64,000 nucleotides of DNA, from assembly GCA_022823305.1 (NCBI GenBank), contig JAJDXK010000101.1:62001-126000 (forward strand). The letters run 5' to 3'. Source of the stretch: Alphaproteobacteria bacterium (GTDB lineage: Bacteria; Pseudomonadota; Alphaproteobacteria; UBA828). Position 1 is the stretch's first letter; every line of letters starts with the position of its first letter. The notes beneath the pieces are model-generated. The model did no database searches and was not told the DNA's origin. It worked only from the letters and a program-made list of their open reading frames with translations. Shown here piece after piece: positions 1 to 64,000 of this stretch. The position numbers and the translations under genes are program-made.

Positions 1-872
1 TGCGCATCGCCCCAGTTGGTCGGGCCGGGGTTCTTCGAGCCCAGCGTGTCGTCGACCGCGAAGTCGAGCCACTGGTTCTGCGCGTACATGTGGCGCTGGA
101 TGTCGAGCTGCGTGGTCCAGCCGAACGAGCCGTGATGCTGCGCGTAGCCGTAGGGGATGGACGAATCGCGCTCGTGCATCATGCGGAAGAACGCGGTGAT
201 ATCGACCATGTCCTTGTAGGTCGTGTCGTCGGTGAACTCGAGGCGGCGGCCGTAGTCGGCCTCGAAGTCCTTGCTCAGCTGCTCGAAGAGGTCCTGCCGG
301 TAGAAGGTGCAGGAGACCGCGCAGTCGTAGGGGAAGGCGCGGATCGGCCCGCGCTCGTAATAGACGCCGCAGGCGTCGAGGTAGTTCTCGAACCAGACCG
401 AGTCACCGTAGCCCTGCGGGTCGAGCGGCAGGGTGTCGTCGACCGTGAACTGGTTGAGATCGGCGTAGAAGTCGGCGAAGGGCGAGCCGATCGGCTTGTC
501 CTGCACGTAGTTGAGTTGATAGTCGGCCTGGCCGCTCCTGAGGTCGATGCCGACCTTCTGCTGCACCGTCGGCAGGCCGTCGGTGAGGATCTCCACCTCG
601 ATGCCGGTAAGGTCGTAGAAGGCCTGGATGTTGTCGCGGATGGCGAAGGAAGGCGGCGTGTTCTCGGACATGAAGACGAGCTTCGAGCCCTCGTACTGGC
701 GCCACTTGGCGTCCTCGGACGACGAGGCGTAGACCGGCCTGCGGGTGATCACCGAGTTCATGCCGACGGCGATCGAGCCTGCGCCGAGCGCGGTCGCGAC
801 GCCGCCCCCGAGCTCGAGGAATTTGCGGCGGCTGATCGGCTTGTACAGCGCCTTCTTGGGCATAGAGAACAT
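1..872 (-). CDS. Extracellular solute-binding protein, Tat-exported (3' end outside window)
   Basis: Periplasmic substrate-binding component of an ABC importer; about 290 N-terminal residues are visible and the gene runs off the left edge. The N-terminus carries a twin-arginine signal (SRRKFLELGGG, then a hydrophobic Ala/Gly stretch), so it is probably exported folded. The mature part resembles family 1 solute-binding proteins, with a FMSENTPPSFAIRDN segment and many Tyr/Trp residues; the ligand cannot be read. The ATG at 872 follows an AGGGAGG ribosome-binding site at good spacing; a second in-frame ATG lies three codons later. Its permease and ATPase genes are presumably to the left, outside the window. 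It lies 152 bp downstream of acetoacetyl-CoA synthetase on the same strand. Confidence 0.85.
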   Translation of the reverse strand, partial: MFSMPKKALYKPISRRKFLELGGGVATALGAGSIAVGMNSVITRRPVYASSSEDAKWRQYEGSKLVFMSENTPPSFAIRDNIQAFYDLTGIEVEILTDGLPTVQQKVGIDLRSGQADYQLNYVQDKPIGSPFADFYADLNQFTVDDTLPLDPQGYGDSVWFENYLDACGVYYERGPIRAFPYDCAVSCTFYRQDLFEQLSKDFEADYGRRLEFTDDTTYKDMVDITAFFRMMHERDSSIPYGYAQHHGSFGWTTQLDIQRHMYAQNQWLDFAVDDTLGSKNPGPTNWGDA

Positions 873-962
873 GCTTGTTCCTCCCTAGCGATGTCGGACG
901 ATGGCGTCACATGAAAGGGGCGGGGAACGGTGCCTGGATTCAGGCCCCCGCCTGCGGCACGC

Positions 963-991
963 AAAGTGAACGTTCGTTAGCCTGGAGTCAA
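963..991 (-). promoter_or_regulatory. Possible promoter with embedded palindrome
   Basis: Reading leftwards, a TTGACT hexamer (991-986) is followed after 17 bp by a weak CACTTT (968-963). The 8-bp palindrome GAACGTTC (968-975) sits at the end of the spacer, a usual operator position. It would drive the solute-binding protein gene. The -10 match is poor, so this is tentative. Confidence 0.3.
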
Positions 992-1024
992 TGGCGGCGG
1001 TGCCGTGCCGGCGCGTCGCGGCGC

Positions 1025-2977
<1,953 letters not shown>

Positions 2978-3012
2978 GGCTCCTCCCGTATTTGCCGCGC
3001 TCTCATAGCAGT

Positions 3013-3052
3013 CTCCCGCACCGAACGGGAGCCCCGGGGCACCTTGAAGGTG
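3013..3052. promoter_or_regulatory. Inverted repeats in a divergent intergenic region
   Basis: Between the acetoacetyl-CoA synthetase start (2977) and mntA (3146) lie two dyads: CTCCCG-7 nt-CGGGAG (3013-3031) and CACCTT-G-AAGGTG (3040-3052). The second is a compact perfect dyad, as expected for a dimeric regulator. Neither can be assigned to a protein. Confidence 0.3.
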
Positions 3053-3145
3053 GCGAGACGGGGAGGGGAGGCATTTGCCGGTACCTTTGCTAAACTCGGA
3101 TAGGCTCCGTCGCCCTGATCGTCCTGCGAGACGAGGGAGGCCCAC

Positions 3146-3454
3146 ATGATCGCCGCCGTCGCCGAGAATGCCGCCGAAATCGAGCGCTTGTGCGGCCGGC
3201 ACCGCGTGCAGAGGCTCGCGCTCTTCGGCTCGGCAGCGACGGGCCGGCACCGCGCCGGCACGAGCGACTTCGACTTCGTGGTGGAATTTCCGTCCCTGCC
3301 GTCCGGTGCCTACGCCGATCACTTTTTCGGCCTGAAGGAGGAACTCGAGAGCCTTCTCGGCGGGCCGGTGGAACTGGTCGTGGGCTCGGCCATCAGGAAT
3401 CCGTACTTCCGGCGCTCGGTCGAGCAGACCAGCACGACGCTCTATGAGGCCTGA
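3146..3454 (+). CDS. mntA: MntA-type minimal nucleotidyltransferase (antitoxin)
   Basis: Minimal nucleotidyltransferase of 102 residues. The active-site motif is clear: GSAATG (G28-S29) followed by SDFDFVVEF, giving the two metal-binding aspartates D41 and D43. Known MntA antitoxins neutralise HepT by transferring AMP to a tyrosine of the toxin. The next gene is exactly such a HEPN partner and overlaps it by 11 bp. The ATG at 3146 follows GAGGGAGG at good spacing. The later acidic residue is Glu (in PVELVV) where many relatives have Asp; that still fits metal binding. Confidence 0.88.
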
Positions 3455-3800
3455 GGCCCGAAAGTACCTTTACGACATCCAGGGCGCAGTCTCTCTGCTG
3501 ACGGACTTCACCGCCGACAGGACATTCGCCGACTACGAGCGCGACGCCATGCTGCGCGCTGCGGTGGAGCGCCAGTTCGAGGTGATCGGGGAGGCGACGG
3601 CGCAACTTGCCAAGGTCGATCAGGGGCTTGTCTCCCGCATCGGCGACTGGCGCCGGATCGTGGCCTTCCGCAACATCCTCATCCACGGCTACGCCGACGT
3701 GGACGACCGATTGGTGTGGGACGTGGTCGAGGCCAAGCTTCCGACCCTGCGCCGCGATGTCGACGCGCTGTTGAAGGAAGCGGGCATCGCGCAGCCCTGA
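3444..3800 (+). CDS. hepT: HepT-type HEPN-domain toxin (DUF86)
   Basis: Small all-helical HEPN protein of 118 residues, the predicted RNase toxin of a MntA/HepT pair. It contains FRNILIHGY, the RX4HXY motif of this family: R76 and H81 are the predicted RNase residues, and Y83 is the position AMPylated by MntA in characterised systems. The overlap of 11 bp with mntA implies coupled translation. Antitoxin first, toxin second is a common layout. The motif is intact, so the toxin looks potentially active; activity is inferred. Confidence 0.88.
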
Positions 3801-3845
3801 ACACCGTCTGCCCCAGCGCCCATTGACGGGCGGCGATAATTCCTG

Positions 3846-3874
3846 TTGAAAGCGGACTGGAATCGTCCTATATC
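3846..3874 (+). promoter_or_regulatory. Sigma70-like promoter of the SUF operon
   Basis: TTGAAA (3846-3851), a 17-bp spacer and TATATC (3869-3874) form the best sigma70-like promoter noticed in the window. It lies about 55 bp upstream of the Rrf2 regulator, the first SUF gene. Rrf2 regulators of SUF operons commonly repress their own promoter, so their operator is expected around these positions; I could not define it with confidence. Confidence 0.6.
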
Positions 3875-3928
3875 CCCTTCGCACGCGCCGCCCGGCGCGG
3901 GCAGGGGGACGGCGAGAGGGGTGCCAGC

Positions 3929-4386
3929 ATGATCCGTGTCAGCCGCATGGCCGACTATGGCGTCGTGGCCATGACCCACATCGCGCGCGAGCCTGACGCC
4001 CGGCACACCGCGACGAGCATCGCGGCGCGCACCGGCGTGCCCCGGCCGAGCGCGAGCAAGCTCCTGAAACAGCTGGCGAAGGCCGGCATCCTGACCTCCC
4101 ACCGGGGGGCCAAGGGCGGCTATTCGCTGAGCCGAGCGCCGGAGCAGGTCTCGGTGGCGGCGCTGGTCGCCGCGGTGGACGGGCCGATCTCGCTCGCCGA
4201 CTGCCTCGACGGCCCCTCGGGCATCTGCGAGCTGGAGAGCTTCTGCTCGGTGCGCGGCCCCTGGCAGAAGATCAGCGACGCCATCCGCGTCGCGCTGGAG
4301 GAGGTCACGCTCGCCGACATGGCACAGGCGGCGGGCGCAAGCGGCTGGCCCACGCCGGCACAGACCGATGACCGGGAGCACGCATC

Positions 4387-4390
<4 letters not shown>
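3929..4390 (+). CDS. Rrf2-family Fe-S-responsive regulator of the SUF operon
   Basis: Rrf2/IscR-like transcription factor of 153 residues. The N-terminal winged helix reads [10 protein letters not shown], then recognition-helix region [17 protein letters not shown], then GAKGGYSL in the wing. Three cysteines, C92, C100 and C106, lie where IscR-type proteins bind a cluster; the first spacing is C-x7-C rather than the C-x5-C of Escherichia coli IscR, as in SUF-associated relatives. It is the first gene after a sigma70-like promoter and its TGA overlaps the sufB ATG, so it probably autoregulates the whole operon in response to Fe-S status. The ligand state is inferred from the family. Confidence 0.92.
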
Positions 4391-5856
<1,466 letters not shown>

Positions 5857-5910
5857 CGCGCTGCAACACACCCGGTTCAACGCCACATTCGGAAGAGCAG
5901 ACGCGAGACC

Positions 5911-6669
5911 ATGTTGAAGATCGACAACCTGCACGCGAGCGTGGACGGCAAGCCGATCCTGAACGGCCTCGACCTCGAGGTGCACGCGGGCGAGGTGCAC
6001 GCGGTGATGGGGCCCAACGGCTCGGGCAAGAGCACGCTCGCCTACGTGATCGCGGGCCGCGAGGGCTACGAGGTGACCGACGGCTCGGTGACGTACCGGA
6101 GCGAGGACCTGCTCGCCATGAGCGTGGAGGACCGCGCCAAGAGCGGCGTCTTCCTCGCCTTCCAGTACCCGGTGGAGATCCCGGGCGTGGGCAGCGCCAC
6201 CTTCCTCAAGACGGCGGTGAATGCCGCCCGCAAGCATCGCGGCGAGAAGGAATACGACGCGATGGAGTTCCTCAGGCTCGTCAAGGAGAAGCGCGCGGCG
6301 CTGGGCATCGACGACGGGATGATGCGGCGCGCGCTCAACGTCGGCTTCTCCGGCGGCGAGAAGAAGCGCAACGAGATGCTGCAGATGGCGCTGCTGGAGC
6401 CCGCGCTCGCGGTCCTCGACGAGACCGATTCCGGCCTCGACATCGACGCGCTCAAGGTGGTCGCCGACGGCATCAACGCCCTGCGCGGGCCGGAGCGGGC
6501 CATGCTGGTCATCACCCACTACCAGCGGCTGCTCGACCACGTGGTGCCCGACCGGGTCCACGTGCTCGCCCAGGGCCGCATCGTCCGCTCCGGCGGCAGC
6601 GGGCTCGCGCACGAGCTGGAGCGGAGCGGCTACGCCGGCCTCGGGCTCGAGCCGAGCGCGGCGGCCTGA
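5911..6669 (+). CDS. sufC: Fe-S cluster assembly ATPase SufC
   Basis: ABC-type ATPase of 252 residues that drives conformational change of the SufBCD scaffold; soluble, not a transporter. Walker A is GPNGSGKST (34-42), the signature is FSGGEKKR (around 146-153) and Walker B ends LAVLDETDSGLD with the catalytic Glu at about 171, all characteristic of SufC. The ATG at 5911 has a plausible AGACGCGAG leader but no strong ribosome-binding site. sufD starts 16 bp after its stop. Confidence 0.97.
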   Translation: MLKIDNLHASVDGKPILNGLDLEVHAGEVHAVMGPNGSGKSTLAYVIAGREGYEVTDGSVTYRSEDLLAMSVEDRAKSGVFLAFQYPVEIPGVGSATFLKTAVNAARKHRGEKEYDAMEFLRLVKEKRAALGIDDGMMRRALNVGFSGGEKKRNEMLQMALLEPALAVLDETDSGLDIDALKVVADGINALRGPERAMLVITHYQRLLDHVVPDRVHVLAQGRIVRSGGSGLAHELERSGYAGLGLEPSAAA

Positions 6670-6685
6670 ACGGCTGAACCCGGCC

Positions 6686-7999
6686 ATGCCCGCACCGCGC
6701 ACGATCCCCTTCGACTACCCCGCGCCCAAAGCAGGCGCGGCGGCGGCGCTGCCGGGGGCAGGGCTCCCGTGGCTCGATGCGCTCCGCGCCGAAGGCCGGC
6801 AACTGAGCGCGGACGGCCTGCCCGGCACCCGCATGGAGGCCTGGAAGTACACCAGCCTCGCCCCGCTCGCCGCGCTGGCCTTTCCGCCGCCCGGGGAGCC
6901 GGTCGCGGAGGCCGAACCCGGCGCGGGCGCCTTCGACACCATTGGCGGGCCGGCGCTTGCCTTCGTCAACGGGCGGCTCGATGCGCGCCATTCGCGGCTG
7001 GACACCCTGCCGGCAGGGTTGCGCGTGCGCGGGCTGGCCCAGGCCCTCTCGGACGATCCGGCGCAGGTGGAAGGGCTGATCGGCGACACGGTGCCGAACG
7101 GCGACCCCATGGCCGCCTTCAACGCGGCCTTCGCGGCGGACGGCTGCATCGTCGAGACCGCGCCGGGCGCCGTGGTGGACGAGCCGCTCCGGCTCCGCTT
7201 CGCGGCCGCGCCGGGAAGCGGGCCGCTCGCCTGGCACCCGCGCGTCGTCGTGCGCCTCGGCGCCGGCAGCCGGCTTGCGCTGATCGAGAGCCACGAGGGG
7301 CTGGCGGGCGAGGCGACCTGGTCCAACCCGCTGGTGGACGTGGGCATCGGCGCGGGCGCGGCGCTCAGCCACGTCAAGCTGCAGGCCGAGGGCGCGGGCG
7401 CCTACCACACGGCGCTGACCAGGACGGCGCTCGCCGCAGACGCGCGCTACGAGAGCCACCTGCTCGCGCTCGGCGCCCGCCTCGCGCGCCACGAGATCCA
7501 CATTCGCTTCGACGGCGAAGGCGCGCGCTGCCTGCTGCACGGCGGCTACATGGCGCGCGGCAGCCAGCACGTGGACAACACCACGGTGATCGACCACCGC
7601 GTGCCGCACTGCGAGAGCCGCGAGGTCTACAAGGGCGTGCTGGACGACACCGCGCGCGGCGTCTTCCAGGGCCGGATCGTCGTGCACAGGGACGCGCAGA
7701 AGACCGACGGCCACCAGCTCAACCGCACGCTGCTGCTCTCGCCGAAGGCCGAGATCGATACCAAGCCCGAGCTCGAGATCTACGCCGACGACGTGAAGTG
7801 CAGCCACGGGGCGACGGCGGGCGAGCCCGAGGCCGACCAGCTCTTCTACCTGCGCTCGCGCGGCCTCGACCTGCGCACCGCGCGGGCGCTCATCGTCGAG
7901 GGCTTCATGAACGAGCTTCTGGAGGCGGTGGGCCACGAGGGCGCGCGGGCGGTGCTGCTGGCGCAGGTGGCCGCCTGGATCGGGGAAGCCCGCCCGTGA
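6686..7999 (+). CDS. sufD: Fe-S cluster assembly protein SufD
   Basis: SufD, 437 residues, a SufB paralogue that partners SufB and SufC in the scaffold complex. Diagnostic segments are GTRMEAWKYTSL near the N-terminus, the beta-helix part with DNTTVIDHRVPHCESRE, and the C-terminal KCSHGATAGEPEADQLFYL segment carrying the conserved histidine used in cluster formation. Its TGA overlaps the GTG start of sufS (GTGA), so the two are translationally coupled. Confidence 0.96.
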   Translation: MPAPRTIPFDYPAPKAGAAAALPGAGLPWLDALRAEGRQLSADGLPGTRMEAWKYTSLAPLAALAFPPPGEPVAEAEPGAGAFDTIGGPALAFVNGRLDARHSRLDTLPAGLRVRGLAQALSDDPAQVEGLIGDTVPNGDPMAAFNAAFAADGCIVETAPGAVVDEPLRLRFAAAPGSGPLAWHPRVVVRLGAGSRLALIESHEGLAGEATWSNPLVDVGIGAGAALSHVKLQAEGAGAYHTALTRTALAADARYESHLLALGARLARHEIHIRFDGEGARCLLHGGYMARGSQHVDNTTVIDHRVPHCESREVYKGVLDDTARGVFQGRIVVHRDAQKTDGHQLNRTLLLSPKAEIDTKPELEIYADDVKCSHGATAGEPEADQLFYLRSRGLDLRTARALIVEGFMNELLEAVGHEGARAVLLAQVAAWIGEARP

Positions 8000-9261
8000 A
8001 CACCGCTGTGAGCACTGCCCCTGCCGGGAACCTCGCCGCCCCTTCGTTCGACGTGGAGCGCGCGCGCGCCGACTTTCCGATCCTCTCGCGCAGCGTCCAC
8101 GGCAAGCCGCTGGCCTTCCTCGACAGCGGCGCGAGCGCGCAGAAGCCGCGCCAGGTGATCGACGCCATTTCGCGCTGCTACGAGGCCGAGTACGCCAACA
8201 TCCACCGCGGCGTCTACGAGCTGAGCGCCAGGGCCACGGAGGCCTACGAGGGCGCGCGCGTGCGCGTGCAGCAGTTCGTCAACGCCCGCTCGGCGAGCGA
8301 GATCGTCTTCACCAAGGGCGCGACCGAGGCGATCAACCTGGTCGCCGCGAGCTGGGGCGGGACGTTCCTGGGCGAAGGCGACGAGGTCGTGCTCTCGGTG
8401 CTGGAGCACCACGCCAACATCGTGCCGTGGCAGCTCCTGCGCGAGCGCACCGGCATCGTGCTCAAGGTGGTGCCGACGGACGAGACGGGCGCCTTCCCCC
8501 TCGACGCCTGCGAGGCGCTGGTGGGGCCGCGCACGAAGCTGGTGGCGCTCACTCACGTCTCCAACGTGCTCGGCACCGTGGTGCCGGTGGCCGAGGTCGT
8601 GCGCATCGCCCATGCCCACGACGCGCTGGTCCTGATCGACGGCGCCCAGGGCATCGTCCACCAGCCCGTGGACGTGCAGGCGCTGGACGTGGACTTCTAC
8701 TGCTTCTCCGGCCACAAGCTCTACGGGCCGAGCGGCATCGGCGTGCTCTACGGCAGGGAGGCGCTGCTCCGTGCCATGCCGCCCTGGCAGGGCGGCGGCG
8801 ACATGATCGAGCGCGTGACCTTCGAGCGCACCACCTTCGCCCCGCCGCCGGCGCGCTTCGAGGCCGGCACGCCTCCCATCGCCGCCGCCGCGGGGTTGCA
8901 CGCCGCGCTCGACTACGTGGCCTCCCTGGACGCCGCCGCCGTTGCCGCCCACGAGCACGACCTGCTGGCCTATGCGAGCGAGCGGCTCGGCGCGCTGAAC
9001 AGCATTCGCCTCTATGGCACGGCGCCGGAGAAGGCGGCCATCGTCTCCTTCACCATGGATGACGTACACCCGCACGACATCGGCACCATCCTCGACCGCG
9101 CCGGCGTCGCGGTGCGCGTGGGCCATCACTGCGCCCAGCCGCTGATGGACCACTTCGACATCGCCGGCACGGTGCGGGCGTCCTTCGGCCTCTACAACAC
9201 GCGCGCCGACATCGACCGCCTGATCGACGGACTCGACGAGGTGCGGGAGATCTTCGCCTGA
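7996..9261 (+). CDS. sufS: Cysteine desulfurase SufS
   Basis: PLP-dependent group II cysteine desulfurase, 421 residues, releasing sulfur from cysteine for cluster building. The PLP lysine is K241 in FSGHKLYGPSGIG and the catalytic cysteine is C379 in RVGHHCAQP. The early DSGASAQKP and NIHRGVYELS segments are typical of SufS. The chosen GTG at 7996 overlaps the sufD stop; an internal GTG five codons later is possible. The following gene encodes SufU, the expected persulfide acceptor, overlapping by one base (TGATG). Confidence 0.96.
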   Translation: MNTAVSTAPAGNLAAPSFDVERARADFPILSRSVHGKPLAFLDSGASAQKPRQVIDAISRCYEAEYANIHRGVYELSARATEAYEGARVRVQQFVNARSASEIVFTKGATEAINLVAASWGGTFLGEGDEVVLSVLEHHANIVPWQLLRERTGIVLKVVPTDETGAFPLDACEALVGPRTKLVALTHVSNVLGTVVPVAEVVRIAHAHDALVLIDGAQGIVHQPVDVQALDVDFYCFSGHKLYGPSGIGVLYGREALLRAMPPWQGGGDMIERVTFERTTFAPPPARFEAGTPPIAAAAGLHAALDYVASLDAAAVAAHEHDLLAYASERLGALNSIRLYGTAPEKAAIVSFTMDDVHPHDIGTILDRAGVAVRVGHHCAQPLMDHFDIAGTVRASFGLYNTRADIDRLIDGLDEVREIFA

Positions 9262-9722
9262 TGTCCGAGCTGCGCGACCTCTACCAGGAGGTGATCCTCG
9301 ATCACGGCAAGTCGCCGCGAAACTTCGGCAGACCGCCCGCGGTGACCGGCGAATCCCACGGCCACAACCCGCTCTGCGGCGACACGGTGACGATCTATCT
9401 CGAAGTCGCCGACGGCGTGGTCACGGACATCGGCTTCGAGGGGCGGGGCTGCGCCATCTCGATGGCGTCCGCCTCGATGATGACCGAGATGCTGCGCGGC
9501 AAGTCGGTGGACGAGGTGCAGACGATGTTCACCCAGTTCCACGCCCTGGTGGCGCCGGCGGAGCCTGCCTGCGAGGCGGACTTCGAGGCGCCCGACCTCG
9601 ACAAGCTGATCGTGCTCGCCGGCGTGCGCGAGTTCCCGATGCGGGTCAAGTGTGCCACCCTTGCCTGGCACACGATGAAGGCTGCGCTCGAGGGCGAGGC
9701 CGAAGAGGTGACCACGGAATGA
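9261..9722 (+). CDS. sufU: SufU-type sulfur acceptor / NifU-like scaffold
   Basis: NifU N-terminal family protein of 153 residues. Ligand residues C39 (PLCGD), D41, C64 (GRGCAIS) and C131 (RVKCATL) are present. The roughly 20-residue extra stretch between the second and third cysteine, including FHALVAPAEP, identifies SufU rather than IscU. In characterised systems SufU binds zinc and takes persulfide from SufS, replacing SufE. No sufE is seen in this operon, which supports that role. It overlaps sufS by one base and the next gene by four. Confidence 0.92.
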   Translation: MSELRDLYQEVILDHGKSPRNFGRPPAVTGESHGHNPLCGDTVTIYLEVADGVVTDIGFEGRGCAISMASASMMTEMLRGKSVDEVQTMFTQFHALVAPAEPACEADFEAPDLDKLIVLAGVREFPMRVKCATLAWHTMKAALEGEAEEVTTE

Positions 9723-10258
9723 TGAACCTGTTCCGCAGGAAGCGCCCGCCCGAGCCGCAGCCCGAGGCCGCCCCGACAGCCGAGCCGGCTGCGCCCGCGC
9801 CGCCGCCGCCCGCGCCCTCCTACGAGGCCTGGTCGCCGGCGGGCGGCGTGGACCCCATGGGCCCGCCCGGGGGCGAGCTCATGCCGCAGCTGGTCGAGGC
9901 CGCGCCCGAGGTGGCCGACACCCTGCCGCCGCCGCCGGGCGTGCCGGCCGACCATCCGCTCGCGGGCCAGCTCGTGCGTGCGCTCAGCTCGGTCTACGAC
10001 CCGGAGATCCCGGTGGACATCTACCAGCTCGGCCTGGTCTACGATGTCACCTTGAACGAGGCCAATGACGCGCACATATGCATGACCCTGACGACGCCCG
10101 GCTGCCCGGTCGCCGGCAGCATGCCGGGCATGGTCGAGCATGCGGTGGCGAGCATGGTCGACGGCATCGGCGAGGTCGAGGTGGAGCTGGTGTGGGACCC
10201 GCCCTGGAACCCCGACATGATGTCGGAGGCGGCCCAGCTCGAGCTCGGCTTCATGTAG
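9719..10258 (+). CDS. SufT-like DUF59/MIP18 Fe-S assembly factor with Pro-rich N-terminus
   Basis: Protein of 179 residues. The C-terminal half (about 80-179) is a DUF59/MIP18 domain, with YDPEIPVDIYQLGLVYDV and TTPGCPVAGSMPG containing the conserved cysteine C129. Family members such as SufT assist Fe-S maturation of client proteins. The first 75 residues are a low-complexity Pro/Ala/Glu tail beginning MMNLFRRK, longer than in typical SufT, possibly a flexible tether. The start is one of two adjacent ATGs (9719, 9722) overlapping the sufU stop. Confidence 0.88.
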   Translation: MMNLFRRKRPPEPQPEAAPTAEPAAPAPPPPAPSYEAWSPAGGVDPMGPPGGELMPQLVEAAPEVADTLPPPPGVPADHPLAGQLVRALSSVYDPEIPVDIYQLGLVYDVTLNEANDAHICMTLTTPGCPVAGSMPGMVEHAVASMVDGIGEVEVELVWDPPWNPDMMSEAAQLELGFM

Positions 10259-10291
10259 ACGCAGACGCAGAGAGCAGCGCGGACGATCGCG

Positions 10292-10636
10292 ATGAACGAC
10301 ATTCTCACCATCACCGAGCGCGCCGCGGCGCGCATCGAGCACCTGATGGCGCTCAGGCCCGATGACGCGGAGCCCGCCGTCGGCATCAAGATCGGCGTCA
10401 GGAACGCCGGCTGCTCCGGCATGTCCTACACCATGGACTATGCCGAGGAGGTGCCGCCCGCCGCCGAGGTGATCAGCCAGCGCGGCGTGACGGTGGTGGT
10501 CGACCCGGCCGCGGTGATGTTCCTGATCGGCACCGAGCTCGACTTCAGCGAGGACAAGCTCAGCGCCACCTTCGTCTTCAACAATCCCAACGTCACCAGC
10601 ACCTGCGGCTGCGGCGAGAGCTTCGCCGTCAGCTGA
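10292..10636 (+). CDS. sufA: A-type Fe-S carrier SufA (HesB/IscA family)
   Basis: A-type carrier of 114 residues that receives clusters from SufBCD and passes them to apoproteins. The three ligand cysteines are visible: C41 in NAGCSGMSY, and C105 and C107 in TCGCGESF. ATG at 10292 lies 33 bp after the DUF59 gene. It is the last gene of the SUF operon; tRNA-Pro on the opposite strand follows. IscA, ErpA and SufA cannot be separated securely by reading; operon context favours SufA. Confidence 0.93.
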   Translation: MNDILTITERAAARIEHLMALRPDDAEPAVGIKIGVRNAGCSGMSYTMDYAEEVPPAAEVISQRGVTVVVDPAAVMFLIGTELDFSEDKLSATFVFNNPNVTSTCGCGESFAVS

Positions 10637-10659
10637 GGCGCGCCTTCAACGCCGGATGC

Positions 10660-10736
10660 TGGTCGGGGTGGCCGGATTTGAACCGGCGACCCTCTGCTCC
10701 CAAAGCAGATGCGCTACCTGGCTGCGCCACACCCCG
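10660..10736 (-). tRNA. tRNA-Pro (anticodon TGG)
   Basis: Read on the minus strand, the acceptor arm pairs CGGGGTG (10736-10730) with CACCCCG (10670-10664). The anticodon stem CTGC/GCAG encloses loop TTTGGGA with anticodon TGG. A GGTTCAAATC T-loop is present and the 3' end has an encoded CCA (77 nt in total). It lies between sufA and the DUF502 gene. Confidence 0.96.
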
Positions 10737-10802
10737 TACCGGCCGGGATTTCCAGGCCCCTCATAGTCGCCGTTGCGACGTGCCGCAAGCGGCTCGGCGC
10801 CG

Positions 10803-11528
10803 CTAAGCCTCCTTGCGCTCGGCCTTCGCCTCGGAGCGCTCGGCCTCGGGCGCCGGGCGCCTCTCGCCGGCGGTGGTGTCGGGCGGGCTGACGATGCCGC
10901 CGGAGATCACCAGCTTCACCCCTTCCTCCACGCTCATGTCCAGCGGGATGCAGTCCTTGCGTGGGAGGAAGAGGAGAAAGCCCGAGGTCGGGTTCGGCGT
11001 GGTGGGCAGGAACACGTTGACCATCTCCTCCTCCATCACCCGCTGCACCTCGCCCCTGGTGGAGCTGGTGACGAAGCCGATGACCCAGATGCCGCGCCGC
11101 GGGTACTCGATCAGCACCACCTCGCGGAAGGCGTTGGCCGACTGCGCCAGCACCGCGTCGAAGATCTGCTTGAGCACGCCGTAGACGGTCCGCACCACCG
11201 GCACGCGCGAGACCAGGCGGTCGCCGAAGCGGACCAGGAAGCGCCCGGCCACGTTGGTCACGAAGGCGCCGATCAGCGTGACCAGGATGAAGGCGATGAT
11301 GATGCCGACGCCCGGCACGGTGGTCCCGAGAATCTCCGAGGGGTTGTAGGCGTCGGGGATGAGGGGGACGACCGCGCGGTCGAAGAGGTCGACCACCAGC
11401 CACATCAGCCACGCGGTGATGCCGATGGGCGCGGTGACCACGATCCCGGTGAGGAAGTAGGTCCTCAGCCGCGCCACGAGGCCGCGCCTGGGCGGCGGCT
11501 GGATGAGGCGGGGCTGTTCCGTGTTCAT
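10803..11528 (-). CDS. DUF502 family membrane protein
   Basis: Inner-membrane protein of 241 residues. Two hydrophobic segments (about 23-52, TYFLTGIVVTAPIGITAWL, and about 70-95, VPGVGIIIAFILVTLIGAF) are followed by the conserved DUF502 core with VPVVRTVYGVLKQI and VFLPTTPNPTSGFLLFLP. The tail beyond residue 215 is charged and low in complexity (PEAERSEAKAERKEA). Function is unknown; related proteins are linked to membrane trafficking only by weak evidence. It is transcribed towards the tRNA-Pro gene. Confidence 0.85.
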   Translation of the reverse strand: MNTEQPRLIQPPPRRGLVARLRTYFLTGIVVTAPIGITAWLMWLVVDLFDRAVVPLIPDAYNPSEILGTTVPGVGIIIAFILVTLIGAFVTNVAGRFLVRFGDRLVSRVPVVRTVYGVLKQIFDAVLAQSANAFREVVLIEYPRRGIWVIGFVTSSTRGEVQRVMEEEMVNVFLPTTPNPTSGFLLFLPRKDCIPLDMSVEEGVKLVISGGIVSPPDTTAGERRPAPEAERSEAKAERKEA

Positions 11529-11667
11529 CGCGTGCGATCAGGCCTCTCGGGGCGATCGACCCTGACCCTCAGGATCGGCCGATTCCGCTCGTGGCGATCC
11601 CTCCGCGCCCGTCGCCCGTCGCGGCAGGGCAGGGGGCATTGTACGGCAACCGCGCGGGCGGTGCCGC

Positions 11668-12435
11668 CTAGTTCGCGATCGAGGTGCCGCCGTCGACGAC
11701 GAAGCTCTGGCCCGTGGTCCAGCGGGCTGCGTCGGAGGCGAGGTAGACGGCGATGCCGGCGATGTCGTCGGGCTCGCCGAGCCGCCCGAGCGGCGTCTTC
11801 TCGATGCGCGCCGCCGCGCGCTCCTCGTCCTCCCACAGCGCGCGGGCGAAGTCCGTCCGCACCAGGCCGGGCGTGATGCAGTTGACCCGGATGTTGTCGG
11901 GCCCGAGCTCGACGGCGAGGTTGCGGACCAGCTGGAATTCGGCGGCCTTGGAGATGCAGTAGGCGCCGATCACGTCGGAGCCGAACATGCCGCCGATCGA
12001 CGAGACGTAGACGATCGCGCCGTCCTTCCGCCGCCGCATGTCGTCGGCCGCCATCTGAGCGAGCCACAGGTTGGACTGCACGTTGGTCTGCATGATCTTG
12101 GCGAAGGTGTGGTCGGGGATTTCGGTGCCCGGGCCGTAGTGCGGATTGATGCCGGCGTTGCCGACGGCGATGTCGATCCGCCCCCAGGCGTCCAGGGTGC
12201 CGTCCACCAGGCGCTGGAGCTCGTCCTTGCGGCCCACGTTGCAGGGGAGCCCCAGGACGGCGAGCCCCTCGTCCGCGAGTTCCCGCGCGGCCGCCTCCAC
12301 CCGTTCCGCATCGCGGCTGGAGACGACGACGCGCGCGCCGTGCCGCGCCAGCGCGGCGGCGATGGCCCGGCCGATCCCCTTGGTGGAGCCGGTGACGATG
12401 GCGGTCTTGCCGGTGAGGTCGAAGAGCGAGGACAT
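11668..12435 (-). CDS. Short-chain dehydrogenase/reductase (SDR)
   Basis: Classical SDR oxidoreductase of 255 residues. Cofactor loop TGSTKGIG (15-22), NAG motif (93-95), catalytic S145/S146, Y159 and K163 (YCISK) are all present, followed by the PGLVRTDF loop and the C-terminal GQSFVVDGG signature. An NADP(H) preference is likely but not certain; substrate unknown. The ATG at 12435 precedes MSSLFDLTGK, the usual SDR beginning; an upstream extension of the frame is rejected. It diverges from the amidase gene at 12566 across 130 bp. Confidence 0.88.
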   Translation of the reverse strand: MSSLFDLTGKTAIVTGSTKGIGRAIAAALARHGARVVVSSRDAERVEAAARELADEGLAVLGLPCNVGRKDELQRLVDGTLDAWGRIDIAVGNAGINPHYGPGTEIPDHTFAKIMQTNVQSNLWLAQMAADDMRRRKDGAIVYVSSIGGMFGSDVIGAYCISKAAEFQLVRNLAVELGPDNIRVNCITPGLVRTDFARALWEDEERAAARIEKTPLGRLGEPDDIAGIAVYLASDAARWTTGQSFVVDGGTSIAN

Positions 12436-12565
12436 GGCGACAGGCCGCGAGGATGACCGCTCGCCCGCGGCCAGTCCAGTCGAATGTCGCACCGCACCAT
12501 GGGGCGGAGTGTCTTGGCGGGCTGCGGCGCGCCGCCTATCATGAGGCGGACCAGGGGAGGAGCCG

Positions 12566-13513
12566 ATGTCCAGACAGCTCACCGTCGCTGCGGCGCAGAT
12601 GGGGCCGGTCCAGCGCGCCGACACGCGCTCAGAGGTCGTCGACCGGCTGATCGCCATGCTGCGCCAGGCTCACGAGGCCGGCGCCACGCTCGTGGTGTTC
12701 CCGGAACTCGCGCTCACCACGTTCTTTCCGCGCTGGGTCATCGACGATGCGGAGGAGCTCGACGGCTATTTCGAGAGCGAGATGCCGAACAACGAGACCC
12801 AGCCGCTCTTCGAGGCGGCGCGGGAGCTGGAGGTCGGCTTCCACCTCGGCTACGCCGAGATGCAGACCGAGAACGACGGCTCGAAGCGCTACTTCAACAC
12901 GGCGATCCTGGTGGACCGCGCGGGCCGGATCGCCGGCAAGTACCGCAAGGTCCACATACCCGGCCATGCCGAGCCGCAGCCCGGCCAGGTGCATCAGCAC
13001 CTGGAGAAGCGCTACTTCGAGCCCGGCGACCTCGGCTTCCCCGTGTTCCGCTCGATGGACGGCGTCATGGGGATGTGCATCTGCAACGACCGGCGCTGGC
13101 CCGAGACCTACCGGGTGATGGGGCTGCAGGGCGTCGAGCTGGTCATGCTCGGCTACAACACGCCGAGCGCCAATCCCTTCGCCAAGGGGCAGGAGGCGCC
13201 GCACCTCGGCATGTTCCACAACCACCTCTCGATGCAGGCCGGCGCCTACCAGAACGGCACCTGGGTGGTGGCCGCGGCCAAGGCCGGCATGGAGGAGGGC
13301 ATCCACCACATGGGCGGAAGCTGCGTCATCGCGCCCACCGGCGAGATCGTGGCCCTGGCCCAGGGCGAGGGCGACGAGGTCGTGACCGCGCAGGTGGACC
13401 TGGAGCGCGGCGTCTACATCCGCGAGACCATCTTCAACTTCGCCGCCCACCGGCGCATCGAGCATTACGGCCTCATCAGCAGCCGCACCGGGGCGGAGCC
13501 GCCGCCCGCCTGA
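12566..13513 (+). CDS. Carbon-nitrogen hydrolase, N-carbamoyl-D-amino-acid hydrolase-like
   Basis: Nitrilase-superfamily amidase of 315 residues, probably hydrolysing N-carbamoyl-D-amino acids to amino acid, CO2 and ammonia (EC 3.5.1.77 type). The catalytic triad is visible: E47 (VVFPEL), K128 (KYRKVHIPG) and C173 within MCICNDRRWPE, the motif characteristic of this subgroup. C-terminal NFAAHRRIEHYG is also typical. GGGGAGGAG precedes the ATG. It thematically matches the hydantoinase genes 31 kb away, but no neighbour here confirms the substrate. Confidence 0.87.
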   Translation: MSRQLTVAAAQMGPVQRADTRSEVVDRLIAMLRQAHEAGATLVVFPELALTTFFPRWVIDDAEELDGYFESEMPNNETQPLFEAARELEVGFHLGYAEMQTENDGSKRYFNTAILVDRAGRIAGKYRKVHIPGHAEPQPGQVHQHLEKRYFEPGDLGFPVFRSMDGVMGMCICNDRRWPETYRVMGLQGVELVMLGYNTPSANPFAKGQEAPHLGMFHNHLSMQAGAYQNGTWVVAAAKAGMEEGIHHMGGSCVIAPTGEIVALAQGEGDEVVTAQVDLERGVYIRETIFNFAAHRRIEHYGLISSRTGAEPPPA

Positions 13514-13552
13514 GCGCGCCGCCCCGGCTGCCCCCCGCCCGCCAGGGGGCGG

Positions 13553-14524
13553 TCACACGGTCAGCACGATCTTGCCGAAGTGGGCGTTGGCGCGCATGTG
13601 CGCCTGGGCCTCGGCCGCCTGCTCCAGCGGGAAGGTGCGGTCGACGGGCAGGCGCAGCGTGCCGTCCTCCACCGCCTCCCAGATGTCGGCGCGCATGGCC
13701 GCGTTGATCGCGCGCACCTCCTCCACCGTGCGGGTGCGGAAGGTGACGCCGACGTAGTCGATCCGCTTGAGCGCGTGCAGGTCGAAGTCGAACTCGGCGG
13801 TGAAGCCGCCGAGGCGGCCGACGTTGACGATCCGTCCCAGCACAGCGGCCGCCTGCATGGTCTGGTTGGCGAGCGCGCCCGTGACCTGGTCGATGGTGAG
13901 GTCCACGCCCTTTCCCCCGGTGGCCTCGCGCGCCTGCTCCACCCAGGCCGGGTCCGAGGGGTCCAGCGCCAGGTCCGCGCCGAACTCCGTGAGCCGGGCG
14001 CGGCGGCCGGCGTCGCGCGAGGTGGCAAGCACGGTGCCCGCGCCCTTGAGCTTCGCGATCCGGATCGCCATCAGCCCGACGCCGGGGCTCGCGCCCTGGA
14101 TCAGCACCGATTCCCCGGCGGCAAGCCTGCCGTTGGTGACCAGCGCATCGTGCATGGTCTGCAGCGCGATGGGGAGCGTCGCCCCCTCCACCGGGCCCTC
14201 CGCCGCGCGGGGCAGCGGGCAGACCCGGCCCCAGTCGGTGACGGCGTACTCGGCGTAGCCGCCCGCGCCCGAGCACATCACCGCATCGCCGGGGCGGAAC
14301 TCGGGCACCTCGGCGCCGACGGCGGCGACCTCGCCGGCCCATTCCAGCCCGGCCACGGTGTCGGCGCCGCCGAGCGCGCCGTGGGGCTTGCCCGCCGCCA
14401 TGATCAGGTCCGCGCGGTTGAGTCCGCAGGCAGCGACCCGGACCAGCACCTCGTTCGCCCCGGGCTCGGGCACCGGCAGCTCGCGCACTTCGAGCCCGTC
14501 GCCGGTAATCACCACAGCCTTCAT
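13553..14524 (-). CDS. Zinc-independent MDR-family NAD(P)H:quinone oxidoreductase-like protein
   Basis: Medium-chain dehydrogenase/reductase of 323 residues. The N-terminal GroES-like part reads VAACGLNRADLIMAAG, and the nucleotide-binding loop is QGASPGVGLMAIRIAK. No structural zinc-binding cysteine cluster is seen, placing it with quinone oxidoreductases or enoyl reductases. The C-terminus AHFGKIVLTV is typical. GGGGGAGG precedes the ATG at 14524. It is convergent with the amidase gene, whose stop is 39 bp away. Substrate unknown. Confidence 0.87.
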   Translation of the reverse strand: MKAVVITGDGLEVRELPVPEPGANEVLVRVAACGLNRADLIMAAGKPHGALGGADTVAGLEWAGEVAAVGAEVPEFRPGDAVMCSGAGGYAEYAVTDWGRVCPLPRAAEGPVEGATLPIALQTMHDALVTNGRLAAGESVLIQGASPGVGLMAIRIAKLKGAGTVLATSRDAGRRARLTEFGADLALDPSDPAWVEQAREATGGKGVDLTIDQVTGALANQTMQAAAVLGRIVNVGRLGGFTAEFDFDLHALKRIDYVGVTFRTRTVEEVRAINAAMRADIWEAVEDGTLRLPVDRTFPLEQAAEAQAHMRANAHFGKIVLTV

Positions 14525-14714
14525 TCGTCGCCTCCCCCGATATCGGGCCCTGGCGGAGCAGGGCGTCGGCCCGCCGGCCCCCTTATAGCGCGGTCCATCG
14601 GGATTCGCCCGGCCGGCCCCGCTATCAACCAGTCGGCTCGCGGACGGGCGCCTTGCCGTGCCTTCTGCCGCATGGGCGGCCTTCCGCATCTCCGTAACGG
14701 GCCTGTCATGACCG

Positions 14715-14743
14715 TTGACGGCGCCCACCGCCATGCCCACACT
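14715..14743 (+). promoter_or_regulatory. Possible hup promoter
   Basis: TTGACG (14715-14720) lies 17 bp from CACACT (14738-14743), about 67 bp upstream of the HU start. The -35 matches well and the -10 poorly. The 286-bp region between the oxidoreductase start and hup shows no other gene. Confidence 0.35.
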
Positions 14744-14810
14744 TCGCGCGTCGATTCGGTACTCGCAAGCTTTCGCTTTACTTTCACTGGTCACTGAACG
14801 GGGGCGACCC

Positions 14811-15086
14811 ATGAACAAGGCTGAGCTGATAAAGGCCGTTGCAGGCCGTGCGGGCATCTCCAACGCCGCAGCCGCGGATGCGGTCGACGGCGTGTTCGAC
14901 ACCATCACCGCGACGCTGCAGAGCGGATCCGACGTGCGGCTGGCGGGATTCGGATCGTTCAGCGTCGTCGACAGGAAGGCCACCAGCGGCCGCAACCCGC
15001 GCACCGGCGAGACGATTTCGATCCCCGCGTCGAAGCAGCCGAAGTTCAAGGCCGGCAAGTCCCTGAAGGACGCGGTCAACAACTGA
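14811..15086 (+). CDS. hup: HU family DNA-binding protein
   Basis: Nucleoid-associated HU protein of 91 residues. It starts MNKAELIKAVAG, contains the conserved FGSFSVVDR turn and the DNA-intercalating arm GRNPRTGETISIPAS, and ends KFKAGKSLKDAVNN. The ATG at 14811 gives the standard HU length; the open frame extends 32 codons upstream but that part is not HU-like. The leader GGGGGCGACCC is a weak ribosome-binding site. Monocistronic by context. Confidence 0.96.
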   Translation: MNKAELIKAVAGRAGISNAAAADAVDGVFDTITATLQSGSDVRLAGFGSFSVVDRKATSGRNPRTGETISIPASKQPKFKAGKSLKDAVNN

Positions 15087-15223
15087 CGACAGCCGGCCGG
15101 CGCGTCGCCCGGCGCGGCCCTCCGCCGGGCACAGGTTCCAGCCGGCCGTCCGTGATCCTTGACGCACAGGCGCAATTCGCGTCCGCTGCGGCGTGCGCGC
15201 GCATGGCGCGCGACATGCGGCAC

Positions 15224-15296
15224 GGGCGGTTAGCTCAGTCGGGAGAGCGCTTGGTTTACACCCAAGAGGTCGGCGGTTCGAGCCCGTCACCGCCCA
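15224..15296 (+). tRNA. tRNA-Val (anticodon TAC)
   Basis: Acceptor arm GGGCGGT pairs with ACCGCCC; D-arm TAGCTCAGTCGGGAGAGC; anticodon stem CTTGG/CCAAG with loop TTTACAC gives anticodon TAC; T-arm GGTTCGAGCC. The 3' CCA is not encoded (the genome continues CCGCA). A TTGACG at 15159-15164 is a plausible -35 box. Confidence 0.96.
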
Positions 15297-15389
15297 CCGC
15301 AGCCCTCCGCGGCCAAGCGGCTTGACCGCGCCCGACCCCTGCTCTACATGGGGACGGCCGGTGCGGCGGGGGGCCGCCGCCGGGGCATC

Positions 15390-15468
15390 GGGGGTGTAGC
15401 TCAGCCTGGTTTAGAGCGCCGGCCTGTCACGCCGGAGGTCGCGGGTTCGAGTCCCGTCACTCCCGCCA
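15390..15468 (+). tRNA. tRNA-Asp (anticodon GTC)
   Basis: Acceptor arm GGGGGTG pairs with CACTCCC (one G-U pair). The anticodon stem CCGGC/GCCGG encloses CTGTCAC with anticodon GTC. T-loop GGTTCGAGTC, discriminator G and encoded CCA follow. It lies 93 bp after tRNA-Val and 147 bp before nuoA, probably one tRNA transcript. Confidence 0.96.
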
Positions 15469-15500
15469 TTTCCTTGGGGCGCCGGGACTGAGAAGGCTGC

Positions 15501-15516
15501 AACGGGGTGCCGTTTT
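15501..15516 (+). terminator. Small hairpin with T run after tRNA-Asp
   Basis: AACGG-GGTG-CCGTT followed by TT lies 33 bp after tRNA-Asp. It may terminate the tRNA transcript or fold in the nuo leader. The stem is only 5 bp, so this is tentative. Confidence 0.4.
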
Positions 15517-15615
15517 GATGCAGGCGTCGGAGGCGATTCGGAGGCCGCTGCGGCGCAGGTGCCGCAGGGGCGCGCCGCACGCGCTGACGGCCGGGCCGGC
15601 GCACGGGCGGGGCCG

Positions 15616-15990
15616 ATGACCGCGTCGACCGACCTCCTCCTCGAATACCTGCCCATCGTCATCTTTCTCGGCATCGCAGGCGTGATGGCGATCGCCGCCA
15701 TCGCGGGTTCCTACGTGCTGGCGCCGCAGCGGCCCGACCGCGACAAGATCGCGGCCTACGAGTGCGGCTTCGACGCCTTCGAGGACGCGCGCGGCCGCTT
15801 CGACGTGCGCTTCTATCTGGTGGCGATTCTCTTCATCATCTTCGATCTCGAGGTCGCCTATCTCTTCCCCTGGGCGGTCTCGTTCAGCGAGATCGGGCTC
15901 TACGGCTTCTGGTCGATGGTCGTCTTCCTGGGCCTGCTCACCATCGGCTTCGTCTACGAGTGGAAGAAGGGCGCGCTGGAATGGGAGTAG
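15616..15990 (+). CDS. nuoA: NADH-quinone oxidoreductase subunit A
   Basis: Membrane subunit of complex I, 124 residues with three transmembrane helices (about 10-32, 66-86, 93-115). The conserved [12 protein letters not shown] loop and the membrane [21 protein letters not shown] segment identify it. The ATG at 15616 ([13 protein letters not shown]) is preferred over an upstream Gly/Arg-rich extension from 15559. It overlaps nuoB by 10 bp. First gene of the complete nuoA-N operon. Confidence 0.97.
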
Positions 15991-16535
15991 GGAGCAGCAC
16001 CGTGGGCTTTCCCGGCCGGCCGCTGCCCGCAGGGCAGGCCCAGGACCGGGCGCTCAAGCTGGTCAGCGACGAGCTGAGCGACAAGGGATTCGTCGTCGCC
16101 AACCTCGACCGCGTCATCAACTGGGCGCGCACCGGCTCGCTCTGGCCGATGACCTTCGGGCTCGCCTGCTGCGCGGTCGAGTTCATGCAGACCATCGCGT
16201 CGCGCTACGACATCGACCGCATCGGCATGGTGCCGCGCGCGAGCCCGCGCCAGTCCGACGTGATCATCGTCGCGGGCACGCTCTGCAACAAGATGGCGCC
16301 CGCGTTCCGCCGCGTCTACGACCAGATGCCGGAGCCCCGTTACGTCATCTCCATGGGCAGCTGCGCCAACGGCGGCGGCTACTACCACTACTCCTATTCG
16401 GTGGTGCGCGGCTGCGACCGTGTGGTCCCGGTGGATGTCTACGTCCCCGGCTGTCCTCCCACCGCCGAAGCGCTGCTTTACGGCATCATGCAATTGCAGC
16501 GGAAGATCAGGCGCACGGGGACCATCGCGCGCTAG
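15981..16535 (+). CDS. nuoB: NADH-quinone oxidoreductase subunit B
   Basis: Peripheral-arm subunit carrying cluster N2 next to the quinone site. The ligands are the tandem C63-C64 (LACCAVEF), C128 (GSCANGG) and C158 (PGCPPT). The ATG at 15981 lies inside nuoA and gives 184 residues. A GTG at 16002, seven codons on, has the better ribosome-binding site (AGGGAG, about 7 nt away) and could be the true start. nuoC follows after 24 bp. Confidence 0.96.
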
Positions 16536-16559
16536 CGCGCGGGCAAGGCGGGCGAGGGG

Positions 16560-17180
16560 ATGGATACGGCCGGCCTGCGCGACCTCGGCAAGCACATCGC
16601 CGCGAGTCTCAGCGACTACGTGCACGAGGCGGAGGTCGAGCGCGACGAGCTGGTGATCGCCGCGCGCGCCGACCAGGTCGACCGCGTCCTCAAGTTCCTG
16701 AAGGACGACCGCCGCTGCCGCTTCGAGCAGCTCATCGACCTGTGCGGCGTCGACTGGCCGGAGCGCGACCCGCGCTTCGACGTCGTCTACCACCTGCTCA
16801 GCCTGAGTCATAACCGGCGGCTCCGCCTCAAGGTCGGCGTCAACGAGGACCAGCCGGTGCCGTCCGCGGTGGCGGTCTATCCCTCGGCCGGCTGGTGGGA
16901 GCGCGAGACCTGGGACCTCTACGGCATCCACTTCGCCGGCAATCCCGACCTGCGCCGGCTGCTCACCGACTACGGCTTCGACGGCCACCCGCTGCGCAAG
17001 GACTTCCCGCTCACCGGCTATGTCGAGGTGCGCTACGACTCCGAGCAGAAGCGGGTGGTGTACGAGCCGGTGAAGCTGACGCAGGAGTTCCGCCGCTTCG
17101 ACTTCCTCAGCCCCTGGGAGGGCGCCTCCTACCCCCTGCCGGGGGACGAGAAGGCCGAAGGGGAGGAGCGCGAGCAATGA
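16560..17180 (+). CDS. nuoC: NADH-quinone oxidoreductase subunit C
   Basis: Peripheral-arm subunit of 206 residues. The family signature [20 protein letters not shown], then the [11 protein letters not shown] segment, is intact. NuoC and NuoD are separate here, not fused as in some enterobacteria. GCGAGGGG precedes the ATG. Its TGA overlaps the nuoD ATG. Confidence 0.97.
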
Positions 17181-18355
17181 GCGAGCGCCAGATCCGCAAC
17201 ATGACCGTGAACTTCGGGCCGCAGCACCCGGCGGCGCACGGCGTGCTGCGCCTGGTGCTGGAGATGGACGGCGAGGTGGTGGAGCGCGCCGACCCGCACA
17301 TCGGGCTGCTGCACCGCGGCACCGAAAAGCTGATCGAGTACAAGACCTACCTGCAGGCCGTGCCCTATTTCGACCGGCTCGACTACGTCGCGCCGATGAA
17401 CCAGGAGCACGCCTGGGCGCTCGCGGTCGAGGCCCTGCTCGGGCTCGAGATCCCGGCACGGGCGCAGTACATCCGGGTGCTCTACAGCGAGATTTCGCGC
17501 ATCGCCAACCACCTGATGAACATCTGCACCATGGCGCTCGACGTGGGCGCCATGACGCCCTTCTTCTGGGGCTTCGAGGAGCGCGAGCGCACCATGGAGT
17601 TCTACGAGCGCGCCTCCGGCTCCCGCCTCCACGCCGCCTACTTCCGCCCCGGCGGCGTCGCCTGTGACCTGCCCCCGGACCTGCTCTCCGATATCGGCGA
17701 ATGGAACGAGGCCTTCCCCAAGGTCGTCGACGACATCGAGAACGTGCTGACCGAGAACCGCATCTTCAAGCAGCGCACCGTCGACATCGGCGTCCTGAGC
17801 CCGCAGGAGGCCTTCGACTGGGGGCTGACCGGGCCGGCCCTGCGCGGCTCCGGGATCTCGTGGGACCTGCGCCGCAACCAGCCCTACGAGTGCTACAGCG
17901 ATCTCGAATTCGGGGTCCCCGTCGGCTCCAACGGCGACTGCTACGAGCGCTATCTCGTGCGCATGGAAGAGATGAGGCAATGTGTGAAGATTATTGCACA
18001 ATGCCTTGAAAAAATGCCTGAAGGCCCGGTCAAGGTTCAGGACAACAAGATCACGCCGCCGTCGCGCGCAGTGATGAAGGAGTCGATGGAGGCGCTGATC
18101 CATCACTTCAAGCTCTACACCGAGGGCTACCATGTGCCGGCGGGCGAGGCCTACCGCGCGGTGGAGGCGCCCAAGGGCGAGTTCGGGGTCTACCTCGTCG
18201 CCGACGGCAGCAACCGGCCCTACCGCTGCAAGATCAGGGCGCCGGGCTTCGCCCACCTCCAGGTGCTCGACTACATGAGCAAGGGCCACATGCTGGCGGA
18301 CACGGTGGCCAACCTCGCCAGCATGGACATCGTCTTCGGGGAGATCGACCGGTGA
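17177..18355 (+). CDS. nuoD: NADH-quinone oxidoreductase subunit D
   Basis: Quinone-site subunit of 392 residues. It starts [22 protein letters not shown] and includes the [14 protein letters not shown] and [13 protein letters not shown] quinone-pocket segments and the C-terminal [23 protein letters not shown] overlap with nuoC and GTGA overlap with nuoE indicate coupled translation. An unusual run of AT-rich codons occurs at residues about 267-282 (17975-18022), unlike the rest of the gene; the frame is intact. Confidence 0.97.
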
Positions 18356-18945
18356 CGGCAGAGGCGACGGCGGGCGCGGAGGACTTCGTCTTCACGCCCG
18401 AGAACCGGGCGAAGGCGGACGCGGTGATCGCCAAGTACCCGGCGGGCTGCCAGGCGAGCGCGGTGCTGCCGCTGCTCGACCTCGCCCAGCGCCAGAACGG
18501 CGGCTGGATCAGCCGCGCGGTCATGGACCATGTCGGCGAGATGCTCGACATGGCGCCGATCCGGGTCTACGAGGTCGCCACCTTCTACACCATGCTGAAC
18601 CTGGAGCCGGTGGGCCGCTACCACGTGCAGCTCTGCCGCACCACGCCCTGCTGGCTGCGCGGCTCGGACGCGCTGCGCGAGGCTTGCCGCGAGGAGCTCG
18701 GCGTCGGTCTCGGCGGCACCACCGAGGACGGCCTCTTCACGCTGACCGAGGTCGAGTGCCTCGGCGCCTGCGTCAACGCGCCGATGGTGCAGATCAACGA
18801 CCACTTCTACGAGGACCTCGACCCTGCGCGCATGAAGGACATTCTCCGCGCGCTCCGGGACGGCACCCCGCCGCCTCCCGGCCCGCAGACCGGGCGCCAG
18901 ACCTCGGCGCCGGCCTCGGGCCCCACCACACTGAGCGAGCTCTGA
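18352..18945 (+). CDS. nuoE: NADH-quinone oxidoreductase subunit E
   Basis: [2Fe-2S] (N1a) subunit of the NADH-oxidising module, 197 residues. Ligand cysteines C95, C100 (LCRTTPC) and C136, C140 (ECLGAC) are present. GTG start at 18352 overlaps the nuoD stop. The last 30 residues are a Pro/Thr/Ser-rich tail. nuoF starts two bases after its stop. Confidence 0.96.
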
Positions 18946-18947
18946 GC

Positions 18948-20261
18948 ATGCTCCGCGATTCGGACCGCATCTTCACCAACCTCTACGGCATCCAGGACTG
19001 GCGCCTCGCCGGCGCCCGCGCCCGCGGCGACTGGGACGGCACCGCGGCGCTGATGGCGAAGGGCCACGACTGGATCATCGACCAGGTCAAGGAATCGGGC
19101 CTGCGCGGGCGCGGCGGCGCCGGCTTCCCCACCGGGCTCAAGTGGTCCTTCATGCCGAAGGAGGAGGCCCCCGGCCGCCCGCACTACCTGGTGGTCAACG
19201 CCGACGAGAGCGAGCCCGGCACCTGCAAGGACCGGGACATGATGCGCCACGACCCGCACAAGCTGATCGAGGGCTGCGTGCTCTCCGGCTTCGCCATGCG
19301 GGCGCACGCGGCCTACATCTACATCCGTGGCGAGTTCTACGACGAGGCGGTGGCGCTGCAGGCGGCGATCGACGAGGCCTACGACGCGGGCCTGATCGGC
19401 AGGGACGCCTGCGGCTCGGGCTGGGCCTTCGACGTCTACCTCCACCGCGGCGCCGGCGCCTACATCTGCGGCGAGGAGACGGGGCTGCTGGAGAGCCTCG
19501 AGGGCAAGCCGGGCCGGCCCCGGCTCAAGCCGCCCTTTCCCGCGGCGGTCGGGCTCTACGGCTGCCCGTCCACGGTCAACAACGTCGAGACCATCGCCGT
19601 GGTGCCCACCATCCTGCGCCGCGGGGCGGAGTGGTTCGCTGCCCTCGGCCGGCCCAAGAACACCGGCACCAAGGTCTTCTGCATCTCCGGCCACGTGAAC
19701 CAGCCGTGCAACGTGGAAGAGGAGATGGGCATCCCCATGCGCGAGCTGATCGAGAAGCACGCGGGCGGGGTGCGCGGCGGCTGGGACAACCTGCAGGCGG
19801 TGATCCCGGGCGGCGCCTCGGTGCCGCTGCTGCCGAAGTCGATCTGCGACGAGGTGCTGATGGACTTCGATTCGCTGATGGCGGAGAAGTCCGGGCTCGG
19901 CACCGCGGCGGTGATCGTGATGGACAAGTCCACGGACGTGGTCGAGGCCATCGCCCGGCTCTCCCACTTCTACATGCACGAGAGCTGCGGCCAGTGCACG
20001 CCCTGCCGCGAGGGCACGGGCTGGGTCTACCGCGTCATGCTGCGACTCATCCGGGGCGAGGCGTCGGTCGACGAGATCGACCTGCTCTGGGACGTGGTGG
20101 GCCAGATCGAGGGCCACACCATCTGCGCGCTGGGCGATGCCGCCGCCTGGCCGGTGCAGGGGCTGATCCGTCACTTCCGGCCCGAGCTGGAGCGGCGCAT
20201 CCTCGCGGCCAAGGTCGGCGGCGGCGGCGCTGCCGAGGGCGCCGCGGCGGCCGCGGCCTGA
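18948..20261 (+). CDS. nuoF: NADH-quinone oxidoreductase subunit F
   Basis: NADH- and FMN-binding subunit of 437 residues, the electron entry point of complex I. The NADH/FMN glycine loop [10 protein letters not shown] (54-63) and the N3 [4Fe-4S] ligands C347, C350 and C353 in ESCGQCTPC, with a fourth cysteine in HTICALGD, are visible. The C-terminus ends in a run of Ala/Gly. ATG at 18948 gives [14 protein letters not shown], a standard beginning. Confidence 0.97.
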
Positions 20262-20271
20262 GGGGGCGCGC

Positions 20272-22338
20272 ATGACGACGCTCACCATCGACGGCGTCGA
20301 GATCACGGTCGAGCCCGGCTCGACGGTGATGCAGGCCTGCGTCGCCGCCGGCAAGGAGATCCCCCACTTCTGCTACCACGACCGGCTCTCCATCGCCGGC
20401 AACTGCCGCATGTGCCTGGTGGAGATGGAGCGCTCGCCCAAGCCCATCGCGTCCTGCGCGATGCCGGCGGCGGACGGCATGGTGATCCGCACCGACACGC
20501 CGCAGGTGAAGAAGGCGCGGGAAGGGGTGATGGAGTTCCTGCTCATCAACCACCCGCTGGACTGCCCTATCTGCGACCAGGGCGGCGAGTGCGACCTGCA
20601 GGACCAGGCCATGGCCTACGGCCGCCACTTCAGCCGCTTCGACGAGGGCAAGCGCGCGGTGCGCGACAAGGACGTGGGCCCGCTGATCGAGACCATCATG
20701 ACGCGCTGCATCCACTGCACGCGCTGCATCCGCTTCGCCGACGAGATCGCGGGCGTCGAGGAGTTCGGCGCAGTCTTCCGCGGCGAACACATGGAGATCG
20801 GCACCTACGTCGCGAAGGCGGTGAGCTCCGAGCTCAGCGGCAACATGATCGACCTCTGCCCGGTGGGCGCGCTGACATCGAAGCCCTACGCCTTCGTCGC
20901 CCGCTCGTGGGAGCTGCGCACCACCGAGACCGTCGACGTGCTCGACGCGGTGGGCTCCAACATCCGGGTCGACGCGCGCGGCAGCGAGGTGCTGCGGGTG
21001 GTGCCGCGCCTGCACGACGACGTGAACGAGGAGTGGCTCTCGGACAAGAGCCGCTTCGCCTACGACGGGCTGCGCCGCCGCCGCCTCGACCGCTGCTACG
21101 TGCGCCGCGACGGCGCGCTCCGGCCCGCGAGCTGGGACGAGGCGTTCGACGCCATCGCCGCCGCGGCCGGGGGGCTGGAGGGCAAGCAGATCGCGGCGCT
21201 CGCGGGCGACATGGCGGATTGCGAAGCCATGACCGCGCTTGCCGACCTGATGGCGGCGCTCGGCTCGCCCAACCTCGACTGCCGCCAGGACGGCGCGAAG
21301 CTGGATGCCGCCAGCCGCGCCTCCTACCTCTTCAACACGACCATCGCCGGGATCGAGGAGGCCGACGCGATCCTGCTGATCGGCGCCAACCCGCGCTGGG
21401 AGGCCGCGCTCGTCAACGCGCGCATCCGCAAGCGCTGGCGCCGGGGCGGCCTCAAGGTCGGCGCCATCGGGCCGAAGGTCGACCTGACCTACCCCTGTCG
21501 CCACCTCGGCGAGGGGCCGCAGGACCTCGCCACCCTGGCTGCGGGCGGGCACGCTTTCGCCGACGTGCTGAAGCTCGCCGAGCGCCCGATGCTGATCGTC
21601 GGCCCCGGCGCGCTGGCGCGGCCCGACGGGGCGCAGGTGCTGGCGCACGCGAGGGCGCTGGCCGAGGCCACCGGCATGGTCGCGGAGGGCTGGAAGGGCT
21701 TCAACGTGCTGCACACCGCGGCCTCCCGCGTCGGCGGCCTCGACCTCGGCTTCGTGCCGGGCGAGGGGGGTCTCGACAGCGCGGCCATCCGCGAGGGGGC
21801 CGGCAGCGGCGCGATCCGCCTGCTCTACCTGCTGGGCGCTGACGAGACCGGGCTGGAGCGGCCCGAGGGCTGCTTCGTGGTCTACCAGGGCCACCACGGC
21901 GATGCCGGCGCGCGCGTCGCCGACGTGATCCTGCCCGGCGCGGCCTACACCGAGAAGCACGGCACCTACGTCAACCTCGAGGGCCGGCCGCAGCGGGCCT
22001 ATCCCGCGACGGCGCCGCTCGGCGAGGCGCGCGAGGACTGGCGCATCCTGCGCGCGCTCTCGGCCCGCCTCGGCACGCCGCTGACTTGCGACACGCTGGA
22101 CGAGCTCCGCGCCCGCATGGCGGAGCGGGCGCCCGCGCTGGCCGCGGTCGGCGAGATCGAGCAGGCCCCGTGGGGCGACTTCGGGGCCGCCGGGGCCATG
22201 GACGAGGCACCCTTCGCGAGCCCCATCGAGGACTTCTACCGCACCGATCCGATCACCCGCGCGTCGCAGACCATGAGCGAATGCAGCGCGGCGTTCGTCG
22301 CGGCGGACGAGGCGGAAGGGGGCGCCAGCCATGGCTGA
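20272..22338 (+). CDS. nuoG: NADH-quinone oxidoreductase subunit G
   Basis: Large Fe-S subunit of 688 residues. The N-terminal [2Fe-2S] ligands are C34, C45, C48 and C62. The His-Cys3 cluster uses H94, C98, C101 and C107. A [4Fe-4S] cluster uses C146, C149, C152 and C196. The remainder is a molybdopterin-oxidoreductase-like domain without the cofactor role. Start ATG 20272; the end overlaps nuoH by 8 bp. Confidence 0.97.
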
Positions 22339-23347
22339 GGCCGGCGTCTGGAGCACCTATTTCTACCCGCTCTTCCTGACCGTGGGCTACATCCTGGCGA
22401 TCGTGGTGCCGCTGATGCTGGTGCTCGCCTTCATCACCTACTTCGAGCGCAAGGTGTGGGCGGCGATCCAGCTGCGCAAGGGGCCCAACGTGGTGGGGCC
22501 CTTCGGCCTGCTGCAGCCGGTGGCGGACGGCATCAAGTGCCTGTTCAAGGAGACCATCGTGCCGGCCGGCGCCAACCGCGCGCTCTTCGTGATGGCGCCC
22601 ATGGTCACCTTCAGCCTCGGCCTGATCGGCTGGGCCGTGATCCCCTTCGACGAGCACCTGGTGCTGGCCGACCTCAACGTCGGCCTGCTCTACCTCTTCG
22701 CCGTCTCCTCGCTGGGCGTCTACGGCATCATCATCGCAGGCTGGGCCAGCAACTCGAAGTACGCCTTCCTCGGCGCGCTGCGCTCGGCGGCGCAGATGGT
22801 CTCCTACGAGGTCTCCATCGGCTTCGTGCTGGTGACGGTGCTGCTCTGCGTCGGCTCGCTCAACCTCAACGACATCGTCGAGGCGCAGCGGGGGCTCTGG
22901 TTCTTCATCCCGCTCTTCCCGATGTTCGTGATCTACATCGTCTCGGCCCTGGCCGAGACCAACCGCACGCCCTTCGACCTGCCGGAGGCCGAGGGCGAGC
23001 TGGTCGCCGGCTACCAGGTGGAATACTCGTCGATGACCTGGCTGCTCTTCATGATGGGGGAGTACGCCAACATCGTGCTGCTGAGCGGGCTCAGCGTGAT
23101 CCTCTTCCTCGGCGGCTGGCTGCCGCCCTTCCACGTCGAGCCGCTGACATCCGTCCCCGGCGTGGTCTGGTTCCTGCTGAAGACGGCGGTCGTGGTCTTC
23201 ATCTTCACCTGGACCCGCGCGACGCTGCCGCGCTACCGCTACGACCAGCTCATGCGCCTCGGCTGGAAGGTCTTCCTGCCGGCCTCGCTCGCCATGGTGG
23301 TGATCGTCGCGGGCGCACTGCACGCGTTCGACTGGCTGCCGAGGTAA
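22331..23347 (+). CDS. nuoH: NADH-quinone oxidoreductase subunit H
   Basis: Membrane subunit of 338 residues with about eight helices, linking the quinone chamber to the proton-pumping arm. [21 protein letters not shown] and [20 protein letters not shown] are family signatures forming the quinone entrance. ATG at 22331 lies inside nuoG. nuoI follows after about 60 bp. Confidence 0.97.
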
Positions 23348-23410
23348 TCGATATGGCGACGGCAAGGAGCCTGTGCTATGGCCGCGCCCGGCGTCGAGAG
23401 GGAGGTCGCC

Positions 23411-23899
23411 ATGCCGGCGATTGAGCAGACCGTCCGATCCTTGCTCCTGACCGAGCTCGCGGTCGGGCTGGGCGTGACCTTCAAGCAGATCTTCAAGCGC
23501 AAGGCGACGCTCAACTACCCCTACGAGAAAGGGATGCTGAGCCCGCGCTTCCGCGGCGAGCACGCGCTGCGCCGCTACCCCAATGGCGAGGAGCGCTGCA
23601 TCGCCTGCAAGCTGTGCGAGGCGATCTGCCCGGCCCAGGCCATCACCATAGAGGCGGAGCCGAGGGAGGACGGCAGCCGGCGCACCACCCGCTACGACAT
23701 CGATATGGTGAAGTGCATCTACTGCGGCTTCTGCCAAGAGGCCTGCCCGGTCGACGCCATCGTCGAGGGGCCCAACTTCGAGTTCGCCGCCGAGACCCGC
23801 GAGGAGCTGCTCTACAACAAGGAGAAGCTGCTCGACAACGGCGACCGCTGGGAGCGGGAGATCGCCGCCAACCTGAGTGCGGAGGCGCCCTACCGCTGA
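23411..23899 (+). CDS. nuoI: NADH-quinone oxidoreductase subunit I
   Basis: Ferredoxin-like subunit with two [4Fe-4S] clusters (N6a, N6b). Ligands C63, C66, C69 and C73 ([11 protein letters not shown]) and C102, C105, C108 and C112 ([11 protein letters not shown]) are seen. The ATG at 23411, 7 nt after GAGAGGGAGG, gives 162 residues, the usual alphaproteobacterial length; an upstream in-frame ATG at 23378 would add 11 residues and also has an AAGGAG. The C-terminus [11 protein letters not shown] is typical. Confidence 0.95.
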
Positions 23900-23948
23900 G
23901 CCGGCACCGGCAGGGGCGGAGGGAAGAGCCAGACAGGGCCGCGGCACG

Positions 23949-24578
23949 ATGATCATCCAGACGATCATGTTCTACGTCTTCGCCGTGGTGACGGTGGGGG
24001 CGGGCGTCATGGTGATCGCCTCGCGCAACCCGGTGCACTCGGTGCTCTTCCTGATCCTCGCCTTCTTCAACTCGGCCGGGCTCTTCGTGATGATGGGGGC
24101 CGAGTTCCTGGCGATGATCCTGATCATCGTCTACGTCGGCGCCGTCGCGGTGCTCTTCCTCTTCGTCGTGATGATGCTGAACATCAATTTCGCCGAGCTG
24201 CGCGCGGGCTTCCTGCAGTACCTGCCCATCGGCGGCGTCATCGGCGTCATACTGCTGGCCGAGCTGGTGATGGTCTTCGCCTCGGGCGCGATCGACATCG
24301 AGGTGCCGACCAAGGTCGCCTCGCCGACGCCGCCGGCGGACGAGGTGAGCAACACCCAGGCGCTGGGCGACGTGCTCTACACGCGCTACGCCTACCTCTT
24401 CCAGGGCGCGGGCTTCATCCTGCTGATCGCCATGGTGGGCGCCATCGTGCTCACCCACCGCCGGCGCAGCGACGTGCGCCGCCAGCGCATCGCCGACCAG
24501 GTGGCGCGCGATCCCAAGGCCGCCGTTCAGGTCACCGACATCGAGCCGGGCGCGGAGGGGACATGGAAATCGGACTGA
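23949..24578 (+). CDS. nuoJ: NADH-quinone oxidoreductase subunit J
   Basis: Membrane subunit of 209 residues with five predicted helices. The helix [21 protein letters not shown] contains the family's conserved pi-bulge region. A cytosolic charged tail ([10 protein letters not shown] onwards) ends the protein. It overlaps nuoK by 16 bp. Confidence 0.96.
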
Positions 24579-24871
24579 CCCATTACCTCACCGTGGCCGC
24601 GGTCCTCTTCACCCTCGGCGTCGTCGGCATCTTCCTCAACCGCAAGAACGTCATCATCATCCTGATGGCGATCGAGCTGATGCTGCTTGCGGTCAACATC
24701 AACCTGGTCGCCTTCTCCACCTTCCTGAACGATATGGTGGGCCAGGTCTTCGCCATGCTCGTGCTCACGGTCGCGGCCGCAGAAGCCGCGATCGGGCTCG
24801 CCATCCTGGTGGTCTATTTCCGCAATCGCGGCAGTATCGCCGTCGAGGACGTCAACGTGATGAAGGGCTGA
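24563..24871 (+). CDS. nuoK: NADH-quinone oxidoreductase subunit K
   Basis: Small MrpC-like membrane subunit of 102 residues with three helices. Conserved membrane glutamates occur in [11 protein letters not shown]-like ([12 protein letters not shown]) and [11 protein letters not shown] contexts, as needed for proton translocation. Starts inside nuoJ. Confidence 0.97.
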
Positions 24872-24877
24872 GGGCGC

Positions 24878-26806
24878 GTGCTCTACTACGCAGCGCCCAT
24901 TTTCCTGCCGCTCTTCGGGGCGGTGATCGCCGGCCTGTTCGGCCGCGTCATCGGCGCGCGCGCGGCCCAGCTCGTGACCTGCGGCGCCATGGGCGCCGCC
25001 GCGGTGCTGTCCATCGTCGTCTTCAACGAGGTGGTGCTGCAGGGCGAGGTGGGGACGGTCGTCCTCTTCGATTGGTTCAGCTCGGGCGACCTCGACGTCG
25101 ACTGGCTGCTCCGCTTCGACGAGCTGACCGGCGTGATGGTCTTCGTCGTCTGCGTGGTCTCCTTCCTGATCCACGTCTATTCCATCGGCTACATGGCGCA
25201 CGACCCCCATGTGCCGCGCTTCTTCGCCTACCTCTCGCTCTTCACCTTCTTCATGCTGGCGCTGGTGAGCGCCGACAACTTCCTGCAGATGTTCTTCGGC
25301 TGGGAAGGTGTGGGGCTGGTCTCCTATCTGCTGATCGGCTTCTGGTACAGGCGCCCGTCTGCCAACGCCGCGGCGATCAAGGCCTTCGTCGTCAACCGCG
25401 TCGGCGACTTCGGCTTCGCGCTCGGCATCCTCGCCATCTTCCTCATGTTCGACACCGTCTCCTTCGACGCCGTGTTCGCAGGCGCGCCGGGGATGGTGGA
25501 CGCCGAGCTCACCTTCCTCGGCCACTCCTTCGACTTCCTGGAGGTCGCCTGCATCCTGCTCTTCGTCGGCGCCATGGGGAAGTCGGCGCAGTTCCTGCTG
25601 CACACCTGGCTGCCCGACGCGATGGAGGGGCCGACCCCGGTCTCCGCGCTGATCCATGCCGCGACCATGGTGACCGCCGGCGTCTTCATGGTGGCGCGGC
25701 TCTCGCCGATCTTCGAGTACGCGCCCATCGCGCTCTCGGTGGTGACCTTCTTCGGCGCGACCACGGCGATCTTCGCGGCGACCATCGCGATCACCCAGAA
25801 CGACATCAAGCGGGTGATCGCGTACTCGACCTGCAGCCAGCTCGGCTACATGTTCTTCGCCTGCGGCGTCTCGGCCTACGGCGCCGGCATCTTCCACCTC
25901 ACCACCCACGCCTTCTTCAAGGCGCTGCTCTTCCTCGGCGCGGGCGCGGTGATCCACGCCATGTCCGACGAGCAGGACATGCGCAAGATGGGCGGCATCT
26001 GGCGCATGATCCCGCTCACCTACGTGCTGATGTGGGTGGGCAACCTGGCGCTCGCCGGGATCTTCCCCTTCTCGGGCTTCTTCTCGAAGGACATCATCCT
26101 GGAGTCCGCCTTCGCCTCGCACACCGGGCTCGGCATGTACGCCTTCGGGCTCGGCATCCTCGCGGCCTTCCTCACCGCGTTCTACTCGTGGCGGCTGCTC
26201 TTCCTGACCTTCCACGGCAAGCCCCGCGCCGACGAGCGGGTGATGGCGCACGTGCACGAGGCGCCGGCGGTGATGTGGGTGCCGCTGGTGGGGCTGGCCA
26301 TCGGCGCCATCGTGATCGGCTACCTGATGCTGCCGATGGTGGCGACCGACATCGACTTCTGGGGCACCTCGATCCTGGTGCTGCCGATCCACAACGCACT
26401 GGAGGAGGCGCACCACGTCGACTTCTGGGTCAAGGCGCTGCCCATGGCGGTCGGCGTGCTAGGCATCGCCGGCGCCTTCCTCTTCTACGTGCTGAAGCCG
26501 GAGCTGCCCGGCCTGCTGGCTGCCCGGGCGCGGCCGGTCTACCTCTTCCTGCTCAACAAGTGGTACTTCGACGAGCTCTACGACATCCTCTTCGTCCGTT
26601 CCGCCAAGTACCTCGGGCGCAACCTGTGGAAGCAGGGGGACGGCGCCGTGATCGACGGCATCGGGCCGGACGGGATCGCGGCGGCGACGCTCTCGGTCGC
26701 GCGCCGCGCGGTCAAGCTCCAGTCGGGCTACGTCTACCACTACGCCTTCGCGATGCTGCTGGGACTGGCTGCCATCGTGACCTGGTACCTGATCGCGGGC
26801 AGGTAG
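24878..26806 (+). CDS. nuoL: NADH-quinone oxidoreductase subunit L
   Basis: Antiporter-like proton-pumping subunit of 642 residues, the normal length, ending in the long lateral helix and a last membrane segment. The [20 protein letters not shown] block is diagnostic. GTG start at 24878, 6 bp after nuoK. The conserved key lysine and glutamate regions ([17 protein letters not shown]) are intact. Confidence 0.97.
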
Positions 26807-26810
26807 CGGC

Positions 26811-28352
26811 ATGACCGACTGGCCGATCCTGTCCACCGTCACCTTCCTGCCGCTGGTGGGGGTGTTCTTCATCCTGCTGATCCGGGGCGAGGAGAAGCAG
26901 GTCGCGGCCAATTCCCGGCACCTCGCGCTGTGGACCTCGGTGGTCACCTTCGCGCTCTCGCTGGTGCTGGTGGCCGACTTCGACACCACCACGGCGGAGT
27001 TCCAGTTCGTCGAGTTCGTGCCCTGGCTGCCCGAGCACAACATCGCCTACCACCTGGGCGTGGACGGGATCTCGATCTTCTTCCTGATCCTGACCACCTT
27101 CCTGATCCCGATCTGCATCCTCGCCTCGTGGGAGGCGATCGGGACGCGCGTGCGCGAGTTCATGATCGCCTTCCTGGTGATGGAGACGCTGATCGTCGGC
27201 GTCTTCTGCTCCCTCGACTTCGTGATGTTCTACATCTTCTTCGAGGGGCAGCTGATCCCGATGTTCCTGATCATCGGCATCTGGGGCGGCGCCAGGCGGG
27301 TCTATTCCGCCTTCAAGTTCTTCCTCTACACGCTGGTGGGGTCGGTGCTCTTCCTGCTGGCGATCCTCTTCATGTACCTCGACGCCGGCACCACAGACAT
27401 CCCGACGCTGCTCGTGCACGAATTCGCGCCGGCGGTGCAGACCTGGCTCTGGCTCGCGCTCTTCGCCTCCTTCGCGGTCAAGCTGCCGATGTGGCCCTTC
27501 CACACCTGGCTGCCGGATGCGCACGTGGAGGCGCCGACGGCGGGTTCGGTGATCCTCGCCGGCATCCTGCTGAAGATGGGGGGCTACGGCTTCCTGCGCT
27601 TCTCGCTGCCGATGCTCCCCGACGCCAGCGAGTTCTTCGTGCCCTTCGTCTACTCGCTGAGCGTGGTGGCGATCATCTACACCTCGCTGGTCGCGCTCAT
27701 GCAGCAGGACATGAAGAAGCTGATCGCCTACTCCTCGGTCGCCCACATGGGGATCGTGACCATCGGCATCTTCACCTTCACCGGGCAGGGCATCGAAGGC
27801 GGCATCATCCAGATGCTGAGCCACGGCATCGTCTCGGCGGCGCTCTTCCTCTGCGTCGGCGTGGTCTACGATCGCACGCATACGCGCGAGATCGCGGACT
27901 ACGGCGGGCTGGTGCACCGCATGCCGATCTACGCCTTCGTCCTCATGGTGTTCACGCTGGCCGCCATCGGGCTCCCCGGCACCAGCGGCTTCGTCGGCGA
28001 GTTCATGGTGCTGGTTGGGGCCTTCCAGTCCAACACCTGGGTCGCCTCGCTGGCGCTCACCGGCGTGATCCTGGGCGCGGCCTACATGCTCTGGCTCTAC
28101 CGCCGCGTGATCTTCGGCGAGCTCACCAAGGAGAACCTCAAGTCGATCACCGACCTCAACTGGCGCGAGGTCGGCATCTTCGCGCCGCTGGTCTCGCTCG
28201 CGCTGGTGCTCGGGCTCTACCCCGAGCCCTTCCTCGACGTGCTGCACGTCTCGGTCGAGAACCTGATCGCGCAGACCAGGGGCGCGGCCGATCTGCCGGT
28301 CGCGGATGTACCCGAAAGGGTGCCCGTGCCCACGCTGGCGGCGCTGAATTAG
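26811..28352 (+). CDS. nuoM: NADH-quinone oxidoreductase subunit M
   Basis: Antiporter-like proton-pumping subunit of 513 residues with about 14 helices. Signature blocks are [17 protein letters not shown], then [20 protein letters not shown], then [14 protein letters not shown]. It starts four bases after nuoL and ends ten before nuoN. Confidence 0.97.
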
Positions 28353-28362
28353 GGGCGGGGCG

Positions 28363-29823
28363 ATGCAGACCTTCGTCGAGCCCGACTACCTGCCGGCCCT
28401 GCCCGAGCTCTTCCTCGCCGGCGCCTCGGTGACGCTGCTGATGGCGGGCGTCTTCATCGGCGACCGCTCGACCCGGCTCATGACCTGGCTCGCCTGCGTC
28501 GCCATGGCGATCGCCTTCGTCATGGTGCTGGCGCTGCCCGACGAGCGCACGACCACCTTCTTCGGCCTCTTCGTGGTGGACGGCTTCGCCGCCTTCATGA
28601 AGTGCCTGGTGCTGGTAGGCGCGGCGGTGACGCTGATCGTCGGCATCGGCTACGTGAAGCGCGAGGGGATGAACCGCTTCGAGTTCCCGGTGCTGATCGT
28701 CTTCGCCACCCTCGGCATGCTGCTGATGATCTCGGCGAACGACCTGATCGCGCTCTACGTCGGGCTCGAGCTGCAGAGCCTCTCACTTTACATCGTCGCC
28801 GCCTTCCGCCGGGATTCGCTGCGCTCGACCGAGGCCGGCCTCAAGTACTTCGTGCTGGGCGCGATCTCGTCGGGCCTGCTGCTCTACGGCTGCTCTATGG
28901 TCTACGGCTTCACCGGGACCACCCAGTTCGAGGGGATCGCGGAGGCGCTCGTCACCACGGTGCCGGGCAACGTCGCGGCCGAGACGGGGGTGCTGATCGG
29001 CCTCGTCTTCATCGCCGCGGCTCTGGCCTTCAAGGTCTCGGCGGTGCCCTTCCACATGTGGACGCCGGACGTTTACGAGGGCGCGCCGACGCCGGTCACC
29101 GCCTTCTTCGCCGCAGCGCCCAAGGTCGCGGCCATGGCGCTGCTGCTCAGGGTTTTCCTCGGCCCCTTCCACGAGCTTGCCGGCCAGTGGGACCAGATCG
29201 TCATCTTCGTCTCGGTGGCCTCGATGGGCCTCGGCGCCTTCGCCGCCATCGGCCAGAAGAACATCAAGCGGCTGATGGCCTACAGCTCCATCGGCCATGT
29301 CGGCTACGCGCTGGTCGGGCTCGCGGCCGGCACGCCGGAGGGGATCCGGGGCGTGATCGTCTACATGGCGATCTACATGGTGATGACGCTGGGCGGCTTC
29401 GCCTGCATCCTCGCCATGCGCCAGCGCGGCCAGATGGTGGAGGAGATCAGCGACCTCTCCGGCCTTTCCAAGACCAACCCGGCGCTGGCGCTCGCGCTCG
29501 CGATCTTCATGTTCTCGATGGCCGGCATCCCGCCGCTCGCCGGCTTCTTCGGCAAGCTCTACGTGTTCCTGGCGGCGGTGGACGAGGGGCTCTACGGACT
29601 CGCCATCTTCGGCGTGCTGGCGAGCGTGGTCGGCGCCTACTACTACATCAGGATCGTCAAGGTGATGTACTTCGACCAGCCGACCGAGGGCTTCGACCGC
29701 CCGGTCGGCCTGGAGCTCAGCGCCGTGCTCGCGGGCACCGGCATCATCACGCTCTTCTTCTTCGCCTATCCCGGGCCGATCCTGGCCGGGGCGGAAGCCG
29801 CCGCCGCGGCGCTCGTGCCCTGA
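28363..29823 (+). CDS. nuoN: NADH-quinone oxidoreductase subunit N
   Basis: Third antiporter-like pumping subunit, 486 residues. Blocks [19 protein letters not shown], then [20 protein letters not shown], then [19 protein letters not shown] identify it. Completes the fourteen-gene operon. Its TGA stop overlaps the apparent CTG start of birA. Confidence 0.97.
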
Positions 29824-30638
29824 GCGCGACCGCCGAGAGCGCCGCCGACACCGCCCCCCTGCCGCAGGCGGCGCTGCCGCGGGGCTACACCCTGATCGCC
29901 CTCGAGGAGGCCGGCAGCACCAACGACGAGGCGCGCGCCCGCGCGACCGCCGGCGCGCCGGAGGGCACCGTCGTCTGGGCGCGGCGCCAGAGCGCTGGAC
30001 GCGGCCGCCGCGGGCGCACCTGGGTCTCGCCCGCAGGCAACCTCTATCTCTCGCTGGTCCTGCGCCCCTCGTGCGAGGCGCGCCGGGTCGCTCAGCTCTC
30101 CTTCGTCGCCGCGCTCGGAGTCGCGGACCTGGTGGACGCGCGGCTGCCCGGCCGCGCCCGCTGCAAGTGGCCCAACGACGTGCTCGTGGACGGCGCCAAG
30201 GTCGCGGGCCTGCTGCTGGAATCCTCGCTCGCGCCGGGCGGGCAGGTGGACTGGGTGGTGCTCGGCATCGGCGTCAACCTGGCAAGCCATCCCGGAATCG
30301 AGGGGCCGGTTCCATCGACGAGCCTTGCCGCGGCGGGCGCCGCCCCGCTCGCGCCCGAGGACGCGCTGCCCGTGCTCCTCGCGGCACTTGCCCGGCGGCG
30401 GCAGGCGTGGGAGGAGGAGGGCTTCGCGGCGGTGCGGGATGCCTGGCTCGCCCGCGCCCACGGGCTGGGCGGGCCGGTGACGGTGGCGAACGGGGAGCGC
30501 CGCCTCGCCGGCACCTTCGCCGGGCTGGACGAGGACGGCGCCCTGGTGCTCGCGCAGGAGGGCGGGACCGCTCTCACGATCCCGGCCGGCGACGTCTTCT
30601 TCGGCGAGGCGGGGACGGACCATGCTGCTCGCGGTTGA
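29820..30638 (+). CDS. birA: Biotin--[acetyl-CoA-carboxylase] ligase, monofunctional; CTG start
   Basis: Attaches biotin to carboxylases. The biotin/AMP loop [14 protein letters not shown] and [17 protein letters not shown] are intact, and an SH3-like C-terminal domain follows. There is no N-terminal helix-turn-helix, so it should not repress biotin genes. No ATG, GTG or TTG exists in frame between the overlap with nuoN and the catalytic core ([17 protein letters not shown]). The only reasonable start is CTG at 29820, overlapping the nuoN stop (CTGA), implying translation coupled to nuoN. Length with this start is 272 residues. It overlaps coaX by 17 bp. Confidence 0.9.
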
Positions 30639-31404
30639 CGCCGGCAACACCAACACCGTGTTCGCCGTGTTCGCCGGCGAGGACGAGGCGCCGCTCGGCC
30701 AGTGGCGGGCCATGACCGACGCGCGCCGCACCAGCGACGAGTACGCGGTCTGGCTGGGCCAGCTCCTCGCACAGGCGGGCGTGCGGCTCGGCGACATCGA
30801 CGAGGCCATCGTGTCCAGCGTGGTGCCGCAGGGGGTCGGTGCGCTGAAATCCCTCTGCGCCGACCATTGCGGGTGCCAGGCCGCGGTCGTGGGCGAGCCG
30901 GGCGTCGACCTCGGCATCGCCGTCAACGTGCCGAACCCCGACGAGGTGGGGGCGGACCGGCTGGTCAACACCGTGGGCGCCCACGTGCGCCACGCGGGCG
31001 CGCTCGTCATCCTCGACTTCGGTACCGCGACCACCTTCGATTCCGTGAGCGCGGACGGCGCCTACGACGGCGGCATCATCGCGCCCGGCATCGCGCTCTC
31101 GCTGGAGGCGCTGCACCGGGCCGCGGCCCAGCTCCCGCGCATCGCCGTCAAGCGGCCCGAGCGGGTGATCGGCCGGGCGACGGTGCCGGCGATGCAGTCC
31201 GGCATCTACTGGGGCTACGTCGGGCTGATCGAGGGCATCACGGACCGCATGAAGGCGGAGATCGCCGCGCCCGTGACCACGGTGGCGACCGGCGGCCTCG
31301 CGAGCCTCTTCGCCGATGCGACGCCCGCGATCGACACGGTCGACCCCGACCTCACCATCCGGGGCCTGCGCGAGGTCCACCGCCGCAACCGGGGAGGACG
31401 GTGA
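30622..31404 (+). CDS. coaX: Type III pantothenate kinase
   Basis: First enzyme of coenzyme A synthesis, 260 residues. ASKHA-fold phosphate loop [11 protein letters not shown] is at the N-terminus; LVILDFGTATTFDSV and the DGGIIAPGIALSLEAL segment are typical of CoaX. It overlaps birA by 17 bp and the rnj GTG by four bases. The order birA-coaX-rnj after nuoN is commonly seen in alphaproteobacteria. Confidence 0.95.
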   Translation: MLLAVDAGNTNTVFAVFAGEDEAPLGQWRAMTDARRTSDEYAVWLGQLLAQAGVRLGDIDEAIVSSVVPQGVGALKSLCADHCGCQAAVVGEPGVDLGIAVNVPNPDEVGADRLVNTVGAHVRHAGALVILDFGTATTFDSVSADGAYDGGIIAPGIALSLEALHRAAAQLPRIAVKRPERVIGRATVPAMQSGIYWGYVGLIEGITDRMKAEIAAPVTTVATGGLASLFADATPAIDTVDPDLTIRGLREVHRRNRGGR

Positions 31405-33086
31405 GCGTGCCAGACGCCGGGGCCGCGCCGGCGCTGCAACGCGAGGCGCTCCACTTCCTGCCGCTCGGCGGCGCCGGCGAGATCGGCATGAACCTCAACC
31501 TCTACGCCTGCCGGGGCAAGTGGCTGATGGTCGACCTCGGCATCACCTTCGCCGGCGACACGCTGCCCGGGATCGACGTGATCATGCCGGACCCGGCCTT
31601 CATCGAGGAGCGCCGCGACGACCTCCTCGCCATCGTGCTGACCCACGCCCACGAGGACCATCTCGGCGCGGTCGCCTATCTCTGGCCCCGGCTGCGCTGC
31701 CCGGTCTACGCCACCCCCTTCGCCGCCGCGGTGCTGCGCGAGAAGCTGCGCGACGAGAAGCTGCTGGCGGAGGTGCCGCTGACGGAGGTGGCGCTCTCGG
31801 GCCGGCTCGATCTCGACCCCTTCGCGCTCACCTTCATCTCGCTCACCCACTCGATCCCGGAGCCCAACGCGCTGCTCATCGAGACACCCTTCGGGCGCGT
31901 CATGCACACCGGCGACTGGAAGATCGACCCCGACCCGCTGGTCGGCGCGCCGCTCGACGAGGCGGCGTGCAGGCAGGCCGGCGAGGCCGGCGTGCTCGCG
32001 CTGGTGGGCGATTCCACCAACGCCACGGTCGAGGGCGAATCCGGGTCCGAGGGCGCGGTGCGGGAGAGGCTGGCGGCGCTGATCGCCGAGCGGGAGAAGG
32101 GCATCGCCGTCACCCTCTTCGCCTCCAACGTCGCCCGCCTCGAATCGGTCGCGCTGGCGGCGCAGGCAGCGGGACGCGAGCCGGTGCTGGTGGGGCGCTC
32201 GCTGCAGCGCTACGTCCGCGCCGCGCGGGCGAGCGGCTATCTCGAGGGCGTCCGCCTTCTCACCGAGGACGAGGGCGCGCCGCTGCACAAGAGCCAGGTG
32301 GTCTACCTCTGCACCGGCTGCCAGGGCGAGCCGCGCGCCGCCATGGCGCGGATCGCCGGCGATGCCCACCCGCGCGTGAGCCTCGGGGACGGCGACACGG
32401 TGATCTTCTCGTCCAAGATCATCCCCGGCAACGAGCGCACCATCGGCAGCCTGCACAACCGGCTCCTGCGCCAGGGGGTCGAGGTCATCACCGAGAAGGA
32501 CGAGCACGTCCACGTCTCGGGCCATCCCTGCCGCGACGAGCTGCGCCGCATGTACCAGTGGATCAGGCCGCAGATCGCGGTGCCGGTGCATGGCGAGACG
32601 CGCCACATGCGCGCCCACGGCGAGCTTGCCGGCGCGCTGCAGGTGCCGCAGCCGCTGCTGGTGGAGAACGGCGACCTGGTGCGGCTCGCGCCGGGGGAGG
32701 CGGGCGTCGTCGGCCGCGCGACGGCCGGGCGCCTCGCGCTCGACGGCGGGCAGATCGTCGCCACCGATCACGTCTCGATCGGCGCGCGGCGCAAGCTGAT
32801 GCACAATGGCGCGGTGTTCGTCTCGGTCGTCGTCGACCGCGGCGGGCACACCCTGGTGTCGCCGCAGGTCTCCGGCCGGGGCATCCTGGACGGCGAGGGC
32901 GAGGAGGAGGCGCGGGACACCGTGGCCGCGGCCGTGGCCGACGCGGTGGACGCGCTGCCGCGCAAGCAGGCGCGCGACGAGGCGGCGCTGGAGGAGGCGG
33001 CGCGCCGCGCCGTTCGCCGCGCGCTGAAGGAGAGCCACGGCAAGCGCCCGGTGATCGACGTGCAGGTCGCCCGCGTGCCGGGATGA
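31401..33086 (+). CDS. rnj: Ribonuclease J
   Basis: Metallo-beta-lactamase/beta-CASP ribonuclease of 561 residues acting in mRNA and rRNA maturation. The metal motif is THAHEDHLGA (H82, H84, D86, H87), with further histidines in LTHSIPEPN and VHGETRHMRAHG. GTG at 31401 overlaps the coaX stop; a second GTG at 31407 is better spaced from GGGGAGG (31391-31397) and may be the real start. Confidence 0.95.
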   Translation: MSVPDAGAAPALQREALHFLPLGGAGEIGMNLNLYACRGKWLMVDLGITFAGDTLPGIDVIMPDPAFIEERRDDLLAIVLTHAHEDHLGAVAYLWPRLRCPVYATPFAAAVLREKLRDEKLLAEVPLTEVALSGRLDLDPFALTFISLTHSIPEPNALLIETPFGRVMHTGDWKIDPDPLVGAPLDEAACRQAGEAGVLALVGDSTNATVEGESGSEGAVRERLAALIAEREKGIAVTLFASNVARLESVALAAQAAGREPVLVGRSLQRYVRAARASGYLEGVRLLTEDEGAPLHKSQVVYLCTGCQGEPRAAMARIAGDAHPRVSLGDGDTVIFSSKIIPGNERTIGSLHNRLLRQGVEVITEKDEHVHVSGHPCRDELRRMYQWIRPQIAVPVHGETRHMRAHGELAGALQVPQPLLVENGDLVRLAPGEAGVVGRATAGRLALDGGQIVATDHVSIGARRKLMHNGAVFVSVVVDRGGHTLVSPQVSGRGILDGEGEEEARDTVAAAVADAVDALPRKQARDEAALEEAARRAVRRALKESHGKRPVIDVQVARVPG

Positions 33087-33099
33087 GCGGGAAGGGGCC

Positions 33100-33504
33100 A
33101 TGATCGGACGCCTGAACCACGTCGCCATCGCCGTGCCCGACCTCGCGGCGGCGAGCGAGCTCTACCGCGGCACGCTGGGGGCCAGCGTCTCCGAGCCGCT
33201 CGACCTGCCGGAGCACGGGGTCACCACGGTCTTCGTCACGTTGCCCAATACCAAGCTGGAGCTGCTCCACCCGCTCGGCGAGGCATCGCCCATCGCCGGC
33301 TTCCTCGTCAGGAACCCGGCGGGCGGCATCCATCACCTCTGCTACGAGGTGGGCGACATCCGCGCCGCGCGCGACCGGCTGGTGGCGGAGGGTGCCCGCG
33401 TGCTGGGGGACGGCGAGCCCCGCACCGGCGCCCACGGCAAGCCGGTGATCTTCCTCCATCCCAAGGATTTCCTGGGCACGCTGATCGAGCTGGAGCAGGT
33501 CTGA
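33100..33504 (+). CDS. mce: Methylmalonyl-CoA epimerase
   Basis: VOC-fold epimerase of 134 residues interconverting (2R)- and (2S)-methylmalonyl-CoA in propionate metabolism. LNHVAIAVPDLAAASELYR near the N-terminus, GGIHHLCYEVGDI and the C-terminal GTLIELEQV supply metal ligands in this family. GGAAGGGGCC precedes the ATG. Mutase genes are not in the window. Confidence 0.93.
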   Translation: MIGRLNHVAIAVPDLAAASELYRGTLGASVSEPLDLPEHGVTTVFVTLPNTKLELLHPLGEASPIAGFLVRNPAGGIHHLCYEVGDIRAARDRLVAEGARVLGDGEPRTGAHGKPVIFLHPKDFLGTLIELEQV

Positions 33505-33516
33505 GGGCGGGCCGCC

Positions 33517-33759
33517 GTGGACCCCTTCGGCATCATCGTCGTCTTCGTGATCGCCTGGTGGATCGCCTTCTTCGTCACGCTCCCCTTCGGCATCAGGCCG
33601 ATCGAGGAGCCCGAGCCCGGCCACGCGCCGGGCGCGCCGCAGAAGCCGCGCCTCTGGATCAAGGCGGCGATCGCGACCGTCGCGGGCGGCGTCATCACCG
33701 GCGCCATCGTCGGCGTCGTCGATGCCGGCTGGCTCACCCTCGAGACCTTCGCGGAATAG
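33517..33759 (+). CDS. DUF1467 family small membrane protein
   Basis: Protein of 80 residues with two hydrophobic segments (about 4-26 and 50-70) separated by a PIEEPEPGHAPGAP loop, matching the DUF1467 layout. GTG start at 33517, 12 bp after mce. In many alphaproteobacteria this family sits between mce and proS; here proS lies 25 kb further on. Function unknown. Confidence 0.85.
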   Translation: MDPFGIIVVFVIAWWIAFFVTLPFGIRPIEEPEPGHAPGAPQKPRLWIKAAIATVAGGVITGAIVGVVDAGWLTLETFAE

Positions 33760-33775
33760 GGGCCGCGCGCCCCCC

Positions 33776-34315
33776 GTGACCAGCTACTGCGACATCGCAC
33801 CGGGGCATCCCTTCCACGGGCCCTACCACGACCGGGAGTACGGCTTCCCGGTGCGGGACGACGACCGCCTCTTCGAGCGCCTGGTGCTGGAGATCAACCA
33901 GGCCGGGCTCTCCTGGCTCACGATCCTGAAGAAGCGCGAGAATTTCACCGCCGCCTTCGAGGGCTTCGGGATCGCCCGCGTTGCCGACTACGACGACACG
34001 CAGCGGGCGCGGCTGCTCGGGGACGCGGGCATCATCCGCAACCGGCTCAAGGTCGATGCGGCCATCGAGAACGCACGGCGCATCCGGGCGCTGCAGGCCT
34101 CGCACGGCTCCTTCGCCGCCTGGCTCGACGCGCACCACCCCCGGCCGCACGCCGACTGGGTCAGGCTCTTCCGCGCGCACTTCAAGTTCACCGGCGGCGA
34201 GATCGTGCGCGAGTTCCTGCTGTCCACCGGCTACCTCGAAGGCGCGCATCGCCCCGACTGCCCGGCCCACGCCACCATCCTCAAGCAATCGCCGCCCTGG
34301 CTCATGGCGGGCTGA
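33776..34315 (+). CDS. tag: DNA-3-methyladenine glycosylase I
   Basis: Base-excision repair enzyme removing 3-methyladenine from alkylated DNA, 179 residues. C5 and H18 near the N-terminus and the C-terminal HRPDCPAH supply the zinc-snap ligands of Tag; LFERLVLEINQAGLSWLTIL is the family signature around the base pocket. GTG start at 33776, 16 bp after the DUF1467 gene, so probably co-transcribed. Confidence 0.92.
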   Translation: MTSYCDIAPGHPFHGPYHDREYGFPVRDDDRLFERLVLEINQAGLSWLTILKKRENFTAAFEGFGIARVADYDDTQRARLLGDAGIIRNRLKVDAAIENARRIRALQASHGSFAAWLDAHHPRPHADWVRLFRAHFKFTGGEIVREFLLSTGYLEGAHRPDCPAHATILKQSPPWLMAG

Positions 34316-34425
34316 CTCCCGCCATTGGGTGCTGGCCTTGGCTTGCGCGATACGTCACCATGCGCCGCAGCAAGGGCACGATGCGCCGTGTTGCCGCGCG
34401 GCGCCGGCAGGCAAGGGGGAGAACC

Positions 34426-35187
34426 ATGGATCTCGGCTTGAAGGGCAGAAAGTCTCTGGTGACCGGCGGCACCAAGGGGATCGGCCGTGCGATCGCGGAC
34501 GAGCTCGCGGCGGAAGGCGCCGATGTGGCGGTCTGCGCGCGGACGGAGGCCGACGTGGAGGCCGCGGTCGCCGCGCTCGGCGAGACCGGGGTGCGCGCCT
34601 CGGGCCGTGCCTTCGACGTGGGCGACGGGCAGGCCATGCGCCAGTGGGTCGACGACGTGGCTGCCGAGTTCGGCGGGCTCGACATCGTCGTGCCCAACGT
34701 CAGCGCGCTGGCGGCGACGCCGGAGATCGAATCCTGGCAGAAGGAATTCAACGTCGACATGATGCACACCGTCCATACGGTGGAGGCGGCGCTGCCGCAT
34801 CTGGAAAAGTCGGACGCGGGCTCGATCGTGGTCATCTCCAGCGTCTCGGGCATCGAGATCGACTTCGCCGCCGGCCCCTACGGCGTCTTCAAGGCGGCGC
34901 TGATCCACTACGCCGCCGGCCTCGCCCGCCAGCTCGCGCCCAAGAACATCCGCGCCAACTCGGTCTCGCCCGGCAACACCTATTTCGACGGCGGCTTCTG
35001 GCAGGACATCGAAAAAGGCAACCCGGAGCTCTTCAACTTCGCCCTCAGCCAGAACAAGACCGGGCGCATGGCGACCGCCGAGGAGGTCGCCAACGCGGCG
35101 GTCTTCCTCGCCAGCCCGCGCGCGAGCTTCATCACCGGCACCAACATCAAGGTGGACGGCGCGCTCACCGATGGCGTGCAGTACTGA
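34426..35187 (+). CDS. Short-chain dehydrogenase/reductase (SDR)
   Basis: SDR oxidoreductase of 253 residues. Cofactor loop TGGTKGIG (13-20), serine S138/S139 and the YGVFK motif (Y152, K156) are present. The usual NNAG is replaced by PNVSA, as in some divergent SDRs. The ATG at 34426 after AAGGGGGAG is chosen over an Arg-rich upstream extension from 34360. The end overlaps the next small gene. Substrate unknown. Confidence 0.87.
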   Translation: MDLGLKGRKSLVTGGTKGIGRAIADELAAEGADVAVCARTEADVEAAVAALGETGVRASGRAFDVGDGQAMRQWVDDVAAEFGGLDIVVPNVSALAATPEIESWQKEFNVDMMHTVHTVEAALPHLEKSDAGSIVVISSVSGIEIDFAAGPYGVFKAALIHYAAGLARQLAPKNIRANSVSPGNTYFDGGFWQDIEKGNPELFNFALSQNKTGRMATAEEVANAAVFLASPRASFITGTNIKVDGALTDGVQY

Positions 35188-35410
35188 GGCGGGTCCCGTC
35201 GCGCTGGTGATCGAGCGCCATTCCGTCCTCACCTGCCCGGCCTGCGGCCATCGGTCGCAGGAGGAGATGCCGGAGGATTCGTGCCTCTTCTTTCACGAGT
35301 GCGCGGGCTGCGGCGCGCGGCTCCGGCCGCTTCCGGGCGACTGCTGCGTCTTCTGCTCCTGGGGCACGGTGCCGTGCCCGCCGAAACAGGGCATTCGAGA
35401 GACTGCGTGA
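35171..35410 (+). CDS. GDCCVxC-domain small zinc-ribbon protein
   Basis: Protein of 79 residues with cysteine pairs CPAC, CAGC and the GDCCVFCSWGTVPCPP block that defines the family. It probably binds metal; relatives often lie near metal-resistance genes, but none is seen here. The ATG overlaps the end of the SDR gene by 17 bp; a GTG at 35202 region could also serve. Function unknown. Confidence 0.8.
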   Translation: MACSTEAGPVALVIERHSVLTCPACGHRSQEEMPEDSCLFFHECAGCGARLRPLPGDCCVFCSWGTVPCPPKQGIRETA

Positions 35411-35426
35411 GAGGGAGGCCCCGGCC

Positions 35427-35888
35427 ATGCCCAAGATCGACATCGACAGGGTGCCGGCGAAGACCGGCTCGATCTACCCGGCGCCCTTCAAGGGGCAGGC
35501 GGAGGGGCGCGTGCGCAAGGCGCTGGGCGATGCCGGCGGCCTCACCCAGTTCGGCGTCAACCTCACGTGCCTGCCGCCGGGCGCCGCGAGCGCGCAGCGT
35601 CACTGGCACGAGGCCGAGGACGAGCTGGTGTTCGTGGTCTCGGGCGAGTTGACGCTGATCGAGGAGGGCGGCGAGACGACACTCCGCGCCGGCGAGGCGG
35701 CAGCCTTCAGGGCCGGCCACACTGACGGCCACCATCTGGTGAATCGCTCGGGCGCGGACGCGGTGGTGCTCGAGGTCGGCACCCGTTCCCCCGACGAGCG
35801 CTGCCAGTACCCCGACATCGACCTGATCTACGAGAAGCGCGGCGGCACCATCCGCTTCACCAACCGCGCCGGCGAGCCCTGCGACTGA
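35427..35888 (+). CDS. Cupin-domain protein
   Basis: Single-domain cupin of 153 residues. Motif 1 RHWHEAEDELVFVVSGE gives metal ligands H59, H61 and E65, and the second motif supplies H102. The C-terminal YPDIDLIYEKRGGTIRF is shared by a group of small cupins of unknown function. Good GAGAGGGAGG before the ATG. It follows the zinc-ribbon gene by 16 bp and converges with the binding-protein/VOC fusion. Confidence 0.85.
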   Translation: MPKIDIDRVPAKTGSIYPAPFKGQAEGRVRKALGDAGGLTQFGVNLTCLPPGAASAQRHWHEAEDELVFVVSGELTLIEEGGETTLRAGEAAAFRAGHTDGHHLVNRSGADAVVLEVGTRSPDERCQYPDIDLIYEKRGGTIRFTNRAGEPCD

Positions 35889-35894
35889 GCGGCG

Positions 35895-37814
35895 TCACTC
35901 CGACGCCGTCTCTTCGCCCATCTCCGGGCGGTAGGTGCCGAAGTGCCAGAGGTGGCCCTCGGGGTCGCGGGCGGAGTAGTCGCGCGAGCCGTAGGGGGTA
36001 TCCTCCAGCTCGCGCACGATCTCGGCGCCGTTCAGCAGGGCACGGGCATAGTGGGCGTCGGCGTCGTCCACGACGACGTAGATCGACTGGGTGACGCCGC
36101 CGAGGTCGCACGGGCTGCCGAGCGCGAGCGCGTCGTCGCGCTTCGAGCCCAGCATGACCATGCCGGAGCCGAATGAGAGCTGGGCGTGGGCGATGGTGTC
36201 GTCCGGCCCGGGCACGACCATGGTCTCGGTGAAGCCGAAGGCCTCCCCGAGCCACGCGATCGCGGCGGGCGCGTCCTCGTAGCTGAGGCAGGGCACGATG
36301 CTGGGGGCGGTCCCGGTCATGGCGGCGTACTCCTCGCGTTGCTGCAGGGGGTGGTCGGCAGGGGCGACGGCGGCGAGCTCGAACGCTTCCTCCTCGGGCG
36401 GCGCCTCGTCCGCCTCCGGCTCTTCGGCGGGCGTCTCGTCCTCCGCCTCGTCATCCGCTTCGGCCAGGAGCGTCGCCGGCGTGGCCACGAGCGCGGCGAC
36501 CTCGGCGCAGTTCGGCGCGTGGCGGCCGGGGGGCCCGAGGGCGAGAAAGGTCTCGCGCGGGAGACCGAGGGTCTGGTTGACATCGGGCACGACGTGGACC
36601 GTGCGTTGCTCGAGCCTGTCGTGGTCTCCCTCGACGACCTCGACGATGTAGGTGCCGGTGACGGCGTGGCGGTTGGCGTCGAGCGAGACCGGGCCGCCGA
36701 AGGGGGTCTCGAAGCGAAGCCCGGCAAGGGCAGCGCGCAGCTTCGCGTGCCCCTCGGCCGGCGCCGCGCCGATTTCCTCCAGGGCGAGGAAGAGGGCCTT
36801 GGCGTTCACGTAGTAGGCGAGCGCGAACAGGCTCGGCGTCGGGCCGGCGTCGGGATAGCGCTCGCGGTAGCGCTCGGTGAACGAGGCCCAGGCCTCGTTG
36901 TCCTCGCTGGCGGAGACGGGGAGCGCGGAGATCGCTCCCTCCACGAGGGGGCGGAGGGTATCGCCCGCCGCGAGGAGGCGACCGCTCAGCGTCGTGGAAC
37001 TGGTCACGATGGCGGCATCTCCGCCGGCCTCGCCGTAGGCTCTGAGAAAGCCCTCCGCCATGCGGGGGGAGAGCGCGAGGAAGAGCGCGTCCGCCTCGGC
37101 CCGGGCCACGCTCCCGGCGATGCGGGTCGGGTCGCGCGCGCCGGGGGAGACCCAGTGCCTTTCCAGCTCCCGCCCGCCGAGGGCGCAGTAGTCCAGCACG
37201 AAGCCCATGAGCTGCGTGTGGGGCAGGGAGTAGTCCTCGGCCACCGTGACGATGGAGCGGAGTCCCTTCTCCTCGTAGGCGTAGCGCCCCAGGCCCGCGA
37301 TCCACTGCATGCTGTCGGGATTGAAGCGGAAGAAGTTCTCCGCCGGCGCGTGCAGGGTGGTCTCCTGCGTGGCCGAGGCGCCGTTGATGAAGGTCGCCTC
37401 CGGCACGCTCCTGGCGAAGTCGCGGAGCGCGATGCTCTCGATCCCGGAAAGGGGGCCGATGACGATGAGCGCGCCCTGCTCGAGCAGCGTCAGCGCCTTG
37501 GCGGTCGCCGACTCGGGCGTCCCCTTCGTGGATTCGACGAGCGCTTCGAGGCCGAGCGCCTCGATGCGCTCCGCGTGCTCCTCGGCCGCCAGCTCGTAGC
37601 CGCGCAGGGCGTCCTGCCCCAGCGGTGCGAACGCGCCTTCGAGGGGGGCGAGCACGCCGACCTTGAGGCCGTCGGAGTGCGCCGCGGCCGGCCCCGCGCT
37701 CAGCGACAGCGCGGCGACGAGGATCGCCCAGGCCAGAAGGACGATGACGTGCGGCGCGAAAGCCCGAGCGCGCTCATGGCGACCGCCTTCCCGGACTGGC
37801 GGCGCTTTCGTCAC
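35895..37814 (-). CDS. Periplasmic binding protein fused to a VOC (glyoxalase-like) domain
   Basis: A continuous frame of 639 residues from GTG 37814. Residues about 22-45 are a signal peptide ending AAA; about 50-430 form a type I periplasmic binding protein (KVGVLAPLEGAFAPLGQDAL, then GPLSGIESIALRDFA, then FFRFNP). A very acidic Pro/Glu linker (about 445-488) leads to a VOC domain (about 500-620: AIAWLGEAFGF, then YSARDPEGHLWHFGTYRP). An ATG at 36320 in the linker end has GAGGAG 9 nt upstream, so the VOC part may also be made alone (141 residues, without signal peptide). A TTG at 37844 is an alternative start. No transporter genes adjoin. The fusion is unusual; ligand unknown. Confidence 0.82.
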   Translation of the reverse strand: MTKAPPVREGGRHERARAFAPHVIVLLAWAILVAALSLSAGPAAAHSDGLKVGVLAPLEGAFAPLGQDALRGYELAAEEHAERIEALGLEALVESTKGTPESATAKALTLLEQGALIVIGPLSGIESIALRDFARSVPEATFINGASATQETTLHAPAENFFRFNPDSMQWIAGLGRYAYEEKGLRSIVTVAEDYSLPHTQLMGFVLDYCALGGRELERHWVSPGARDPTRIAGSVARAEADALFLALSPRMAEGFLRAYGEAGGDAAIVTSSTTLSGRLLAAGDTLRPLVEGAISALPVSASEDNEAWASFTERYRERYPDAGPTPSLFALAYYVNAKALFLALEEIGAAPAEGHAKLRAALAGLRFETPFGGPVSLDANRHAVTGTYIVEVVEGDHDRLEQRTVHVVPDVNQTLGLPRETFLALGPPGRHAPNCAEVAALVATPATLLAEADDEAEDETPAEEPEADEAPPEEEAFELAAVAPADHPLQQREEYAAMTGTAPSIVPCLSYEDAPAAIAWLGEAFGFTETMVVPGPDDTIAHAQLSFGSGMVMLGSKRDDALALGSPCDLGGVTQSIYVVVDDADAHYARALLNGAEIVRELEDTPYGSRDYSARDPEGHLWHFGTYRPEMGEETASE

Positions 37815-38052
37815 GCCCTGCGGATCATGCTGAAATTCACGCAAATCGAGGCATGGAGCCTTCTGCCGCGCGCCCGCCTCCCGCGCGGTACTGTGGTTGA
37901 ACCTCTCGCCGCCCGCACCTTAGCCCGCATTTCTCACCAAGGTCACGGACCATGACAGCGGTGAGAATTCCGCGCTAGGCTAGGGGCAGCAGGCGGACGG
38001 CGCACGGCGCATGACGCCGTGGCCGGGACGCCGCCGATGGGAGGAGGCAAAC

Positions 38053-39351
38053 ATGGCAAAGAAGACAGAGCATCGGAGACAGGGACCGAGCCGGCGCACG
38101 CTGCTCAAGGGCGCTGCGGCGGTGGCCGGCGTCGCGGCCGGCACCAAGGCGCTCGGCGGGTTCCCCACGGTCTGGGCGCAGGACACCAAGGACATCACGA
38201 TCAACCATTCCGGCATGTCCTACTCGACGATCATCCAGATCGCCGAGCAGGCGACGGTGGACCTGCCCTTCACGGTGGAGATGTCGGTCACCGACCACGC
38301 CGGCATGCTCAACCGGCTGACCACGCAGTCCGATTCCATCGATGTCGCCGACATCGAGCTGTGGATGCGGGTCATCACCGTGCCGCGCGGCATCTATCAG
38401 GTGGTCGAGCCCGCCAAGATCACGCACTGGGACAAGGCGACCTCGATCTATCGCGACGGCGAGATCAACGGCAATCCGATCTCGCGCCAGGGGGTCTCGC
38501 CCCACGAGGTGATGTACTTCACCGACGCCGACGCGACGGCGCTGGCCGACGGCACCACCGACTACGCCACGATGATCCCCGGCGTGTTCAACGCCGACAC
38601 GCTCGGCATCCAGCCGGTCGAGATCGGGCGCCCCATCAGCAACTGGCACGAGCTCTTCAACGACGAATTCAACGGCCGCGCGGCGGGCATGGACATCCCG
38701 CCGATCATGATCATGGACGCGGCGCTCGCCATCGAATCGACCGGCGAATACACCTATGCCGACAAGGGCAACATGACCGAGGAAGAGATCACGATGACGG
38801 TGGACCGCCTCATCGATCTCAAGAAGAAGGGTCACTGGCGGGCGCTCTGGGGCACCTTCGACCAGTCGGTGCAGCTGATGACCTCGGGCGAGGTGGTGAT
38901 CCAGTCGATGTGGTCGCCGGCGGTCACCGCGGTGCGGGCCCAGGGCGTGCCCTGCGTCTACCAGCCGCTGGAGGAAGGCTATCGCGGCTGGGGCAACGGG
39001 CTCAGCCTGATGAGCCATCTCGAGGGCAAGAGGCTCGGCGCCGCCTACGACTACCTCAACTGGTACTACAGCGGCTGGATGGGCGCCTTCATCGCCAAGC
39101 AGGGCTACTACCTCGGCGTCGCCGAGACGGCCAGGGCGTTCATGGAGCCCTACGAGTGGGATTACTGGTACGAGGGCAAGCCGGCGGAGGGCGACATCAA
39201 GGACCCCTACGGCACCCTGATGGAGAAGCCGGGCCACGTGCGCGACGGCGGCTCGTTCTCGCAGCGCTTCGGCAACATGGCGTGCTGGAACACGCTGATG
39301 GACAACCACCAGTTCCTGCTCAAGAAGTGGACCGAGCTGCAGACGGCCTGA
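38053..39351 (+). CDS. Polyamine-type (PotD-like) ABC substrate-binding protein, Tat-exported
   Basis: Periplasmic binding component of 432 residues. A twin-arginine signal (PSRRTLLKGAAAVAGVAAG) ends near VWAQD. The mature part resembles spermidine/putrescine-family binding proteins, with a Trp/Tyr-rich C-terminal half (NWYYSGWMGAFIAKQGYY). The ATG at 38053 follows GGGAGGAGG. Two PotB/PotC-type permeases follow after a hairpin, but no ATPase gene. Ligand specificity cannot be read. Confidence 0.87.
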   Translation: MAKKTEHRRQGPSRRTLLKGAAAVAGVAAGTKALGGFPTVWAQDTKDITINHSGMSYSTIIQIAEQATVDLPFTVEMSVTDHAGMLNRLTTQSDSIDVADIELWMRVITVPRGIYQVVEPAKITHWDKATSIYRDGEINGNPISRQGVSPHEVMYFTDADATALADGTTDYATMIPGVFNADTLGIQPVEIGRPISNWHELFNDEFNGRAAGMDIPPIMIMDAALAIESTGEYTYADKGNMTEEEITMTVDRLIDLKKKGHWRALWGTFDQSVQLMTSGEVVIQSMWSPAVTAVRAQGVPCVYQPLEEGYRGWGNGLSLMSHLEGKRLGAAYDYLNWYYSGWMGAFIAKQGYYLGVAETARAFMEPYEWDYWYEGKPAEGDIKDPYGTLMEKPGHVRDGGSFSQRFGNMACWNTLMDNHQFLLKKWTELQTA

Positions 39352-39366
39352 GCGGCCTTGTTCGCC

Positions 39367-39396
39367 GGGGCGGGGCCGGCATGCCGGTTCCGCCCC
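39367..39396 (+). terminator. GC-rich hairpin between binding protein and permease genes
   Basis: GGGGCGGGGCCGG (39367-39379) and CCGGTTCCGCCCC (39384-39396) form a 13-bp stem with two G-U pairs and a CATG loop, followed by CTTCCTT. It probably attenuates transcription or protects the upstream mRNA, giving more binding protein than permease. Confidence 0.55.
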
Positions 39397-39431
39397 CTTC
39401 CTTAGTCTGAACGGGTGGGTCCGGTCTCGCC

Positions 39432-40307
39432 ATGAGCAACGGCACCGGCAGCAAGCGGCGGCCCTTCGTCAGGGTCGCGCCGCTCGGCGTGGCGCTGGCG
39501 ATCTTCTTCGTCGTGCCGCTCGGCGTGCTGCTGGCCGTCAGCTTCTTCGAGAACGACATGATCTTCGGCATGCGGCCCGCGCTCACGCCGGAGAGCTATG
39601 TCGAGCTCTTCACCACCATGAACACGCTCTGGCTCTACCTGAGCACGCTCAAGTTCGCGGCGATCGTGTGGGCTATCACGCTGCTGATCGGCTTCACCAT
39701 CGCCTATTTCCTGGTGTTCCACGTCCGCTCGCTGCTGATCGCGATCGGGCTCTTCCTGCTCTGCACCGTGCCCTTCTGGACCTCGAACATCATCCGCATG
39801 ATCTCGTGGATCCCGCTGCTGGGGAAGCAGGGGCTGGTGAACCAGGCGCTGATGGGCCTCGGCATCGTCGACGATCCGGTGGAGTGGCTGCTCTTCTCCG
39901 ACTTCTCGGTGGTGCTGAGCTACGTCCACCTCTTCACGCTCTTCATGATCGTGCCGATCTTCAATTCGATGGCGCGCATCGACAAGGCGCTGATCGAGGC
40001 GGCACGCGATGCGGGCGCCAGCTCCTTCCGTATCATGTGGGAGGTCATCGTCCCGCTCTCGCGCAGCGGCATCGCCTTGGGCTCGATCTTCGTCATCGTG
40101 CTGGTGATGGGCGACTTCTTCGTCATCAAGGTGATGAGCGGCGGGCGCAGCGCCTCGGTCGTCTCGAGCATCTTCGAGGACATCAACGTGCTGCTCTACC
40201 CGTCCGGGTCGGCCAGCGCCGTGGTGCTGCTGATCGTCGTGGTGCTGATGGTGATGGGCGTGCTGCGGGTGGTGAACATCCGCAGGGAACTGGCGGGCGC
40301 GCGGTAG
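39432..40307 (+). CDS. ABC transporter permease, PotB type
   Basis: Inner-membrane permease of 291 residues with about six helices. The EAA coupling loop is ALIEAARDAGASSFRIMWEV, where the ATPase would dock. SMARIDKALIEAARDAG is typical of spermidine/putrescine-type permeases. It lies 80 bp after the binding protein and 9 bp before the second permease. Confidence 0.9.
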   Translation: MSNGTGSKRRPFVRVAPLGVALAIFFVVPLGVLLAVSFFENDMIFGMRPALTPESYVELFTTMNTLWLYLSTLKFAAIVWAITLLIGFTIAYFLVFHVRSLLIAIGLFLLCTVPFWTSNIIRMISWIPLLGKQGLVNQALMGLGIVDDPVEWLLFSDFSVVLSYVHLFTLFMIVPIFNSMARIDKALIEAARDAGASSFRIMWEVIVPLSRSGIALGSIFVIVLVMGDFFVIKVMSGGRSASVVSSIFEDINVLLYPSGSASAVVLLIVVVLMVMGVLRVVNIRRELAGAR

Positions 40308-40316
40308 GAGAGGGGC

Positions 40317-41171
40317 ATGGCGAAGTCGTCGACGAGCCACAAGCCGAGGCCCTGGACCTTCTACCCGCTGGCGGCCTTCTTCGGGCTCTTCGTGCTCTTC
40401 CTCTACGGGCCGATGTTCTGCATCTACATCCTCTCCTTCCAGGGGCCCAACGCCTCGCTGGTGTTCCCCATGCAGGGCGTCTCGCTGCACTGGTTCGAGG
40501 CGCTCTTCGGCCAGGCGCGGACCGGCGACGTGGGCGGCGCGTTCGCGCGCTCACTGCCGCTCTCGCTCATCATCCTGGGGATCACCGTGCTCTTCTCGGT
40601 GGCGGCGGGGCTCGCCTTCCGCAGCCGCTTCTTCGGCAACTCGGTGATCTTCTACACCGCGATCGGGAGCCTCGTGGTGCCGGGCCTCGTGCTCGGCGTC
40701 GGCATCACGCTGCTGCTCCAGTTGCTGGGCTGGAACGCGCACTGGTACTCGTCCGCCCTCGGCGCGCACCTCACCTGGACGCTGCCCTTCGGGCTGCTCA
40801 TCATGTTCGCCGTGCTGAGCCGCTTCGACCCCCGCGTGGAGGAGGCGGCGCGCGATCTCGGCGCGAGCAACCTGCAGTCCCTGTGGTACGTGATGATCCC
40901 CATCCTGCTGCCGGGCATCATCGCCGTCGCGCTCTTCGGCTTCACCCTCTCCTACGACGAGTTCCCGCGCAGCACCTTTACCGTCGGCGCCCGCAACACG
41001 CTGCCGCTGGAGATCTGGAGCATGACCACCAACATCACCTCGCCCGCGCTCTATGCGCTCGGCACGGTGACGACGGCGATCTCCTTCATCATCATCCTTA
41101 TCTCGCTGACGGCGATCGGCCTGATCCAGGGCAGGCGCCAGCGCGCCCAGCGCAAGGGGCCGGGGGCCTAG
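40317..41171 (+). CDS. ABC transporter permease, PotC type
   Basis: Second permease, 284 residues with about six helices. EAA loop: VEEAARDLGASNLQSLWYV. The DEFPRSTFTVGARNTLPLEI segment is typical of PotC. No ATP-binding protein follows; the next gene (DUF3830) is on the opposite strand with only 24 bp between stops, so the operon ends here. Confidence 0.9.
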   Translation: MAKSSTSHKPRPWTFYPLAAFFGLFVLFLYGPMFCIYILSFQGPNASLVFPMQGVSLHWFEALFGQARTGDVGGAFARSLPLSLIILGITVLFSVAAGLAFRSRFFGNSVIFYTAIGSLVVPGLVLGVGITLLLQLLGWNAHWYSSALGAHLTWTLPFGLLIMFAVLSRFDPRVEEAARDLGASNLQSLWYVMIPILLPGIIAVALFGFTLSYDEFPRSTFTVGARNTLPLEIWSMTTNITSPALYALGTVTTAISFIIILISLTAIGLIQGRRQRAQRKGPGA

Positions 41172-41195
41172 GCGGAAGAGGGCGGGGCCGCAGGC

Positions 41196-41735
41196 TCAGG
41201 TCTTGCGGCGGGTCACCATCCGCTTGGTGCCTTCGTAGCGCAGGCTCTTGCAGAGCCTGGCGAAGACGTCGAGGTTCTCCACGATGCGGGCGAAGATGCA
41301 GCCTTGGTTCGGGTGCGGCGTGTCGCCGTACCAGAGCGTCGTGGGGAAGCGCATGCCGGCGTGGCGGCCGTAGGCGAAGGTCACCTCCTTGAGCCAGGGG
41401 TCCCAGATGAAGTCGCCCGGCGCCATCTTCGTCTGGCGGTTCTCCAGCTCGTAGCCGAGCGCCGGCACCATGTCGACGCGGTCCAGGTAGAAGGCGGCGT
41501 GGCCGAAGAAGGCGCAGTGGATGATGTGGGCGTCGATCGGCATCATCTGCCAGTAGGCTTCGCAGGTCTTGGGTGCTGCGGTCTCCAGCAGCGCGCCGAC
41601 GCAGACCTCGCCCTCGATCTCGATCTCGAAGCGGCGGAAGTGGTCCGGGACGTCGTTGGGGATCTCGAACTGGTCGTACCACCACTCGTCCCACATCTCG
41701 CGCTGGGCAACCGTATCGACCGGCTTGTCAGCCAT
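41196..41735 (-). CDS. DUF3830 family protein (cyclophilin-like fold)
   Basis: Protein of 179 residues. TAAPKTCEAYWQMMPIDAHIIH and AMAPGDFIWDPW-like (KMAPGDFIWDPWLKEV) blocks match DUF3830, a cyclophilin-like beta-barrel family often encoded near transport and amide-catabolism genes. GAGGGAGG precedes the ATG at 41735. It is convergent with the permease operon. No catalytic role is known. Confidence 0.75.
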   Translation of the reverse strand: MADKPVDTVAQREMWDEWWYDQFEIPNDVPDHFRRFEIEIEGEVCVGALLETAAPKTCEAYWQMMPIDAHIIHCAFFGHAAFYLDRVDMVPALGYELENRQTKMAPGDFIWDPWLKEVTFAYGRHAGMRFPTTLWYGDTPHPNQGCIFARIVENLDVFARLCKSLRYEGTKRMVTRRKT

Positions 41736-41930
41736 GAATGCCTCCCTCGTTCCGGCGCCGTGCGTGCGACGCTCCCGCCATAGTACGAAATCGTTGCCGG
41801 TGCCAGACAACCGCTTTCCCGTCCGGCCCGGATGGAACCGGAGCGCGCCTGCGAACCGGCGCCAGCGTGGACAGGAATGCGTGGTTTGAGCCACAATGTA
41901 GCCCAATGACGCATCCATGAGGATCGGACC

Positions 41931-42188
41931 ATGAGCACCGTCGTCCGCGCTCGCATAGACGAAAAGACCAAGGACGAGGCCGTTGCCGTGTTGGACGCGA
42001 TCGGCCTCACGGTGTCCGACGCCTTTCGCCTGATGATGGTGCGGATCGCCACCGAGAAGCGACTGCCTTTCGAGCCCCTTGTGCCCAACGACGAGACGAT
42101 CGAGGCCATGAAGGCTGCCCGGCGCGGCGACTTGAGCGCCGTCGGCGGCGTGGATGAACTGATGGCCGATCTGAATGCGGACGATTAG
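41931..42188 (+). CDS. RelB/DinJ-family antitoxin
   Basis: Antitoxin of 85 residues. The N-terminal ribbon-helix-helix part STVVRARIDEKTKDEAVAVL then LTVSDAFRLMM is characteristic of RelB/DinJ; the C-terminal half should wrap the toxin. It overlaps the toxin gene by 14 bp. Such antitoxins usually autorepress with their toxin; the 195-bp upstream region is where an operator would lie. Confidence 0.88.
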   Translation: MSTVVRARIDEKTKDEAVAVLDAIGLTVSDAFRLMMVRIATEKRLPFEPLVPNDETIEAMKAARRGDLSAVGGVDELMADLNADD

Positions 42189-42456
42189 ACGAACCGCAGC
42201 CTTCAAACGAGACTACAGACGCGAGAAGAAAGGCCGTTTCGCCAGGACCCTGGACCTGGAGGTCAGGAACATCGTAGCCGCTTTGGCGGCCGATCGGCCC
42301 CTGCCGAAACGCCATCACGATCACGCGTTGGCCGGGCCGTGGAAAGATCATCGCGACTGCCACGTTCGGCCCGATTTGGTCTTGATCTATCGCAAGCCGG
42401 ATACCGACCATCTCGACCTCGTACGCTTGGGTTCCCACAGCGAACTCGGCCTTTGA
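42175..42456 (+). CDS. YafQ/RelE-family mRNA-interferase toxin
   Basis: RelE-fold toxin of 93 residues that would cleave mRNA on the ribosome. Residues aligned by eye with the YafQ active site are present: H50, H63 (DCHVRPDLVLIY), D67, R84 and H88 (RLGSHSEL). It starts within the antitoxin gene, implying coupled translation. The pair looks intact. Confidence 0.88.
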   Translation: MRTIRRTAAFKRDYRREKKGRFARTLDLEVRNIVAALAADRPLPKRHHDHALAGPWKDHRDCHVRPDLVLIYRKPDTDHLDLVRLGSHSELGL

Positions 42457-42570
42457 CCGGAGTAGCCGTCGGGCGCGGCGACTCCTTTCTCGGTGGAGCC
42501 GGTATCAGGGCGATCAAGCGGGCCGCCGACGGAGCCGAGGTCGAGGCCGTTCGACATCGCGTGGGTTTGG

Positions 42571-42576
42571 TATAGT
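42571..42576 (+). promoter_or_regulatory. TATAGT -10 element suggesting a leaderless start
   Basis: TATAGT ends 8 bp before the ATG at 42585, and TTCGAC lies 15 bp upstream of it. If used, transcription would begin at or next to the ATG. No Shine-Dalgarno sequence is visible before this ATG. Confidence 0.35.
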
Positions 42577-42584
42577 AGCGCCCC

Positions 42585-43961
42585 ATGAACCTCCACCGGA
42601 TGCTCCTCGCGCGCGCGGAGGCCGAGAGACCCGTTCGCGTCGGGCTGATCGGCGCCGGCAAGTTCGGCACCATGTTCCTGGCCCAGGCGCGGCGCACCCC
42701 CGGGCTGCACGTGATGGCGGTGGCCGACCTTGCGCCCGCCCGGGCCGACGCCGCGCTCGCCCGCGTCGGCTGGACCGAGGACGAGCGCCGCGCGCCCTCC
42801 TTCGACGCGGCGCTGCGGAGCGGCGGCACCCACGTGGGGGACGACGCCTTCGCGCTGATCGCGGCGGAGGGGCTGGAGGTGGTGATCGACGCCACCGGCC
42901 ACCCGGCCGCCGGCATCGTCCACGCGCGCGCCTGCTTCGCCGCCGGCCGCCATCTGGTGATGGTCAACGTCGAGGCCGACGCGCTCTGCGGGCCGCTGCT
43001 GGCAGCCGAGGCGGCCGAGGCTGGCGTGGTCTACTCGCTCGCCTGGGGCGACCAGCCGGCACTGATCGCCGAGATGGTGGACTGGGCGCGGGCCTGCGGG
43101 CTCGCAGTCGTGGCCGCCGGCAAGGGCACCCGCTACCAGCCGGGCTTCCACCACGTCACGCCCGACGATGTCTGGATCCACTACGGCCTCACGCCGGAAG
43201 AGGCCGAGGCCGGCGGCATGAACCCGCAGATGTTCAACTCCTTCCTCGACGGCACCAAGTCGGCGATCGAGATGGCCGCGGTCGCCAACGCCACCGGGCT
43301 CACCGCGGCGCCGGGAGGGCTGCGCTTCCCGCCCTGCGAGACCGACGAGCTGGCGACGGTGCTGCGGCCGCGCGCGGAGGGCGGCACGCTCGACCACAAG
43401 GGCCAGGTCGAGGTGATCGCGAGCGAGGCGCGGGACGGCAGCGCGCTCGCCAGGGACCTGCGCTGGGGCGTCTACGCGGTGTTCGAGGCGCCGACCGACT
43501 ACGTCGCAACCTGCTTCCGCGAGTACGGGCTCCGCACCGACCCCTCGGGGCGCTACGCGGCGATGTACAAGCCCTATCACCTGATCGGGCTGGAGCTCGG
43601 CATCTCGGTGGCGAGCGCGGCCCTGCGCGGCGAGCCGACGGGCGCGCCCACCGGCTTCCGCGCCGATGCGGTCGCCTGCACCAAGGCGCACCTGCAGGCC
43701 GGCACGCGGCTGGACGGCGAGGGAGGCTACACCGTCTACGGCCGGCTGATGCCGGCGGCGGCGAGCCTCGCCGGCGGCCACCTGCCCATCGGCCTCGCCC
43801 ACGGGATCGAGCTGACCCGCTCGGTCGAGCCCGACACGCCGCTCACCTGGGACGACGTGACCGTGGCCGACGGCGACGCGGCCGACGCCGTGAGCGCCCG
43901 CCGCGCGATGGAGGCGGCGTTCGCACCGGAGGAGCAGACCGCGGCGCAGGCCGTCGCCTGA
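42585..43961 (+). CDS. NAD(P)-dependent oxidoreductase, Gfo/Idh/homoserine-dehydrogenase-like with SAF-like end
   Basis: Protein of 458 residues with an N-terminal Rossmann fold (VRVGLIGAGKFGTMFLAQA, about 17-35) and a middle region with DATGHPAAG and NVEADALCGP, resembling homoserine-dehydrogenase-like NAD-binding proteins. The last 80 residues (HGIELTRSVEPDTPLTWDDV) look like a SAF domain. Members are often misnamed FlgA or homoserine dehydrogenase. A dioxygenase gene follows after 10 bp, suggesting a joint pathway. Substrate unknown. Confidence 0.8.
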   Translation: MNLHRMLLARAEAERPVRVGLIGAGKFGTMFLAQARRTPGLHVMAVADLAPARADAALARVGWTEDERRAPSFDAALRSGGTHVGDDAFALIAAEGLEVVIDATGHPAAGIVHARACFAAGRHLVMVNVEADALCGPLLAAEAAEAGVVYSLAWGDQPALIAEMVDWARACGLAVVAAGKGTRYQPGFHHVTPDDVWIHYGLTPEEAEAGGMNPQMFNSFLDGTKSAIEMAAVANATGLTAAPGGLRFPPCETDELATVLRPRAEGGTLDHKGQVEVIASEARDGSALARDLRWGVYAVFEAPTDYVATCFREYGLRTDPSGRYAAMYKPYHLIGLELGISVASAALRGEPTGAPTGFRADAVACTKAHLQAGTRLDGEGGYTVYGRLMPAAASLAGGHLPIGLAHGIELTRSVEPDTPLTWDDVTVADGDAADAVSARRAMEAAFAPEEQTAAQAVA

Positions 43962-43971
43962 GGGAGGGACC

Positions 43972-44796
43972 ATGCCCAAGCAGCTTTCGCCCGAGGCCGT
44001 CGCCCGCTACGAGCGCGACGGCTTCCACTTCCCCGTGCGGGCGATCCCGGCCGAGGAGGCGCAGGCGGTCCGCGCCGATGTCGAGGCCGCCGAGCGGCAC
44101 TTCGCCGAACGCGGCGAGCGGCTGCGCCACCGGCCCCACCTGCTGGTGACGGCGCTCGACCGCCTGATCCGCAACGAGAGGGTGCTCGACGCGGTCGAGG
44201 ACCTGCTCGGCCCCAACCTGCTGTGCTGGACCTCGCTCTTCTTCACCAAGGACGCGCACGACCCGGCCTTCGTCTCCTGGCACCAGGATTCGACCTACTG
44301 GGGCCTCAGCACCGCCGAGGTGGTGACCGCGTGGATCGCGCTCTCGCCCAGCACCGTGGAATCCGGCGCCATGCGCTTCGCCCCCGGCACCCACGCGCTG
44401 GAGCAGATTCCCCACCGCGACACCTTCGACGAGCACAACATGCTCACGCGGGGCCAGATCGTGGAGTGCGAGGTGGACGAGGACGCGGCGGTCGACGTGG
44501 TGCTGCAGCCGGGCGAGGCCTCGCTGCACCACGTGCGCCTGATCCACGGCTCGGGGCCCAACCGCTCCGACGACCGGCGCATCGGCTTCGCCGTCCGCTA
44601 CATCCCCACCCACGTGAAGAACGTCGTCGGCCGCGACTTCGCGGCGCTGGTGCGCGGCGTCGACGCGTACGACCACTTCGATTCCGAGCGCCGACCCGAG
44701 CGCGACCTGGAGCCGGACGCGCTCGCGGCCTACGAGGCGGCGAACGCGAGCCACAACGCCGTGCTCTACGCCGGCGCGGCCCGGATGCGCGGCTGA
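43972..44796 (+). CDS. Phytanoyl-CoA dioxygenase family protein
   Basis: Fe(II)/2-oxoglutarate-dependent oxygenase of 274 residues. The facial triad is H104 and D106 (SWHQDSTYWGL) with distal H192 (LIHGSGPN); R203 could bind 2-oxoglutarate. GAGGGAGG precedes the ATG. Bacterial members hydroxylate various small molecules, so the name does not define the substrate. Probably co-transcribed with the preceding oxidoreductase. Confidence 0.87.
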   Translation: MPKQLSPEAVARYERDGFHFPVRAIPAEEAQAVRADVEAAERHFAERGERLRHRPHLLVTALDRLIRNERVLDAVEDLLGPNLLCWTSLFFTKDAHDPAFVSWHQDSTYWGLSTAEVVTAWIALSPSTVESGAMRFAPGTHALEQIPHRDTFDEHNMLTRGQIVECEVDEDAAVDVVLQPGEASLHHVRLIHGSGPNRSDDRRIGFAVRYIPTHVKNVVGRDFAALVRGVDAYDHFDSERRPERDLEPDALAAYEAANASHNAVLYAGAARMRG

Positions 44797-44880
44797 GCCG
44801 CCGCGACCGCAAGTCCGTCTTTGCCATTCCTGCGGCATGCTGTCACAACATGGCGGCCTTGAATCACGGGAGCCCCGGTA

Positions 44881-46935
44881 ATGAATGACATGCCGCAAAA
44901 CGCGGTGCGCGTTGCCTGCGACGTGGGCGGAACCTTCACCGATGTCTGCGTCCTCGATGAGGCCTCGGGACGGATGCGCGTGGCCAAGACGCCGACGACG
45001 CCGGACCCGATCGACGGCGTGCTGGAGGGTATCAGGGCCGGCGGCGTCGACCTCAGGGACATGGTGCTCTTCGCGCACGGCACTACGCTGGCCACCAACG
45101 CGCTCATCACGCGCAACTTCCCGCCCGCGATCATGGTGACCACCAAGGGCTTCCGCGACGTGATCGAGATCAGGCGCGGCACCCGCGACGACCTCTGGGA
45201 CACCTACAAGGAGATGGCGCCGCCCTACATCAACCGCCGCAACCGGCTCGTCGTCAGCGAGCGCATCGACTACGCGGGCGCGGTCATCGAGCCGGTCAAC
45301 GAGGCGGAGGCGCGCGAGGCCGCCCGCATCATCAACAAGCGCGGCGTCAAGACCATCGCCGTCTGCTTCGCCAACGCCTTCGCCAACCCCGAGAACGAGC
45401 GCCGCATGCGCGACATCCTGGAGGAGGAGGTGCCCGGCGCCTCGATCTCGCTCTCGAGCGAGATCATGCCCGAGATCTTCGAGCACGAGCGCTTCTCGAC
45501 CACGGTCGCCAACGCGGTGCTGGCGCCCGTCGCCGGCGACTACGTGCAGCGGCTGGCCACGCGGCTGCGCGAGGGCGGCTACGACGAGGACGTGCTGCTG
45601 CTGCATTCCGGCGGCGGGGTGATGACCGAGAACACGGCCGCCAAGTTCGCGGCCCGGCTCGCGGCCTCGGGCATCGCGGCCGGCGCCATCGCCAGCCGCT
45701 TCGTCGCCCGGCTCGCGGGTTACGAGAACTCGATCAGTCTCGACATGGGCGGCACCAGCACCGACGTCTCGCTCTGCGACCGGGGCAACCTGCGCGTCAC
45801 CACCGACTGGTACGTGCAGTACGGCTACCCGATCTGCTTCCCCAGCATCGAGGTGCTGACCATCGGCGCGGGCGGCGGCTCGCTCGCCTGGATCGACGAG
45901 GCGAACTCGCTCCGCAACGGGCCGCAGTCGGCGGGCTCGTCGCCGGGGCCCGCCTGCTACGGCCGGGGCGGCACCGAGCCGACCAACTCCGATGCCAACA
46001 TCGTCCTCGGCCGCATCAGTGACCGGCTCGCCGGCGGCGCGGTCACGCTGGACCGCTCGCTCGCCGAGGAGGCCATCAGGCGCCGCGTCGCCGACCCGCT
46101 CGGGCTCACGGTGCAGGAGGCCGCGGTCTCGATCCTTCAGGTCGCCAACGCCAACATGGCCGATGCGGTGCGCCTGGTCTCGATCCGGCGCGGCTACGAC
46201 CCGCGCGACTTCGCGCTCACCGTCTTCGGCGGCGCCGGGCCGCTGCACGGCGTGGCGCTGGCCCGCGACCTCTCGATCCCGACCGTGCTCGTGCCGCCGA
46301 ACCCGGGCGTCACGTCTGCGCTCGGCTGCCTCCTGGTCGATATCAAGCACGACATGTCGCAGATGTACCTGCGCTCCACCGACGACGCGAAGATCGAGGA
46401 GATCGAGGAGACCTTCAGCACGCTCGAGGACGAGGGCCGCCAGCGGCTGCTGCACGAGGGCGTGACCGAGGACCTGATGCAGTTCGAGCGTTTCGTCGAC
46501 ATGCGCTATCTCGGCCAGTGGCGCTCCATGTCGATCAAGGTGGACGCGAGTGCCGGCTCGCTCGACGCGGCGATCGCCCAGTTCCACGAGGAGCACGGCC
46601 GCGAGCACAACTATTCCAGGCCCGACGCGCCGGTGGAGATCTACCGCCTCACCGTCACCGCCACCGGGCTTTCGCAGAAGGCCGAGTTCGCCAGGGAGGA
46701 GATCGATCGCTCGGCGCCGAGCCCGGCGAGCGAGCGGCCGGTGGTCTTCGACGAGGCGCCGGACGCCATCACGACCCCGATCTACGACCGCGACACGCTG
46801 CACGCGGGCGCGGCGATCGAGGGGCCGGCGATCATCGAGCAGCTCGATTCCACGGTGCTCGTGCCGCCCGGCCTCAGGGCCGAGGTCGACCCCTGGCACA
46901 CCATCGTCATGCACATTCCGCAGTTGGACGGCTGA
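44881..46935 (+). CDS. hyuA: Hydantoinase/oxoprolinase subunit A
   Basis: ATP-binding subunit of 684 residues. The N-terminal phosphate loop DVGGTFTDVCVLDE, the central SLDMGGTSTDVSLCD and the FGGAGPLHGVALARDL block are the ASKHA-type signatures of HyuA. With HyuB it would hydrolyse a cyclic amide (hydantoin, 5-oxoproline, lactam) or act as an ATP-dependent carboxylase-like enzyme, using ATP. Substrate cannot be decided by reading. GGGAG precedes the ATG; hyuB starts 22 bp after the stop. Confidence 0.92.
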   Translation: MNDMPQNAVRVACDVGGTFTDVCVLDEASGRMRVAKTPTTPDPIDGVLEGIRAGGVDLRDMVLFAHGTTLATNALITRNFPPAIMVTTKGFRDVIEIRRGTRDDLWDTYKEMAPPYINRRNRLVVSERIDYAGAVIEPVNEAEAREAARIINKRGVKTIAVCFANAFANPENERRMRDILEEEVPGASISLSSEIMPEIFEHERFSTTVANAVLAPVAGDYVQRLATRLREGGYDEDVLLLHSGGGVMTENTAAKFAARLAASGIAAGAIASRFVARLAGYENSISLDMGGTSTDVSLCDRGNLRVTTDWYVQYGYPICFPSIEVLTIGAGGGSLAWIDEANSLRNGPQSAGSSPGPACYGRGGTEPTNSDANIVLGRISDRLAGGAVTLDRSLAEEAIRRRVADPLGLTVQEAAVSILQVANANMADAVRLVSIRRGYDPRDFALTVFGGAGPLHGVALARDLSIPTVLVPPNPGVTSALGCLLVDIKHDMSQMYLRSTDDAKIEEIEETFSTLEDEGRQRLLHEGVTEDLMQFERFVDMRYLGQWRSMSIKVDASAGSLDAAIAQFHEEHGREHNYSRPDAPVEIYRLTVTATGLSQKAEFAREEIDRSAPSPASERPVVFDEAPDAITTPIYDRDTLHAGAAIEGPAIIEQLDSTVLVPPGLRAEVDPWHTIVMHIPQLDG

Positions 46936-46957
46936 CGCAGAGAGCGAGGAAGAGACA

Positions 46958-48973
46958 ATGAGCAGGAACAGGGAAGGCTACACGCTCGACCCCGTAACCT
47001 TCGAGGTGCTCAAGAACGCCTACGTCAACATCGTCGACCAGATGGCCGAGCAGATCTTCCGCACCTGCTACTCCTTCGTCATCTGGTCGCGCGACTTCTC
47101 GTCCGCGATCTGCGACACCGAGGGCAACACCATCATGCAGGGCTCGGGCGACATCGCCGCCCACGTGGGCACGCTGCACTACACCGCCCAAGCCGTCATC
47201 AACAAGTTCGGCGACGACATCCACCCCGGCGATACCTTCGTGGTCAACGACGTCTACCAGGGCGGCACCCACTTCAACGACACCCGCATCGTGCGCCCCA
47301 TCTTCTACAAGGGCATCCACCTCGGCTTCGCCCAGGCCAACGGCCACTGGGCCGATGTCGGCGGTGCCGTGCCGGGCTCCTTCAACGTGAGCGCGCTGGA
47401 CCACATGGCCGAGGGGCTGCGCATCACGCCGGTCCGCGTCTACAGCAAGGGCGAGTACCTCTCGGACGTGGCGGAGCTGATCGCCAACAACACCCGCGCG
47501 CCCGCCGACATCATCGGCGACCTGCAGGCCCAGGCCGAGGCCTGCAACGTGGCCGAGCGCGAGGTCGGCCGGCTCTGCGACAAGTACGGCGTCGACGTGA
47601 TCCAGACCTCGTTCGCCGAGGTGCAGGACTACGTCGAGACGCTGACGCGCCAGCGCATCGCGAAGCTGCCTGACGGCGTGTGGGAGACCGAGGACTACAT
47701 CGACGTCGACCCGGTGGCGGGCGAGGGGCTGATCCCGATCCGCATCAAGATGACCATCGATGGCGACAGCGTGCACTACGACCTCTCGGGCTCGCATCCG
47801 AAGACCATCTCGACCTTCCTCAACTGCTGCTACGGCGGCGCGTTCGCGGCCATCGTGGCCGGCACCAAGATGCAGTCGCCCGACATCCCGCTGAACTCGG
47901 GCTTCTATCGCGTCGTCACCGTCGACCTCGGGCCCAAGGGCACCGTGGTCAACGCCGACTGGCCGACGCCCGTGGCGGGCTTCTGCTCGGGCCCCTTCGA
48001 GAAGATCATGAACTCGGTGTTCGAGCTCTGGGCCGAGATCCTGCCCGAGCGCGCCATGGCCTGCACCTTCAACCTGGAATACCTGTTGATCGGCGGGCGC
48101 GACGGCCGCAAGGAGGACCGCCCCTACTTCATGTGGTACGACTGGATGGTGGGCGGCTGGGGCGCGCGCAACGGCCGCGACGGCTGGGGCGCGACCGGGC
48201 CGGTCTTCGGCGTCCAGCTCGGCACCCAGCCCTTCGAGGGGCAGGAGCGGCTGGCCCCGGTGCTGACCACGGGCCACGAGCTCATCGTCGATTCCGGCGG
48301 GCCCGGCAACTCGCGCGGGGGCCTCGGCGTCGAGAAGGGCGCGATCCTGACCAGGGCGGAGCGCTCGGTGGTCTCCTACTGCTGCGACCGCGAGCGCTCG
48401 GTAACCTGGGGCCTGTGGGGCGGCCTGCCCTCGATCCCGCACGGGGTCTGGGTCAATCCCGGCACCCAGGGCGAGCGCTACCTCGGCTCGATCTTCTCCG
48501 GCGTGCCGGTGGAGGCGGGCGACACCGTGACACGCCCCTCGGCGGGCGGCGGCGGTCTCGGCGATCCGCTCACCCGCGATCCCGCCACCGTGTGCGAGGA
48601 CGTGGCCGACGGCTACGTCTCCATCGAGCGGGCGCGCAAGGACTACGGCGTCGTGGTTCGCGAGATCGACGCCGACCTCGCCGAGTACGAGGTCGACGAG
48701 GCGGAGACCGAGGCGGAGCGGGCGCGCATCCGCGGCCAGCGCCACGCCTGGCTGGACGAGGATGCGGAGACGATCGCCGCCAAGTACCGCAGCAAGGAGC
48801 TCGACGCGCTCGACCTGATCCGCCAGTACGGCGTGATCGTGGACTGGGGCACCGGCGAGCTGCTGCCCAACACCACCCGTCAGTTCCGCGACATGCTGCG
48901 GCGCCGCACCGCGGCCCACTGGGAGGCGCCGGGGCAGGCCCGCAACGAGCCGCCGACGCTCCGCGTCGCCTGA
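46958..48973 (+). CDS. hyuB: Hydantoinase/oxoprolinase subunit B with C-terminal extension
   Basis: Partner subunit of 671 residues. Typical HyuB blocks are DPVTFEVLKNAYVNIVDQM, then GDTFVVNDVYQGGTHFND, then SGGPGNSRGGLGVE, then TRPSAGGGGLGDPL. The usual family end (GYVSIERARKDYGVV, about residue 560) is followed by some 100 extra residues, charged and with a WGTGELLPNTTRQFRDML segment. The ATG at 46958 follows GCGAGGAAGAG. Same operon as hyuA. Confidence 0.92.
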   Translation: MSRNREGYTLDPVTFEVLKNAYVNIVDQMAEQIFRTCYSFVIWSRDFSSAICDTEGNTIMQGSGDIAAHVGTLHYTAQAVINKFGDDIHPGDTFVVNDVYQGGTHFNDTRIVRPIFYKGIHLGFAQANGHWADVGGAVPGSFNVSALDHMAEGLRITPVRVYSKGEYLSDVAELIANNTRAPADIIGDLQAQAEACNVAEREVGRLCDKYGVDVIQTSFAEVQDYVETLTRQRIAKLPDGVWETEDYIDVDPVAGEGLIPIRIKMTIDGDSVHYDLSGSHPKTISTFLNCCYGGAFAAIVAGTKMQSPDIPLNSGFYRVVTVDLGPKGTVVNADWPTPVAGFCSGPFEKIMNSVFELWAEILPERAMACTFNLEYLLIGGRDGRKEDRPYFMWYDWMVGGWGARNGRDGWGATGPVFGVQLGTQPFEGQERLAPVLTTGHELIVDSGGPGNSRGGLGVEKGAILTRAERSVVSYCCDRERSVTWGLWGGLPSIPHGVWVNPGTQGERYLGSIFSGVPVEAGDTVTRPSAGGGGLGDPLTRDPATVCEDVADGYVSIERARKDYGVVVREIDADLAEYEVDEAETEAERARIRGQRHAWLDEDAETIAAKYRSKELDALDLIRQYGVIVDWGTGELLPNTTRQFRDMLRRRTAAHWEAPGQARNEPPTLRVA

Positions 48974-49370
48974 GCCCGCAGGGCCGGGCCGCTTCCCTTC
49001 CCGCGTTCCCCCTCTGCCTGTCCCGCCCGCGGAGGGCAGGGGGGATTCGAGCGGCCGGGCACGCCCGCAAGACCGCCAGCTTCGGGATTGGCGGGATCTA
49101 TAATCTATCCGGATTTGCCGGGACGAGACCCGTCCTTTCGAGGACCTGACGGCACCCCGGCCAGCCAGATTCATACCCCCGATTGGGGGTATTTTCGCAT
49201 GGCCGCCCGGCGCGTAGCGTCATAGCGGAGGAAAGTCTCTGTTTTCGTCGCTCGGGCGCCTAGCGGCAGACGATCGCCCACAGGCTTCCACCGGACGAGG
49301 ATGGCGGATCGGCCTCGCACGAGGTCTTGGAATTCAACGAGCAATGCGTGGGAAAGGAGGTGCTTGGGAG
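48974..49370. other. 397-bp intergenic region between hyuB and the amidohydrolase operon
   Basis: No convincing gene. It holds a TATAAT (49099-49104) without a clear -35 partner and a perfect palindrome (49173-49192), plus AAGGAGG at 49354-49360 serving the next gene. It probably contains the hyuAB terminator and the promoter of the downstream operon. Confidence 0.6.
49173..49192. promoter_or_regulatory. Perfect ATACCCCC-GATT-GGGGGTAT palindrome
   Basis: Two 8-bp arms separated by GATT and followed by TTT. It could be an intrinsic terminator for hyuAB (stem plus T run) or the operator of a dimeric regulator, 179 bp upstream of the amidohydrolase start. It stands out because of its symmetry. 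Confidence 0.6.
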
Positions 49371-50120
49371 ATGACCAAGCCAGAGTTCTACAAGGATATC
49401 CCCGTGGGCCGCTACAACGCGTGGTACTTCGAGGGCGAAATCGAGGGCGAGAAGGAGTGCTACGAGGGCGCCGTCAAGGCCTACTACGACGTGAACAGGC
49501 CGCTGTGGGATCTGAACCCCGACAAGGCGGTCCTGCTCATCATCGACCTGCAGGTCGACGTCGTGGATCCCAAGGGCAAGCTGTGGATGCCGGCGTCCAC
49601 CAAGATGCTGCCGAAGCTCAAGGAGGTCATGGCCTTCTGTCGCGGCAACGGGATCCCGATCATCTACACCTGCCACCAGGCGCATCCGAGCGGCCGCGAC
49701 AAGGGCCTGATGCACACCTACCTCACGCTTCTCCAGGAATCCCTCATCGAGGGGCAGGAGGGAGCGGAGGTCTACCCGGAGATCGCTCCGCAGGAAGACG
49801 AGTGGGTCATCAGGAACAAGCGGCGCTACGATTCCTTCTGGGGCACGGAGCTCGAGGAGGTTCTGCGCACGATGGGTCGGGACCAGATCATCCTGACCGG
49901 TGCCTGCACCAACTTCTGCTGCTCCACGACCACGCGGTCGGGCATGCAGCGCGGGTTCAAGATCGCCTTCCCCTACGATCTCAACGCGACCGACGATCCC
50001 GCGGTGCACGAAGAGGTGTGCAAGACCATGAACCGCGGCTTCGGCCGGGTCATGGCCGCCGACGAGCTCCTCGCCGAGCTCAACCAGGTGGTCAACCAGA
50101 GCAGGGGCGCCGCCGAATAG
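49371..50120 (+). CDS. Isochorismatase-family cysteine amidohydrolase
   Basis: Hydrolase of 249 residues, probably acting on an N-carbamoyl compound or ureide (N-carbamoylsarcosine amidohydrolase or ureidoacrylate hydrolase type). The triad is D59 (LIIDLQVD), K150 (IRNKRRYDSFWGT) and C179 (TGACTNFCC). An N-terminal 45-residue extension (YNAWYFEGEIEGEKECYEG) precedes the core. The ATG at 49371 lies 10 nt after AAGGAGG. It heads the transporter operon; the imported solute is probably its substrate or precursor. Confidence 0.87.
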   Translation: MTKPEFYKDIPVGRYNAWYFEGEIEGEKECYEGAVKAYYDVNRPLWDLNPDKAVLLIIDLQVDVVDPKGKLWMPASTKMLPKLKEVMAFCRGNGIPIIYTCHQAHPSGRDKGLMHTYLTLLQESLIEGQEGAEVYPEIAPQEDEWVIRNKRRYDSFWGTELEEVLRTMGRDQIILTGACTNFCCSTTTRSGMQRGFKIAFPYDLNATDDPAVHEEVCKTMNRGFGRVMAADELLAELNQVVNQSRGAAE

Positions 50121-50160
50121 CGGAGCCGCTGCGGTTCATGGCCTAGTTCGCCAATCCTGG

Positions 50161-50213
50161 CCGGAGGTGTTCGCTTGACGGGGAATCGCTCTGGGAAGAG
50201 CGGACACCTCCGG
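50161..50213 (+). other. Nested hairpin RNA element upstream of the binding-protein gene
   Basis: Outer arms CCGGAGGTGT (50161-50170) and ACACCTCCGG (50204-50213) pair perfectly. Inside, CGCTCT (50187-50192), loop GGGA and AGAGCG (50197-50202) pair perfectly. No T run follows. The ribosome-binding site GGGAGG (50235-50240) of the binding-protein gene is outside the structure. It may stabilise or process the mRNA, or be a regulatory leader. Confidence 0.55.
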
Positions 50214-50245
50214 CTACCCACTCAGACCAAGATTGGGAGGCTATC

Positions 50246-51571
50246 GTGGGTACAACTGCAAGTAAGGGTCGAATGGCGGGCGCGATCTGCTGGAAAGCGA
50301 CCCTCCTTGGGCTGGTTACTCTTGCCTTTGCGACCGCGGCCTTCGTCGGGGGCTCCCCGGCTCAGGCCAAGGAGGACGACGAGATCGTCATCTGCGCGAT
50401 CGACAGCACCTCCGGCGACTTCTCCATCATGTCCACGCCGAAGCACTTCGCCTACCAGATGGCTGCCGACGAGATCAACGAGGCCGGCGGCATCTTCGTC
50501 GACGGCATGCAGAAGAAGATCAAGGTCGTCGGCTACGACGGTCAATCGACCGTCAAGCGCTATCAGGAGCTGGCCCAGAAGTGCGTGTACGACGACGAGG
50601 CGGACGTGGTGTTCGCCGCGTACACCGGCGCGGAGCGCGAAGCGGCGCGTCGCGAGGTCATCCGGGCCAAGACCATTTACTGGCACAACAACCAGGGCGA
50701 AGGCGGCATCGCCGATCGCTACTCGTTCTTCTCCGGCGCGACGGGCCAGCAGCAGGTTCTGCCCAGCGTCAAGTGGATGATCGAGAACATCGGCCCCAAG
50801 ATCTACTTCATCGGGGCGGACTACGTGTATTGCCGCGCGATGGGAGACTGGACCCGCACGGCCGCCAATCTCTACGGCGGCGAGATGGTCGAGGAGGAGT
50901 ACTTCCCCTTCGGCGTGTCGCAGTGGCAGGCCACCATCGACAAGATCCAGCGCACGAAGCCTGACTTCCAGGCCCACTGCCTGGTCGGTGCCGAGCACGT
51001 TCAGTACTATCCCCAGGCCCAGGCAGCCGGCCTGACGATCCCGATGTGGTCGATGGTCACGATCTCCGACGGCTACGAGCATCTGCGCTTCGCGCCGCCG
51101 GCGCTGAACAACATGTACGCGACCATCAGCTACTCGGAGGATGTCCCCACCGACGCCAACGGGCCCTTCATGGAGCGGTTCCGGGCGAAGTTCCCGGATA
51201 CCACGAAGTTCCCCTACATCAACCAGGGGGCCGGCTACGGCTGGACGGTGGTGCATGCGATGGCCGAGGCCTGGAAGCGGGCCGGAACGACCGAGGTCGA
51301 AGCGACGATCGAGGCGCTCGAGCAGGACATCGAGATTGCCGACCATCCCGGCGGGCGCTGGGTCCTGCGCGGCGCGGTGCACCACGCGGCGCAGCACACC
51401 TACCTGTTCAGCATCGACGCGGAGCACAACCTGACCTTCGTGGCCGATCTGGGCTTCACCGAGCCGACCTTCCTCCAGGACATCGGTGTCGACATGAGGG
51501 AGAAGGCTCCGGGGCGCGCCTTCCTGCCGAGGGACAACCCCGACTGGGCACCGTTCTTCGAAGGGCAGTGA
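50246..51571 (+). CDS. Branched-chain amino acid/urea-type ABC substrate-binding protein
   Basis: Periplasmic type I binding protein of 441 residues with an N-terminal signal (hydrophobic LLGLVTLAFATAAFVGG, cleavage after AQA). The mature part opens EIVICAIDSTSGDFSIMSTP and resembles LivK/AmiC/UrtA proteins; FHAYQMAADEINEAGGI-like start (FAYQMAADEINEAGG) is typical. GTG start 5 nt after GGGAGG. Followed by a hairpin and the two permeases. The adjacent amidohydrolase hints at an amide or ureide ligand. Confidence 0.9.
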   Translation: MGTTASKGRMAGAICWKATLLGLVTLAFATAAFVGGSPAQAKEDDEIVICAIDSTSGDFSIMSTPKHFAYQMAADEINEAGGIFVDGMQKKIKVVGYDGQSTVKRYQELAQKCVYDDEADVVFAAYTGAEREAARREVIRAKTIYWHNNQGEGGIADRYSFFSGATGQQQVLPSVKWMIENIGPKIYFIGADYVYCRAMGDWTRTAANLYGGEMVEEEYFPFGVSQWQATIDKIQRTKPDFQAHCLVGAEHVQYYPQAQAAGLTIPMWSMVTISDGYEHLRFAPPALNNMYATISYSEDVPTDANGPFMERFRAKFPDTTKFPYINQGAGYGWTVVHAMAEAWKRAGTTEVEATIEALEQDIEIADHPGGRWVLRGAVHHAAQHTYLFSIDAEHNLTFVADLGFTEPTFLQDIGVDMREKAPGRAFLPRDNPDWAPFFEGQ

Positions 51572-51615
51572 CAATCTGCCAGGGTTGGCAACAAGCTAGG
51601 AGCACTTGCGAATAG

Positions 51616-51643
51616 GGCGGCCGGCGTGGCATGGCCGGCCGCC
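51616..51643 (+). terminator. GC-rich hairpin between binding protein and permease genes
   Basis: GGCGGCCGGC (51616-51625), an 8-nt loop and GCCGGCCGCC (51634-51643) form a perfect 10-bp stem followed by GCCTCTTTCCCC. It resembles an attenuating or mRNA-stabilising hairpin, as after the other binding-protein gene at 39367. Confidence 0.6.
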
Positions 51644-51702
51644 GCCTCTTTCCCCTCTCCCCGCACGGACGGACGGGAACTAAAGGACCAGAGAGGCAGA
51701 AG

Positions 51703-52599
51703 TTGGAAACGGTCTCCATAATATTTAGCTTTATCTATCAGTACGCCGACAATATCGGCTTCCTTCTTCTCGCCGCCGTGGGTCTTATCATCATCTTTGG
51801 CATGATGGGCGTCATCAATATGGCGCACGGCGAGTTGATGATGATCGGCGCCTACATCACCGCATTCGCCTATCACGCCGGCGTTCCCGCACCCATCGCG
51901 ATCATCTTCGCAGGCATAGGATCCGGCCTCGCCGGCATCGTGCTCGAGCGCCTGGTAATCCGGTTCTTCTATCGACAGCTATTGTCCTCGCTGGTCGTGA
52001 CCTGGGGCATAAGCCTCGTCCTGACCGAGGGGTTTTTGCTGATATTCGGGCCCTCCATTCTCAACGTTCCGACGCCCTTCGGCAGCTTCGGCGTCGGCGA
52101 GCTGACCTTCGGAATTTATCGTCTCGTGCTCTTCGGCGTCGCCCTGCTGCTGATCGGGCTGATCTGGGCGCTCTTCTCCTACACGCGCTTCGGCGCCCGG
52201 GCGCGGGCGACAATGGAAAACCCGGAGATGGCGGAGGCGTTCGGGATCAACACGTCCCGGATGTACGCGCTCACCTTCGGCCTGGGCTCGGCGCTCGGCG
52301 GCATCGCGGGCGGCATGTTCGCGCTCACGGCCACCATCTCGCCCTTCTTCGGCGTCAACTACACCCTGTTCGCCTTCATTACCGTGGTGGTGGGCGGCGG
52401 CGCCAACGTCATCACCGGGGTCACCACGAGCGCCGCGGCGCTGGCCGGCGCGCAGACGATCGTGAACAACGCCTGGAGCGTCTATGTCGGCTACGTCTCG
52501 ATGATGCTGGCGGCCTTCCTCATCCTGCTGATCCTGCCGCGCGGCATCTCGGAATACCTGGAGAGGCGCAAGATACGAGTAGCGAAGAAAAATGGGTAG
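51703..52599 (+). CDS. Branched-chain amino acid/urea-type ABC permease (LivH/UrtB-like)
   Basis: Permease of 298 residues with about eight helices. Blocks INMAHGELMMIGAYI and TRFGARARATMENPEMAEAFGI are typical of LivH-type proteins. The likely start is TTG at 51703 (LETVSIIFSFIYQYAD), 7 nt after GAGAGG; the frame extends upstream to 51631 through the hairpin, which is unlikely to be coding. The first 300 bp are visibly less GC-rich than the surroundings. Overlaps the next gene by 8 bp. Confidence 0.88.
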   Translation: METVSIIFSFIYQYADNIGFLLLAAVGLIIIFGMMGVINMAHGELMMIGAYITAFAYHAGVPAPIAIIFAGIGSGLAGIVLERLVIRFFYRQLLSSLVVTWGISLVLTEGFLLIFGPSILNVPTPFGSFGVGELTFGIYRLVLFGVALLLIGLIWALFSYTRFGARARATMENPEMAEAFGINTSRMYALTFGLGSALGGIAGGMFALTATISPFFGVNYTLFAFITVVVGGGANVITGVTTSAAALAGAQTIVNNAWSVYVGYVSMMLAAFLILLILPRGISEYLERRKIRVAKKNG

Positions 52600-53734
52600 C
52601 AACGAACAGAGAAGCGTCCTCGACAAGTACCTCGGCCGGCTGAACGGACCTCAGACCATCGGCCGGGGCGTGCCGTTCTGGACGTGCTTCCTGGCGGTGG
52701 TGGTCGTGCTCGCTCTCTGTCCGGAGTTCCTGTCCCGCTACGAGATCATCAACTTCAGCAACTTTCTCATCTCCGGGTTCCTGGCCCTCAGCCTGTGCCT
52801 CCTGTGGGGCTACTGCGGGGTGCTCAGCCTGGGCCAGGCCGCCTTCTTCGGCGTCGGCGGCTATACCTACGGGATCGTCGCGCTCAACCTGCTGAACGCG
52901 CACGGCAACACCGATGTCGCCTTCGTCGCGGGCATCGTCGTGCCGACGCTCCTTGCCGGGATTCTCGGCCTGATCATGTTCTACGCCCGGCTGGCGGGGG
53001 TCTACATCGCGATCCTCATGCTGGTCGTCTCCCTCATGTTCGAGCTCTTCCTGCTGCAGACCGCCGATCCCGACTACACGATCGGCGCGGCCTACATCGG
53101 CGGCTTCAACGGCCTGCGGCCGGCCTCGCCCGACGATCCCCTGCTGCCGAGCCTGATCTTCGGCGCCGGAGAGTCGGTGCTGGAGTTCGACGGCCGCAGC
53201 GTCGAGTTCTACTACCTGACGCTGGGGCTGCTCGGCGCCGTCTATCTGGGCCTGCGCTGGCTGGTCAACTCGAGCTACGGATACCTGCTCGTCGGCGTCC
53301 GCGAGGATTCGCATCGGACCGAGACCTTCGGCTACGACATCCGCCTGGTGCAGCTCAGCGTGTTCTGCATCGCCGCCGCGATCGCGGGCCTCGCGGGCGT
53401 CCTCTACACCGCCTGGGGCACCTTCATTCACCCCAACCAATTCGGCCTGAAGGCGAACATCCTGCCTGTGATCTGGGTCGCCGTGGGGGGCCGCAAGGAC
53501 CTCACGGCCGCGCTGATCGGCGCGCTGGTCCTGGAATGGGTCGGCATCCGCCTGGCGGCCGTGGGCGAGATCTCCCTGCTCATCATGGGCGCCATCCTGG
53601 TGGTCGCCATGCTGGTCACGCCCGAAGGCGTCGTCACCACCCTCGCGCGCGTTGTCGAGCAGGGCAGGGCGTTCGCGAGGGCGCGATGGGGTAGGGGCGG
53701 CACGGGACCGCGCAGCGAAAGGCAGGACTCGTGA
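52592..53734 (+). CDS. Branched-chain amino acid/urea-type ABC permease (LivM/UrtC-like)
   Basis: Second permease, 380 residues with about ten helices. LWGYCGVLSLGQAAFFGVGGY is the LivM signature, and YGYLLVGVREDSHRTETFGY corresponds to the cytoplasmic coupling region. The C-terminal 30 residues are basic. Its stop overlaps the GTG of the following ATPase gene. Confidence 0.92.
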   Translation: MGSNEQRSVLDKYLGRLNGPQTIGRGVPFWTCFLAVVVVLALCPEFLSRYEIINFSNFLISGFLALSLCLLWGYCGVLSLGQAAFFGVGGYTYGIVALNLLNAHGNTDVAFVAGIVVPTLLAGILGLIMFYARLAGVYIAILMLVVSLMFELFLLQTADPDYTIGAAYIGGFNGLRPASPDDPLLPSLIFGAGESVLEFDGRSVEFYYLTLGLLGAVYLGLRWLVNSSYGYLLVGVREDSHRTETFGYDIRLVQLSVFCIAAAIAGLAGVLYTAWGTFIHPNQFGLKANILPVIWVAVGGRKDLTAALIGALVLEWVGIRLAAVGEISLLIMGAILVVAMLVTPEGVVTTLARVVEQGRAFARARWGRGGTGPRSERQDS

Positions 53735-54453
53735 CGGACAACGAGCCCATCATCGACACCAGCGGTCTCGTCAAGCAGTACGGCGGCATCGCCGCGCTTC
53801 AGGGCGTGGATTTCTCGGTCGACCGGGGCGAGCTGCATTGCATCATCGGCCCCAACGGCGCCGGCAAGAGCACCTTCTTCAAGCTCCTGATGGGCATCGA
53901 GCGGCCGACCGCCGGCGCCATCCACTACAAGGGGCGCGACGTCACGTCCCTGGGCTCTTTCGAGCGGGCGCGGCTCGGGTTCTCGGTCAAGTTTCAGAAC
54001 ATTCGCGTCTACCCGGACCTGACCGTCTATCACAATCTTTTCATCCCCCTGCGGCGGCACCACCGCATGAAGAAGATACCCGGGCAGGTCGCCGAGCTCC
54101 TGGGGGAGCTGCGTCTGTCCGGGACCGAGAACGAAACCGTGTCCAACCTCTCGCACGGGCAGATCCAGTGGCTCGCCATCGGGATGTCGATTGCTGCGGA
54201 ACCCGAGGTCCTGCTGCTCGACGAGCCCACGGCCGGCATGTCCGACGACGAGACGCGCGAGACGGCGGAGATCATCCGGCGGCTCAGCGCCACCGGCATG
54301 ACGATCCTGGTCATCGAGCACGACATGGCCTTCATTCGGGATCTCAATACCCGAACGACGGTGCTGCACTATGGCCGGCTGTTCGCGCAGGGCACGTTCT
54401 CGGAAATCGAAGCCAATGAAGAGGTCCACCAGATCTATCTGGGAACGCTCTGA
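53731..54453 (+). CDS. ABC transporter ATP-binding protein (LivG/UrtD-like)
   Basis: ATPase of 240 residues. Walker A is GPNGAGKST (40-48), the signature is LSHGQIQWLAIGMS with His replacing the second Gly position, as is usual in UrtD-type proteins, and Walker B ends LLLDEPTAGMS. GTG start overlaps the permease stop. Partner of the next ATPase. Confidence 0.93.
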   Translation: MTDNEPIIDTSGLVKQYGGIAALQGVDFSVDRGELHCIIGPNGAGKSTFFKLLMGIERPTAGAIHYKGRDVTSLGSFERARLGFSVKFQNIRVYPDLTVYHNLFIPLRRHHRMKKIPGQVAELLGELRLSGTENETVSNLSHGQIQWLAIGMSIAAEPEVLLLDEPTAGMSDDETRETAEIIRRLSATGMTILVIEHDMAFIRDLNTRTTVLHYGRLFAQGTFSEIEANEEVHQIYLGTL

Positions 54454-54465
54454 GCAGCGCAGCGG

Positions 54466-55218
54466 GTGAGAAGGGCGATGGCGGCAGAACCGGCAGAGAG
54501 GCAGAGCGAGCAGGCGTTGCTGTCCGTCGACGGCATCTCTTCCGGCTACGGCAGCGCGCGAATCCTCCAGAACCTCTCGTTCGCCGTGGAGAGGCACGAG
54601 ATTCTCGCGATCGTCGGGCGCAACGGCGTCGGCAAGACCACGCTCATGAAGACGCTCATCGGGCTCCTCCGGCTCATGGACGGGACGATCGAGTTCAAGG
54701 GCGAGAGCATCGGGCGTTTCCGCCCGTCGCGCCGGGCCCATCGCGGCATCGCGTACGTCCCCCAGGGGCGGGGAATCTTCAACCGCATGTCGGTGACAGA
54801 GAACCTGGTGCTCGGCCAGGGATTGGGGGGCATCGGCCGGAAGGCCGACTTCGACCGCGTCTACCGGTTTTTCCCGCGCCTCAAGGAGCGCGGATCACAG
54901 AAGGCGGGCTCGATGAGCGGCGGCGAGCAGCAGCAGCTTGCCATCGGCCGCGTCCTGGTCGGGCAGCCGGAGCTCATTCTGCTGGACGAGCCCTCCGAGG
55001 GCATCCAGCCCAACATCGTGCAGGAGATCGGTCAGATCATTCGGCGGCTGACCGAGCAGGAGGATCTGACCGTCATCATCGTCGAGCAGAATCTCGAGCT
55101 GATCCACTCGGTCGCCGACCGCTGCATGGTGATGGACAAGGGCACGATCATCGCCCACCTGACGCCGGACGAGATCGCGGATGAGGAAGTCGCGAAGCGC
55201 TACCTGGCGATAGCCTGA
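54466..55218 (+). CDS. ABC transporter ATP-binding protein (LivF/UrtE-like)
   Basis: Second ATPase, 250 residues from GTG 54466. Walker A is GRNGVGKTT, the signature is MSGGEQQQLAIGR, and Walker B is LILLDEPSEGIQP, typical of LivF/UrtE. An ATG at 54478 (MAAEPAERQ) is an alternative start; neither has a well-spaced ribosome-binding site. Last gene of the transporter operon, convergent with the LuxR gene 5 bp away. Confidence 0.92.
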   Translation: MRRAMAAEPAERQSEQALLSVDGISSGYGSARILQNLSFAVERHEILAIVGRNGVGKTTLMKTLIGLLRLMDGTIEFKGESIGRFRPSRRAHRGIAYVPQGRGIFNRMSVTENLVLGQGLGGIGRKADFDRVYRFFPRLKERGSQKAGSMSGGEQQQLAIGRVLVGQPELILLDEPSEGIQPNIVQEIGQIIRRLTEQEDLTVIIVEQNLELIHSVADRCMVMDKGTIIAHLTPDEIADEEVAKRYLAIA

Positions 55219-55223
55219 TCGCG

Positions 55224-55988
55224 TCAGTGCTCGGCGAAGTGCGGATTGATCAGGCGGAGCTGCGCCGCATTGATGACGGCCTGGGCCGTGGTGTGCGCGC
55301 CCAGCCGGCACCGCGCCTTCTTCAGATACATGCGAACGGTTTCCGTCGAGAGGCCGAGGATGGTCGCGGTCTCCGGCGCGGTCTTGCCCGCTCCGCTCCA
55401 GTGCAGGCATTCCTTTTCGCGCCGGCTCAGCTTGAAGGGATCGACGGCCGGAATCTCCTCTTCGAGCCCCAGCTTGTCGAGGGTGTGGCGGTACAGGTGC
55501 GTCAGGTCGAGCATCAGGTCCTCGGTCTCGTGCCTGATGTTCGGCCAGTTCGCGTTGGACTTGTCCACCATCACGCTCAGCACCGCAAAGCGGCCGTCGG
55601 GAAAGTGCACCGGCGTGGTCAGGCCGCGCCCCAGGCCGATGTCGGCCAGGTATTTCCAGGCTTCGTGCTCGGTCGGCTCGAGCTTGCCGCTGTTTTGCAG
55701 GTCGTTCCAGTCGAAGGGCAACGTTCCTCGGAAACACTCGTGGTAATAGGGATCGTGTATGGAGAAGCGTTCCCAGCCGTATTCCCAGTCACGCGGGAAA
55801 TTCCGAACGTTCAATTTCAGCGGCAGCCAGCGGCCGTCGAACATGCGGGAAGAGGATTTCTGGAAGGCGTAGGATATCTGCGTGTAACCGGAGTCCGCGC
55901 AGATTTCCATCAAGAGGTCCAGCGAATGCTGGAAGCTCTCCGCCTTCTCCAACCTGGCAGCGACACCGCTCAGATGACTGCGCTTCAC
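55224..55988 (-). CDS. LuxR-family regulator with autoinducer-binding-like domain (LuxR solo)
   Basis: Transcription factor of 254 residues. The N-terminal domain carries W68, D79-P80 and W94, matching conserved positions of acyl-homoserine-lactone receptors, but the residue four after W68 is Trp rather than the usual Tyr and the loop to Asp-Pro is two residues shorter. The C-terminal LuxR helix-turn-helix is LSRREKECLHWSGAGKTAP then LSTETVRMYLKKA. GTG start follows GGAGG. No luxI-type synthase is in the window. It probably regulates nearby transport/catabolic genes; ligand unknown. Confidence 0.88.
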   Translation of the reverse strand: MKRSHLSGVAARLEKAESFQHSLDLLMEICADSGYTQISYAFQKSSSRMFDGRWLPLKLNVRNFPRDWEYGWERFSIHDPYYHECFRGTLPFDWNDLQNSGKLEPTEHEAWKYLADIGLGRGLTTPVHFPDGRFAVLSVMVDKSNANWPNIRHETEDLMLDLTHLYRHTLDKLGLEEEIPAVDPFKLSRREKECLHWSGAGKTAPETATILGLSTETVRMYLKKARCRLGAHTTAQAVINAAQLRLINPHFAEH

Positions 55989-56342
55989 CCCTCGCCTCCA
56001 GTAAGGGAGGACGCACTATTTCTTGTTTTTCTGATGTTGCCTCGTCCGGACTTCGCATCCGCTCATCGTTACATGGCTCATATGGCGCAATCCGACGCAT
56101 AATCGTGGCGCACAACGGGGAACACGTCAAGGTTGCGCCGCCGCGTGTCCCGCCTCGCGCCCTTCGAGCAGCGCGCCTGCACCCGGAGCCGCTCCTGCTC
56201 GGGTACCGCGCGCAAATGGATTCCCTCTCCCTTCGGCATCATAATCGGCGCGAGTGCTTCCTCTCCCTGCGGCGTCGGCGTGCCGGAGGCCACGAGGCGC
56301 GGTCGAATTGAACGTGAAGAAGTCCTGAGCGAAGAGGATGTG
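55989..56342. other. 354-bp divergent intergenic region
   Basis: Lies between the LuxR and FKBP gene starts and should contain both promoters. It includes a TTTCTTGTTTTT tract near the LuxR start and the ATGGCTCATATGGC repeat (around 56072-56086). Short open frames here have no recognisable family and are not called. No clear promoter pair was found. Confidence 0.5.
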
Positions 56343-56771
56343 ATGGCGAAAGCAGAGGTCGGGCAAAAAGTCCGCGTGCATTATTCCGGGAAGCTCGACG
56401 ACGGCTCGGAATTCGACTCAACCGAGAGCGACGGGCCGATGGAACTCACCATCGGCGAGGGCGACGCGCTGCCCGCTTTCGAGCAGGCCCTGATCGGCAT
56501 GGCGCCGGGCGACACCAGGACCGTGCACGTGCCCGCGGCGGAGGCTCACGGCCTCCATTCCGAGGACATGATCCGGACCGTGGGCCGCTCGGCCATTCCC
56601 GGATCCGACGACCTGACCGTAGGCACGCGGATCAGCGCGACCCTCATGGGCGGCGTCCGCGCCTATCTGAGAATCGTCCACATCTCAGACGACGAGGTGA
56701 CGGTCGACCTCAACCATCCCCTGGCCGGCAAGGACCTGACCTACGAGATAACCCTGGTCGAGTTCGCCTGA
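56343..56771 (+). CDS. FKBP-type peptidyl-prolyl isomerase, SlyD-like
   Basis: Prolyl isomerase/chaperone of 142 residues. VRVHYSGKLDDGSEFDST and the GDALPAFEQALIGMAPGD block form the FKBP fold; the inserted IF (chaperone) domain spans about 70-118. The histidine-rich metal-binding tail of Escherichia coli SlyD is absent. ATG at 56343 follows GAAGAGGA; a much longer upstream frame lacks family character. Confidence 0.92.
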   Translation: MAKAEVGQKVRVHYSGKLDDGSEFDSTESDGPMELTIGEGDALPAFEQALIGMAPGDTRTVHVPAAEAHGLHSEDMIRTVGRSAIPGSDDLTVGTRISATLMGGVRAYLRIVHISDDEVTVDLNHPLAGKDLTYEITLVEFA

Positions 56772-56783
56772 GGCCCCGGCTTT

Positions 56784-56813
56784 CGTTTCCCACCACGACC
56801 ATGGCGGGAAACG
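56784..56813. terminator. Bidirectional hairpin between convergent genes
   Basis: CGTTTCCC (56784-56791) and GGGAAACG (56806-56813) flank a 14-nt loop between the convergent FKBP and ChrR-like genes. Suitable as a shared terminator, although the T runs are inside the stem. Confidence 0.5.
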
Positions 56814-56817
56814 CGGG

Positions 56818-57363
56818 CTAGATGTCTCGCGCGCGGATCAGCATGACCGCGCCGCTCTCCGTGCTCCCGCCGCCGTGGATGACGCTTGTGGGTGAATGGT
56901 GATCGTCACCGGCCCGAAGCGTCACCTCGCCCAGGGAAAGATCGCCCGACACCAGCAGGCAATCCTCGGGCGAGCCCTCTTCCGCCGTGGGACAGCGGGC
57001 GCCGGGCTCCAGGCGCGCGATGTACACCATGGACCCGACCAGGTGATCGTAGTGCAGCACCAACCCCGTCACGCCCGGCGCCAGCGTGGACCACGCCTTC
57101 GGGCTTTTCTCGGGCGGCGCTTCGTCCTGCGCCGACCCGGAGGAGCCGCTTCGGCCCTTGCGCGCCGCGTGCAGGGCGGTGCTCGCGTTGCGGCCGAGGA
57201 AGGCCGCCATCCGCCTGTCCCACAGGTCGACGGCCTGCTTTGCCGCCGGATCCTCCAGCAGCTGCGTTTCGAACCGGCCAAGGGCGTCGTCGGGCAGCGT
57301 CCCGGCCAGGAATTCGCCGGCAAGCTCCAGGAGAGACAGATCCTCGCTCATGCCCGGCATCAT
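56818..57363 (-). CDS. ChrR-like anti-sigma factor with cupin domain
   Basis: Protein of 181 residues. The N-terminal helical part (LLELAGEFLAGTLPDDALGRFE, then AVDLWDRRMAAFLGR) resembles anti-sigma-factor domains; the C-terminal half (about 95-175) resembles a ChrR-type cupin. The zinc-binding His/Cys set of classical ChrR is not visible in the N-terminal part, and the first cupin metal motif is degenerate. No ECF sigma gene is adjacent. Start is one of ATG 57363, 57360 or 57351, none with a strong ribosome-binding site. Confidence 0.7.
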   Translation of the reverse strand: MMPGMSEDLSLLELAGEFLAGTLPDDALGRFETQLLEDPAAKQAVDLWDRRMAAFLGRNASTALHAARKGRSGSSGSAQDEAPPEKSPKAWSTLAPGVTGLVLHYDHLVGSMVYIARLEPGARCPTAEEGSPEDCLLVSGDLSLGEVTLRAGDDHHSPTSVIHGGGSTESGAVMLIRARDI

Positions 57364-57454
57364 ACAGATTCGCTGCCCGACGGCACCGAATTTCGGCGGG
57401 CGGGCGCTGTGTCTGCGAGGCGGCCCCGGGACCGGGGAAAGGTCACGGGCCCGA

Positions 57455-58216
57455 TCAATAGATGCCGGGTATCAGGGCTTTGCGGCGCGGCGGGTAGTCC
57501 TCGAAGGTCTCCAGGCACCAGAGATGGTTGCTGCGCGCCCTGGGCAGCAGGTTGGCGGTGGTGAAGAGCCAGAAGGCGAACCCGCCCCATGACCACGTCG
57601 CGAGCGCCCAGCCGGCCCATTCGATGATCTCCCCCAGGTAGTTGGGGCAGGAGACGAGGCGGAACAGGCCGCCGCGCGGCACGGCGTAGCCGGTCTCGCC
57701 CGGCCGGCGCAGGCGCAGGAGCACGGTGTCGGCGTGATGGTTGAGAGCCATTCCCGACAGGAAGATCGCGAGACCGATCGCGAAGCGGGGGTCGCTCAGC
57801 CACTGAATACCGTAGCCGCCGAACTCCGAGATCACGCGCGCGTTGACGTAGGCGTTGACCATGTTGAAGAAGAAGCCCGATGCGATCACGACGACCGGCA
57901 TCCTGCGTGCGCTCTCGCCCTTGCGCAGGGGGTAGATGAAGGTCCGGTTGACGTAGTGAACCTGCCACATGGCGAGGAAGAGCAGCGGCACGAGCTGCCC
58001 CGCCGCCCTGCCGTCGAGATAGACGGCGAGGAAGGCGGCGACCGCCGGCAGTTCCATGAGAACCCACCCCAGCCTGCTGGGGACGTGCGGCCCCCATCGC
58101 GCACCTTCGTAGTGGCGACCGTAGGGTGCCGGTCTGCGCAGCAGAAACGGCAACGTCAGGCAGCCCGTCGCGATCACTGCCCACACCAGGGCGCCGTGAA
58201 ATTGCAGCTCGGTCAT
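57455..58216 (-). CDS. Steroid 5-alpha-reductase-like membrane protein
   Basis: Integral membrane protein of 253 residues with about six helices. The C-terminal block SCPNYLGEIIEWAGWAL and the ending YPPRRKALIPGIY match the 3-oxo-5-alpha-steroid 4-dehydrogenase family (NADPH-dependent enone reductases, also DUF1295-like methyltransferase relatives). AAGGGG precedes the ATG at 58216. Bacterial substrate unknown. Confidence 0.85.
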   Translation of the reverse strand: MTELQFHGALVWAVIATGCLTLPFLLRRPAPYGRHYEGARWGPHVPSRLGWVLMELPAVAAFLAVYLDGRAAGQLVPLLFLAMWQVHYVNRTFIYPLRKGESARRMPVVVIASGFFFNMVNAYVNARVISEFGGYGIQWLSDPRFAIGLAIFLSGMALNHHADTVLLRLRRPGETGYAVPRGGLFRLVSCPNYLGEIIEWAGWALATWSWGGFAFWLFTTANLLPRARSNHLWCLETFEDYPPRRKALIPGIY

Positions 58217-58387
58217 GTCGCCCCTTTTCGCCCAGCATGACCCTTTCCTCGAACCCTCGCCAGGCCGAGGCGTTGCGTCGCGACTGGGGCAGGCGTAGCA
58301 ACGCACGACAACCGGGCGGGCCGGCGCGAGAAGGCTGTGGGGCCGGTCGGATGACCGGGTCCGATCTCTTGCGAAGCCGGGAGGCGA

Positions 58388-58858
58388 ATGACCGTGTGGA
58401 GCTGCGAAATCCGTACCGAGCCCGTTCGGATCGACGCGCCGGTCGACGTCGTCTGGACCGTGCTCACCGAGGTCGGGAGCTACGGCGAATGGAACCCGTT
58501 CACGCCCCGCGCGCAGACGGATTTCGCCATCAGCTCGCCCGCGCGCCTGCAGGTGAGGATGGGGCCGGCGACCTTCGGAATCGTCGAGACCGTGTGCGCG
58601 GTCGAGAAGCCCCGGCTGATCGCCTGGCAAAAGACCTTCGGCGCCCGCTGGCTCCTGCATGCGCTGCGGGAGCAGCATCTCGAACCCGCCGACGCGACAG
58701 GCTGCCGCTATCACAACACGGACAGGCTGACGGGCGTGCTCGCACCGATCGTCGCGGTGTTCTCCGGCGGCTACATGCGCCGCGGCTTCGAGGACGTGGC
58801 GGAAGGTTTGAAGGGGCGAGCGGAATCGATTCACGCGGGGGCCGGATCGGACGGATGA
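58388..58858 (+). CDS. SRPBCC-family protein
   Basis: START-like lipid/ligand-binding fold of 156 residues: RIDAPVDVVWTVLTEVGSYGEWNPF is the characteristic beginning and GYMRRGFEDVAEGLK the C-terminal helix. Function unknown; polyketide-cyclase-like members bind small hydrophobic molecules. Diverges from the 5-alpha-reductase-like gene across 171 bp. Confidence 0.85.
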   Translation: MTVWSCEIRTEPVRIDAPVDVVWTVLTEVGSYGEWNPFTPRAQTDFAISSPARLQVRMGPATFGIVETVCAVEKPRLIAWQKTFGARWLLHALREQHLEPADATGCRYHNTDRLTGVLAPIVAVFSGGYMRRGFEDVAEGLKGRAESIHAGAGSDG

Positions 58859-58960
58859 TGGAAGGCGTGTCTCCGGCGAGGCGCGCGCGCCCGCCGCATT
58901 GCGCTTTGGCGCGGCGTTGGGCATAAACGCGGCGCGTTCGATCCGAGCGAGGCAAGGGGC

Positions 58961-60277
58961 ATGCGGCGCTCACGCTACTTTCTGCCGACCCTGAGGGAGA
59001 ACCCGGCCGAGGCGCAGATCGCCTCGCATCGGCTGATGCTGCGCGCCGGCATGATCCGCCAGTCGAGCGCCGGCATCTACAGCTGGCTGCCGCTGGGCCT
59101 CCGCGTGCTCAGCAGGATCGAGCAGGTCGTGCGCGAGGAGATGGACGCCGCCGGCTGCCAGGAGATCCTGATGCCGGCAATCCAGCCGGCCGAGCTGTGG
59201 GAGGAAAGCGGCCGCTACCAGGACTACGGCAAGGAGATGCTGCGCATCACCGACCGGCACGAGCGGCCCATGCTCTTCGGCCCCACCCACGAGGAGGTCG
59301 TCACCGACATCTTCCGGGGCGCCGTGCGCAGCTATCGCGACCTGCCGCAGAACCTCTACCAGATCCAGTGGAAGTTCCGGGACGAGCTGCGCCCGCGCTT
59401 CGGCATCATGCGCGGCCGCGAGTTTTACATGAAGGACAACTACTCCTTCGACATCGACCACGCCGGCGCGGTGCGCTCCTACAACCGCATGTTCGTCGCC
59501 TACCTGCGCACCTTCGCCCGCCTCGGGCTCACCTCGATCCCGATGCAGGCGGAGAGCGGGGCCATCGGCGGCGACCTCAGCCACGAGTTCATCGTGCTGG
59601 CCGATACCGGCGAGAGCGCGGTCTACTGCGACCCGGCCTGGCTCGACACCGACCCGCTGGCGCTCGCCATCGACTACGAGGACGACCTGCAGCCCGTCGT
59701 GGACGAGTGGACCCGGCTCTACGCCGCCACCGACGACAAGCACGACCCCTCAACCTGTCCGCTGGCCGAGGACGCGCTCTACCGGGGGCGCGGCATCGAG
59801 GTCGGCCACATCTTCTACTTCGGCACCAAGTACTCGAAGGCGATGGGCGCCACCGTGACCGATCCGGAAGGCAACGACGTCGCGGTCGAGATGGGCTCCT
59901 ACGGGATCGGCGTCTCCCGCCTGGTCGGCGCGATCATCGAGGCGAGCCACGACGAGGCCGGCATCGTCTGGCCCGAGTCCAGCGCGCCCTTCGCGGTCGG
60001 TCTCATCAACCTGCGCGCCGGCGATGCGGCGTGCGACGAGGCCTGCGAGTCGCTCTACGCGCGCCTGACGGACGCCGGGATCGAGGTGCTCTACGACGAC
60101 CGGGACGAGCGCGCGGGCGTCAAGTTCGCCGAGATGGAGCTGATCGGGCTGCCCTGGCAGGTCGCGGTCGGCCCGCGCGGCGTCGCCGCGGGCACGGCGG
60201 AGCTGAAGGCGCGGGCCGGCGGCGAGGCCGAGGCGCTCCCCTTCGACACCGTCCTGGCCCGCCTGACCGGGGATTAG
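58961..60277 (+). CDS. proS: Prolyl-tRNA synthetase, short form
   Basis: Class II aminoacyl-tRNA synthetase of 438 residues charging tRNA-Pro. Motif 2 region [21 protein letters not shown]-like ([16 protein letters not shown]) and motif 3 [12 protein letters not shown] are intact. It lacks the long editing insertion found in the approximately 570-residue form, as usual in alphaproteobacteria. lolC follows after 12 bp. A tRNA-Pro gene lies at 10660. Confidence 0.97.
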
Positions 60278-60289
60278 CGGCCGGATCGC

Positions 60290-61537
60290 ATGTTCTCGGC
60301 CTTCGAGCGCCTCGTCGCGTTTCGCTACCTGCGCGCCCGCCGGCAGGAGGGCCTGGTCTCGGTCATCGCCGCGTTCTCGCTGATCGGCATCTTCCTCGGC
60401 GTCGCCACGCTCATCATCGTCATGTCGGTGATGAACGGCTTCCGCGAGGAGCTGCTCGCCCGCATTCTCGGGCTCAACGGGCACATGACCGTCTATTCCC
60501 ACCAGGCCGGCCTCGCCGACTACGATCCGCTCGCTGAGCGCCTCGCCGCCATCGACGGCGTGGTCAGCGTCTCGCCCATCGTCGAGGGCCAGGTGATCGC
60601 AGCGGCGCACGGCAACGCCACCTTCGGCCAGGTGCGCGGCGTGCGCGGCGACCACCTCGACGTGCGCCCGCTGGTGACGAGCAACATCCTCGCCGGCCGG
60701 CTCGATGACTTCCGCGCAGGCGCCGGCGTCGTGATCGGCGAGCGCATGGCGCGCAAGCTCGGCGTGCGTGTCGGCGATCCGGTGACGCTGCTCTCGCCGG
60801 AGGGCAGCCGGGCCACGCTGATGGGCACCGTGCCGCGCTCGCGCGCCTATCCCGTGGTGGCGACCTTCGACGTCGGCATGTACGAGTACGACACCACCTT
60901 CATCTTCATGCCGCTGGAGCTCGCCCAGGTCTATTTCAGGCTGCCCGGCGCGGTGACTGCCATCGAGCTCAACGTCGCCGACCCCGACAACGTCCGCGCG
61001 GTGCGCAACGAGGTGCTGGACGCCGTGGAGGGGCAGGGCTGGGTGATCGACTGGCGCCGCGCCAACCAGCAGTTCGTGAACGCGCTCGAAGTCGAGCGCA
61101 ACGTCATGTTCGTGATCCTGACGCTGATCGTGCTGGTCGCCGCCTTCAACATCATCGCCGGGCTCATCATGGTGGTGAAGGACAAGGGCCGCGACATCGC
61201 CATTCTGCGCACGATGGGGGCGACGCGCGGCCAGATCCTGCGCATCTTCTTCATGAACGGGGCGGCGATCGGGATCGCCGGCACGGCTCTCGGCGTCGCC
61301 GGCGGCGTCGCCTTCGCCGCCAACATCGACAGCATCCGCCTCTGGCTCGAGGGCATGACGGACACGGCGCTCTTTCCGGCCGAGATCCGCTTCCTCTCGC
61401 AGCTCCCGTCGCGGACCGACCCGGCCGAGGTGGTGATCGTGGCGGCGATGGCCATCGGGCTCTCGTTCCTGGCGACGATCTACCCCGCCTGGCGGGCGGC
61501 GCGGCTCGATCCGGTGGAGGCGCTCCGCTATGAGTAG
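60290..61537 (+). CDS. lolC: Lipoprotein-releasing ABC transporter permease LolC/LolE
   Basis: Inner-membrane permease of 415 residues with one N-terminal helix (about 22-45), a large periplasmic domain and three C-terminal helices (about 270-400). It releases outer-membrane lipoproteins to LolA. RYLRARRQEGLVSVIAAFSLIGI and the ending WRAARLDPVEALRYE are typical. Alphaproteobacteria usually carry one such gene in place of lolC plus lolE. Overlaps lolD by 8 bp. Confidence 0.95.
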   Translation: MFSAFERLVAFRYLRARRQEGLVSVIAAFSLIGIFLGVATLIIVMSVMNGFREELLARILGLNGHMTVYSHQAGLADYDPLAERLAAIDGVVSVSPIVEGQVIAAAHGNATFGQVRGVRGDHLDVRPLVTSNILAGRLDDFRAGAGVVIGERMARKLGVRVGDPVTLLSPEGSRATLMGTVPRSRAYPVVATFDVGMYEYDTTFIFMPLELAQVYFRLPGAVTAIELNVADPDNVRAVRNEVLDAVEGQGWVIDWRRANQQFVNALEVERNVMFVILTLIVLVAAFNIIAGLIMVVKDKGRDIAILRTMGATRGQILRIFFMNGAAIGIAGTALGVAGGVAFAANIDSIRLWLEGMTDTALFPAEIRFLSQLPSRTDPAEVVIVAAMAIGLSFLATIYPAWRAARLDPVEALRYE

Positions 61538-62213
61538 CGCGCCCGCCCTGGAGCTGCGCGCGCTGGTGCAGACCTTCTATCAGGCCGGCAGCGCCATCGA
61601 GGTGCTGAAGGGCGCCTCGCTCGCGGTCTCGCCGGGCGAGATGGTCGCCCTGGTCGGGCCGTCGGGGGCCGGAAAGTCGACCCTGCTGCAGATCGCCGGC
61701 CTGTTGGAGCGCCCGCGCGCCGGCGAGATCGCCATCGCCGGCGAGCGCTGCGACGGGCTGACCGACCGCCGCCGCACCAGGATCCGGCGCGAGCGGCTGG
61801 GCTTCGTCTACCAGTTCCACCATCTGCTGGCGGAGTTCTCGGCGCTGGAGAACGTGGTCCTGCCGCAGATGATCGCGGGCCGGCCCAGGCGCGCCGCGCG
61901 CGAGCGGAGCCGCGCGCTGCTGGCCCGTCTCGGCCTCGACGCGCGCGAGGGGCACCGGCCCTCGCGGCTCTCCGGCGGCGAGCAGCAGCGCGTCGCCATT
62001 GCCCGCGCCATCGCCAACGAGCCGGCGGTGCTGCTCGCGGACGAGCCGACCGGAAACCTCGACCAGGAGACCGCGGACTCGGTCTTCGCCTCGCTCCTCG
62101 ATATCGTGCGCACGAGCGGGCTCGCAGCCCTGGTCGCCACCCACAACATGGCGCTCGCCGAGCGCATGGACCGGCGCTTCGCGCTCGAGAACGGCGTTCT
62201 CGTCGCGCTGTGA
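61530..62213 (+). CDS. lolD: Lipoprotein-releasing ABC transporter ATPase LolD
   Basis: ATPase of 227 residues. Walker A is GPSGAGKS (43-50), the signature is LSGGEQQRVAIARA, and Walker B is LLADEPTGNLD. Starts within lolC. In many relatives dnaE follows; here a glutamine amidotransferase-like gene does. Confidence 0.95.
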   Translation: MSSAPALELRALVQTFYQAGSAIEVLKGASLAVSPGEMVALVGPSGAGKSTLLQIAGLLERPRAGEIAIAGERCDGLTDRRRTRIRRERLGFVYQFHHLLAEFSALENVVLPQMIAGRPRRAARERSRALLARLGLDAREGHRPSRLSGGEQQRVAIARAIANEPAVLLADEPTGNLDQETADSVFASLLDIVRTSGLAALVATHNMALAERMDRRFALENGVLVAL

Positions 62214-62232
62214 CCGGCCCGGGATCGAGCCC

Positions 62233-62958
62233 ATGACCCGCGACCCCTCCAGTCCCGCCGTGCTGCTGGTGACCCACGTCACCGCCATCGACGTGGGTGC
62301 GGTGCCGTCACTGCTGGCCTCATTCGGGCAGCCCTCGCGGGTCATCAGGGCCAACAAGGGGGAGCCCTTTCCCGACGACGTGGAAACGCTCGCCGGCGTG
62401 GTCAGCTTCGGCGGGCCGCAGAGCGCCAACGACGATCACATCGACTACGTGCGGGCGGAGCTCGACTGGATCCCGCGCGTGATCGCCGCGGGCGTGCCCA
62501 TGCTCGGAATCTGCCTCGGCAGCCAGATGGTGGCGCGCACCCTGGGCGCCCGCGTGGCGCCGGACCCCGACGGCCTCTACGAGTTCGGCTACTACCCCAT
62601 CGAGCCGGTGGCCGGCGCGGCCGAGGCGCTCGCCCTCGATGCGCCGCTCACGGTGGCGCACCGCCACGGCGAGGCGTTCACGATCCCGGACGGCGCCCGC
62701 CGCCTGGCCCGCCGCGACGGGTTCGAGAACCAGGCCTTCCGCCATGGCGGGACGACCTGGGGCCTTCAGTTCCATCCGGAGGTCGACGACGCGGTGCTTG
62801 CGCGCTGGATCGACCGCGACCCGCCGGCCGAGGACCTGGCGCGCAACGGGGCGCAGACGCCGGCCGAGCAGCGCGCCAATCACGCCCGCTACCACGGGGC
62901 GGTGCATGACTGGCTCGGGCGCTTCCTCGCGCTCTGGCTCGCGAGCGCGGAGCGCTGA
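62233..62958 (+). CDS. Class I glutamine amidotransferase-like protein
   Basis: GMP-synthase-like GATase domain protein of 241 residues without a synthetase domain. The triad is C94 (GICLGSQ), H181 and E183 (LQFHPEV). ATG at 62233. Stand-alone members include gamma-glutamyl hydrolases for polyamine breakdown; the substrate here is unknown. Four bases separate it from ubiX. Confidence 0.87.
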   Translation: MTRDPSSPAVLLVTHVTAIDVGAVPSLLASFGQPSRVIRANKGEPFPDDVETLAGVVSFGGPQSANDDHIDYVRAELDWIPRVIAAGVPMLGICLGSQMVARTLGARVAPDPDGLYEFGYYPIEPVAGAAEALALDAPLTVAHRHGEAFTIPDGARRLARRDGFENQAFRHGGTTWGLQFHPEVDDAVLARWIDRDPPAEDLARNGAQTPAEQRANHARYHGAVHDWLGRFLALWLASAER

Positions 62959-62962
62959 GGCG

Positions 62963-63541
62963 GTGAGGAGCCTCGTCGTCGGCATCACCGGCGCGAGCGG
63001 TGCCGTCTATGGCGTGCGCCTCCTGGAGGTGCTCGCGCCGATGCCGGTCGAGACCCACCTCGTGGTGAGCAAGTGGGGGCAGCGCACCCTCGAGCACGAG
63101 ACCGGCAGGAGCCTCGACGACCTGCGCGCGCTGGCGGAGCGCCACTACGCGCCGGGCGACATGGCGGCCCTGATGTCCTCGGGCTCGGCCGCGATCGACG
63201 GCATGGTGGTGGCGCCGTGCTCGGCGCGGAGCCTCGCCGCGATCGCCTGCGGGCTCAGCGAGAACCTGATCCACCGCGCGGCCGACGTGATGATCAAGGA
63301 GCACCGGCCGCTCGTGCTCCTGGTGCGCGAAACGCCGCTCAGCGCCATTCACCTGGAGAACATGCTCAAGCTCGCGCGCCTCGGCGTGACGATCCTGCCC
63401 CCCGTTCCCGCCTTCTACGGCAGGCCGGAGTCCATCGATGCGATGGTCGACTACACCGTTGCGCGGACGCTGGACCAGGTGGGGCTCAGGCGCGACTCCA
63501 ACGCGCGCTGGCAGGGCGGGCTCGGCCGGCCCGGCGAGTAG
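62963..63541 (+). CDS. ubiX: Flavin prenyltransferase UbiX
   Basis: Makes prenylated FMN, the cofactor of UbiD-type decarboxylases (ubiquinone synthesis or aromatic acid metabolism), 192 residues. VGITGASGAVYGVRLLE binds FMN; VVAPCSARSLAAIACGLSEN and RETPLSAIHLENML are typical. GTG start at 62963. ubiD is not in the window. Confidence 0.95.
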   Translation: MRSLVVGITGASGAVYGVRLLEVLAPMPVETHLVVSKWGQRTLEHETGRSLDDLRALAERHYAPGDMAALMSSGSAAIDGMVVAPCSARSLAAIACGLSENLIHRAADVMIKEHRPLVLLVRETPLSAIHLENMLKLARLGVTILPPVPAFYGRPESIDAMVDYTVARTLDQVGLRRDSNARWQGGLGRPGE

Positions 63542-63566
63542 TCGGCCAGGCGGCCGCGCCGCGGAC

Positions 63567-64000
63567 TCAGAAGGTGTGCGCTGCCGCGATCGCGATGGCG
63601 CGCTCGATATCGGCGATGGCGCTGGCCATCTCGCGCCCGATCAGGTCCATCTTGCGCAGCTGCTCCAGGCGCGGCTCGACCCGGTCGATCTCCTTCTTGG
63701 AGAAGATGGTGCGCAGGATGTTGCAGGCGTCGACGAGGCAGATCAGGGCGACGTCCCGCGGGTCGGGCACCTCGTCCGAGAACAGCACGTCGGCGATGCG
63801 CTTCTTGGCCTCCTGCTCGACCTTGCCGTCGATGGTCGGATAGCGGCGGGAGCGGAATACCCACAGGAACTTTTCCTCGCGGCGCTCCAGCACGCCGTGC
63901 TCCACCAGGCTGGTCAACGCGGCTTCCCGAATCGTCTTGGCCGGGTCGGCGGAAGCCTCGTCGGCGGACAGCGTCTCGATCCAGGTCCGGGTGTTCGTGA
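63567..64000 (-). CDS. GPP34 (GOLPH3-like) family protein (5' end outside window)
   Basis: About 144 C-terminal residues are visible; the frame is open to the right edge (TRTWIETLSADEASADP onwards), so the start lies beyond 64000. The blocks SLVEHGVLERREEKFLWVF, RRYPTIDGKVE, DPRDVALICLVDACN and KMDLIGREMASAI match the GPP34 family, known in eukaryotes to bind phosphatidylinositol-4-phosphate at the Golgi. Bacterial members are mostly uncharacterised. It converges with ubiX. Confidence 0.85.
   Translation of the reverse strand, partial: TNTRTWIETLSADEASADPAKTIREAALTSLVEHGVLERREEKFLWVFRSRRYPTIDGKVEQEAKKRIADVLFSDEVPDPRDVALICLVDACNILRTIFSKKEIDRVEPRLEQLRKMDLIGREMASAIADIERAIAIAAAHTF

Follow-up and report, generated by a model that had tools for sequence, protein, structure and literature searches.

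Synthesis of a long and a short protein from a single reading frame is well established in bacteria. In-frame dual starts are known in CheA, CcmM, infB, clpB and SsaQ, and in Salmonella OmpX/PagC, whose long and short forms differ by the signal peptide (PMC11005335). In two-polypeptide endolysins (PMC9430671) and in RpnL/RpnS (PMC10327210), the C-terminal domain is also made alone from an internal in-frame start, and the short form acts on the long form or can assemble with it. The gene described here lies in a window of 64,000 nucleotides, the whole stretch of DNA that was analysed, and joins a periplasmic binding protein to a VOC domain. Like CheA and the other genes of the first group (PMC11005335), it appears to combine one open reading frame with two in-frame starts and a C-terminal short form. 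It differs from them in that the short form corresponds to a whole, once-independent gene that has been fused to one for a secreted binding protein, and in that its two products are predictions from sequence. With the endolysins and RpnL/RpnS it shares a C-terminal domain predicted to be made alone as well, whereas the two forms predicted here would reside in different compartments.

The constituent domains are also familiar from other contexts. The VOC proteins TioX, TnmS1 and ZbmA stand alone, whereas the VOC domain of this gene is fused to a binding protein predicted to be exported; its likeness to TioX, the best match in both sequence and fold, is a matter of similarity only. The binding-protein moiety resembles LIV-type substrate-binding proteins, with a Pfam likeness far above the cut-off, but differs from them in its attached VOC domain and in the absence of an adjacent LIV permease or ATPase gene. 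The combination of binding protein and VOC domain was found neither in the literature searched for this architecture nor outside the genus concerned. The favoured interpretation, which is judged quite likely, is that of a lineage-specific fusion with two starts, yielding an exported long form and a cytosolic VOC protein, with ligand being captured both outside and inside the inner membrane.

Domains, linker and junctions of the fusion gene

The first-pass annotation had described one frame uniting a signal peptide, a binding protein, a linker and a VOC domain, and this description holds. The frame is free of stops on the minus strand from the GTG at 37814 to the stop codon at 35895-35897, and Pfam recognizes both Peripla_BP_6 (E 1.2e-44, 153.9 bits for a cut-off of 31.7) and Glyoxalase/VOC PF00903 (E 5.7e-13, above its cut-off). 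Its parts are listed in Table 1. The nearest solved relatives of the binding protein are generic LIV-type receptors. In all seven species that carry the fusion, the N-terminus displays a basic n-region, a hydrophobic core and a cleavage region of small residues, and it is on these sequence features that the long form is predicted to be exported. The AlphaFold2 model of the full-length protein (mean pLDDT 53.5) is too weak to define the relative placement of the domains.

Table 1. Features of the fusion gene, in coordinates of the window
Feature	Position	Strand	Basis
Whole fusion ORF, GTG to stop, 639 aa, ~67.7 kDa	35895..37814	-	Orthologous ORF in 6 further species
Signal peptide, residues 1-45, ..SAGPAAA/HS cleavage (predicted)	37680..37814	-	Sequence features in 7/7 species
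LIV-type (Peripla_BP_6) binding protein, residues 46-436, C-terminal Cys last	36507..37679	-	Pfam and unfused orthologues
Acidic Pro/Ala-rich linker, residues 437-498	36321..36506	-	Open in 7/7 species
Shine-Dalgarno GAGGAG of the internal start	36330..36335	-	Six other species carry AAGGA, spaced 7 nt
Internal ATG, native start of the VOC gene	36318..36320	-	Invariant, 7/7 species
VOC domain = predicted cytosolic product, 141 aa, 15.0 kDa	35898..36320	-	Pfam, structure matches, AlphaFold2 model
Cys569 codon	36108..36110	-	Invariant in fusions, 0/30 stand-alone homologues
Cys509 codon, possible disulfide partner of Cys569	36288-36290	-	Invariant

For the VOC domain, the nearest solved structure is TioX (PDB 3itw; 1.7e-19 by sequence, 6e-12 by fold), for which sequestration of thiocoraline has been proposed (PMC6804068), and further matches include the antibiotic-binding proteins TnmS1 and ZbmA. 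VOC structures are also the top matches of its AlphaFold2 model (pLDDT 83). In sequence and modelled fold, this part of the fusion is thus closest to drug-binding VOC proteins such as TioX. The domain had initially been called enzyme-like; the assignment to VOC stands, while the label should cover binding or sequestration no less than catalysis. Cys569, which all seven fusions share and none of 30 stand-alone homologues has, sits in a low-confidence loop of the model. It may form a disulfide with Cys509, a bond that would fit export, and its presence is consistent with a VOC domain located in the oxidising periplasm.

The linker of the window gene contains 62 residues, with 20 Asp/Glu and a single Lys/Arg; its densest stretch of 25 residues does hold the 15 Asp/Glu counted at first reading. 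Across the seven species it is always open and measures 55-63 aa, with 14-21 Asp/Glu and 1-5 Lys/Arg; of the equally long stop-free segments in the DNA analysed, only ~1.7% reach such acidity. Identity among the seven species is 75% in the binding protein and 82% in the VOC domain, against 62-64% at four-fold sites, and the mean pairwise identity of the linkers is 31%. Judged by this pattern, the linker is used, its frame, length and acidity being kept at 31% identity.

The junctions point to the origin of the gene. Unfused orthologues of the binding protein, including those of the sister genus g6, terminate in ..LALGAPGPNTPSCP or a similar tail, and in alignments this Cys falls on the residue of the fusions that immediately precedes the linker. 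Stand-alone VOC homologues are ~130-145 aa long, and their N-termini lie no more than a few residues from the internal Met. Since the binding-protein orthologues stop at the junction Cys and the VOC proteins start near the internal Met, two complete genes have been joined and, as read from these alignments, the fusion consists of a native end, a linker and a native start. The suggestion that the gene arose from two genes is thereby upheld. It had been put forward, as the loss of a stop codon, as an alternative to the synthesis of two products; gene joining is now supported and two products are likely as well, the short protein being predicted from its conserved internal start, so that the two proposals are not alternatives.

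The probable internal start site

Initiation within the fusion is suggested by several features of the mRNA. The ATG at 36320 with GAGGAG 9 nt upstream, noted at first reading, is present as described, and the ATG is accompanied by a Shine-Dalgarno core 5-15 nt upstream in 7/7 species. The fusion genes contain 51 further in-frame ATGs, and no such core precedes any of them. Among 345 internal ATGs in the remaining long ORFs of the window, 35 are preceded by a core, and 3 combine a core with comparably weak structure. In each species, 90-99% of the gene's segments are more structured than the 60-nt mRNA segment around the internal ATG, and the minimum of the averaged structure is centred on this ATG. 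Upon synonymous resampling, the weak structure exceeds what the amino acid sequence would lead one to expect (mean z +1.47, the top of 104 positions), and the next separate peak lies near the GTG start. The seven species are related and represent about four deep lineages, so that these counts do not stand for seven independent events.

A Shine-Dalgarno motif taken alone was rejected as proof, as cores occur at 27% of codons in the Glu-rich linkers. Synonymous resampling revealed no excess of Shine-Dalgarno strength or codon choice beyond what the residues require, and conservation of the K-D-x-A-M motif could partly reflect constraint on the protein. Given the frequency of cores in the linkers and this absence of excess, the case for the internal start rests on the combination of a conserved internal start codon, a ribosome-binding site and accessible mRNA, all of which are found here. 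On this combination, the internal start is apparently kept by selection, which makes two products likely. The N-terminus of the predicted short form would be (M)TGTAPSIVPCLSYEDAPAAIAWLGEAFGF.

An unlikely alternative is that only the exported full-length fusion is made. The internal ATG and its Shine-Dalgarno sequence would then be left over from the VOC gene, or be retained for the residues they encode. The signal does mark the start of the old VOC gene, there is some protein-level conservation of K-D/E-x-A-M, and both the abundance of cores in the linkers and the result of resampling accord with this explanation. A neutral relic should nevertheless have decayed, given that four-fold sites agree at only ~62% and linkers at 31%. 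Furthermore, the window species has GAGGAG in place of the AAGGA of the other six, with a change of residues from K-D to E-Y, and yet a Shine-Dalgarno sequence remains. Synonymous codons at the ATG also favour weak structure more than elsewhere sampled in the gene. It is very improbable, conversely, that the internal VOC protein is the sole product that matters and the joining a tolerated accident. This would account for a Shine-Dalgarno sequence at the internal start and none at the GTG, which has no core in 7/7 species, but the binding protein is under purifying selection (75% amino acid against 62% four-fold identity), frame and acidity are kept in all seven linkers, and an extra Cys has been fixed in the fusion lineage.

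Immediately upstream of the GTG (37812-37829, minus strand), an out-of-frame ATG kept in 7/7 species begins an ORF of five codons, and the TGA of this ORF overlaps the GTG. The sequence reads ..GCGTGACG or similar; the ATG usually lies in a CATGAT-like hexamer and has no Shine-Dalgarno sequence. The site might serve as a -10 element, the message then being nearly leaderless, or as a coupled leader.

Predicted products and their significance

With two starts in use, the gene probably directs the synthesis of a ~67 kDa exported binder-VOC protein and a ~15 kDa cytosolic VOC protein. Translation from the GTG at 37814 would produce a pre-protein, to be exported by Sec and trimmed by signal peptidase, leaving a LIV-type binding protein connected by a flexible acidic linker to the VOC domain. 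Translation from the ATG at 36320, with its own Shine-Dalgarno sequence and unstructured mRNA, would give the VOC protein alone, which is without a signal peptide and would remain in the cytosol. The likeliest role would be the capture of ligand outside as well as inside the inner membrane: the long form would bring together the binding protein and a binder akin to TioX, and the cytosolic VOC protein would handle the ligand that enters. The sequences establish the fusion, its origin and its conservation, together with a conserved internal initiation region. Export is inferred from the signal peptide; synthesis of the short form and the roles of the proteins are deductions as well. It is more probable than not that selection has kept both the joined frame and the second start in a fusion fixed in this genus, placing the VOC module on the two faces of the inner membrane, tethered to the binding protein outside and free inside.

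The locus would thus exemplify a fusion that has occurred apparently without loss of the independent product of the second gene, with junctions that are native ends and an old start that looks selected. This suggests a route by which fusions may be fixed without a trade-off, and a way for one gene to place a module in two compartments. In practical terms, a conserved ATG with a Shine-Dalgarno sequence and a dip in structure at synonymous sites, all at a domain boundary, forms a signature that could find similar genes, which standard annotation gives as one protein.

Distribution and gene neighbourhoods

In the genomes compared, the fusion is specific to one genus of uncultured alphaproteobacteria. 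It is uninterrupted and in the same gene order in 7/8 genomes of the genus, with copies 65-66% identical to that of the window across their full length. It keeps the same flanking genes, a cupin and an SDR gene on one side and, opposite, the gene for a polyamine-type ABC binding protein. In the eighth genome (G003, 67% complete) the fusion locus was not found, the sole match being PotD, 50% identical. Outside the genus, either domain occurs alone among the matches listed in 191 relatives and 385 genomes of the class, and a scan of genome contigs with short patterns, which mainly detects close relatives, gave no fusion. The search for the two-domain architecture in other genomes, proposed in the first-pass annotation, has therefore yielded six further species with an open fusion, and the two findings that would have spoken against the gene, a stop or frameshift hidden in the linker and the lack of a two-domain homologue, are contradicted by them. 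An assembly or sequencing error that erased a stop or a frameshift separating two genes can practically be dismissed: the carriers are draft genomes only, mostly labelled metagenome-assembled, but seven independent errors would be needed to open the frame in separate assemblies of seven species whose linkers differ in length and sequence.

The binding-protein gene is an orphan in the fusion genus and in g6, no LIV permease or ATPase gene being found next to it in the window or in the g6 locus (L067). In g6 it lies between hydantoinase A/B and aldehyde:ferredoxin oxidoreductase genes (L067:3037-10289), neighbours that may hint at the class of ligand bound. Several other alphaproteobacteria carry the gene for the unfused binding protein inside a LIV-type ABC operon (L069). 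In the operon of one complete genome of another family, a LivF-type ATPase and a UPF0261 protein share one ORF (L069:9606-11984, plus strand), possibly a second fusion.

Two other features of the window deserve mention. A second VOC protein, similar to methylmalonyl-CoA epimerase (Glyoxalase_4; 33100-33504, plus strand), is separate from the fusion. A RelB-like antitoxin (PF04221) and a YafQ-like toxin (PF15738) are encoded as a pair at 41931-42456 on the plus strand, immediately following the polyamine-type ABC genes.
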